This document shows positions 1-34,412 of a DNA stretch of 34,412 bases, in pieces. This DNA comes from Lachnospiraceae bacterium (GTDB lineage: Bacteria > Bacillota > Clostridia > Lachnospirales > Lachnospiraceae), in contig JAFVDW010000024.1 in assembly GCA_017478245.1 (NCBI GenBank), forward strand, positions 1-34,412, written 5' to 3'. Under the pieces are notes generated by a model. The model saw only the letters and a program-made list of their open reading frames with translations, had not been told where the DNA came from and made no database searches. The stretch's first letter is position 1. Each line of letters opens with the position of its first letter. A program made the position numbers and the translations under genes.

Positions 1-1
1 C

Positions 2-1456
2 GGCGGCATGGTATTGGTGGTAGCGGATGATCCGGGTATCTACAGCTCCCAGAATGAGCAGGATACCAGGATGGTGGCGAGAGCAGCCATGATTCCTGTA
101 ATCGAGCCCTCCGACAGTGAAGAAGCAAGAGTGTTTACCAAGAGAGCTTATGAGCTTTCTGAGGAGTTTGACACCCCCATCATTTTGAGGACAACTACGA
201 GACTGGCACATTCTCAGGGAATTGTGAATCTGGAAGAGAGAGTCGAGGTGGAGGATAAGGTCTACGAGAGAAACATCGGCAAGAATGTGATGATGCCGGG
301 GAACGCCATCAAGCGTCATCTCTTTGTGGAGGAGCGCTTAGACCGCATGGCAGAAGCTGCCAATACTCTGGATATCAATAAAGTGGAATACAATGATACG
401 AAGATTGGTGTGATTACCAGTGGCATTCCGTACCAGTATGTGAAGGAGGTATTGCCGGAGGCATCTGTATTGAAGCTGGGGTTGGTACATCCTCTTCCGA
501 AAAAGCTGATTGCGGAGTTCGCTTCCAAGGTAGATACCTTATACATTGTGGAAGAGTTAGAGCCTGTGATTGAGGAACAGGTGAAGGCAATGGGCATCAA
601 GTGTATCGGTAAAGAGATTTTCACGGTGCAGGGCGAATACAGCTCCAATATGCTCAGAAAAGCAATTCTGGGGCAGACTCTCGATATTGCAGAGGCTGCT
701 GTAGCACCGGCAAGACCGCCCATTCTGTGTCCGGGCTGTCCCCACAGAAGCACCTATTCTGTCTTGAAGAAATTGAAAATTCATGCGGCAGGTGATATTG
801 GCTGTTATACCTTGGGTGCGGTGAATCCTCTGGGTGTGGTAGATACCACGGTCTGCATGGGTGCCAGCATCTCTACCCTGCATGGTATGGAGAAGGCAAA
901 AGGGAAGGAGTATATCAAGAACTGGGTAGCGGTGATAGGGGATTCCACTTTCCTGCATACAGGTGTAAATTCTCTGATGAATATGGTTTACAATCAGGCG
1001 ACAGGAACGGTCATTATTTTGGATAACTCCACCACCGGTATGACCGGTCATCAGGAGCATGCGGCTACCGGCAAGATGTTAAATGGAGAGCTGACCTATG
1101 CAGTGAACCTGGATGATTTATGCGCAGCCATAGGCGTGAAGCATGTGGAGGTGGTAGATGCCTTTGACACCGCCAGACTGGAACAGGTTATCAAGACTGA
1201 GGTGGCAAGGGATGAAGTGTCTGTCATTATCGCACAGTCCCCATGCGCGCTGTTAAAGAGCTATGTGCCCAAGGGCAAATGTTACACCTTATCTGACAAG
1301 TGCAAGAAGTGCGGACAATGTCTTGTACCCGGATGCCCTGCATTGACGAAGCAGGCAGATGGCACCGTGGCGATTGACGCTACCATGTGTAACGGTTGCG
1401 GACTGTGTATGAATATCTGTAAATTCGGTGCAATCGAATTGGAGAAGAAATCATAA
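2..1456 (+). CDS. iorA: Indolepyruvate:ferredoxin oxidoreductase, alpha subunit (5' partial)
   Basis: Oxidises indolepyruvate and other aryl-2-oxo acids to acyl-CoA with TPP and ferredoxin. The frame is open back to the window edge (Gly-Gly before the first Met), so the N-terminal pyrimidine-binding part is missing and the true start lies upstream. The visible part opens with the conserved VADDPGIYSSQNEQDTR stretch, followed by the LCPGCPHR segment and a TPP/Mg site (GDSTFLHTGVNSL, then ILDNSTTGMTGHQ). It ends with two [4Fe-4S] ferredoxin motifs, CKKCGQCLVPGCP and CNGCGLCMNIC. Family members are about 580-600 residues, so roughly 100 residues are outside the window. It is co-directional with iorB, 90 bases downstream. 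The identification is very secure. Confidence 0.96.
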   Translation, partial: GGMVLVVADDPGIYSSQNEQDTRMVARAAMIPVIEPSDSEEARVFTKRAYELSEEFDTPIILRTTTRLAHSQGIVNLEERVEVEDKVYERNIGKNVMMPGNAIKRHLFVEERLDRMAEAANTLDINKVEYNDTKIGVITSGIPYQYVKEVLPEASVLKLGLVHPLPKKLIAEFASKVDTLYIVEELEPVIEEQVKAMGIKCIGKEIFTVQGEYSSNMLRKAILGQTLDIAEAAVAPARPPILCPGCPHRSTYSVLKKLKIHAAGDIGCYTLGAVNPLGVVDTTVCMGASISTLHGMEKAKGKEYIKNWVAVIGDSTFLHTGVNSLMNMVYNQATGTVIILDNSTTGMTGHQEHAATGKMLNGELTYAVNLDDLCAAIGVKHVEVVDAFDTARLEQVIKTEVARDEVSVIIAQSPCALLKSYVPKGKCYTLSDKCKKCGQCLVPGCPALTKQADGTVAIDATMCNGCGLCMNICKFGAIELEKKS

Positions 1457-1546
1457 AAGCGCAAAAGAATGGTTCGTGTGAGCTATTCTTTCGGAAAACG
1501 AAGGGATAGATGATTACGAAAAAGGAAAAGAAAGGTCAATAATAAG

Positions 1547-2119
1547 ATGGCAGAGACAAAGAATATTATGATTGTTGGTGTGGGGGGGCAGGGAACCCTT
1601 CTCACCAGTAGAATTTTGGGCGGTATCACCATTGCAGCCGGATATGATGTAAAGCTGTCCGAGGTGCATGGTATGGCGCAGCGTGGCGGAAGTGTGGTGA
1701 CGTATGTGCGCTATGGAGAGCAGGTTGCGGAGCCCATCGTAGAGGAAGGACAGGCAGACCTGCTGATTGCATTTGAACGATTGGAAGCATTAAGATATGC
1801 ACATTTCCTGAAGAAAGACGGTGTGCTGATTGTAAACGATCAGAGGATCGATCCTATGACTGTCGTGACCGGGGCGGCGGAATATCCGGAAGGAATCATA
1901 GAGCAGCTTTCCGGCAAGTATAAGGTGGTAGCTGTGGATGCCATGGGAGAGGCATTGAAGCTTGGTAATTCCAGAGTGTTTAACACCATTATTCTGGGTG
2001 TAGCTGCCCGGAATATGGATTTTAAGAAGGAAGCCTGGATAGAGGTCATCCAAAATACTGTGCCGCCTAAGACTGTGGATATTAACTTAAAAGCGTTTGA
2101 GGCAGGATATTCCATATGA
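1547..2119 (+). CDS. iorB: Indolepyruvate:ferredoxin oxidoreductase, beta subunit
   Basis: Gamma-type (catalytic domain III) subunit that pairs with IorA in the cytoplasmic 2-oxoacid:ferredoxin oxidoreductase. The 190-residue length is normal. The N-terminus carries the family motif VGVGGQGTLLTSRIL (residues about 10-24), and EVHGMAQRGGSVVTYVR follows at about 39-55; both are typical of POR/KOR gamma domains. An SD-like GAAAGG precedes the ATG. The stop codon overlaps the ATG of the next gene in an ATGA arrangement, which predicts translational coupling to the amidohydrolase. Confidence 0.95.
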   Translation: MAETKNIMIVGVGGQGTLLTSRILGGITIAAGYDVKLSEVHGMAQRGGSVVTYVRYGEQVAEPIVEEGQADLLIAFERLEALRYAHFLKKDGVLIVNDQRIDPMTVVTGAAEYPEGIIEQLSGKYKVVAVDAMGEALKLGNSRVFNTIILGVAARNMDFKKEAWIEVIQNTVPPKTVDINLKAFEAGYSI

Positions 2120-2946
2120 TCATAGATATGCACACGCATACATTTCCTGATAAAATTGCCGGATACGCGCTGGCGGGTATGGAACGAGAGATTCTGGAGA
2201 AGAGGGGCTATGACTTCCACGTCAGGTTGAAGGGCACCAGAGATGCCCTCAGTGCATCGACGGTCAAGAATGGAGTAGATCTGTCAGTGGTGATACCGGT
2301 TGCGACGAAGCCCACACAATCTGTCAGCATCAATCGTTTTGCCTACGAGACCAATGCTCATTGGGAACAGACGAGGGTGTTTTCCTTTGGAGCGATTCAT
2401 CCTGACAATGAAAATTACAAGGAAGTGCTTCGAGATGTGAAAGCCATGGGGCTGAAAGGAATCAAGCTGCATCCGGACTATCAGCGGGTGTGCTTTGATG
2501 ACCGGCGTTATCTTCAGATTATGGATTATGCCTCGGAGCTGGGGTTGGTGATCGTAACTCACGCAGGCGAGGATTTTGGATTGCCGGAGAAGGTTCACTG
2601 TACACCGGATATGGTACTGGAGGTTTTGAAGCATATACAGCCGGATAAGCTAGTGCTGGCGCATATGGGCGGCTTGCATCAGTGGGATGAGGTGGAGGAA
2701 AAACTGATTGGCTGCAATGTCTATCTGGATACAGCATTTGTGACGGAAGAGCGTGCGCCTCATTTGGAGCAGGAACAGTTTGTGCGTATGGTGCGTAATC
2801 ACGGTGTGGAAAAGATTTTGTTCGGGACAGACAGTCCATGGTCTGATCAGGGAGAAGCAATCCGAAAGGTACAAGCCATGGGATTTTCTCAGAGAGAGCA
2901 AGAGCTGATTCTGGGAGAAAATGCAAAAAAATTGCTTGCATTATAA
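2116..2946 (+). CDS. Amidohydrolase family 2 (metal-dependent TIM-barrel hydrolase)
   Basis: A 276-residue amidohydrolase-2 type TIM-barrel protein. The metal-site signature is visible in order: DMHTHTF (HxH, residues 4-9), GIKLHPDYQ (mid-protein Lys/His), VTHAGED, LAHMGG and finally LFGTDSPW with the catalytic Asp. The substrate cannot be read from sequence; relatives include decarboxylases and lactone or amide hydrolases. Its ATG overlaps the iorB stop and it is followed 31 bases later by the acyl-CoA ligase, so it is probably made in the same transcript and may act on an aryl acid, ester or amide in that pathway (inference). Confidence 0.88.
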   Translation: MIIDMHTHTFPDKIAGYALAGMEREILEKRGYDFHVRLKGTRDALSASTVKNGVDLSVVIPVATKPTQSVSINRFAYETNAHWEQTRVFSFGAIHPDNENYKEVLRDVKAMGLKGIKLHPDYQRVCFDDRRYLQIMDYASELGLVIVTHAGEDFGLPEKVHCTPDMVLEVLKHIQPDKLVLAHMGGLHQWDEVEEKLIGCNVYLDTAFVTEERAPHLEQEQFVRMVRNHGVEKILFGTDSPWSDQGEAIRKVQAMGFSQREQELILGENAKKLLAL

Positions 2947-2977
2947 CGAAAAAGAAGAAAGATAAGAGGAAAAGAAA

Positions 2978-4612
2978 ATGCCTATCACGGAGATTTTGGA
3001 GAAAAATGCCAAAGAGTATGCACAGGATGTATGTCTGGTGGAAATCAATCCTGACATTCAGGAGAAGCGCAGAGTGACTTGGCGGGACTATGAGTTGATC
3101 CAGCCGGATGCCCGTCATCATTATCGCAGAGAGATCACCTGGCATGTATTCAATGAAAAGGCAAATCGAGTTGCGAATTTGCTTCTTGGCCGAGGTGTGC
3201 AGAAGGGAGACAAGGTTGCAATTCTGATGATGAATTGTCTGGAATGGCTGCCGATTTATTTTGGTATACTGAAGACCGGTGCGTTGGCAGTTCCTATGAA
3301 TTTTCGTTTTGATGCACAGGAAATAAAATACTGTCTGGAGCTTTCCGAGACGGATGTGTTGATTTTCGGACCGGAATTTGTGGGGCGTATTGAAGAAATT
3401 GTCGATGAGATTGACGAGAAGAGGATTCTCTTTTATGTGGGGGGAGATTGCCCTACCTTTGCAGAGGATTATGACAAGCTTGCAGCCAACTGTTCTTCTC
3501 TGTCTCCGGACATTCAGCTAGAGGATTCTGATGATGCTGCGATTTATTTTTCTTCCGGTACAACAGGCTTTCCGAAGGCGATTCTGCACAATCATGAGAG
3601 CTTGATGCATGCGGCAAAGGTTGAGCAGAATCATCACAGCCAGACCAAGGATGATGTGTTTTTGTGCATTCCGCCTCTGTATCACACCGGAGCAAAGATG
3701 CACTGGTTTGGAAGCTTTCTGACCGGCGGCAAGGCAGTCCTGTTAAAAGGTGTTACACCCAAAACTATTTTGGAGACAGTATCCAACGAAGGCTGTACCA
3801 TTGTGTGGCTGCTGGTTCCCTGGGCGCAGGATATCCTGCTTGCTCTGGATAGAGGTGAGCTTAAATTGGAGGATTACAAACTGGATCAGTGGCGCTTGAT
3901 GCACATTGGCGCGCAACCGGTACCACAGAGCCTGATTAAGAGATGGAAGACATATTTCCCGAACCATCAATATGACACGAATTATGGACTCAGCGAGTCT
4001 ATTGGACCGGGTTGTGTGCATCTGGGTGTAGAGAATATTCATAAAGTGGGAGCAATCGGCATTCCGGGCTTTGGCTGGGAGGCGAAAATTGTAGATTCCG
4101 AAGGCAGGGAAGTGGCACAGGGCGATGTGGGCGAGCTGATTGTCAAGGGGCCGGGTGTCATGACCTGCTATTACAATGATGAGGAGGCAACGGCGGAGAC
4201 CTTGAAGGATGGATGGCTGTATACGGGAGATATGGCGGAGCAGGATGAGGATGGCTTCATCTATCTGGTGGACCGTAAAAAGGATGTCATTATCAGCGGT
4301 GGTGAGAATATTTACCCTGTACAGATAGAGAATTATTTAAGTAAGCATCCGAAGATTAAGGATGTGGCGGTGATTGGACTGGCAGATTTCAGATTAGGAG
4401 AGATATCCGCCGCTATTATTGAACTGAAGCCGGACACGGAGTGTACGGAGGAGGAAATCAATGAGTTTTGCAAGGAACTTCCCCGCTACAAAAGACCCAG
4501 GAAGGTGATTTTTACGCAGGTACCCAGAAATGCCACCGGAAAGATTGAAAAGCCGAAGCTTCGTGAGATGTACAATAGTGTGAATCTGGTGGAAGCACAG
4601 AATATGGCGTAA
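2978..4612 (+). CDS. AMP-forming acyl-CoA synthetase/ligase (ANL superfamily)
   Basis: Activates a carboxylic acid to acyl-AMP and then acyl-CoA. The 544-residue length fits the family. Visible motifs are the A3 P-loop FSSGTTGFPKA (from about residue 191), the A5 region YGLSESIG, the A7 motif GWLYTGDMA, the hinge DRKKDVIISGGENIYP (from residue 432), and the C-terminal catalytic Lys in NATGKIEKPKLRE (K522). There is no membrane segment. Its place directly behind iorAB suggests an aryl acid such as indoleacetate or phenylacetate, or running in reverse to make ATP from aryl-acetyl-CoA; this is inference, and medium-chain acids are the alternative. An SD (AAAGAAGAAAGATAAGAGG region) precedes the ATG. 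Confidence 0.9.
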   Translation: MPITEILEKNAKEYAQDVCLVEINPDIQEKRRVTWRDYELIQPDARHHYRREITWHVFNEKANRVANLLLGRGVQKGDKVAILMMNCLEWLPIYFGILKTGALAVPMNFRFDAQEIKYCLELSETDVLIFGPEFVGRIEEIVDEIDEKRILFYVGGDCPTFAEDYDKLAANCSSLSPDIQLEDSDDAAIYFSSGTTGFPKAILHNHESLMHAAKVEQNHHSQTKDDVFLCIPPLYHTGAKMHWFGSFLTGGKAVLLKGVTPKTILETVSNEGCTIVWLLVPWAQDILLALDRGELKLEDYKLDQWRLMHIGAQPVPQSLIKRWKTYFPNHQYDTNYGLSESIGPGCVHLGVENIHKVGAIGIPGFGWEAKIVDSEGREVAQGDVGELIVKGPGVMTCYYNDEEATAETLKDGWLYTGDMAEQDEDGFIYLVDRKKDVIISGGENIYPVQIENYLSKHPKIKDVAVIGLADFRLGEISAAIIELKPDTECTEEEINEFCKELPRYKRPRKVIFTQVPRNATGKIEKPKLREMYNSVNLVEAQNMA

Positions 4613-4624
4613 AGGAATAGGTAC

Positions 4625-5308
4625 ATGAAATTAAGGGCGTTTATCCCGCATTATATGCCCAATGGAATCGTTTTGACGGCATATGGATTATTGGCTTGCT
4701 TTAAACCATCCGTCAAAACGGTTCAGAATAATGCGGAGTGGAACAGCAGATTACTTGGAGATATGTGGCGGCACCTGCTAGTCAATGAGTCAGGCTTTAT
4801 AGAGTGTCAGGCAGATTGGAAGGATGTTCGCTTCGGAAAAAAAGGAGTAATAGCAAAGTCAGGCTGTGGAATTATAGCCACTGGTAACGCGTTAGCTGCA
4901 TTGGAGAAACGAGACGTGGGAGCTTCGGCTATGGTGGAGTTGATCAGTGTGTATGAGCGGCGGGGAGCGGCACTGGGAGGAAAATTCGGTGTGTCTCCAA
5001 GAGCGATTGCCAGGTATTTCCGTGAATTGGGGTACGAGGTCTCCTTGCTTCACAGCAGGAATCCTCAAAAAATCAATCAATTAGGACAAAATAGTGACGC
5101 AATCATAGCAGTGGTCTATAATGATGCAGATGACATTATGGAGCAGTTGCATACGGTGTGTGTCACAAAAGAGAAAGGGAATTATTTTCTGCACAATGCC
5201 GGTGGGACGTCCCCAGATATTGGCTACAATAACCTACAGGAGGGGTTAGAGCACATCTCAAAAAAAAGAGTGCTTCCCATTGCCGTGATTGGAATTCAAT
5301 CGAGATAA
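4625..5308 (+). CDS. C39-like (papain-fold) peptidase domain protein
   Basis: A 227-residue protein resembling bacterial C39-like cysteine peptidases. The pattern is a QADW stretch, FGKKGVIAKSGCGIIATGNAL with the putative nucleophile Cys81, then LHTVCVT with His176, then LHNAGG with an Asn near residue 190, giving a plausible Cys-His-Asn triad. The N-terminus (GIVLTAYGLLACF) is mildly hydrophobic but is not a clear signal peptide, so cytoplasmic or non-classical location is possible. It starts only 12 bases after the ligase stop and may be in the same transcript, although its role with aryl-acid enzymes is unclear. The substrate is unknown. Confidence 0.65.
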   Translation: MKLRAFIPHYMPNGIVLTAYGLLACFKPSVKTVQNNAEWNSRLLGDMWRHLLVNESGFIECQADWKDVRFGKKGVIAKSGCGIIATGNALAALEKRDVGASAMVELISVYERRGAALGGKFGVSPRAIARYFRELGYEVSLLHSRNPQKINQLGQNSDAIIAVVYNDADDIMEQLHTVCVTKEKGNYFLHNAGGTSPDIGYNNLQEGLEHISKKRVLPIAVIGIQSR

Positions 5309-5331
5309 GCTTTTGATAAGGGACAGGGTGT

Positions 5332-5372
5332 AAGGACTTTGTGGCAAAGAGATAGTCTGTTACAAGGTCCTT
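5332..5372 (+). terminator. Putative terminator of the ior operon
   Basis: An imperfect inverted repeat (AAGGACTTTGT / ACAAGGTCCTT, one G-T wobble, arms 5332-5342 and 5362-5372) lies 23 bases after the last CDS of the run. The T tract after it is short (TTT), so termination efficiency is uncertain. Confidence 0.4.
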
Positions 5373-5514
5373 TCAGATGATATTCTAAAACTGTATGGAA
5401 TATTTTGAATTTTCTGTTGACATTTCGAACATGTTCTGGTAATATTATCACATCTGAAGTGTTCAATTATTCGTTTTTTCGTGAATCAGGCATTTCGCCA
5501 GATAACTCAGATGA

Positions 5515-5721
5515 AAGGATAAGTGGCGGGAACTTGTACCCAGAGGATTCCGCCAGTGCGCAAAGGAGGAATTGTTTGAGTCGGGTCATGACTTTACAGA
5601 TTTAGAGCCGGAAACGGTGCAGACTTATGTGGAATTAATCAGGGGAGGATTGCTGTCTTTACAAGATGCAGTAGAGAAACTTGGGATGCAGGAAGAGATA
5701 CTCAAAGAGAGGTTACAGTAA
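5515..5721 (+). pseudogene. C-terminal remnant of an unrecognised protein
   Basis: A frame open from 5515 to the TAA at 5719-5721 reads like genuine protein (KWRELVPRGF, then EELFESGHDF, LIRGGLLSLQDAVEKLGM and a Lys/Glu end). It has no ATG, and upstream of 5515 the frame is closed. The ending, a short helix-turn-helix-like LLSLQDAVEKLGM segment, resembles the tails of small proteins common in Clostridia, for example Rpn/PD-(D/E)XK relatives. It is most likely the 3' end of a deleted gene; the family assignment is tentative. Confidence 0.4.
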
Positions 5722-5748
5722 TCTGACAGTAAATCTGAGCGTTTTTGT

Positions 5749-5780
5749 ATAATAGGAAATTTGACGGAATTTCCTATTAT
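5749..5780. repeat. Perfect 13-bp inverted repeat, 6-base loop
   Basis: ATAATAGGAAATT and AATTTCCTATTAT flank TGACGG. Neither side has a T tract, so it is not a canonical terminator. The left arm overlaps a TATAAT (5748-5753), with a CTGACA 19 bases upstream, so it could equally be an operator at a weak promoter. Confidence 0.5.
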
Positions 5781-5787
5781 AGAGCAA

Positions 5788-5817
5788 ACAGCCCCCGGCA
5801 TGGATGTCAGGGACTGT
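5788..5817 (-). terminator. Possible typA terminator hairpin
   Basis: On the minus strand ACAGTCCC can pair with GGGGCTGT (one wobble) about 30 bases after the typA stop, followed only by TTTG. This is a weak candidate. Confidence 0.35.
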
Positions 5818-5844
5818 CTGTTGGTTGAAGCAGGAGACTTGTTA

Positions 5845-7677
5845 TTATTTTTTCATTGCTGCACGTTTTCTCATGGTAGGATCCAGGATTTTTTTGCGTA
5901 TCCGCAAACTCGTAGGTGTTACTTCCAGCAATTCATCTGTCTCAATGAAGTCCAAAGCCTGTTCCAAAGAAAGAACCTTGGGGGGTGTCAGACGAAGGGC
6001 TTCGTCCGCGCTGGAGGAACGAGTATTCGTCAACTGCTTTTTCTTGCATACATTGATCTCAATATCTTCGCTGCGACCGGTCTGCCCCACCACCATGCCG
6101 GAGTATACTTTTTCACCGGGACCGATGAAAAGTGTGCCGCGTTCCTGAGCATTGTAGAGACCATAGGTGATGGCTTCTCCTGCTTCGAAAGCAATCAGAG
6201 AGCCAAGCTTACGATACTGGATATCACCCTTGTAAGGACCGTAGCCGTCAAATACGGTATTTAAAATACCATTCCCCTTTGTGTCTGTCATGAATTCGCC
6301 ACGATAGCCGATCAAACCGCGGGAGGGAATAGAGAATTCTAAGCGGGTGTAGGTGCCTCCGGAGATAGAGCCCATGTTGCGGAGCTCTCCTTTGCGCTGA
6401 CCAAGCTTTTCAATAACAGCTCCGGAATACTCGTTGGGTACATCAATATATGCCAACTCCATGGGTTCTAAAAGCTTGCCGTTCTCATCGTGATGATAAA
6501 GCACCTCCGCTTTACTTACTGCAAATTCAAAACCTTCACGGCGCATATTTTCAATCAACACGGATAAATGCAGTTCCCCGCGACCGGACACCTTAAAACA
6601 GTCTGCTGCGTCGGTTTCCTCAACGCGAAGGGACACATCTGTGTTCAATTCACGGAACAATCTGTCGCGCAGATGCCGGCTGGTTACGAATTTTCCTTCC
6701 TGACCGGCTAAGGGTGAATCGTTTACCATAAACTGCATGGCAATGGTGGGCTCGCTGATTTTTTGGAAAGGAATAGGTACCACATTGTCAGGAGAGCAGA
6801 GGGTATCTCCAATGTGGATATCACTGATACCGGAGATCGCAACGATAGCTCCAATGGATGCCTCCTTTACCTCTACTTTATTTAAGCCGTCAAATTCATA
6901 TAATTTGCTCACCTTCACTTTAATCTGTTTGTCTGCCTCATGGTGATTGCAGATGACAACATCCTGATTTACGCGGATAGTACCATTATCCACTTTCCCT
7001 ACACCGATTCGACCTACATATTCGTTATAATCAATCGTGCTGATCAGGACTTGTGTGCCGGCATCAGGGTCCCCTTCGGGCGCAGGGATGTAGTCAAGAA
7101 TCGTCTCAAAGAGAGGCTCCATATCAGTTCCTTGTTCTTCTGCGTCCATGGAAGCGGTACCTGCTTTGGCAGAGGCGAAGACGAAGGGGCAGTCTAACTG
7201 GGCATCATCGGCGTCCAATTCCAAAAAGAGTTCCAGTACCTCATCCACTACCTCATCAGGTCTTGCTTCCGGACGGTCAATTTTGTTAATACACACGATG
7301 ACAGGCAGCTTCAGTTCCAAAGCCTTGCGCAGAACAAATTTTGTCTGTGGCATGGCACCCTCAAAGGCATCCACCACCAGAATCACTCCGTTCACCATTT
7401 TCAATACACGCTCTACTTCTCCGCCAAAGTCCGCGTGACCGGGAGTGTCGATGATGTTAATCTTGGTATTTTTATACATAACAGCGGTATTTTTAGATAG
7501 AATAGTGATTCCGCGTTCCCGCTCAATATCGTTGGAGTCCATGACGCGTTCAGCAATCTCCTGATTCTCGCGGAATACGCCGCTTTGCTTCAAAAGTTCA
7601 TCTACCAGCGTGGTTTTGCCGTGGTCTTCATGGGCGATGATAGCAACATTCCTAATATTTTCTCTTTTTTGTTTCAT
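5845..7677 (-). CDS. typA: Ribosome-associated GTPase TypA/BipA
   Basis: A translational GTPase of the EF-G/LepA class that binds the 70S ribosome and is linked to ribosome assembly and stress or cold growth. The 610-residue length matches the family. In order: G1 P-loop in [17 protein letters not shown] (residues 13-29), switch I with ERGITI, G3 [16 protein letters not shown]4 NKID, then the beta-barrel domain and the BipA C-terminal domain with [15 protein letters not shown]. Odd point: position 17 is Glu where the family has Val (AHVDHGKTT). The SD AAGGAG lies upstream of the ATG on the minus strand. It is monocistronic by context. Confidence 0.97.
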
Positions 7678-8031
7678 ACAGCTCCTTGCCTTTCTTTCTA
7701 TTTGCTATGGTAAGCTTTGCTTTTCTTCTGCGCGATAAACGTCGGATTTTGAAAAGTATCCGGCGAAGCGGGCAGATTCCATAGAGTTTTGTCAATCAGT
7801 TTTTGATGTTCAATTCTCAAACCGTTTCAGTATAGCACTAAATATTCACAGGTGCAAGAAAAAAGCGTAATTTTGCACTTTGTCGATGAAAAAACAAATC
7901 GAAATTTATGGTAAAAAAACTTTTAATTTTGCGATATTTGTCGATATACGCGATGAAATATAGTACTATTTTAGAATCAAATAGAGTATAAATAGTAATG
8001 CATTACAGAAGTGTAAGAAGGGAGAAGAAAA
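7678..8031. other. Divergent intergenic region typA / SSB-like gene
   Basis: 354 bases without a gene. It holds the typA promoter and leader (minus) and an AT-rich stretch with repeated TCGATAT-type words at about 7930-7960 ahead of the SSB-like gene. I could not place a convincing -35/-10 pair for the plus-strand gene; a TATAGT near 7958 is the nearest -10-like word. Confidence 0.5.
7829..7857 (-). promoter_or_regulatory. Sigma-A promoter of typA
   Basis: On the minus strand, TTGCAC (7852-7857) is separated by 17 bases from TATACT (7829-7834). Transcription would start near 7822, leaving a leader of about 145 bases before the typA ATG. Confidence 0.65.
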
Positions 8032-8667
8032 ATGACGGATAAGGTAATTGAAAACAATCAGGTAACGGTTATGGGGGAAATCATCAGTGAATTCACCTAT
8101 AGCCATGAAATTTTCGGGGAAGGATTTTATATGGTGAACGTGAGGGTTCAGCGACTCAGTGAAAGCTATGACATCATACCGGTGATGGTTTCGGAGAGAT
8201 TGCTGGATACTTCAGCCAATTATATAGGAATGCTCATCTGTGTGAACGGACAGTTTAGGTCCTACAATCGCCACGAGGAGCGAAAGAATAGATTGGTGCT
8301 TTCTGTTTTTGCCAGAGAGATTGAATTTGTGGATGAAATGGAGGAGAGCTCTAAGACCAATCAGATCTATTTGGATGGATTCATTTGCAAGGAGCCTATT
8401 TATCGTAAGACACCCTTGGGAAGAGAGATTGCAGATCTGTTGTTGGCGGTGAATCGTCCATACGGTAAATCTGATTACATACCCTGCATCTGCTGGGGAA
8501 GAAATGCACGTTATGCGAGCAATTTTAAAGTGGGTGAGAGATGTGCCATATGGGGGAGAATACAGAGCAGAGAGTATATGAAGAAGCTGGATGATGAAAC
8601 TGTGGAGAAGAGAGTGGCTTTTGAGGTATCGGTGAGTAAACTGGAGCTGCTTCAGGATGAGGAGTAA
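8032..8667 (+). CDS. Single-stranded DNA-binding protein-like, tandem OB folds
   Basis: A 211-residue protein that appears to consist of two OB folds. The first half (residues about 8-105) starts NQVTVMGEIISEF and has the strand pattern MVNVRVQRLS...IIPVMVSERL...GMLICVNGQFRSY. The second half (about 112-208) repeats it: NQIYLDGFICKEPIYRK, LLLAVNRPYGKSDYIPCI, then GERCAIWGRIQSREY. This resembles SSB/PriB proteins found in Clostridia but lacks the acidic DDDIPF-type tail of housekeeping SSB. It probably binds single-stranded DNA; a role in replication restart is possible. SD AGAAGGGAGAAG precedes the ATG. Confidence 0.75.
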   Translation: MTDKVIENNQVTVMGEIISEFTYSHEIFGEGFYMVNVRVQRLSESYDIIPVMVSERLLDTSANYIGMLICVNGQFRSYNRHEERKNRLVLSVFAREIEFVDEMEESSKTNQIYLDGFICKEPIYRKTPLGREIADLLLAVNRPYGKSDYIPCICWGRNARYASNFKVGERCAIWGRIQSREYMKKLDDETVEKRVAFEVSVSKLELLQDEE

Positions 8668-8684
8668 TGAAGAAACCATAAAAT

Positions 8685-8713
8685 TTGCCAAAGAAATGGA
8701 GATATGGTATAAT
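8685..8713 (+). promoter_or_regulatory. Sigma-A promoter of the corrinoid adenosyltransferase gene
   Basis: TTGCCA (8685-8690), 17-base spacer, TATAAT (8708-8713), with a TGG immediately before the -10. It is 35 bases before the ATG at 8748. Confidence 0.7.
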
Positions 8714-8747
8714 ATCCACAAAAGAAAAAGTCCGGTGAGGTGCTTTT

Positions 8748-9254
8748 ATGTCAGAGGGTATAGTTCATATTTATGCGGGTGATGGCCGGGGAAAAACACA
8801 AGCGGCTATCGGAAGAGCGGTGCAAGCTGCTGCCATGGGGAAAAATGTGGTTGGCATCCAGTTCCTGAAGGGGAAGGGAGTCGAAAATACAGAGTTTCTT
8901 CGGAGGTTAGAGCCGGAGATTAAGATTTTCTGTTTTGAAAAGTCAGAGGAAAATTATATTCAGCTTCCTGAGGAGAAGAAACAGGATGAAATAAGAAACA
9001 TTCGAAATGGAATTGGTTTTGCACAGAAGGTTTTGGCAACGGGGGAGTGTGATCTTTTGGTTTTGGATGAAGTGTTGGGGCTGGTCGAACAAGAGATCAT
9101 TACGGTGGATGAGCTGAAAGAGCTTTTGGAGAATCGGGGTTCGACAGATGTGATCCTGACCGGGATCAAGTTGGATGATGAAATTTGTTTCCTTGCAAAT
9201 GAGGTTTCCAAAATAGAAACTGTAAAATTCAAGGTCTGGGAATATGACCGTTGA
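8748..9254 (+). CDS. cobO: Cob(I)yrinic acid a,c-diamide adenosyltransferase (CobA/CobO/BtuR type)
   Basis: Transfers the adenosyl group of ATP to the cobalt of reduced corrinoids, making coenzyme B12 forms. The 168-residue length is close to the family norm. The N-terminus has the diagnostic P-loop IYAGDGRGKTQAAIGRA (residues about 8-24), followed by VGIQFLKGK and the Walker-B-like LLVLDEVLG at about 105. No cobalamin riboswitch or other cob gene is adjacent, so it likely serves salvage. Its stop codon overlaps the -35 element of the dapA promoter. Confidence 0.9.
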   Translation: MSEGIVHIYAGDGRGKTQAAIGRAVQAAAMGKNVVGIQFLKGKGVENTEFLRRLEPEIKIFCFEKSEENYIQLPEEKKQDEIRNIRNGIGFAQKVLATGECDLLVLDEVLGLVEQEIITVDELKELLENRGSTDVILTGIKLDDEICFLANEVSKIETVKFKVWEYDR

Positions 9255-9279
9255 CAAGCATAGTGATAAGTGATATTAT
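9251..9279 (+). promoter_or_regulatory. Sigma-A promoter of the dapA operon
   Basis: Consensus TTGACA (9251-9256), 17-base spacer, TATTAT (9274-9279). Predicted start is near 9286, ten bases before the riboswitch P1 stem. Confidence 0.8.
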
Positions 9280-9295
9280 ACAGAGGAATTGAGAA

Positions 9296-9467
9296 GATAG
9301 AGGTTGCGTTTTTCAAGAGTATTTCGGCTGATGCAGCAGGTGCAGATGAGGCAGAGGGAAAGGGAAAAACGCCGAAAGATGATATTTCCTGTAAATTGAT
9401 TCTTGGGCATACGATTAAGAGTCGTATGACTGTCATCTAAGCGTAGGACGCAGGATGGGGCGCTATC
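9296..9467 (+). ncRNA. Lysine riboswitch (L box) aptamer
   Basis: The 172-base segment carries the L-box landmarks in order. GATAG at 9296-9300 opens P1 and is followed by AGGTTGCG. Then come the AAGAGTA word, the GAAAGGGAA..ACGCCGAAAG core (about 9358-9380), the CTTGGGC stretch, and a hairpin ATACGA/TCGTAT leading to GACTGTCATC (about 9428-9437). GGGGCGCTATC closes P1 at 9463-9467. It lies between a strong promoter and a terminator directly upstream of dapA, exactly where lysine feedback is expected. Known L boxes promote termination when lysine binds. Confidence 0.93.
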
Positions 9468-9490
9468 GACAGAGTATCACTTGGATATTT

Positions 9491-9518
9491 CCGCCGACGC
9501 GTATCGTCGGCGGTTTTT
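9491..9518 (+). terminator. Riboswitch-controlled intrinsic terminator
   Basis: CCGCCGACG (9491-9499) pairs perfectly with CGTCGGCGG (9505-9513) around a CGTAT loop, followed by TTTTT. It lies 24 bases after the lysine aptamer and 60 bases before the dapA ATG, so it is the expression platform. Confidence 0.9.
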
Positions 9519-9577
9519 GTAATAGGAGATTTTTAAAATTTTTATTTTCAGGTCGAAGAACCGGAACGGAGGCTAAT

Positions 9578-10462
9578 ATGGCAATTTTTAAGGGCGCAGG
9601 TGTGGCGATTGTGACACCGATGAAAGAGAACGGAGATGTTGATTTCGAGCGGTTTAAGAATCTCATCGAGTTTCAGATTGAGAATGGTACGGATTCTATT
9701 ATTGTATGTGGAACTACCGGTGAGGCGTCTACCCAGACACATGAGGAGCATCTTGAGACAATCAAGTATTGTGTAGACGTGGTCGCAGGGAGGATTCCTG
9801 TCATCGCGGGTACCGGTTCTAACTGTACGGAAACAGCAGTATATTTGTCAAAAGAGGCAGAGAAAATAGGTGTAGACGGATTGCTGTTGGTGAGCCCTTA
9901 CTATAATAAAGCAACACAAAAAGGACTTTATGCGCATTTTAAAACGGTTGCGGATGCGGTACGGATTCCTATTTTATTATACAATATTCCGGGTAGAACA
10001 GGCTGTAACATTCTTCCGGAGACAATCGTAAAGCTTTGCAGAGAGGTGGAAAATATTGTAGGTGTAAAGGAAGCCAGCGGAAATATTGCACAGGTTGCCC
10101 ATTTAGCAGCACTCGGAGGAGCAGATGTGGATATCTATTCAGGAGAGGATGGGCAGATTGTTCCGATGTTGTCGCTGGGAGGCTTGGGTGTGATTTCCGT
10201 GTTATCCAATGTTGCACCCAGACAGACCCATGAAATCTGTCAGAAATTCTTCGACGGTGATGTGGAGGGAAGCCGGAGGATGCAGTTGGAGGCACTTGAT
10301 TTGATTGATGCCTTGTTCTGCGAGGTGAATCCCATTCCGGTCAAGAAGGCATTGGAGCTGATGGGAATGATCGGTGGACACTTGAGAATGCCGCTTACTG
10401 AAATGGAGCCGGCGAATGCAGAGAGATTGGAAAAAGCTATGAAAGCATATGGAATTTTGTAA
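9578..10462 (+). CDS. dapA: 4-hydroxy-tetrahydrodipicolinate synthase
   Basis: Condenses pyruvate with aspartate semialdehyde, the first committed step of lysine/diaminopimelate synthesis. I chose the ATG at 9578 because it has the SD ACGGAGG and gives the family N-terminus MAIFKGAGVAIVTPM; longer frames starting near 9455 would run through the terminator. The product is 294 residues, the usual length. Motifs: GTTGEASTQTHEEH, LLVSPYYNK with the catalytic Tyr region, YNIPGRTG, and the Schiff-base Lys in VGVKEASGN (K164). It is regulated by the lysine riboswitch upstream and is followed by dapB after 19 bases. Confidence 0.97.
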   Translation: MAIFKGAGVAIVTPMKENGDVDFERFKNLIEFQIENGTDSIIVCGTTGEASTQTHEEHLETIKYCVDVVAGRIPVIAGTGSNCTETAVYLSKEAEKIGVDGLLLVSPYYNKATQKGLYAHFKTVADAVRIPILLYNIPGRTGCNILPETIVKLCREVENIVGVKEASGNIAQVAHLAALGGADVDIYSGEDGQIVPMLSLGGLGVISVLSNVAPRQTHEICQKFFDGDVEGSRRMQLEALDLIDALFCEVNPIPVKKALELMGMIGGHLRMPLTEMEPANAERLEKAMKAYGIL

Positions 10463-10481
10463 AACATAAGAGGGCGATAAA

Positions 10482-11243
10482 ATGGTCAGAGTAATAATGC
10501 ACGGTTGTAACGGTAAAATGGGGCAGGTGATCAGCGGTCTCATTGCAAATGATAATGATGTGAAACTGGTAGCAGGAGTGGACGCATGGGATGATGGACA
10601 CAATCCCTATCCTGTCTATAAGAATATTGCAGACTGCGACGTGGAGGCGGATTGCGTCATTGATTTCTCAGTGGCTGCTGCTGTGGACGGGCTGTTGGAG
10701 TACTGTGTGGAGAAGAAGCTTTCTTGTGTACTGTGTACCACCGGTCTGAGTGAGGAACAACTGGCGAAAGTGGATGCGGCTGCGAAGAATGTAGCCATTT
10801 TGCGTTCGGCGAATATGTCTCTTGGAATCAATCTTCTGATGAAGCTTTTGCAGGATGCGGCCGGCGTGTTGGCAGAGGCGGGGTTTGATATTGAAATTGT
10901 GGAAAAACATCACAACCTGAAATTAGATGCGCCCAGCGGTACCGCGTTGGCATTGGCTGATTCCGTCAATGAAAAGCTTGATGGAGCTTACACCTATGTC
11001 TATGACAGAAGCAGCCGAAGGCAGCAAAGACCCCTTAAGGAAATTGGAATCAGCGCAGTTCGGGGAGGAACGATTGTGGGAGATCATGATGTGATATTTG
11101 CCGGTGCGGACGAGGTGCTCACATTTTCTCACACTGCATATTCTAAGGCTATCTTTGGGAAAGGCGCTGTGCAGGCAGCAAAATTTCTGGCAGGTAAAGC
11201 TGCAGGCATGTACAATATGAGCGATGTCATAAATGTGAAGTAA
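10482..11243 (+). CDS. dapB: 4-hydroxy-tetrahydrodipicolinate reductase
   Basis: NAD(P)H-dependent reductase after DapA in the diaminopimelate pathway. 253 residues. The N-terminal Rossmann motif is MHGCNGKMGQVISG (residues 5-18), then VIDFSVAAAVDGLL and CTTGLSEEQL. The catalytic segment is VEKHHNLKLDAPSGTAL (H143/H144 with the following Lys). The C-terminus carries VRGGTIVGDHDVIFAG and LTFSHTAYSK. SD GAGGGCG precedes the ATG. The stop overlaps an ATG (TAATG) of the following membrane protein gene, suggesting one transcript. Confidence 0.97.
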   Translation: MVRVIMHGCNGKMGQVISGLIANDNDVKLVAGVDAWDDGHNPYPVYKNIADCDVEADCVIDFSVAAAVDGLLEYCVEKKLSCVLCTTGLSEEQLAKVDAAAKNVAILRSANMSLGINLLMKLLQDAAGVLAEAGFDIEIVEKHHNLKLDAPSGTALALADSVNEKLDGAYTYVYDRSSRRQQRPLKEIGISAVRGGTIVGDHDVIFAGADEVLTFSHTAYSKAIFGKGAVQAAKFLAGKAAGMYNMSDVINVK

Positions 11244-11260
11244 TGTTGGGAGAAAAGGTT

Positions 11261-13210
11261 ATGAATTCGAATATCAGGAAGCAGTTCTTGAAAAGAGAAC
11301 TGCTTCCCATGTTAGTTTGTGCTCTGCTTGGATTTATTGCAATTACTATTTCATCCAAAAATTCCTTTTTATATGATTTTAATGACAGTGGAGATGTTCA
11401 AGTGTTTGTCACTACCGCCAGATGTATGCTGAGAGGTGATGTGCTGTATCGGGATGTGTTTGATGTGAAGGGACCGCTTTTGTATTTCTTCTATATAGGC
11501 GGGCTGTTGATTGACAATAGCTCTTTTTTGGGAATTTTTTTATTGGAAAGTATTTTATTTGTGATATTTACTGTATTCTGTTTTCTGATTGCGGGATTAT
11601 ATTTTGAAAACAGTGTTCTTAGAATCGTAATTGCGGCGATTTCTGCCTTTGTTGCAACCACTTGTTATGATTTTTTCGGGGGCGGGCAATGTGAGGAATT
11701 GGTTTTGCCTGTTTTGGCAGCGGCAATTTACATTGTGCTAAGATATTTTCGGCAAGAGTATCCGAAACGCATCAAATGGTTCGAGACGGTGCTGATTGGA
11801 ATCTGTACAGGCATAGTATTTTGGATCAAATATACAATGGTAGGTCTTTTTCTGGGAATTATCCTTTATATAATCTATCTCCAGATCAAAAATAAGCGGA
11901 TAAAAGATATCTGGATCTATGCAGGTGAATTTTTGGCAGGATTTCTGTTTGCATCATTTCCTGCGATAGTTTATTTTTTGGTGCATCATGCCTTTGAATA
12001 TCTGTGGGAAGTATATTTTTATGATCTGATATTTGCATATAAAACAGTGGAAGATACATCATCACATTTACTGACCAATCAGTTTTATCTGTTTTATATT
12101 GCGGTTTCGGCGCTGACAGCGTTTGCTCTCATTTATCCTGCCCTGGATGGTGAACGTCATCTGGGAAAGCAGGAAGGGCAAATGATATCACTGATGGTAG
12201 GGATGCAGGCTGTCGGCATATCAGCCGGTCGTAATTGGTATTATGTAGCTGAATGTATGAATGCCTTTGCGCCCATAGGCATGGTCGGGCTGACGTTCAC
12301 GGCAATGGACTGTAAAGACCGGGCGGGGAAGCTGTTAAAAAAGACATCGAACGCAGTGCGGACATTGCTTCGAGAAGATTTTCTCAAAGGACATTTTTAT
12401 CTGACAGTGGTTGCAGGGATTTTGCTGTTGTTGGATGTCCGGCTTTTTATTTTGCCTATTGTGGTTGTGATTGGAGCCGTGTTGTTCACAAGGCTCTTGC
12501 AGTATTTATTGAAAAATCTTTCACAGCGCAGTCTGCGCATGCTGGCGGCAAAATATATTGGGATGCTTGTTTTGGCTTATGTATGTACTTTATCTTTGGA
12601 GACTTCGAGAACGGCTATTCTTGCGGCAAAGAACAGTCCCATCGCTCTGTCGTACTTTTTCGGGTTGACTATTTTTTTGATGTTCATGGATGATTACAGT
12701 TTTTGGGGAGAAGAGATTGCATCAAGCGTCTGTAAGCTGCTGAAGCAGTGGCAGGCAGAGTATCTTAAGGCGCGTGGGGGCTTTAATCTGTTGGTGGGTG
12801 TTTTGGCAGTTTTCATGTATACGTTTTATTGTTATGCACTCTCCAAAAGCAGTCAGGACATTGGGCGTCCCTTGGAAAACCGGGCACAATATGAGCTTTG
12901 TGAATATGTCAAGAACAGTGGTGTAGACAATCCGATTGTGATTATTTATCAGGATATTGATTTTGGTTATTATTGGTTGACACAGAGCTATCCCGCCACT
13001 AAATTCTCCTGCGGGTTCAATATGAATATTCCGGAGCTTCAAGAGATGTATGAGGAATATATCGATGGGAAAAAAGCAGATTTTATCATTACCGGAAGTA
13101 GTGAAGACGCTTCCTTTTATGGTTACCAAAAGGTGTACTCGGCGAGAGATGTCTATGTAGATATCACACATTATCGTGATTTTGTTTTGTGGCAAAAAAT
13201 GGACGATTGA
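11261..13210 (+). CDS. Multi-pass membrane protein, GT-C type glycosyltransferase (putative)
   Basis: A very hydrophobic protein of about 649 residues with many transmembrane segments. Near the N-terminus it has the GT-C-like sequence FNDSGDVQVFVTTARCMLRG followed by YRDVFDVKGPLLYFFY, the acidic loop pattern of PMT/ArnT-type enzymes that use polyprenyl-phosphate sugars. The C-terminal part is a soluble extracytoplasmic domain (from about residue 545). An ATG at 11243 overlaps the dapB stop, but the ATG at 11261 has the better SD (GGGAG, 8-base spacing), so I chose it. It is followed at once by a family 2 glycosyltransferase that may supply the lipid-linked sugar. Substrate unknown. Confidence 0.7.
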   Translation: MNSNIRKQFLKRELLPMLVCALLGFIAITISSKNSFLYDFNDSGDVQVFVTTARCMLRGDVLYRDVFDVKGPLLYFFYIGGLLIDNSSFLGIFLLESILFVIFTVFCFLIAGLYFENSVLRIVIAAISAFVATTCYDFFGGGQCEELVLPVLAAAIYIVLRYFRQEYPKRIKWFETVLIGICTGIVFWIKYTMVGLFLGIILYIIYLQIKNKRIKDIWIYAGEFLAGFLFASFPAIVYFLVHHAFEYLWEVYFYDLIFAYKTVEDTSSHLLTNQFYLFYIAVSALTAFALIYPALDGERHLGKQEGQMISLMVGMQAVGISAGRNWYYVAECMNAFAPIGMVGLTFTAMDCKDRAGKLLKKTSNAVRTLLREDFLKGHFYLTVVAGILLLLDVRLFILPIVVVIGAVLFTRLLQYLLKNLSQRSLRMLAAKYIGMLVLAYVCTLSLETSRTAILAAKNSPIALSYFFGLTIFLMFMDDYSFWGEEIASSVCKLLKQWQAEYLKARGGFNLLVGVLAVFMYTFYCYALSKSSQDIGRPLENRAQYELCEYVKNSGVDNPIVIIYQDIDFGYYWLTQSYPATKFSCGFNMNIPELQEMYEEYIDGKKADFIITGSSEDASFYGYQKVYSARDVYVDITHYRDFVLWQKMDD

Positions 13211-13227
13211 TATGAAGGATGACTGGG

Positions 13228-13938
13228 ATGGATAAGTTGTATATCGTAATTCCTGCATATAATGAACAGGAAAACCTGGGAACTGTGATTGATGAATGGT
13301 ATCCCATCATAGAAAAATATCATGGAGACGGTGCCTCCCGACTGGTGATCATTGATGACGGCAGTAAAGATCGGACGCTGGAGCTTTTGAAAGAATATGC
13401 CGAAACCCGACCGTTTCTGCAACCGCTCACCAAAGAGAATGGAGGTCACGGCTCTGCGGTGCTTTTCGGGTATCATTATGCGTTAGAGCAGGGGGCTGAT
13501 TACGTCTTTCAGACGGATTCGGACGGTCAGACCCTTGTCTCTGAGTTTGATATGTTCTGGCAGGCAAGAAATGATCATGATATGGTGATTGGTTGGCGTA
13601 AGGGGCGGCAGGATGGAGTGTCCAGAGTCTTTGTGACAAGGGTATTGAAGTGGGTTGTCAGAATCTGTTTTGGTACTGCAGTGCAGGACGCGAATACTCC
13701 GTACCGGATTATGAAGGCAGAGAAACTTAAGGAGTATATTGGTTTGGTGCCGGATGACTTTTTCTTGTCCAATGTGTTGCTTACCGTAATTTTTACTAAA
13801 AGGGGCACAGTGAAATATCTTCCGATTACCTTTCGCCCGCGTCAAGGCGGAGCCAATTCCATCAATATGAAAAAAATTATCCGGGTGGGATGGCAGGCAT
13901 TAAAGGATTTTAAGAAAATAAATAGACTGCTTGGATAG
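13228..13938 (+). CDS. Glycosyltransferase family 2 (DPM1-like)
   Basis: A GT-A fold transferase of about 236 residues. The N-terminus is YIVIPAYNEQENLGTVI, then VIIDDGSKDRTLELL, GHGSAVLFGYHYAL and the metal-site QTDSDGQT; later come DANTPYRIMK and FRPRQGGANSINMKK. The layout matches dolichyl/polyprenyl-phosphate sugar synthases without a C-terminal membrane region. An in-frame ATG at 13219 has AAGG directly against it; the ATG at 13228 has proper spacing, so I prefer it. The upstream GT-C-like gene is a natural partner: this enzyme would charge polyprenyl phosphate and the membrane enzyme would use it (inference). Confidence 0.85.
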   Translation: MDKLYIVIPAYNEQENLGTVIDEWYPIIEKYHGDGASRLVIIDDGSKDRTLELLKEYAETRPFLQPLTKENGGHGSAVLFGYHYALEQGADYVFQTDSDGQTLVSEFDMFWQARNDHDMVIGWRKGRQDGVSRVFVTRVLKWVVRICFGTAVQDANTPYRIMKAEKLKEYIGLVPDDFFLSNVLLTVIFTKRGTVKYLPITFRPRQGGANSINMKKIIRVGWQALKDFKKINRLLG

Positions 13939-13949
13939 ATATGGGATAA

Positions 13950-13992
13950 CATGAAAAAGAGGAATGCCCGCCGTGCACTCCTCTTTTTCATG
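13950..13992. terminator. Bidirectional intrinsic terminator
   Basis: Perfect 14-bp stem CATGAAAAAGAGGA / TCCTCTTTTTCATG (13950-13963 and 13979-13992) with a 15-base loop. A and T runs within the stem serve both strands. It separates the dap/glycosyltransferase operon from the convergent lipoprotein gene. Confidence 0.8.
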
Positions 13993-13996
13993 TGAA

Positions 13997-14527
13997 TTAT
14001 TGATTTGTAGTGGTGCTGCTGGTTTCTCCGTTTGTGCGCTCGCCGCCTAACAGATCATCGGTCAGATTGGATACTCCATCTGCTGCATCATCTACGATAT
14101 TGCTGATAGCATTACCGGTATCGTCTAAAAGAGAGGTGTTATCTGTGCCGTCTGCACCACCCATGTCGGTCACACCATTATTGGTATTAACGTCATTAAA
14201 GTCATCCATGCTGCTACCGTTCGTGGCATTGTCACCATTGGTGGTGTTGTCACCATTGGTGGTGTTGTTGCCATTGGTGGTGTTGCTGCCATTGGTGGTG
14301 TTGTTACCATTTGTGGTATTGTTGCCATTCGTGGTGTTATCGGTAGTTGCACCATTGTTTGTATAGTCTGTACCGGTTTCTGTCCGGGCATCAGTTCCGG
14401 CCATGCTGCCGGAATTGCTGCCATTGTTATTGTCGCTTGCACATGCTGTGGTCAGGCACAGGAATGCAAGGACAAGCGTGAGTGCGAGAATTTTTTTGCT
14501 TCCTCTTTGAAAAAATTTTGCTTTCAT
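13997..14527 (-). CDS. Asn/Thr/Gly-repeat lipoprotein
   Basis: A secreted lipoprotein of 176 residues. The ATG at 14527 has GGAGG five bases upstream; an earlier in-frame ATG at 14539 overlaps that SD. The signal peptide has basic residues, a hydrophobic core (ILALTLVLAFLCL) and lipobox LTTAC with Cys29. The mature part is low-complexity: about seven copies of a hexapeptide xNTTNG, then an acidic tail with DDLLGG. No catalytic domain is visible. It probably decorates the outer face of the membrane; function unknown. Confidence 0.8.
   Translation of the reverse strand: MKAKFFQRGSKKILALTLVLAFLCLTTACASDNNNGSNSGSMAGTDARTETGTDYTNNGATTDNTTNGNNTTNGNNTTNGSNTTNGNNTTNGDNTTNGDNATNGSSMDDFNDVNTNNGVTDMGGADGTDNTSLLDDTGNAISNIVDDAADGVSNLTDDLLGGERTNGETSSTTTNQ
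14223..14348 (-). repeat. 18-bp minisatellite within the lipoprotein gene
   Basis: About seven tandem 18-bp units (plus strand GTGGTGTTGTCACCATTG and variants), the last imperfect. The units are in frame and each encodes one xNTTNG hexapeptide. Length variation would keep the frame. Confidence 0.85.
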
Positions 14528-14739
14528 AATATCCTCCATTCTTTACAGAGCCTCATATTTGTGGCTTGATGTTAGTATGCTGCGAAAATATCATTTTATT
14601 CATTGTACAGGTAAAAATTTAATAGAATTTTTGTGTGGGATTTGGTTAAAGTTGAGGAAAAAGAAGATAGTATTTCAGAAAATTCTGTAGTAGAATGTAA
14701 AACGATAAATAATTCAAAAAATATGATAGAGGTAAATTC

Positions 14740-15531
14740 ATGGAATTTCGACCTTGTATTGATATTCACAATGGAAAAGTAAAGCAAATAGTAGGTGGCA
14801 GTCTCAGAGATCAAAATGATAGTGCCCAGGAGAATTTTGTTGCCGGACAGGACGCGGCATTTTACGCAAGGCTGTATCGGGATGCGGGAATTCGAGGCGG
14901 ACATGTAATCTTACTGAATGGCGCTGACAGCTCTTATTATGAAGCCACCAGACAGCAGGCAATGCAAGCGCTTCAGACCTATCCGGGCGGACTGCAGATT
15001 GGCGGAGGTATTACGCCGGATAATGCAAAGCAATATTTACAGGCAGGAGCTTCTCATGTAATTGTGACCTCTTATGTTTTTAGAGAGGGCAAAATTCATT
15101 ATGAACGATTAAAGGAGCTTGTGCAGGCTGTCGGAAGAGAGCATCTTGTGTTGGATGTCAGTTGCAGAAAGGTAGGAGACACCTATCAAGTCGTTACAGA
15201 CCGTTGGCAGAAGCTCACAGAGGAGCAAATGGATCTTTCCCTTTTGGCACGTCTGGCAGAATATTGTGATGAATTTTTGATACATGCTGTGGATGTAGAA
15301 GGAAAGGCGGAAGGCATTGAGAGGGAACTGGTGGAGGTTCTGGGAAAATGGGAGGGAAATCCCATTACCTATGCCGGTGGTGTACACAGCTATGAGGATA
15401 TATATGCAATAAAGGAATTGGGTAAAAATGCTTTAAATGTGACGATTGGCAGTGCCCTAAAGCTTTTTGGCGGGAAGCTTGCATGGGAGAAAGTACTGGA
15501 AATCTGTGAATCCTGTTACTCCTGTGAATGA
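14740..15531 (+). CDS. hisA: ProFAR isomerase, eukaryotic-type HisA (HIS6-like)
   Basis: Isomerises phosphoribosylformimino-AICAR-phosphoribosyl in histidine synthesis. The 263-residue sequence starts EFRPCIDIHNGKVKQIVGGSL (catalytic Asp8 in CIDIHNGK). It has LQIGGGITPDNAKQYLQAGASHVIVTS in the middle, the Cys/Arg-containing LDVSCRK, and YAGGVHSYEDI with TIGSALKLFGG in the second phosphate-binding half. These words match the eukaryotic-type HisA branch rather than the standard bacterial one. No other his gene is adjacent. SD AGAGG precedes the ATG by a suitable distance. Confidence 0.85.
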   Translation: MEFRPCIDIHNGKVKQIVGGSLRDQNDSAQENFVAGQDAAFYARLYRDAGIRGGHVILLNGADSSYYEATRQQAMQALQTYPGGLQIGGGITPDNAKQYLQAGASHVIVTSYVFREGKIHYERLKELVQAVGREHLVLDVSCRKVGDTYQVVTDRWQKLTEEQMDLSLLARLAEYCDEFLIHAVDVEGKAEGIERELVEVLGKWEGNPITYAGGVHSYEDIYAIKELGKNALNVTIGSALKLFGGKLAWEKVLEICESCYSCE

Positions 15532-15595
15532 TGTGATAAAGCAGCCGGGTACCTGCAAAAATACTCAAAAAAGAGATGTGCATAAGGAGAAAAGG

Positions 15596-16657
15596 ATGGA
15601 GAACTTTAAGAAGAATTTAAAAAAATGGTTGAATGAAATATTTATTGATGGTTTGAGTGGTATGGCGTTGGGATTGTTTTCCACCCTGATCATAGGAACC
15701 ATCATAGCGCAGATTGGAAGTTTGATAGGCGGTGCAGCCGGAGCGTACCTGACAGCTATCAGTAATGTGGCAAAGAGCCTCACGGGAGCAGGGATTGGAG
15801 TGGGAGTTGCCTGCAAATTCAGACAGGGACCACTGGTGACGGTGTCAGCAGCGGTGACTGGAATGATCGGCGCATTTCCTACCATTCTTACCCTGGAAGC
15901 TTTTACACTGGGCAAGCCGGGTGAACCCTTGGGAGCATTTATTGCTGCAATCGTGGCGGTGGAGATGGGCAAGCTGGTAGCGGGTAAGACCAAAGTGGAT
16001 ATTATCGTAACCCCTTTTGTATGTATTTTGCTCGGTGCAGCAGTGGGATTGATTATGGGGCCTCCCATTACCAGGTTTATGAGTTGGTTGGGAGCATTGG
16101 TGAATTTCAATGTGGAAATGCACCCTGTCATCGGCGGGATCATTGTATCTGTGTTGATGGGTATTATTCTGACACTTCCCATCAGCTCCGCCGCAATCGG
16201 TGTGTCCATGAGCATCAGTGGACTTGCCGCAGGTGCGGCAACTGTGGGATGCTGCTGCAATATGGTGGGCTTTGCAGTGGCAAGCTATCGTGAAAATAAG
16301 CTTGGCGGCTTAGTGGCACAGGGAGTGGGAACTTCCATGCTTCAGGTTCCTAATATTGTGAAGAAGCCGATCATCTGGCTGCCTGCGATTTTATCCAGTG
16401 CAATTCTGGGTCCCATTGCTTCCGCAGTATTTGGGATGACCAGCACTCCGGTGGGGTCCGGTATGGGCTCGGCAGGCTTTGTGGGGCAGTTTGCAGCGTA
16501 TGGTTCTATGACAGAGGGCGGTATGAGCGCAGGGGTGGCGCTTTTGCTGATTGTAGTGATGCATTTTGTACTTCCTGCAGTACTTTCCTTTGGCATTTCC
16601 GAGTTTATGCGTAAAAAAGGTTGGATTAAGCCCGGAGATATGGCATTGAATGTTTAG
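15596..16657 (+). CDS. PTS transporter subunit IIC (PTS_EIIC_2 type)
   Basis: A 353-residue integral membrane protein with about nine or ten hydrophobic segments rich in Gly, Ala, Ile and Val. The ATG at 15596 has AAGGAGAAAAGG upstream; longer frames overlap hisA. Conserved-looking loops include LGGLVAQGVGTSMLQVPNI and FGMTSTPVGSGMGSAGFVG, typical of the IIC family annotated as a sugar transporter. No IIA or IIB component is nearby, so its phosphorylation partners or even a PTS role are uncertain. Substrate unknown. Confidence 0.75.
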   Translation: MENFKKNLKKWLNEIFIDGLSGMALGLFSTLIIGTIIAQIGSLIGGAAGAYLTAISNVAKSLTGAGIGVGVACKFRQGPLVTVSAAVTGMIGAFPTILTLEAFTLGKPGEPLGAFIAAIVAVEMGKLVAGKTKVDIIVTPFVCILLGAAVGLIMGPPITRFMSWLGALVNFNVEMHPVIGGIIVSVLMGIILTLPISSAAIGVSMSISGLAAGAATVGCCCNMVGFAVASYRENKLGGLVAQGVGTSMLQVPNIVKKPIIWLPAILSSAILGPIASAVFGMTSTPVGSGMGSAGFVGQFAAYGSMTEGGMSAGVALLLIVVMHFVLPAVLSFGISEFMRKKGWIKPGDMALNV

Positions 16658-16751
16658 TAAAAATATACAAAAAAACATCTAAATATTCAGTGTATCTTCA
16701 TTAATTATTAAGGATTTATTGGGAAAATGTTACAAAAATGTTAATATGACG

Positions 16752-16780
16752 TTGCTGTCACGAGTCACCTGTGGTAAAAT
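16752..16780 (+). promoter_or_regulatory. Promoter of the LytM-bactofilin pair
   Basis: TTGCTG (16752-16757), 17-base spacer, TAAAAT (16775-16780), with TGG before the -10 as an extended -10. It lies inside a large inverted repeat (16764-16802). Confidence 0.65.
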
Positions 16781-16802
16781 AATATAGTTTACCGGAGGTG
16801 AC
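16764..16802. repeat. 15-bp inverted repeat over -10 and SD
   Basis: GTCACCT-GT-GGTAAA and TTTACC-GG-AGGTGAC flank a 9-base centre, with only the two middle positions mismatched. The left arm covers the -10 element and the right arm covers the GGAGGTG Shine-Dalgarno. It is a good operator candidate; most of the left arm would be upstream of the transcript start, so an RNA hairpin is less likely. Confidence 0.6.
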
Positions 16803-16844
16803 TTGTTTATGCAAAAAAAATAACACAAGCGAAAGACAAACCAT

Positions 16845-17522
16845 GTGGTAATTGTTACATCCGATGCGGCAGATGCAAATGTGAAGCAATTTCGCATCAG
16901 ACCATGGATTTTACAGATGATTATTTTAGCTCTTTGTGTTATTATTGGTGTGATGATTGCCTACTTTATTCATGAAGAGAATATTTGGCAGAAGGTCGTA
17001 CAACGCAATAACGAACAGCAGGAGGTTATGAAGCAGCTAGAGGATGAAAAGGCAGAATTGGTGTTGGAGATTGACAATCTGAATGCTAAGATACAGGTGT
17101 TGAGCGATACGGTGAATCAGAAGGTACAGACGGAAAATGAGTTGACAGCTTTGATTGAAAAACAGAGTACCCCCTCTGAATTTCCGTTGACGGGTTCCGC
17201 TTCCATGCAGGAGGTTACGGAGGGAGATCCGATGTTGGTATTCACTGCTTCCGAAGGAACCACAGTGGTTGCCGCCGCAAGCGGAAATGTTATTGCGATC
17301 AACGATGACGAAGCCTATGGACATAATGTTTGGATAGACCATGGGAACGGTTATGTGACAATTTACCGCAACAAAGGAAATGTCAATGTAAAGATTGGAG
17401 ATGATGTGGTGAAAGGGACGACATTATTTTTGATTGATTCGGACAATACTGTGTTGGGGTATCAGATGATGAAGGATGGAGAATATATTAATCCTATGGA
17501 GATGTTGGAAATCAACGGATAA
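16845..17522 (+). CDS. Degenerate LytM/M23-domain membrane protein (SpoIIQ-like)
   Basis: A membrane-anchored protein of about 225 residues: one transmembrane segment (LQMIILALCVIIGVMIAYFI), a coiled coil (about 40-105), and a C-terminal LytM barrel. The barrel lacks the HxGxD zinc motif (MLVFTASEGTTVVAA at that place). It keeps the His of IDHGNGYVTIY (H166) but has YRNKG instead of YxHL, so it is probably not a peptidase but a binding or scaffold domain like SpoIIQ. Start problem: a GTG at 16845 opens the frame but lacks a good SD. The well-placed ATG at 16809, after GGAGGTGAC, is in the same frame yet meets TAA at codon 5. The bactofilin follows after 29 bases. Confidence 0.75.
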   Translation: MVIVTSDAADANVKQFRIRPWILQMIILALCVIIGVMIAYFIHEENIWQKVVQRNNEQQEVMKQLEDEKAELVLEIDNLNAKIQVLSDTVNQKVQTENELTALIEKQSTPSEFPLTGSASMQEVTEGDPMLVFTASEGTTVVAAASGNVIAINDDEAYGHNVWIDHGNGYVTIYRNKGNVNVKIGDDVVKGTTLFLIDSDNTVLGYQMMKDGEYINPMEMLEING

Positions 17523-17551
17523 GTTGCAGAAGAGGAAAGGGTTGGGTTGAA

Positions 17552-18049
17552 ATGTTGGGTAAGAGCGATACACAGGTGAAAATCACTACGTTAATTGGAC
17601 ATAATGCAGTGCTGCTGGGAGATTTTACTGCGGAAGGCTCTGCGAGAATTGATGGAAGAATTAGCGGGGATGTGGCGGTTACAGGGACTTTGATTATAGG
17701 TGCTACCGGCAGCATCAGTGGTGATGTGTCCGCGGAGTCGGTTATGATTGGCGGAGAGGTGCTGGGAAACGTCAGTGTGAAGGAAAAGGCAGAACTGACT
17801 GAAACCGCAAAGGTGCTTGGCGATATCAGTACCAAGGTGATAGTGATTGATGAGCATGCCATTTTCCAGGGAAAGTGTGATATGAATCAGGAGATTCCGG
17901 AAAAAAAGACACCAAGGAAAAATTCCAGAACTGTGCGGAATGTGAAAAAGACTGCGCAGGCTGCCATAGCAGAAGCATTGCGTGAGGTGCAGGAGGAGGC
18001 TGCCGCAGAGGAAGCGGAGTCAGATGCCCAAGGAGAGAAAGAGATATAG
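17552..18049 (+). CDS. Bactofilin (polymer-forming cytoskeletal protein)
   Basis: 165 residues. Residues about 12-110 form the bactofilin beta-helix: repeated short strands such as VLLGDFTAEGSARIDGRISGD, GTLIIGATGSISGDV and VMIGGEVLGNV. The C-terminal tail is charged (basic KKTPRKN, then Glu/Ala-rich). Bactofilins polymerise without nucleotide and often scaffold cell-wall enzymes; adjacent M23/LytM genes are a common arrangement. The tight spacing with the LytM gene suggests they work together at the envelope. Confidence 0.92.
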   Translation: MLGKSDTQVKITTLIGHNAVLLGDFTAEGSARIDGRISGDVAVTGTLIIGATGSISGDVSAESVMIGGEVLGNVSVKEKAELTETAKVLGDISTKVIVIDEHAIFQGKCDMNQEIPEKKTPRKNSRTVRNVKKTAQAAIAEALREVQEEAAAEEAESDAQGEKEI

Positions 18050-18062
18050 TTCATAAAAAAGA

Positions 18063-18094
18063 GCTGTAAAAAATGAGTTTTCATTTTTTGCAGC
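18063..18094. terminator. Bidirectional intrinsic terminator
   Basis: GCTGTAAAAAATGA (18063-18076) and TCATTTTTTGCAGC (18081-18094) form a 14-bp stem with one wobble. A T-rich tail follows on the plus side and A-rich sequence precedes it, serving the convergent bactofilin and TrpR-like genes. Confidence 0.75.
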
Positions 18095-18107
18095 CCATTT
18101 TTATGAT

Positions 18108-18395
18108 TTAATTTTTCATGCGGTCAAACACCATCTCATAACCGTCGTTGCCGTAGTTCAAAGAGCGGTTTACGCGACTGATGGTGGCGGTGGAGGCACC
18201 TGTCTTTTCTGCAATCTCAAGATAAGTTTTGTGACATTTCAGCATTGTAGCCACTTCGAATCGTTGAGAGAGGGAGAGCAGTTCATTGACGGTACACAGA
18301 TCCTCGAAAAAACTGTAACATTCTTCACGATTCTCCAGACAAAGTATCGCATCAAACAGGGAATCTACGGCTTCTGTTTTGATTTTCTTATTCAT
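18108..18395 (-). CDS. YerC/YecD family TrpR-related regulator
   Basis: A 95-residue, all-helical DNA-binding protein of the TrpR/YerC superfamily. It shows LCTVNELLSLSQRFEVATML, then the helix-turn-helix KTYLEIAEKTGASTATISRVNRSL (about residues 57-80) and the typical end YGNDGYEMV. SD AAGGGGG precedes the ATG on the minus strand. Its leader contains a 20-bp perfect palindrome that may be its own operator. The effector ligand, if any, is not known from sequence. Confidence 0.9.
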   Translation of the reverse strand: MNKKIKTEAVDSLFDAILCLENREECYSFFEDLCTVNELLSLSQRFEVATMLKCHKTYLEIAEKTGASTATISRVNRSLNYGNDGYEMVFDRMKN

Positions 18396-18422
18396 GGCTT
18401 TTAGCCCCCTTACTTTTACACT

Positions 18423-18442
18423 GTAAAACTTTGAAGTTTTAC
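18423..18442. promoter_or_regulatory. 20-bp palindrome, candidate operator
   Basis: GTAAAACTT-TG-AAGTTTTAC is a perfect 9-bp inverted repeat with a 2-base centre. It lies 28 bases upstream of the TrpR-like ATG and downstream of its AT-rich promoter region, the position expected of an autoregulatory operator. Confidence 0.6.
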
Positions 18443-18507
18443 CGTATTATTTTAACACATTTATAACACAAAGTAAAGTAACCAAAAAAGTTTCAATATA
18501 GTTTTTG

Positions 18508-18536
18508 TTGCAACATAGTTTTGAATACTATATAAT
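18508..18536 (+). promoter_or_regulatory. Sigma-A promoter of the DUF1836 gene
   Basis: TTGCAA (18508-18513), 17-base spacer, TATAAT (18531-18536), about 28-37 bases before the candidate starts. Confidence 0.75.
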
Positions 18537-18572
18537 AGTGTTATGTGTTTTAGATAAGGAGCGATGATACAG

Positions 18573-19310
18573 ATGGTGTTGAATACAGATGAGCTTTTGA
18601 ACGGCATATTGGATATGCTGGATCAGTTTGAATATATTAAGCCGGAGGATATTCCCAGTATTGACCTGTATATGGATCAGGTGACTACCTTTATGGATCG
18701 AAGGCTGCGTTCCTCCTCACGCTATCCTGACGAGGACAAGGTGTTGACGAAGACCATGATCAACAATTATGCTAAAAATGATCTTCTGCCTCCTCCCGTA
18801 AAGAAGAAGTACTCTAAGGAGCATGTGCTTCTCTTGATTTTTATATATTACTACAAGGGAATTCTGTCCATCGGCGATATTCAAACATTACTAAAGCCTA
18901 TCACGGAACGCTTCTTTCAGAGCGGAAGTGCGTTTGACCTGGAAAAGGTTTATTTTGAGGTGTTTGAAGCAGCTCATGAGCAAAAGGGACTGCTCAAGGA
19001 GGATATCCGTGAAAAGTTTGCCTTGTCCCAGGAGAGTTTTAAGGATGCACCCAAAGAGGATGCAGATCTGCTTCGGATGTTCTCTTTTATTTGCCAGCTC
19101 AGTGTAGATGTATATCTGAAAAAGCAGATTATTGAGAGATTGATTGACCAGTTTGCAGAAGAAAGCGGCAGAAAGGCAGATAAGCCGGAGCAGCAAAAGG
19201 CAGAGAAGGCTTCAAAATCAGAGAAAGCTTCAAAATCAGAGAAAGCTCCAAAATCAGAGAAGGCTTCAAGGGCGGAGAAAGCAGCCAGGGAGGGGAAAAC
19301 CACCAGATAG
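18573..19310 (+). CDS. DUF1836 family protein with hexapeptide-repeat tail
   Basis: Residues 1 to about 175 match the DUF1836 pattern: a RYPDEDKVLTKTMINNYAKNDLLPPP segment resembling a MerR-type winged helix, followed by YSKEHVLLLIFIYYYKGILSI. These proteins are probably DNA-binding but uncharacterised. The last 60 residues are a charged low-complexity tail with about five copies of a hexapeptide like ASKSEK, encoded by near-identical 18-bp repeats at 19209-19280. An ATG at 18564 is too close to AAGGAG (2 bases); the ATG at 18573 (11 bases) is slightly better. Either start gives the same domains. Confidence 0.8.
   Translation: MVLNTDELLNGILDMLDQFEYIKPEDIPSIDLYMDQVTTFMDRRLRSSSRYPDEDKVLTKTMINNYAKNDLLPPPVKKKYSKEHVLLLIFIYYYKGILSIGDIQTLLKPITERFFQSGSAFDLEKVYFEVFEAAHEQKGLLKEDIREKFALSQESFKDAPKEDADLLRMFSFICQLSVDVYLKKQIIERLIDQFAEESGRKADKPEQQKAEKASKSEKASKSEKAPKSEKASRAEKAAREGKTTR
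19209..19280 (+). repeat. 18-bp tandem repeat in the DUF1836 gene
   Basis: Four consecutive 18-bp units (GCTTCAAAATCAGAGAAA twice exactly, then two variants), in frame, each encoding one A-S/P-x-x-E-K hexapeptide. Confidence 0.85.
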
Positions 19311-19370
19311 ACAAGCACCAAGTGAATAATGACCTCATAGGATAAAGTATCAGATTTTTAGGAGGTTATT

Positions 19371-20381
19371 ATGGGAAAGAGAATATGGAGTAAAATAACA
19401 GCACTGCTTTTGGCGGGGATTACCGTGACGGCAGGCTGTGTGGGATGTGGAGTGGCGAAGGAAGCAAACGGCAGTAAGCTGGTTTTGAATGAGGTTGCAC
19501 ACTCCTGTTTTTATGCGCCAATGTATGTGGCTATAGAGGAGGGGTATTTTGCCGAGGAAGGCATTGACCTGGAGCTGGTGACTGGCTTTGGTGCAGATAA
19601 GACTATGACTGCAGTGCTCACAGATGAGGCGGATATCGGCTTTATGGGCTGTGAGACCACTGTATACACCTATGCCGGAGGAACAGAGGACTATGTGGTG
19701 AATTTTGCACAGTTGACGCAACGCGCCGGAAATTTTCTGGTGGCAAGAGAACCGATTGATGACTTTTCCTGGGATATGCTGAAAGGGAAAAAGGTGTTGG
19801 GAGGAAGAGCCGGTGGAATGCCGGAGATGGTATTTGAGTTTATCCTGAACAAAAATAATATTGATCCTGCTACTGATTTGGAAATCGATCAGAGTATTGA
19901 TTTTGGTTCTACGGCAGCAGCCTTTTCCGGCGGCCAGGGTGATTTCACTGTGGAATTTGAACCCCATGCCACGTCTCTGGAGCAGAAGGGGGATGGTTAT
20001 GTAGTGGCATCCTTAGGAGAGGATTCAGGATATGTGCCCTATACCTCCTTCTCTGCGAAAAAGAGCTTTATTGAGAAGAATCCGGAGTTGATTCAGTCCT
20101 TTACCAACGCGTTGCAAAAGGGGATGAACTATGTACAGGAGCATAGCCCGGAGGAAATTGCAAAAGTAATCAAACCTCAGTTTGAGGAGACGGATTTGGA
20201 TACCCTGACGACCATTGTGAAGCGTTATTACGAACAGGATACATGGAAAGAGGATTTGATTTTTGAAGAAGAATCCTTCAGTCTATTGCAGAATATCCTG
20301 AAGGATTCGGGCGTGTTAAAGGAACGTGTACCCTATGAGGCACTGGTGAATACAGAATTTGCACGCAAAGCAGTGCAATAA
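19371..20381 (+). CDS. ABC transporter substrate-binding lipoprotein, NMT1/THI5-like
   Basis: A 336-residue periplasmic-binding-type lipoprotein. The signal peptide ends in ITVTAGC with lipidated Cys23. The mature part has LNEVAHSCFYAPMYVAIEEGYFAEEGIDLEL, the classic start of NMT1/SsuA-type solute-binding proteins for thiamine precursors, sulfonates or nitrate. Later come LKGKKVLGGRAGGMPEM and the second lobe with VEFEPHATSLEQKG. No permease or ATPase gene is adjacent, so the transporter partners are elsewhere. AGGAGG lies upstream of the ATG. Ligand unknown. Confidence 0.85.
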   Translation: MGKRIWSKITALLLAGITVTAGCVGCGVAKEANGSKLVLNEVAHSCFYAPMYVAIEEGYFAEEGIDLELVTGFGADKTMTAVLTDEADIGFMGCETTVYTYAGGTEDYVVNFAQLTQRAGNFLVAREPIDDFSWDMLKGKKVLGGRAGGMPEMVFEFILNKNNIDPATDLEIDQSIDFGSTAAAFSGGQGDFTVEFEPHATSLEQKGDGYVVASLGEDSGYVPYTSFSAKKSFIEKNPELIQSFTNALQKGMNYVQEHSPEEIAKVIKPQFEETDLDTLTTIVKRYYEQDTWKEDLIFEEESFSLLQNILKDSGVLKERVPYEALVNTEFARKAVQ

Positions 20382-20422
20382 TGACGTGCCTGTAGTTGGT
20401 TGCGTGAACATTCGCTTTGCCG

Positions 20423-20908
20423 TTATTTGATACGAATATTTTTAATTGCCCAGAGCTGCAATGCCTTGGCGTTGGTACTGATCTTTTCCAGGGAGTCTAA
20501 GATTTCCTGGAAAGCGGGACGCTCGCTCTCATCGATGACACCATCTTCGGAGATGGCGATCAGGGAGGTGCGCAGTCCATCGATATCCTTCAGAGAACCA
20601 AGCACCTTCAATGCCAGACGGTCAAAATCGTCGATGGTCACTTCACGGACACTGTCCTTGCCGATGGGACACTCTCTGGCACAATAGGCATTGCATAGCT
20701 CGGGCGTATTGTAGGCTTCTGACATTGCCTTGACCTCCTCGGGATAGGGGGCGATGGTATCTAGCTCGATGCGTGCCAGTCTGGTACGGTCGATTCCGAT
20801 GATTTCCGCAGCCTTTTCCCGGCTGTTTAATTCAGAATTGCTTTCTGCAGCCTCGCTTCGTGCGAGATAATACATGTTATCAGCGGCTTTTGTAGCTTTT
20901 TTGCCCAT
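20423..20908 (-). CDS. XRE-like transcriptional regulator
   Basis: A 161-residue protein. Residues about 15-60 form a helix-turn-helix of the Cro/C1 type (LNSREKAAEIIGIDRTRLARIE, with TIAPYPEEVKAMSEAYN closing the domain). It is followed by a Cys-containing NAYCARECPIGK and a helical C-terminal region (SLKDIDGLRTSLIAI...SLEKISTNAKALQLW). The gene is convergent with the lipoprotein gene and divergent from the SPFH gene 218 bases away, so it may regulate the latter (inference). A gap of only 41 bases separates the convergent stops. Confidence 0.75.
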   Translation of the reverse strand: MGKKATKAADNMYYLARSEAAESNSELNSREKAAEIIGIDRTRLARIELDTIAPYPEEVKAMSEAYNTPELCNAYCARECPIGKDSVREVTIDDFDRLALKVLGSLKDIDGLRTSLIAISEDGVIDESERPAFQEILDSLEKISTNAKALQLWAIKNIRIK

Positions 20909-21048
20909 TTTTTCCTCTTTCTAATCGTGTTATAGTTAATTGTGTCAAACACAGAACCCTATAGGTTATAAATTTTTGGTAGGTCTCTTTCAACAGTTTA
21001 GTAGATATTTGTCCATTTGTAAAGATGAAAAAACTGTAAAGAAAACAG

Positions 21049-21077
21049 TTGAGAGGAAACTGAAAATTTGATAGAAT
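21049..21077 (+). promoter_or_regulatory. Sigma-A promoter of the SPFH/zinc-ribbon gene
   Basis: TTGAGA (21049-21054), 17-base spacer, TAGAAT (21072-21077). An inverted repeat AACTGT / ACAGTT (21032-21037 and 21045-21050) overlaps the -35 and could be an operator. Confidence 0.6.
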
Positions 21078-21126
21078 ATAAGGGATATGTTTTGAACGAA
21101 AATTTCTACAAGTGGAGGATAAGTAT

Positions 21127-22488
21127 ATGGGTTTGATTAGAGCAGCGAAAAATGCGTTAGGTTCTGTCTTGGCAGATCAGTGGTTGGAGTATTTTTATTG
21201 TGATGCACTTCCCAGCGATGTACTGGTCATGAAGGCAAAGAAAAAGGTGAATTCCAAGAAGGGCAATTCCAAGGGTTCGGACAATATCATATCCAACGGT
21301 TCCGTGATTGCGGTCAATAAGGGTCAGTGTATGATGATTGTGGATCAGGGACAGGTGGTAGAGTTCTGTGCAGAGGATGGCGAGTTTGTCTATGACAGTT
21401 CTTCAGAACCCAGTATTTTTTCGGGTGATTTGGGAGAGAGTGTGGTAGCGAGCTTTAAGAAGGTTGCAAAACGTATGGCTTACGGCGGCAACACCGGTCA
21501 TGATCAGAGAGTGTACTATTTCAATACAAAGGAGATCATGCACAATCTGTTTGGCACTGCTACACCGATTGATTTCCACATTGTATCTCCCAGAACAGGT
21601 TATGAGATGGAGACTACAGTAAGATGTAACGGTGAGTATACATTTCAGATTGTTGATCCCATCACTTTCTATGAGAAGGTATGTGGTAATGTGACCGACG
21701 TATACAGCAAGAGTGCCGGCGAGGGCATCAATCTTATGAGCATGATGAAGAGAGAGCTTCTTACCAAGCTTCCCACTGCACTTGCCAAGATCGCGGCAGA
21801 GGGTGTGCTTCCTTATCAGGTGGCAGGACGTGCAGAGGAGATCGCCGGATATCTGAGAGAGGCTCTTACAGAGCCTTGGACCGAGATGCGTGGTATCGAA
21901 GTGGTATCCATGACCATCGAGTGTTCTACCTCCGCAGAAGACAGGGAGAAGATTAATAAGTGGAATGATATGGTAATGCTTACCTCCTCCGGTATGCAGG
22001 AGGCTGCCAAGACGGAAGCCATGACCGAGATGATCAAGAATGCCAAAATCGGCGGTGGTAATGGCGGCGGCAACGGTATGGATGCCATGATGGGTATGTT
22101 CTCAGTCAATATGATGCAAAATATGATGAGTAACGGCGGCATGATGGGTGGCAATGCTCAGGCTCCGCAAGGACAGCAGATGCAGTCAAATCCCCAGATG
22201 CAGCCCCAGGGGGCGATCCTTGGATGGACCTGTAGCTGCGGGCATGCAGATAACAGAGGCAAGTTCTGTGCAGAGTGCGGCAGTCCTAAGCCGGCAGAGG
22301 CAGGATGGACTTGTACCTGTGGTTCAGTGAATCAAGGAAAGTTCTGTTCCAACTGCGGCAGCAAAAAGCCTGCAGGCGCTCCCATGTATAAGTGCGACAA
22401 ATGTGGCTGGGAGCCGGAGGATCCTACGAATCCGCCGAAATTCTGTCCGGAGTGTGGAGATGTGTTCGATGAGAACGACATCCAGTAA
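21127..22488 (+). CDS. SPFH (band 7) domain protein with C-terminal zinc ribbons (YdjI-like)
   Basis: 453 residues. The ATG at 21127 has GGAGG 8 bases upstream; an in-frame GTG at 21112 overlaps that SD. The N-terminal two thirds is an SPFH/virion-core-type domain: MGLIRAAKNALGSVLADQW, SNGSVIAVNKGQCMMIVDQG, HIVSPRTGYEMETTVRCNGEY, and later GIEVVSMTIECS. A Gly/Met/Asn-rich linker (about 305-355) follows. The C-terminus has three zinc-ribbon units, with WTCSCGHADNRGKFCAECG, WTCTCGSVNQGKFCSNCG, and YKCDKCGWEP paired with FCPECGD. Relatives such as B. subtilis YdjI are linked to membrane stress; no transmembrane segment is present here. Confidence 0.85.
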   Translation: MGLIRAAKNALGSVLADQWLEYFYCDALPSDVLVMKAKKKVNSKKGNSKGSDNIISNGSVIAVNKGQCMMIVDQGQVVEFCAEDGEFVYDSSSEPSIFSGDLGESVVASFKKVAKRMAYGGNTGHDQRVYYFNTKEIMHNLFGTATPIDFHIVSPRTGYEMETTVRCNGEYTFQIVDPITFYEKVCGNVTDVYSKSAGEGINLMSMMKRELLTKLPTALAKIAAEGVLPYQVAGRAEEIAGYLREALTEPWTEMRGIEVVSMTIECSTSAEDREKINKWNDMVMLTSSGMQEAAKTEAMTEMIKNAKIGGGNGGGNGMDAMMGMFSVNMMQNMMSNGGMMGGNAQAPQGQQMQSNPQMQPQGAILGWTCSCGHADNRGKFCAECGSPKPAEAGWTCTCGSVNQGKFCSNCGSKKPAGAPMYKCDKCGWEPEDPTNPPKFCPECGDVFDENDIQ

Positions 22489-22525
22489 GGTTCCTTATAG
22501 AATTGGCGGTATGTAAGAAATTGTC

Positions 22526-22573
22526 GTGGCAGCTTTGTGACAGACATTTTGTGGCAAAGCTGCTACATTTTTC
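22526..22573 (+). terminator. Terminator after the SPFH gene
   Basis: GTGGCAGCTTTG (22526-22537) and CAAAGCTGCTAC (22555-22566) form a 12-bp stem with one wobble, followed by ATTTTT. Confidence 0.7.
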
Positions 22574-22641
22574 TGTGATACAGGAGAACAGGAAAGCATA
22601 GCAGTATCGCAATGGAAGCTGCGATATGCGAGGGTATAAAA

Positions 22642-24921
22642 ATGAGCATATATGACACTTTAAACAGAGAACAAAAGGAAGCTGTAATGCACACCGAAGG
22701 ACCGCTTTTGCTGTTGGCGGGGGCGGGAAGCGGCAAGACGAGAGTGCTTACCCACCGCATTGCCTATCTCATCGACGAGATGGGCGTACAGCCATGGAAC
22801 ATTCTGGCAATCACCTTTACCAACAAGGCGGCAGGGGAGATGCGGGAGAGAGTGGACAATCTGGTGGGCTTTGGTTCGGATCAGATCTGGGTGAGTACCT
22901 TTCACTCGGCTTGTATTCGTATTTTGCGCAGACATATAGACAGACTGGGATATGAGTCTTCGTTTACCATTTATGATACGGATGACCAGAAATCCTTGAT
23001 TAAAAATATTTGTAAACGCCTGGAAATAGATACCAAGATTCACAAGGAGCGCTCCATTATGAGCGCGATTTCTTCCGCTAAGGATGAACTTGTCGGTGTA
23101 CAGGAATATCAGCTTGGGGCGATGGGGGACTTCAATAAGACAATCATCGCCAGAGTGTACAGAGAGTATCAGGAAAGTCTAAAGAAGAATAATGCGCTGG
23201 ATTTTGATGATATTATTGTAAAGACCGTAGAGCTGTTCAAAAGCTGCCCGGAAATACTGGATAACTATCAGGAGCGCTTCCGATACATCATGGTGGATGA
23301 GTATCAGGATACCAACACAGCCCAGTTTGAGCTGATTAGAGTGTTGGCAGACAAGTACCGCAATCTGTGCGTGGTAGGTGATGATGATCAGTCCATTTAC
23401 AAATTCAGGGGGGCAAATATCCGCAATATTCTGGACTATGAAAAGGTTTTTCCCGATGCAAAGGTCATCAAGCTGGAACAGAATTATCGTTCTACACAAA
23501 GCATTTTGGATGCAGCTAATGCAGTCATCAGTAATAATGTGGGGCGCAAGGATAAGGCGCTGTGGACGGATAAGGGAGCAGGAAGTCTGATTCATTTCAG
23601 GCAGTTTGACAATGCCTATGAGGAAGCGGAATATATCGCTGACGATGTGAGAGGTCGTGTGAAGGGCGGCGTTGCCTACAAAGATGTAGCGGTGCTCTAT
23701 CGAACCAATGCTCAGGCGAGACTTTTGGAGGAGCGGATGGTGGTAGAGGGGATTCCTTACAGAGTAGTGGGGGGGACTAACTTTTATGCCCGCCAGGAAA
23801 TCAAGGATATTCTCGCTTATCTGAAGACCATAGACAATGCCAGAGACGAGATGGCTGTCCGTAGGATTGTGAATGTACCCAAACGCGGTATCGGTGCTGC
23901 ATCCATAGAGAAGGTGGCTGATTATGCCGAAATGCGTGATATCAGTCTGTATGAAGCAATGTGTGATGCAGACAATATTATGAGCTTGGGAAAAGCGGCA
24001 TCCAAAATAACAGGTTTTGTGAATATCATCCGTGTATTTCGCGCCGGGCTGGATGCTTATACCATATTCGATCTGATCAAGGCAATCGTGGAGAGAGTGG
24101 AATACATCAAGTATTTGGAGGAAATGGATGAGGAGGCAGCGGAGGATCGTATTGCCAATATAGATGAGCTGATCACCAAGGCGGTAGCCTATGAAGAGAC
24201 CCATGAGAGCCCCACGCTTTCAGAGTTCTTAGAGGAAGTGGCTTTGGTGGCAGATATCGACAATGTGGAAGAGGAAGACAACCGTGTGCTGTTGATGACG
24301 CTGCATTCTGCAAAAGGCTTGGAGTTCCCGGTGGTATACATGGCAGGCATGGAGGATGGATTATTTCCCAGTTTCATGACCATTATGTCCGGGGAACAGG
24401 AAGAAATTGAAGAAGAACGGCGTCTTGCCTATGTGGGAATCACTCGTGCTAAGGAGGAGCTGACGCTGACCTGCGCCAAAATGCGCATGGTAAGAGGTGA
24501 AACACAGTATAATGCCGTAAGCCGTTTTGTGCGGGAGATACCGGATGAGTTGATGGACAATAAGCTGCCGACCAAGAAACGTTATCCGGAAGACGATTAT
24601 GCAGTTTTGGATAAGCTGGGAATTGATTTCCGCCCGAAAGCCATTGTGAGACCCAAGGTCACGCCTAAGGCAGATAAACCCTTTATTGCAAGAGGAATCA
24701 GCAGCCTGAACAATTTGGCGGGAGTCTCTAAAGGTGCGCCTGCGCAACCAGCAGCCGCCCTGGACTATGAAGTGGGCGACAGAGTAAAGCACATTAAATA
24801 TGGAGAAGGATTGGTGTTGAACATTGCAAAGGAGCCCAGAGATTACAAGGTTACAGTGAATTTTGATAATGCAGGTCAAAAAATCATGTACGCATCTTTT
24901 GCAAAATTGAAAAGATTGTAG
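22642..24921 (+). CDS. pcrA: ATP-dependent DNA helicase PcrA/UvrD
   Basis: Superfamily 1A 3'-5' helicase for repair and plasmid or rolling-circle replication. I take the ATG at 22642 (SD GAGGG); an ATG at 22612 would add ten residues without support. It is about 759 residues. Motifs: Q-motif LNREQKEAV, Walker A AGAGSGKT (K32), Ia TFTNKAAGEMRER, II DEYQDTN (from residue 219), III GDDDQSIYKFRGA, IV LEQNYRS, V MTLHSAKGLEFPVVY, VI RRLAYVGITRAKEEL. The C-terminus ends in the RNA-polymerase-binding Tudor-like fold (VGDRVKHIKYGEGLVL...KLKRL). Secure. Confidence 0.97.
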   Translation: MSIYDTLNREQKEAVMHTEGPLLLLAGAGSGKTRVLTHRIAYLIDEMGVQPWNILAITFTNKAAGEMRERVDNLVGFGSDQIWVSTFHSACIRILRRHIDRLGYESSFTIYDTDDQKSLIKNICKRLEIDTKIHKERSIMSAISSAKDELVGVQEYQLGAMGDFNKTIIARVYREYQESLKKNNALDFDDIIVKTVELFKSCPEILDNYQERFRYIMVDEYQDTNTAQFELIRVLADKYRNLCVVGDDDQSIYKFRGANIRNILDYEKVFPDAKVIKLEQNYRSTQSILDAANAVISNNVGRKDKALWTDKGAGSLIHFRQFDNAYEEAEYIADDVRGRVKGGVAYKDVAVLYRTNAQARLLEERMVVEGIPYRVVGGTNFYARQEIKDILAYLKTIDNARDEMAVRRIVNVPKRGIGAASIEKVADYAEMRDISLYEAMCDADNIMSLGKAASKITGFVNIIRVFRAGLDAYTIFDLIKAIVERVEYIKYLEEMDEEAAEDRIANIDELITKAVAYEETHESPTLSEFLEEVALVADIDNVEEEDNRVLLMTLHSAKGLEFPVVYMAGMEDGLFPSFMTIMSGEQEEIEEERRLAYVGITRAKEELTLTCAKMRMVRGETQYNAVSRFVREIPDELMDNKLPTKKRYPEDDYAVLDKLGIDFRPKAIVRPKVTPKADKPFIARGISSLNNLAGVSKGAPAQPAAALDYEVGDRVKHIKYGEGLVLNIAKEPRDYKVTVNFDNAGQKIMYASFAKLKRL

Positions 24922-25014
24922 TAATTTTGCGAGAAATGTGGTATCCTAAGCTTAGAATGAATAGAATCCGATAAAAAGATAAACATATGAAAAATGAATG
25001 GAGGAAAGGAAGGT

Positions 25015-25290
25015 ATGGACATGAGTAAATTGGAGAACATTGTGGAGGCAGCGAAGCTGGGAGAACTGTTAGGGAGAAAAGAGCAGCAGAAAAAGAAAAC
25101 CAATGTGCTTCTGTGGATTCTGGCTATTATTGGCGTGATTGCAACAGTTGCAGCAATCTGCTATGCAGTATATCGCTTCTTGTCTCCTGACTATCTGGAT
25201 GATTTTGAGGATGACTTCGAGGACGATTTCTATGAGGATGAGGACGACGAAGAGGATGAGGACTTATATGAGGATGAGTCCGAAGAATAA
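25015..25290 (+). CDS. Small single-pass membrane protein with acidic tail
   Basis: 91 residues. It has a short N-terminal helix (MDMSKLENIVEAAKLGELLGRKE), a basic KKKTN, one transmembrane segment (VLLWILAIIGVIATVAAICYAVY), then a strongly acidic C-terminus of about 40 residues made almost only of Asp, Glu, Phe, Tyr and Leu. A positive-inside reading puts the acidic tail outside the cell. The ATG at 25015 follows GGAGGAAAGGAAGG; one at 24994 overlaps the SD. I do not recognise a named family. It sits 39 bases before rlmD. Confidence 0.7.
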   Translation: MDMSKLENIVEAAKLGELLGRKEQQKKKTNVLLWILAIIGVIATVAAICYAVYRFLSPDYLDDFEDDFEDDFYEDEDDEEDEDLYEDESEE

Positions 25291-25329
25291 TATTCAGTAC
25301 AAGATATAAACACCGGAAAGGCTGGAGAC

Positions 25330-27078
25330 ATGAAAAAAGGACAGGTATATGAAGGAGTCGTGGAGAGGGTAGACTTTCCCAACAAAGGAATCGTGAAGGT
25401 TGGGGAGGAAACCGTTATCGTGAAAAACAGCCTGCCCGGTCAGAAGATTAAGCTCGGAGTAAATAAAGTAAGAAAAGGGAAGGCGGAAGGCCGTCTGTTG
25501 GAGGTGATAGAAAAATCACCTTTGGAGACAGGTCGGACGTGTTCCCATTTTGGGTTGTGCGGAGGATGTACTTACTTATCTCTTCCCTATGAGGAACAGC
25601 TTCACATTAAGGAAGAACAGGTAAAAAAGCTGTTGGATGGTGTATTGCAGGCACAGAAGCAATCCTATATCTGGGAAGGCATCAAGGGAAGTCCGAGAGC
25701 GTATTCTTATCGCAACAAAATGGAGTTTTCCTTTGGCGATGAATACAAAGAGGGACCGCTTTCTCTTGGTATGCACAAGAGAGGCAGTTTTTATGATGTG
25801 GTGACTGTGGATACATGTGAGATTGTGGATGCTGATTATCGGCTGATTCTGAAGACTGTGCTGGGATATTTTGCGGAAACAAATGTGACTTATTTTCACA
25901 GGCTGACGCATGTGGGGTACTTACGTCATCTGTTGGTGCGCAAGGCATCCCGGACAGGAGAGATTCTGGTGGCACTGGTGACTACCTCACAGTACCCTTT
26001 TAAACAATCCGGTGAAGGTGCGCCGGAGGATTGGGAACCTGCACGGAGAGAATTGATAGACGGCTTTCGGACTTGTTTGCTTGCGTTGGAACAGGAAGGC
26101 ACACTACAGGGCAGTTTTGCGGGAATTTTACATATCACCAATGATTCTATGGCAGATGTAGTCAAGAGTGACCGGACAGATGTGCTCTATGGCAAAGAAT
26201 ATTTTTATGAGGAATTGTTGGGGCTTCGATTTAAGATTTCCACCTTTTCCTTTTTTCAGACCAATTCTTATGGGGCAGAGGTGTTATACAGCACAGCTCG
26301 CGAATATGTGGGAGAACTGGGCGGGGCAGATAAGACGGTATTTGATTTGTACAGCGGTACCGGGACGATTGCGCAGTTGATGGCTCCGGTGGCGGGTAAG
26401 GTTATTGGCGTCGAAATTGTGGAGGAGGCTGTGGAGGCAGCCAAGCGCAATGCCCGAGACAATGGCTTGACGAATTGTGAGTTTATAGCCGGAGATGTGT
26501 TGAAGGTGTTGGATGAGCTGGAGGATAAGCCGGATATGATCATTTTGGACCCCCCAAGAGACGGAATTCATCCCAAGGCGCTGCCCAAGATCATTGCTTA
26601 TGGGGTGGAACGAATCGTCTATATCTCCTGTAAGCCCACCAGTCTGGTGCGGGATTTGGAGGTATTTCTGGAAAATGGGTATCGTGTGGAGAAAGCTGTG
26701 GCGGTAGATCAGTTCCCGTGGACGGCAAATGTGGAGACGGTAGTACTGCTTTCCCAACAAAAGCCGGATACCACAATCAGCGTAAAAGTGGAGTTTGGCG
26801 AGGGGGAGGGCAAAGTGCCACTTGATAAAATAGCCGAAAGAGCGGAGAACTACAAGCCAAAAGAACGAGTTACCTACAAAATGATAAAGGAGTATATAGA
26901 AGCTAAATACGGTTTTAAGGTACATACGGCATATATCGCAGAGGTAAAGCGAGATTTGGGATTGCCGATGTATGATGCTCCCAATGCGGTTGAGGAATTA
27001 AAACAGCCGAGAAAGCATCCAACGGCGGAAAAAGTGGAAGCGATAAAGGATGCATTGAAACGTTTTGGAATTATTTGA
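25330..27078 (+). CDS. rlmD: 23S rRNA (uracil-5-)-methyltransferase, RumA/RlmD family, with C-terminal extension
   Basis: SAM-dependent m5U methyltransferase. Residues 1-60 are a TRAM domain. [4Fe-4S] ligands are C71, C77, C80 and C163, close to their positions in E. coli RumA. The Rossmann domain has VFDLYSGTGTIAQLMAP, motif IV DPPRDG (from D407) and the catalytic ISCKPTSLVRD (C434). At 582 residues it is longer than the roughly 450 of the core enzyme. After the catalytic domain ends (TVVLLSQQ, about 475) there is an extension of about 105 residues with KERVTYKMIKEYIEAKYGF and IAEVKRDLGLPMYDAPN. The exact uridine target (e.g. 747 or 1939) cannot be told. Confidence 0.92.
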   Translation: MKKGQVYEGVVERVDFPNKGIVKVGEETVIVKNSLPGQKIKLGVNKVRKGKAEGRLLEVIEKSPLETGRTCSHFGLCGGCTYLSLPYEEQLHIKEEQVKKLLDGVLQAQKQSYIWEGIKGSPRAYSYRNKMEFSFGDEYKEGPLSLGMHKRGSFYDVVTVDTCEIVDADYRLILKTVLGYFAETNVTYFHRLTHVGYLRHLLVRKASRTGEILVALVTTSQYPFKQSGEGAPEDWEPARRELIDGFRTCLLALEQEGTLQGSFAGILHITNDSMADVVKSDRTDVLYGKEYFYEELLGLRFKISTFSFFQTNSYGAEVLYSTAREYVGELGGADKTVFDLYSGTGTIAQLMAPVAGKVIGVEIVEEAVEAAKRNARDNGLTNCEFIAGDVLKVLDELEDKPDMIILDPPRDGIHPKALPKIIAYGVERIVYISCKPTSLVRDLEVFLENGYRVEKAVAVDQFPWTANVETVVLLSQQKPDTTISVKVEFGEGEGKVPLDKIAERAENYKPKERVTYKMIKEYIEAKYGFKVHTAYIAEVKRDLGLPMYDAPNAVEELKQPRKHPTAEKVEAIKDALKRFGII

Positions 27079-27114
27079 TTATGTAGCCACATATAAGGAG
27101 TTGAATATAAACAA

Positions 27115-27950
27115 ATGAAAACCATGTTTAGCAAAGAAGAGATTGAAAAATATTCTCAAAGGTCATCTCAATGTATGGAAAAATGTATAATTGAGATATG
27201 TGGAGATATAGATGAGAACAACAGAGTTGAGTTGAATATGGATTTTGAAGAAAATGCAGTTTATTGTGGTAATTGTTTTGATGGCTTTTATAAAGACTGG
27301 TCAATGAAAAAGTATATGCAGGCTATGTATGAAATCTGCGAAGATATGGACGGTGTTTGGGTAAGTAATTATGAATATGTAGATGATCACCCTGCGTTCA
27401 GAGCATTTTTTATTGCTTTTCTGTTTGATATAGATGAGTTCAAATACTATGAAGAAGTATATAAATATTGTCATGATTTTTGTGACCAGTTAGATATTTT
27501 GGTGGAAAGAAAGATTAAAGGGTGTTATTGGGATAAGATATTTGAAGTAGATGAGATGGCATTTTGCAGGCTGTACTTAACACCTTTCTTTAAGAAAATC
27601 GGATTTGAACAGGTTATATTCAATCATGGAAACAAGGAGTTCGGAAAAGACTATATATTGGTAAAACAGAGTATTATGGAGTTCAAGCTAAGGCAGGAAA
27701 TATGAGTGGCTCAGCCACTTCCAATATCAATGAGATTGTTAATCAAATAAACACGGGATTTAATGTTCCGTATAGACTGGTAAATGGAGAACCCGTGTAT
27801 ATTTCTAAAATGATAATAGCTGTTTCTGGAAATTTCACAGATAATGCACAAGCAATTATTCATAATTCTGTTGATAGATATAAATTTACGAATACAATTT
27901 TTCTTTCTAAGAAAGAGTTAGAAAATCATCAAGTAATGATAGGCAATTAG
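27115..27950 (+). pseudogene. PD-(D/E)XK-like (Q-x-K) nuclease gene, frameshifted
   Basis: Two overlapping frames make one protein. The first (27115-27705) ends LTPFFKKIGFEQVIFNHG then EFGKDYI (D179). In the other frame the sequence continues as EYYGVQAKAGNMSGSATSN, followed by NEIVNQINTGFNVPYRL, YISKMIIAVSGNFTDNA and a stop at 27950. GKD followed by VQAK is the D...QxK signature of Mrr/type IV-like nucleases, and this motif is split by the shift. Adding one A to the AAAA at 27663-27666 would restore a single frame of about 278 codons. The ATG has only a distant SD. It is AT-rich like the genes after it. Either a decayed nuclease or an assembly error. Confidence 0.7.
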
Positions 27951-28005
27951 AAATGCATCCCCTCTTTTTCATATATAATGAAGCCAAAGAAGTGGAGGTA
28001 TGTTT

Positions 28006-28185
28006 ATGAGAGAGAAACTTAATCATCTGTATCTGGATAGCGAAGAACGAAGCATGTTGTTACATAGCCTTGTGGAGCTGAAAAATCAGCTTATCAAGCA
28101 AGGCAGATATACCGACCCTGTTGACGAACTTATCTACAAGGTCAGTACCGCACCTGTAAAGAGAATGAAAATTGAATATATCTAA
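28006..28185 (+). CDS. Small conserved-looking protein of mobile elements
   Basis: 59 residues starting MREKLNHLYLDSEERSMLL and ending in a Lys/Ile-rich tail; GRYTDPVDELIYKV is a notable segment. The ATG at 28006 is 7 bases after GGAGG; one at 28000 is too close. Proteins of this look occur beside integration and conjugation genes of clostridial elements, which fits the recombinase remnant just downstream; that link is recollection plus context, not proof. It is followed by a strong terminator. Confidence 0.6.
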   Translation: MREKLNHLYLDSEERSMLLHSLVELKNQLIKQGRYTDPVDELIYKVSTAPVKRMKIEYI

Positions 28186-28202
28186 GGCAGATTACAACGA
28201 AG

Positions 28203-28238
28203 CCGCTTATTCTTATTTTAAGAGTAGGCGGTTTTTTT
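28203..28238 (+). terminator. Intrinsic terminator
   Basis: CCGCTTATTCTTA (28203-28215) and TAAGAGTAGGCGG (28219-28231) form a 13-bp stem with two G-T wobbles, followed by seven T. Confidence 0.85.
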
Positions 28239-28268
28239 GCGTTCTCTGGTATTGTTTACATAGTTGCC

Positions 28269-28832
28269 TTGACTGCCCCGACCATTCAGGAATCAGAACT
28301 GCAGGCGGCAGTAATACAGGCCATCAACCTGACGCTTGGCGACAGGGACATCATAATGGCTACGCTACAGGAAAACGTGGAAACAGTCATTCTGCGGGAA
28401 GATGAATCCTTGGCAGAAAACATTGAGGTGAGACTGGAGGAATTGCAAAAGGAATTGCAAAAGGAATTGCTTCGGAGGGCAAATTCCAAAAAGGATTATA
28501 ACAGTATAGCTGATGAGATTTACCGCTTGCGGGATTTGAAACAGAATGCTTTGGTGGAGAGCGCCGAGAGGGAGGGCTTGAAAAAGCGGATTGCAGAGAT
28601 GCGGGAATTTCTGGACAGCCAGTCAACGGAAGTCTTGGAATACGATGAGTAGCTTGTACGGCGGCTAGTTGAAAAGGTTACCGTTTATGATAGAAAGATA
28701 GCAGTGGAATTTAAATCCGGTGTGGAGATAGAAGTGGATAGATGGGTATGGCATGGAGGCATCCTGAAGGTTCAGATGAGCTTGTGGGATGCCTTTTTTC
28801 GTGGGGAAATTAGTGTGGATATCGGGGAATAG
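28269..28832 (+). pseudogene. C-terminal remnant of a large serine recombinase
   Basis: The frame reads TAPTIQESELQAAVIQAINL, then a coiled-coil segment (LEELQKELQKELLRRANSKK), YRLRDLKQNALVE, REFLDSQSTEVLEYDE and a TAG at 28650. Reading through gives LVRRLVEKVTVYDRKIAVEF and KSGVEIEVDR. This is the C-terminal zinc-ribbon/coiled-coil part of large serine (resolvase/integrase-type) recombinases. The catalytic resolvase domain is absent, and the TAG probably replaces a CAG (Gln) codon. About 130-190 residues remain of roughly 500-550. A duplicated GGAATTGCAAAA-like unit at about 28440-28462 makes the KELQKEL repeat. It is a scar of a mobile element. Confidence 0.85.
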
Positions 28833-28887
28833 AGGATTGTATTTAGCAACCATGCGGTTTATAATGAAAATGTCTGGAGGAGTGAAA

Positions 28888-29124
28888 ATGACAACATCTA
28901 ATATGGTTCGAGAACTTTGTGAAAAAATGAATATCAGCATCTCAGAGCTTGCTCGGAGGATTGGGCAGTTACCACAGAACTTTAATAAGAAGCTGAAACG
29001 TGGCACAGTGAGCCTCGAGGAATTACTTGCTATTGCAAATGTGCTTGAAATATTGTTTGAGCAAGGTTTTACATTACCGGACGGACAAAGTATAAAAATA
29101 TATAGTGACAAATATGGAGGATGA
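28888..29124 (+). CDS. Small XRE-family (Cro/C1) HTH regulator
   Basis: 78 residues. The ATG at 28888 follows TGGAGGAG with a suitable gap; an in-frame extension to 28789 overlaps the recombinase remnant and lacks support. The protein is mostly one HTH: MVRELCEKMNISISELARRIG, then LPQNFNKKLKRGTVSLEELL and IANVLEILFEQGF. It ends 4 bases before the next gene and begins the four-gene operon that ends with the STAND ATPase, so it probably controls that operon's expression. Confidence 0.85.
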   Translation: MTTSNMVRELCEKMNISISELARRIGQLPQNFNKKLKRGTVSLEELLAIANVLEILFEQGFTLPDGQSIKIYSDKYGG

Positions 29125-29128
29125 AAGG

Positions 29129-29818
29129 ATGAAAAGCGAATTACTTCCATCTGTGCAAGCTGTGGCAGAATTTATGCCGCCAAAAAAGAATGGCATATTT
29201 GAAAAATCTATGGAGGTGGCTAGACTACTTCTTGAACATGAGCCTGTTTCAATAATTGCGCATACGGTTGATGGTGCGATACAAAATTACGGTATGGTAA
29301 AAGAAATGAAATATCGCGCTAAGGCGATAAAATATGTAACTCATTTAGAAGAAGTAAGAATAAATGCTCAAGTTGAAATGGCGAGACTACAAAATCAAAA
29401 TATGGCCATGAGATTATATATAGACAGAAGTTTTCAACAGTCATTGGACTATATGGAAGATGCATATTTAAGTCAGTCTCATAGGATAGCCCAGACTAAA
29501 AGGCAAATGATTCAAGAAGTTAATAATCAAGTTCAAAGGCACTTTGGAAATATAGATAGGCGATATATAGAAACTGTTCGGGAAAACGAATTAAAGTGTG
29601 CGATGTATAGAGATTTTGTTAACCAGTCTGTAAAAGATGGGGTCACGCAGTCTGATATTACAATGTTCATTGCTAAGAAGCTTGTTGACAATATGGATAG
29701 GTATAATAGTAGAGCAGTTACAAGTGTTTGCAATGTACTCACAGAAATGATGCGGCAAAATTCAAGAGTCTCATTTGAGGAATATTTAAGCCTTGAAAAA
29801 CGGTTAAAGAGATTATGA
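29129..29818 (+). CDS. Unrecognised 229-residue helical protein, STAND operon
   Basis: I do not recognise this family. The ATG at 29129 has GGAGG 8 bases upstream. The sequence is soluble and mainly helical: PSVQAVAEFMPPKKNGIFEKS at the N-terminus, a central Gln/Arg/Met-rich helix (YVTHLEEVRINAQVEMARLQ, then MRLYIDRSFQQSLDYMED), and a C-terminal part with VKDGVTQSDITMFIAKKLVDN. There is no signal peptide or membrane segment. It sits between the XRE regulator (4-base gap) and the membrane-anchored coiled-coil gene (14-base gap), so it is part of one transcript with the Avs-like gene. A structural or adaptor role is possible but unproven. Confidence 0.75.
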   Translation: MKSELLPSVQAVAEFMPPKKNGIFEKSMEVARLLLEHEPVSIIAHTVDGAIQNYGMVKEMKYRAKAIKYVTHLEEVRINAQVEMARLQNQNMAMRLYIDRSFQQSLDYMEDAYLSQSHRIAQTKRQMIQEVNNQVQRHFGNIDRRYIETVRENELKCAMYRDFVNQSVKDGVTQSDITMFIAKKLVDNMDRYNSRAVTSVCNVLTEMMRQNSRVSFEEYLSLEKRLKRL

Positions 29819-29832
29819 CGGGATGGTGAAAA

Positions 29833-30570
29833 ATGAATTCGTATATCCGTTTAGGTATAGTGGGTGTAGTAGTTTTTATAATTATTATACTTATATTTAG
29901 TATTTCAAATAGAAAACGAAAAAGTAAAAGAAACAGTAATTACCATAGTATACGAAGTAAAGAATATAGAACGGAGATATATAATAATACACCGGAAGAA
30001 TATCAGCAAAGTATAAGATATTTGTATAATAGGCTGGAGCAGTTAGACGAAGTAATAGTTAGAAATAATAGAAGTCTAAATGCTCAATCAGAACAAGCAG
30101 TAAAGGATATTTTGAGAAGAGCTGCTGAAGCTGAAAAAGAAATAAATCAATATTGGGAATTGAGCAAAAGGAAAGCAAATTTTTATTATTACATAGGTCT
30201 TCATTATACATCGTTTACGTTGGCAGATAAATTAACCGAAGAGCTTGAGTCACTAAGAAAAATTAATGGCATGCTATCTGATGTGATAAATAAAACTCAG
30301 TCTCAGATTAACGGATTAAAAGGGAAAATTAATGATGCCAATACGGTGGCTAATATAGGGCAAGTAAAAAGAGAGCATCAAGAATTATGCAGAAAATGCG
30401 ATGCGCTTAGAAAGACGAGAAAAATATGCGCTGAACAAATGGAGGATTGTAAAAAGCGTCGCGATAGGCAGAATGTAATCACAGCACAAAGAAGAGATTA
30501 TATCGGTAAGAATTTTGGAAAAAAGGGAAAACAATGGCGTAATCGTATTATGGCAAAGCACAAGAGGTGA
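29833..30570 (+). CDS. Membrane-anchored coiled-coil protein, STAND operon
   Basis: 245 residues with one N-terminal transmembrane helix (IRLGIVGVVVFIIIILIFSI, residues about 5-24) followed by a strongly basic stop-transfer stretch (NRKRKSKRN), so the bulk lies in the cytoplasm. Residues about 55-215 are long amphipathic helices likely to form coiled coils (YLYNRLEQLDEVIVRNNRSL, then EELESLRKINGMLSDVINKT), and the end is basic. There is no enzymatic motif. Its stop codon (TGA 30568-30570) lies inside the SD region of the next gene, implying coupled translation with the STAND protein. Family unknown. Confidence 0.78.
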   Translation: MNSYIRLGIVGVVVFIIIILIFSISNRKRKSKRNSNYHSIRSKEYRTEIYNNTPEEYQQSIRYLYNRLEQLDEVIVRNNRSLNAQSEQAVKDILRRAAEAEKEINQYWELSKRKANFYYYIGLHYTSFTLADKLTEELESLRKINGMLSDVINKTQSQINGLKGKINDANTVANIGQVKREHQELCRKCDALRKTRKICAEQMEDCKKRRDRQNVITAQRRDYIGKNFGKKGKQWRNRIMAKHKR

Positions 30571-30574
30571 TTTT

Positions 30575-33500
30575 ATGAATTGGCAGCATTTTCAAACATA
30601 TAACGAAGCAGCAACTCGGGCATTTGAAGCAATGTGCAATCAATTATTTGAATTATGGATTGATAGGGAATATAAAGATACTAAGAAATCCTTTGTCGTA
30701 GTAAATGGAGCAGGTGGTGACGGGGGAGTAGAGTCTTATGCTACACTTGTAACTGGTGAAGAAATAGGAGTACAGGCGAAATGGTTCCCGGATAGTATCA
30801 CTACATCACAGTTTAGTCAAATAAAAAGCTCTATTTTAACAGCTTTAGAGGTGCACCCCAAATTGACAAAATATATAGTGTGTGTGCCTAGAGACTTGTC
30901 AAATTTAAAAAAGGGAAAAGACGGAAAAATAGTTCAAGAAACTGAGTATCTGAAATGGGACAAGATCGTCACAGACATTAAAAGTAAATATCCTAACAGT
31001 GATATTATTTTTTGGGGTGACCACGTTTTGGAGACTCAATTGCAATATGCAGAGGCAGCAGGAGTTAGGCGGTATTGGTTTGAAAAGGAAGAAATCACAA
31101 AAGAAAATTTACAATACTCATTTGACAAACAAAAGAATGGGTGGTTGGTTCAACGATATATTTCTGTTTTACATAATCAAGGAAAAATTCATAAAGAGAT
31201 CAGTAATTTTTTAGGTATATCGGAAGAGTGTATTTCTCTATTAGGAGAATTAAAGTACATAGAAAAATTGCTCCGAATGCTAATTGATGAGATAGGCGTT
31301 TTGTGTGACTTACTACATGAAAAAAATATTTATTTAGATAAGATAGAACAACTACAAGAATTATGTGAAAGAGTAGGATGTCAGTTAGATGAGTTGTTAG
31401 GAATAAAAAATGCCTTTCAATGTGAAAACAAATTAGATCAATGGAACGAGTATGTTTTAACTTATAATGAATTAGGGAACCTGGAAGAATGGATGGATAA
31501 GTGTTCGCACGGGGATAGTTTTTGCCATTTTTGGGATGTCAAAAAGATAATAGAAAAGCTTTATAATGTTAATATGCCTCAGTTAATAGAAAAACTGAAG
31601 CAGAGGTGTAATTATGATAAGCTAGTTATAATAGGAGGACAAGGAACAGGAAAAACGCATGGGATTGCAAATGTAGCTGAAACGCAGTTGGAACAAAATT
31701 ATCATATACCTATTCTGATTCAAGCAAAGAGCGTTTCACCTCAAGATGAATGGAAGGATATGATAATTCGTGTATTAGGACTGTCTCAAGGGTGGAGCGA
31801 AGAAGAATTGTGGTCTGCGTTAGAGGCGTTATCATATAGAAATGAGATTAATAATTCCTTGTCGCAAAATGAGATTCGTATTGTTCCTAAAGTAGTAATT
31901 TGCATTGATGGAGTTGATGAAATTAAACCATATACTCGTTGGAATGATCGAATAAGTCAAGTAAATGCAATTACTTCTAGGCACCAAAGAATTAGATTTT
32001 GTTTTACGGGCCGTCCGTATGCATTCGATCGTAAAAGGATGATATCGGAACAAAATCTAAAAAGAGTTGTTTTATCGGATGACGGAGATGTTCCTGTAAG
32101 AACGATATACGATAAATATACTCAATATTATAATGTTGACGATGAAGGGGCAAAATGGCTTCGTTATTCTATAAGTACGCCGTATGCTTTAAAATTAGTG
32201 TGTGAGCTTTATGAAGGAAAACACATTGGACAAATTGGAAAGTCGGATGTTACAGTTTCTAATTTGTTACGTGAAAAGTTTGATAAATTAAATGAGGAAT
32301 TTAAAACTATAGCAGGGCTTGAAGAAAATACAAGGGATCAGATTGTAAAAATAGTATTGATAAAAATTAATGAGATATTTGAAACCCAAAATGAGGCTAC
32401 GCAAGCACAAGTTAAATCGGTTTTGAGAGGATTAGATATTTACCGTTATTTAGATGAACCGGGATTGGATAAAATTCTGGATTTTTTAGAGAAGCATTCT
32501 TTTCTGCAATCATATCAAAAATGTGCTAAAAGTTTTTTCGAAGAGAATGAAACAATTTATTTTTTAGGTGTGCAGCCAGTATATGATTATTTGAAAGCTC
32601 TTCGACTATTTGAAAGGAGCGAATATACAGAGGATTTGAACTTGGATGCTCAGGTTTTGGAGAATACTGGAGCACTCCAAATGTACTCTGTAATGGTTTT
32701 GGAAAACTGTGGAAAAATATTGTGGAATAATAAATCTTGTCAAGAACACTTGTATGAAGAAGATTTGTTCAGTGTCAGCGCATTTGCTTTGATAAATGTA
32801 AATGAAGATATTTCTGGCAAATATGCAGAGTGGCTAAGAGAATTGATGGGTGGAAATGCATACGCTTTATCCTTAACAGTTAATAAAATAGTTTTTCCGC
32901 TTGCTAGAGACAGAGAGCATCCTTTGGGTACCATGCTTCTTGATCAGTGTTTAAGCGCATTTGGCAAATCGGCTGATAGGGATGTTATTTGGTCAGTTCC
33001 ATCAAAACTTGATGCAAATGATGATTATCCATGGATTCGTCTTGACGATATAGAATACATGAATGAATCATATAAACTGGAAAATGCAGATTGTTTTGAT
33101 GGAATGCCATTAGTTTGGGCATGGGGACTAACTTCTGTTGATAATAAGCAAAGAACAATGATTCGCCAGGAAATCACAAAATGGGGAATTGAACAGCCAG
33201 AAGAATTTTATAAGCTATTTGAACATTTTGTAGGTGTTAATGATATTCAGGCTAAGACGGATATTTTTGCGATTACAATGGCAGTTACACATGTGTGTAG
33301 GAAAAATCATTCATATTTGAAATTAATCTCAAAATGGATAGATCGTAATATTTTTCAATATGGAAAAATAAAAAATATGCACAATGCGGCAATTAGATAT
33401 TATGCGAGAGCAATTATGGAATGTGCATATTCAGAAGGGATAATTACTAGTACACAGATTAATAAATGTCGTCCGCCTTATAGAATCGACACATCACTTT

Positions 33501-34412
33501 TACCCTTTGCTCCAGAAGCAACAACTGGAACAAGGATGGGAGGGTATAAAACAATGGATTACGATTTAGCCAGATATGTGTTATGTGATCCGCTAAATCG
33601 AATGTTTTTTTCAAATAGAAATTATAAGAGAGAGATTGATAAAATTGTAATAAGATATGGTAGAAAATATCAATTACAGGATTTGACAAGTGAAAAGTGG
33701 ATTTTAGGCAGTGCTTTTGGACAAATAAAGAAGGCCGGTTGGTGTGAGGACATCTTTTATGGAAAACCAAATGGAGGGAAATCAGGGGAAATTTTGGGCC
33801 TAGATATTGCAATAAGCAGAAAATATGGGTCTGCAACACATGGAAGCATGAGTCGGATTATGACAATTGCAGAAAAATATACATGGTGTGCAAAAATGGA
33901 ATTGCTAGGATACTTGGCTGATAGGATACCATATTATGGATATGAATATATTGATGATTATGGTCAGTTAGAAGATTATGTTAATCCGTATCAAGAACTT
34001 TGCCAAATTGATGTAGAAAAGGTAATGGAAGAAACAGACTGGCTTTTACCGGAAGAGTTGACGCCATCCATTAAAGGCTGTGGCTATGATAAAGATGGTA
34101 TTCAAAAGTGGCTTGTTGAATCAACTATACCAACTTTTGAAAAGTGGATTAAAATTCAAAAGGGAACCGTGACATTGTTTGGAGCACATTTTGTAAGTAA
34201 TGAGATCCAAGGTGTTACAACTATGATGTGGATATCTTCTGGTCTTGTACGCAAAGGGACAATATCATCACTTATTAAAAAGTTAAAAGATAGAGACTTT
34301 GCTATGGAATTAGTAAATGCTGTAGACTTTCTTGCTTATCCGACATCAGATTGTTATGTTTCACCTTTAGAAGTGTGCTGGTTTAACTGGAAGGATGAAC
34401 ACGGTTCAGATA
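30575..34412 (+). CDS. Avs-like STAND NTPase with N-terminal Mrr-like nuclease (3' partial)
   Basis: A giant gene whose frame is open for 1279 codons and runs off the window. The ATG follows AGAGGTGA. Residues 1 to about 160 are an Mrr-like PD-(D/E)XK domain: NQLFELWIDREY, VVVNGAGGDGGVE (D49) and GVQAKWF (Q67-x-K69). A helical linker follows. The ATPase has Walker A GGQGTGKT (354-361), Walker B VVICIDGVDEI (D445, then D448/E449) and a sensor-like FTGRP (R480), typical of STAND/NACHT proteins. The rest (about 520-1279) is a long sensor-type region with IRYYARAIMECA, DYDLARYVLCDP and AEKYTWCAKM. In Avs proteins such a region binds a phage protein and triggers oligomerisation and nuclease activity. 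That this one does so is inference. Confidence 0.88.
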   Translation, partial: MNWQHFQTYNEAATRAFEAMCNQLFELWIDREYKDTKKSFVVVNGAGGDGGVESYATLVTGEEIGVQAKWFPDSITTSQFSQIKSSILTALEVHPKLTKYIVCVPRDLSNLKKGKDGKIVQETEYLKWDKIVTDIKSKYPNSDIIFWGDHVLETQLQYAEAAGVRRYWFEKEEITKENLQYSFDKQKNGWLVQRYISVLHNQGKIHKEISNFLGISEECISLLGELKYIEKLLRMLIDEIGVLCDLLHEKNIYLDKIEQLQELCERVGCQLDELLGIKNAFQCENKLDQWNEYVLTYNELGNLEEWMDKCSHGDSFCHFWDVKKIIEKLYNVNMPQLIEKLKQRCNYDKLVIIGGQGTGKTHGIANVAETQLEQNYHIPILIQAKSVSPQDEWKDMIIRVLGLSQGWSEEELWSALEALSYRNEINNSLSQNEIRIVPKVVICIDGVDEIKPYTRWNDRISQVNAITSRHQRIRFCFTGRPYAFDRKRMISEQNLKRVVLSDDGDVPVRTIYDKYTQYYNVDDEGAKWLRYSISTPYALKLVCELYEGKHIGQIGKSDVTVSNLLREKFDKLNEEFKTIAGLEENTRDQIVKIVLIKINEIFETQNEATQAQVKSVLRGLDIYRYLDEPGLDKILDFLEKHSFLQSYQKCAKSFFEENETIYFLGVQPVYDYLKALRLFERSEYTEDLNLDAQVLENTGALQMYSVMVLENCGKILWNNKSCQEHLYEEDLFSVSAFALINVNEDISGKYAEWLRELMGGNAYALSLTVNKIVFPLARDREHPLGTMLLDQCLSAFGKSADRDVIWSVPSKLDANDDYPWIRLDDIEYMNESYKLENADCFDGMPLVWAWGLTSVDNKQRTMIRQEITKWGIEQPEEFYKLFEHFVGVNDIQAKTDIFAITMAVTHVCRKNHSYLKLISKWIDRNIFQYGKIKNMHNAAIRYYARAIMECAYSEGIITSTQINKCRPPYRIDTSLLPFAPEATTGTRMGGYKTMDYDLARYVLCDPLNRMFFSNRNYKREIDKIVIRYGRKYQLQDLTSEKWILGSAFGQIKKAGWCEDIFYGKPNGGKSGEILGLDIAISRKYGSATHGSMSRIMTIAEKYTWCAKMELLGYLADRIPYYGYEYIDDYGQLEDYVNPYQELCQIDVEKVMEETDWLLPEELTPSIKGCGYDKDGIQKWLVESTIPTFEKWIKIQKGTVTLFGAHFVSNEIQGVTTMMWISSGLVRKGTISSLIKKLKDRDFAMELVNAVDFLAYPTSDCYVSPLEVCWFNWKDEHGSD

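Follow-up and report, generated by a model that had tools for sequence, protein, structure and literature searches.

Related systems

In P2/P4-type phages and satellites the defence genes vary while their position in the mobile element does not, a first parallel to the locus described here, which differs in belonging to another element family, in lying beside serine recombinases, and in possessing a leader gene with its own promoter. The second parallel concerns the encoded protein. Avs (AVAST) proteins consist of an Mrr-like nuclease, a STAND NTPase, and a long C-terminal region, all of which are shared by the protein under study; what sets it apart is the position of its gene as the last of a cargo operon and a score below the curated cut-off for Avs2 (NF041813).

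Among mobile elements, the closest known counterparts are Phi 1207.3 and Phi m46.1 together with the streptococcal integrative and conjugative elements (ICEs) with a triplet of serine integrases, in which a lysis cassette likewise precedes the serine recombinases of the right end. Coding sequences have been recorded between the integrase triplet and its target gene, while a terminator–promoter–XRE leader and a defence load do not feature in the accessible portions of these reports (PMC4260502, PMC4701971). Regulators ahead of diverse immune operons are also known: CapW/BrxR, CapH with CapP, and CapK with CapS are described, in the available part of the source, as a control module common to unrelated immune operons (PMC13373217). 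In contrast to these, the regulator here is a lone XRE protein at the recombinase end that also precedes drug-resistance genes. The diDNases of genomic islands adjoin HTH genes in an arrangement different from this one, as far as the consulted section of that work goes (PMC11706625). We found no description of the slot in the literature searched, which was mostly open-access.

Organization of the locus

The window, meaning the whole stretch of 34,412 nucleotides analysed and the whole of its contig, ends in a block of four genes (Table 1). The initial annotation placed these open reading frames correctly, with gaps of 4, 14, and 4 bases between them, and its description of a STAND nuclease as the last gene of a tight operon adjoining mobile DNA stands. 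The DNA is indeed AT-rich, with a G+C content of 0.33–0.35 inside the block against 0.44–0.51 ahead of it, and what had been called mobile-element debris corresponds to the final 155 residues of a large serine recombinase and is interrupted by an in-frame stop at 28650–28652. A terminator-like hairpin is located between this relic and the leader promoter. The contig ends within the STAND gene, whose full-length homologue has 1416 codons.

Table 1. Features of the block and of the DNA directly ahead of it
Feature	Position	Strand	Basis
Relic, C-terminal part of large serine recombinase	28266–28742	+	tblastn, 55% to residues 372–526 of the L005 recombinase
Terminator-like hairpin, then T run	28755–28796	+	Fold −24 kcal/mol, z −3.3
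Putative leader promoter with palindrome	28837–28865	+	Pattern conserved among leaders
p1, XRE-type leader gene, 78 aa	28888–29124	+	Pfam HTH_26, 3.9e-10
p2, helical protein, 229 aa	29129–29818	+	All-helix model, low confidence
p3, 245 aa, N-terminal anchor and coiled coil	29833–30570	+	PADLOC Unk_03, 1.9e-9
Avs-type STAND nuclease, nearest Avs2	30575–34412	+	PADLOC Avs2, 2e-65; motifs; C-terminal fold of homologue

A rumA-like gene lies near the block in the window. The insertion sites reported for triplet elements are mutT, traG, or hsdM, and single-integrase ICEs are the ones that use rumA, according to the part of the source available (PMC4701971), so that this neighbour is no proof of element class.

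The Avs2-like protein

The nuclease and Walker motifs named in the initial annotation are real and conserved. All 40 aligned homologues (the window protein included, two Avs loci of less than 1200 aa left out) retain the nuclease residues G-x-G-G-D-G-G-[VI]-E and Q-x-K, which we take to be of the PD-(D/E)XK Mrr-like type, as well as G-K-T of Walker A and the D and E of Walker B. On these motifs the protein has the predicted N-terminal Mrr-like nuclease and the predicted STAND NTPase of the broad Avs family, with NB-ARC and AAA_22 matches below the Pfam cut-offs. The C-terminal sensor of the Avs fold is likewise present as judged on the C-terminal fold of a homologue, for which the best match to the C-terminal half is terminase-bound Avs3 (8dgc). 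The best PADLOC match is the Avs2 model PDLC02164, at E=2e-65 for the window protein, cut at the contig end, and E=1.2e-68 over residues 1–971 of the full-length homologue. Because the truncated protein reaches 71.7 bits against a cut-off of 1000 for the NCBIfam Avs2 equivalog NF041813, we name it Avs2-like rather than Avs2.

Neighbourhoods of Avs relatives

The three small genes had been proposed as dedicated partners, making a four-gene Avs system in which the XRE protein controls expression, p3 anchors the complex in the membrane, and p2 acts on the STAND protein as a bridge or a gate. Tight gene spacing favours such a system, as does the report, in the portion of the paper available, that Avs5 localises to membrane-associated sites (PMC12931631). 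The close relatives tell against it: Avs genes of 74% (L019) and 65% identity (L043) lack all three small genes, being preceded by tyrosine-recombinase genes (assigned by eye) and by a gene for a 1037-aa protein, respectively, and in both the DNA similarity to the window begins at the Avs gene itself. p1–p3 were searched for in 91 loci, including all 80 Avs-relative loci kept from 83 in the genome contigs; 79 of the 80, many of which match Avs across its N-terminal part only, contain no p1–p3 match below E 0.1. The sole locus with a match to p1, p2, or p3 (L018) is identical to the viral contig L005 across 10,251 bp. Neighbourhoods were read at 47 of the 80 loci, and in 15 of these a gene on the same strand, 70 aa or longer, ends within 60 bp of Avs, the genes belonging to several unrelated families.

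An obligate-partner operon was rejected as the main reading, as the neighbourhoods of Avs relatives differ, and a dedicated four-gene system is accordingly regarded as unlikely. That proposal had implied that the upstream genes keep company with a STAND gene, which may hold for p2 and p3, seen in this one lineage only and always with this Avs, and fails for the XRE gene, which belongs to the slot and mostly heads other operons that have no STAND gene. It had also implied that close relatives of the STAND gene do not stand beside unrelated genes; they do so in L019 and L043, while L018 retains all three small genes. Since relatives of the leader gene head several other defence systems and antibiotic-resistance genes, the neighbours of Avs are, on sequence comparison, probably slot-mates and not fixed partners, and operon order alone is no ground for naming partner genes.

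A probable exchangeable cargo slot behind serine recombinases

The block can with good confidence be read as a single load in a slot for exchangeable cargo, situated at the end of serine-recombinase prophages that resemble Phi 1207.3 and Phi m46.1. The compared loci show, at the level of sequence, a recurring order of recombinase, terminator, promoter with palindrome, XRE gene, and cargo, together with a characteristic spacing, a conserved promoter, a variety of cargoes, and homology that breaks off within the XRE gene or close to it. Of 24 viral loci, 18 have the XRE start 129–161 bp behind a recombinase and six have no recombinase directly upstream; in L116, L117, and L148–L151 the XRE start follows a recombinase by 142–164 bp; in the window the distance to the decayed recombinase is 145 bp. 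Intact recombinases and prophage genes, replaced in the window by the relic alone, are found in the complete copy (L005/L018), where the block follows tail, holin, and endolysin genes and a large-small-large series of serine recombinases. Relatives of p1 occupy the equivalent place in other elements, and occur in 11 other genomes (eight chromosomal regions read) and 305 plasmid records (two read).

The putative leader promoter follows the pattern TTG-N8-AACCA-N3-GGTTTATAAT, with the palindrome AACC-N4-GGTT inside its 17-bp spacer, and is conserved in 22 aligned leaders. It is exact in the window and absent from 100 of 100 shuffles. Thirteen of 19 matches in viral contigs precede a p1-like gene, although 11 of these 13 are contigs already in the source set of the pattern; the remaining eight matches comprise two before a p1-like gene, one behind a recombinase without a p1-like gene, and five with neither, and the pattern alone is not specific. 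Terminator-like hairpins were found at all seven sites folded, the window included. Both promoter and hairpin emerged from comparison; a consensus scan of 28600–30600 gave neither, as the −35 element consists of TTG alone and the scan does not accept hairpins of this length.

The cargo behind this XRE leader includes Gabija (GajA 3.6e-203, GajB 2.5e-215), Lamassu (LmuA 4e-33, LmuB 9.2e-186), a Pycsar cyclase (1.4e-38), PDC-S45 with GmrSD or a GmrSD-like system, NsnA-like cargo (1.7e-54), and aminoglycoside resistance genes. PADLOC matches were obtained for 13 of 20 further slot proteins, a hand-picked set without background control. Elements that differ in cargo lose their homology within the XRE gene or close to it, and the last third of this gene follows the cargo: L018 and L126 are 92% alike across the recombinases to XRE position +183, after which one continues into Avs and the other into Gabija, and L130/L131 and L150/L129 break likewise. 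The reverse pattern is seen between L137 and L140, which are 96% alike from −175 onward with recombinases only 68% alike.

These features also bear on ordinary defence-island accretion, in which XRE, p2, p3, and Avs would have gathered by chance, the XRE gene being a common mobile regulator. Six of the eight chromosomal regions with a p1 relative (L118–L123) have no recombinase directly upstream, and in two of them (L121, L122) the XRE relatives head restriction genes, as accretion would allow. We nevertheless consider it improbable, because near-constant spacing in 18 viral loci, the conserved promoter and palindrome, the hairpin at every folded site, and breaks at the XRE gene between loads are not expected from random gathering.

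Proposed operation and extent of the slot

In the cargo-slot reading, the recombinase end, terminator, palindrome-bearing promoter, and small XRE gene would form a socket with cargo close behind. The XRE protein would bind the palindrome and thereby keep its own promoter and the cargo low, a form of self-regulation, and loads would be exchanged by recombination between conserved flanks. The load in the window appears stranded, since its recombinase has already decayed. By analogy with Avs1–4, the C-terminal region may bind a protein that phages conserve, perhaps their large terminase, upon which the STAND domain would assemble and the Mrr-like nuclease cut DNA, stopping the infection at the cost of the cell. 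p2 and p3 would either be accessory, p3 perhaps serving as a membrane tether for a complex, or make up a small system of their own.

Slightly favoured is the wider proposal that Bacillota prophages with serine recombinases, and elements related to them, have a standard expression socket in which whole defence and sometimes resistance loads are exchanged. Leaders of XRE, ribbon-helix-helix-like, DUF1413-like, and PHD-like families would share the place, and numerous defence genes not yet described, p2–p3 perhaps among them, could therefore be found by position behind the recombinase. The slot reading is weakened by the viral and chromosomal loci whose XRE gene has no recombinase directly upstream, and by the scarcity of this XRE behind recombinases: it is present at only five of the 51 recombinase loci whose downstream DNA could be read (80 kept from at least 560 confirmed stretches, less 29 with under 400 bp downstream), most others having other first genes, of which the open reading frames at L198, L199, and L208 may be spurious. 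If the proposal is correct, the defence loads of Bacillota prophages could be located without prior knowledge of defence genes, from a fixed position some 150 bp downstream of the last serine recombinase and a recognisable leader. One slot would then tie the spread of phage defence to that of drug resistance, and would make it possible to test directly how newly arrived defence genes stay quiet until needed.

The p2–p3 pair

p2 and p3 may form a module of their own, of defence or toxin type, that precedes a self-sufficient Avs within the same load, a tentative reading that is compatible with the cargo slot. Other loads stack systems, as in L126 with PDC-S49/KAP ATPase plus Gabija, and close Avs relatives exist without p2–p3. 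p3 also matches PADLOC Unk_03 across profile positions 39–183 of 186, a match to which coiled-coil bias may contribute, and this resemblance to a PADLOC family also suits a dedicated system. Against the module, no p2–p3 pair without Avs was found in the collections searched, both genes being very rare there. Profile searches assigned p2 to no family at E≤0.001, and no relative at that threshold was detected in 98 related genomes other than that of the window, with only matches of E 0.003–0.01 among 391 other genomes of the order; this scarcity weighs against dedicated partnership.

Both genes are known from one lineage, always accompanied by this Avs, with p2 99% identical in L005 and p3 96% identical in L006 on the same viral contig. 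On the sequences compared, they travel together with this Avs: p2, p3, and Avs moved jointly between two elements with just 70% DNA identity at their recombinase ends, as partners would. DNA identity to the L018 copy is 98.1% for p2, 98.0% for p3, and 96.6% for the Avs part, with dN/dS of 0.04 (from 13 changes), 0.35, and 0.19, respectively, all resting on few changes; the strong conservation of p2 again suits a dedicated role. By eye, p3 has a single N-terminal hydrophobic stretch followed by a coiled coil.

A four-gene block at the contig end

The genome of the window comprises 2.49 Mb in 119 contigs, and the window is one entire contig (G000:C57). Its last 5.5 kb carry four genes on one strand with gaps of 4, 14 and 4 bases, as the initial annotation had noted, and its reading of the giant STAND gene as Avs-like is supported. 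G+C content is 0.33-0.35 within the block and 0.44-0.51 upstream of 27000. The most economical account treats the block as the load, now stranded, of a prophage cargo slot that has a leader regulator, where a slot consists of a serine recombinase end, a terminator, a promoter with a palindrome, an XRE leader and then the cargo, or load. On this account the XRE protein (p1) would act as leader regulator of the load.

Features of the window and of the collected loci (L-numbers)
Sequence	Position	Feature
Window	25330-27078	rumA-like rRNA methyltransferase gene (named by eye), preceding the block
Window	27115-27950	two abutting ORFs, by eye resembling a single nuclease gene with a frameshift; without family match at E ≤ 0.01
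Window	28266-28742	decayed serine recombinase end, stop inside frame
Window	28837-28865	exact copy of leader promoter pattern
Window	28888-29124	p1, 78 aa, XRE regulator, Pfam HTH_26 match
Window	29129-29818	p2, 229 aa, helical protein
Window	29833-30570	p3, 245 aa, single N-terminal hydrophobic stretch and coiled coil
Window	from 30575	Avs (STAND) gene, last of the four, cut by contig end
L018	11029-13009	transposase-like ORFs and Vsr-like endonuclease gene (by eye), downstream of complete Avs copy
L046	4512-5921	large serine recombinase pieces
L046	6001	Avs, 34% identical, starting 79 bp behind the recombinase pieces
L050	968-2777	rumA-like gene near another Avs locus
L128	9181-9495	stretch directly behind Lamassu load, 33% identical to 3' end of the window's rumA-like gene
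L144	2361-2468	p1-type XRE gene broken after codon 33, fused to prophage
L145	2401-2508	as L144
L232 (contig of L154)	10210-10238	leader promoter 97 bp behind recombinase; p1-like gene absent

Neighbors of Avs genes

The proposal that the three small genes are partners of Avs was not borne out. The same four genes are found complete in a viral contig (L005) and in a Lachnospiraceae genome contig (L018, UBA1683), which are identical across 10,251 bp and are therefore counted as one case. When genome contigs were scanned with an Avs alignment and 80 of 83 loci kept, L018 alone had matches to p1, p2 and p3 below E 0.1. The next relatives of the window's Avs in the tree, L019 (74%) and L043 (65%), have other neighbors: their DNA similarity to the window does not start until the Avs gene (at 30564 and 30573 of the window), which is preceded by Tn554-type tyrosine-recombinase genes (read by eye) in L019 and by a gene of 1037 aa in L043. 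In G435/L015 an Avs with 33% identity stands behind a gene of 316 aa and one for a HEPN-type protein, a pair also present at L040. No credible relative of p2 or p3 was found in plasmids or in 98 related genomes besides that of the window, nor of p2 in phages or 391 further genomes of the order, and L005 was the only match to either in viral contigs. By these comparisons, the four genes do not form a conserved system within the collections searched.

Proteins of one family, 687-1037 aa long, are encoded up to three genes upstream of Avs at six loci (L020, L029, L040, L043, L045, L060). L046 offers another instance of an Avs gene at a recombinase end.

Relatives of p1 and their loads

Relatives of p1 (E ≤ 1e-10) occur in 12 of 146 genomes of the order, the window's included. 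The genes that follow vary among the eight chromosomal regions read: a trypsin-like peptidase and GmrSD (L116), a membrane coiled-coil protein (L117, by eye), an OLD-like ATPase (L118), a small gene and then a Tox-GHH protein (L119; L123 the same by eye), a GmrSD-like protein (L120), or a methylase (by eye) and a FokI-like enzyme (L121; L122 alike by eye). Viral contigs hold 24 loci with a p1 relative, which in 18 starts 129-161 bp past the end of a large serine recombinase; against the slot reading, six of these 24 loci and six of the eight chromosomal regions have no recombinase directly upstream. Among the viral loads, L126 has Gabija plus a PDC-S49 ATPase, L128 Lamassu, L130 an NsnA-like protein and L131 a DUF4062 protein that matches NACHT weakly; several others have no assigned identity. 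A Ruminococcus phage (L151) has a Pycsar cyclase. In a Streptococcus prophage (L150) and an Enterococcus casseliflavus plasmid (L149), recombinases and the same leader precede an aminoglycoside-resistance cluster. Among plasmids, 305 records contain a p1 relative, 296 from Enterococcus (two records read).

One viral load, with a first protein of 226-229 aa, recurs behind p1 (L134, L135, L136, L137, L140) and is a candidate for an undescribed system; in L134 the first three cargo proteins had no Pfam match at E ≤ 0.01, and those of 328 and 335 aa, the two scanned, no PADLOC match. The leader gene itself appears to be an attachment site for another phage, whose serine recombinase ends at the XRE junction on the opposite strand (L144, L145); the first 98 bases in L144 are those of the intact XRE gene of L119.

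Probable exchange of loads

Break points were located by pairwise comparison of elements. L018 and L126 share 92% identity between the recombinases and XRE position +183, beyond which the one carries Avs and the other Gabija; L130 and L131 (93% to +214) and L150 and L129 (96% to +230) behave likewise. The reverse is seen in L137 and L140, 96% identical from -175 on with recombinases only 68% alike. Between the window and L018, identity is 70% in the recombinase end, 89% in XRE, 98.1% in p2, 98.0% in p3 and 96.6% in Avs, and the last third of XRE tracks the cargo (0.95 and 0.97 for window and L018; 0.59 and 0.31 for window and L126). Thus p2-p3-Avs seem to have moved as a single load, with the break inside XRE.

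Generality of the proposed slot

Of at least 560 confirmed relatives of the recombinase 80 were kept, and 51 of those have 400 bp or more downstream. In 45 of the 51 an ORF of 50 aa or longer starts within 330 bp, six having none. We take nine of these first ORFs to be ribbon-helix-helix-like, six DUF1413-like and three PHD-like, judging by their sequences; five are p1, three are of a 400-aa kind, and two pairs and 15 singles make up the others. A further point against the slot reading is that the p1-type XRE, present at 5 of the 51 loci, is one leader among several. From each of 20 of these loci one cargo protein was picked by hand, with a bias to large proteins, and 13 of the 20, a figure without background control, matched PADLOC at 1e-5 or better (IetS, MzaC, PDC-S11, PDC-S15 and HEC-05 among them).

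The elements have a lysis cassette followed at the right end by serine recombinases, much as in Phi 1207.3 and Phi m46.1 (PMC4260502). Triplet-integrase ICEs are known, with coding sequences noted between triplet and target gene, and the rumA neighbor is at odds with the targets published for triplet elements, which counts against the slot reading (PMC4701971). Shared regulators ahead of diverse immune operons are likewise already known (PMC13373217). Our literature search found no description of the combination of recombinase end, leader regulator and exchangeable loads.

The leader region

Most of 22 aligned upstream regions show a hairpin with a T run, then TTG-N8-AACCA-N3-GGTTTATAAT, not all rows matching every base. 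The promoter parts are a -35-like TTG, a 17-bp spacer with an AACC-N4-GGTT palindrome, and TATAAT; the position of the palindrome within the spacer suggests that XRE may repress itself. The pattern, present in the window, had 0 matches in 100 shuffles. Viral contigs gave 19 exact matches, 13 with a p1-like gene downstream and a recombinase 72-107 bp upstream, 11 of these being contigs already in the 24-locus set and new support coming from L236 and L240 only. Another of the 19 (L232) has the recombinase upstream but lacks the p1-like gene, and five matches (L235, L238, L243, L247, L248) fit neither the recombinase nor the p1 pattern. At each of the seven sites folded, the hairpin is more stable than its shuffled versions (z -2.6 to -6.6).
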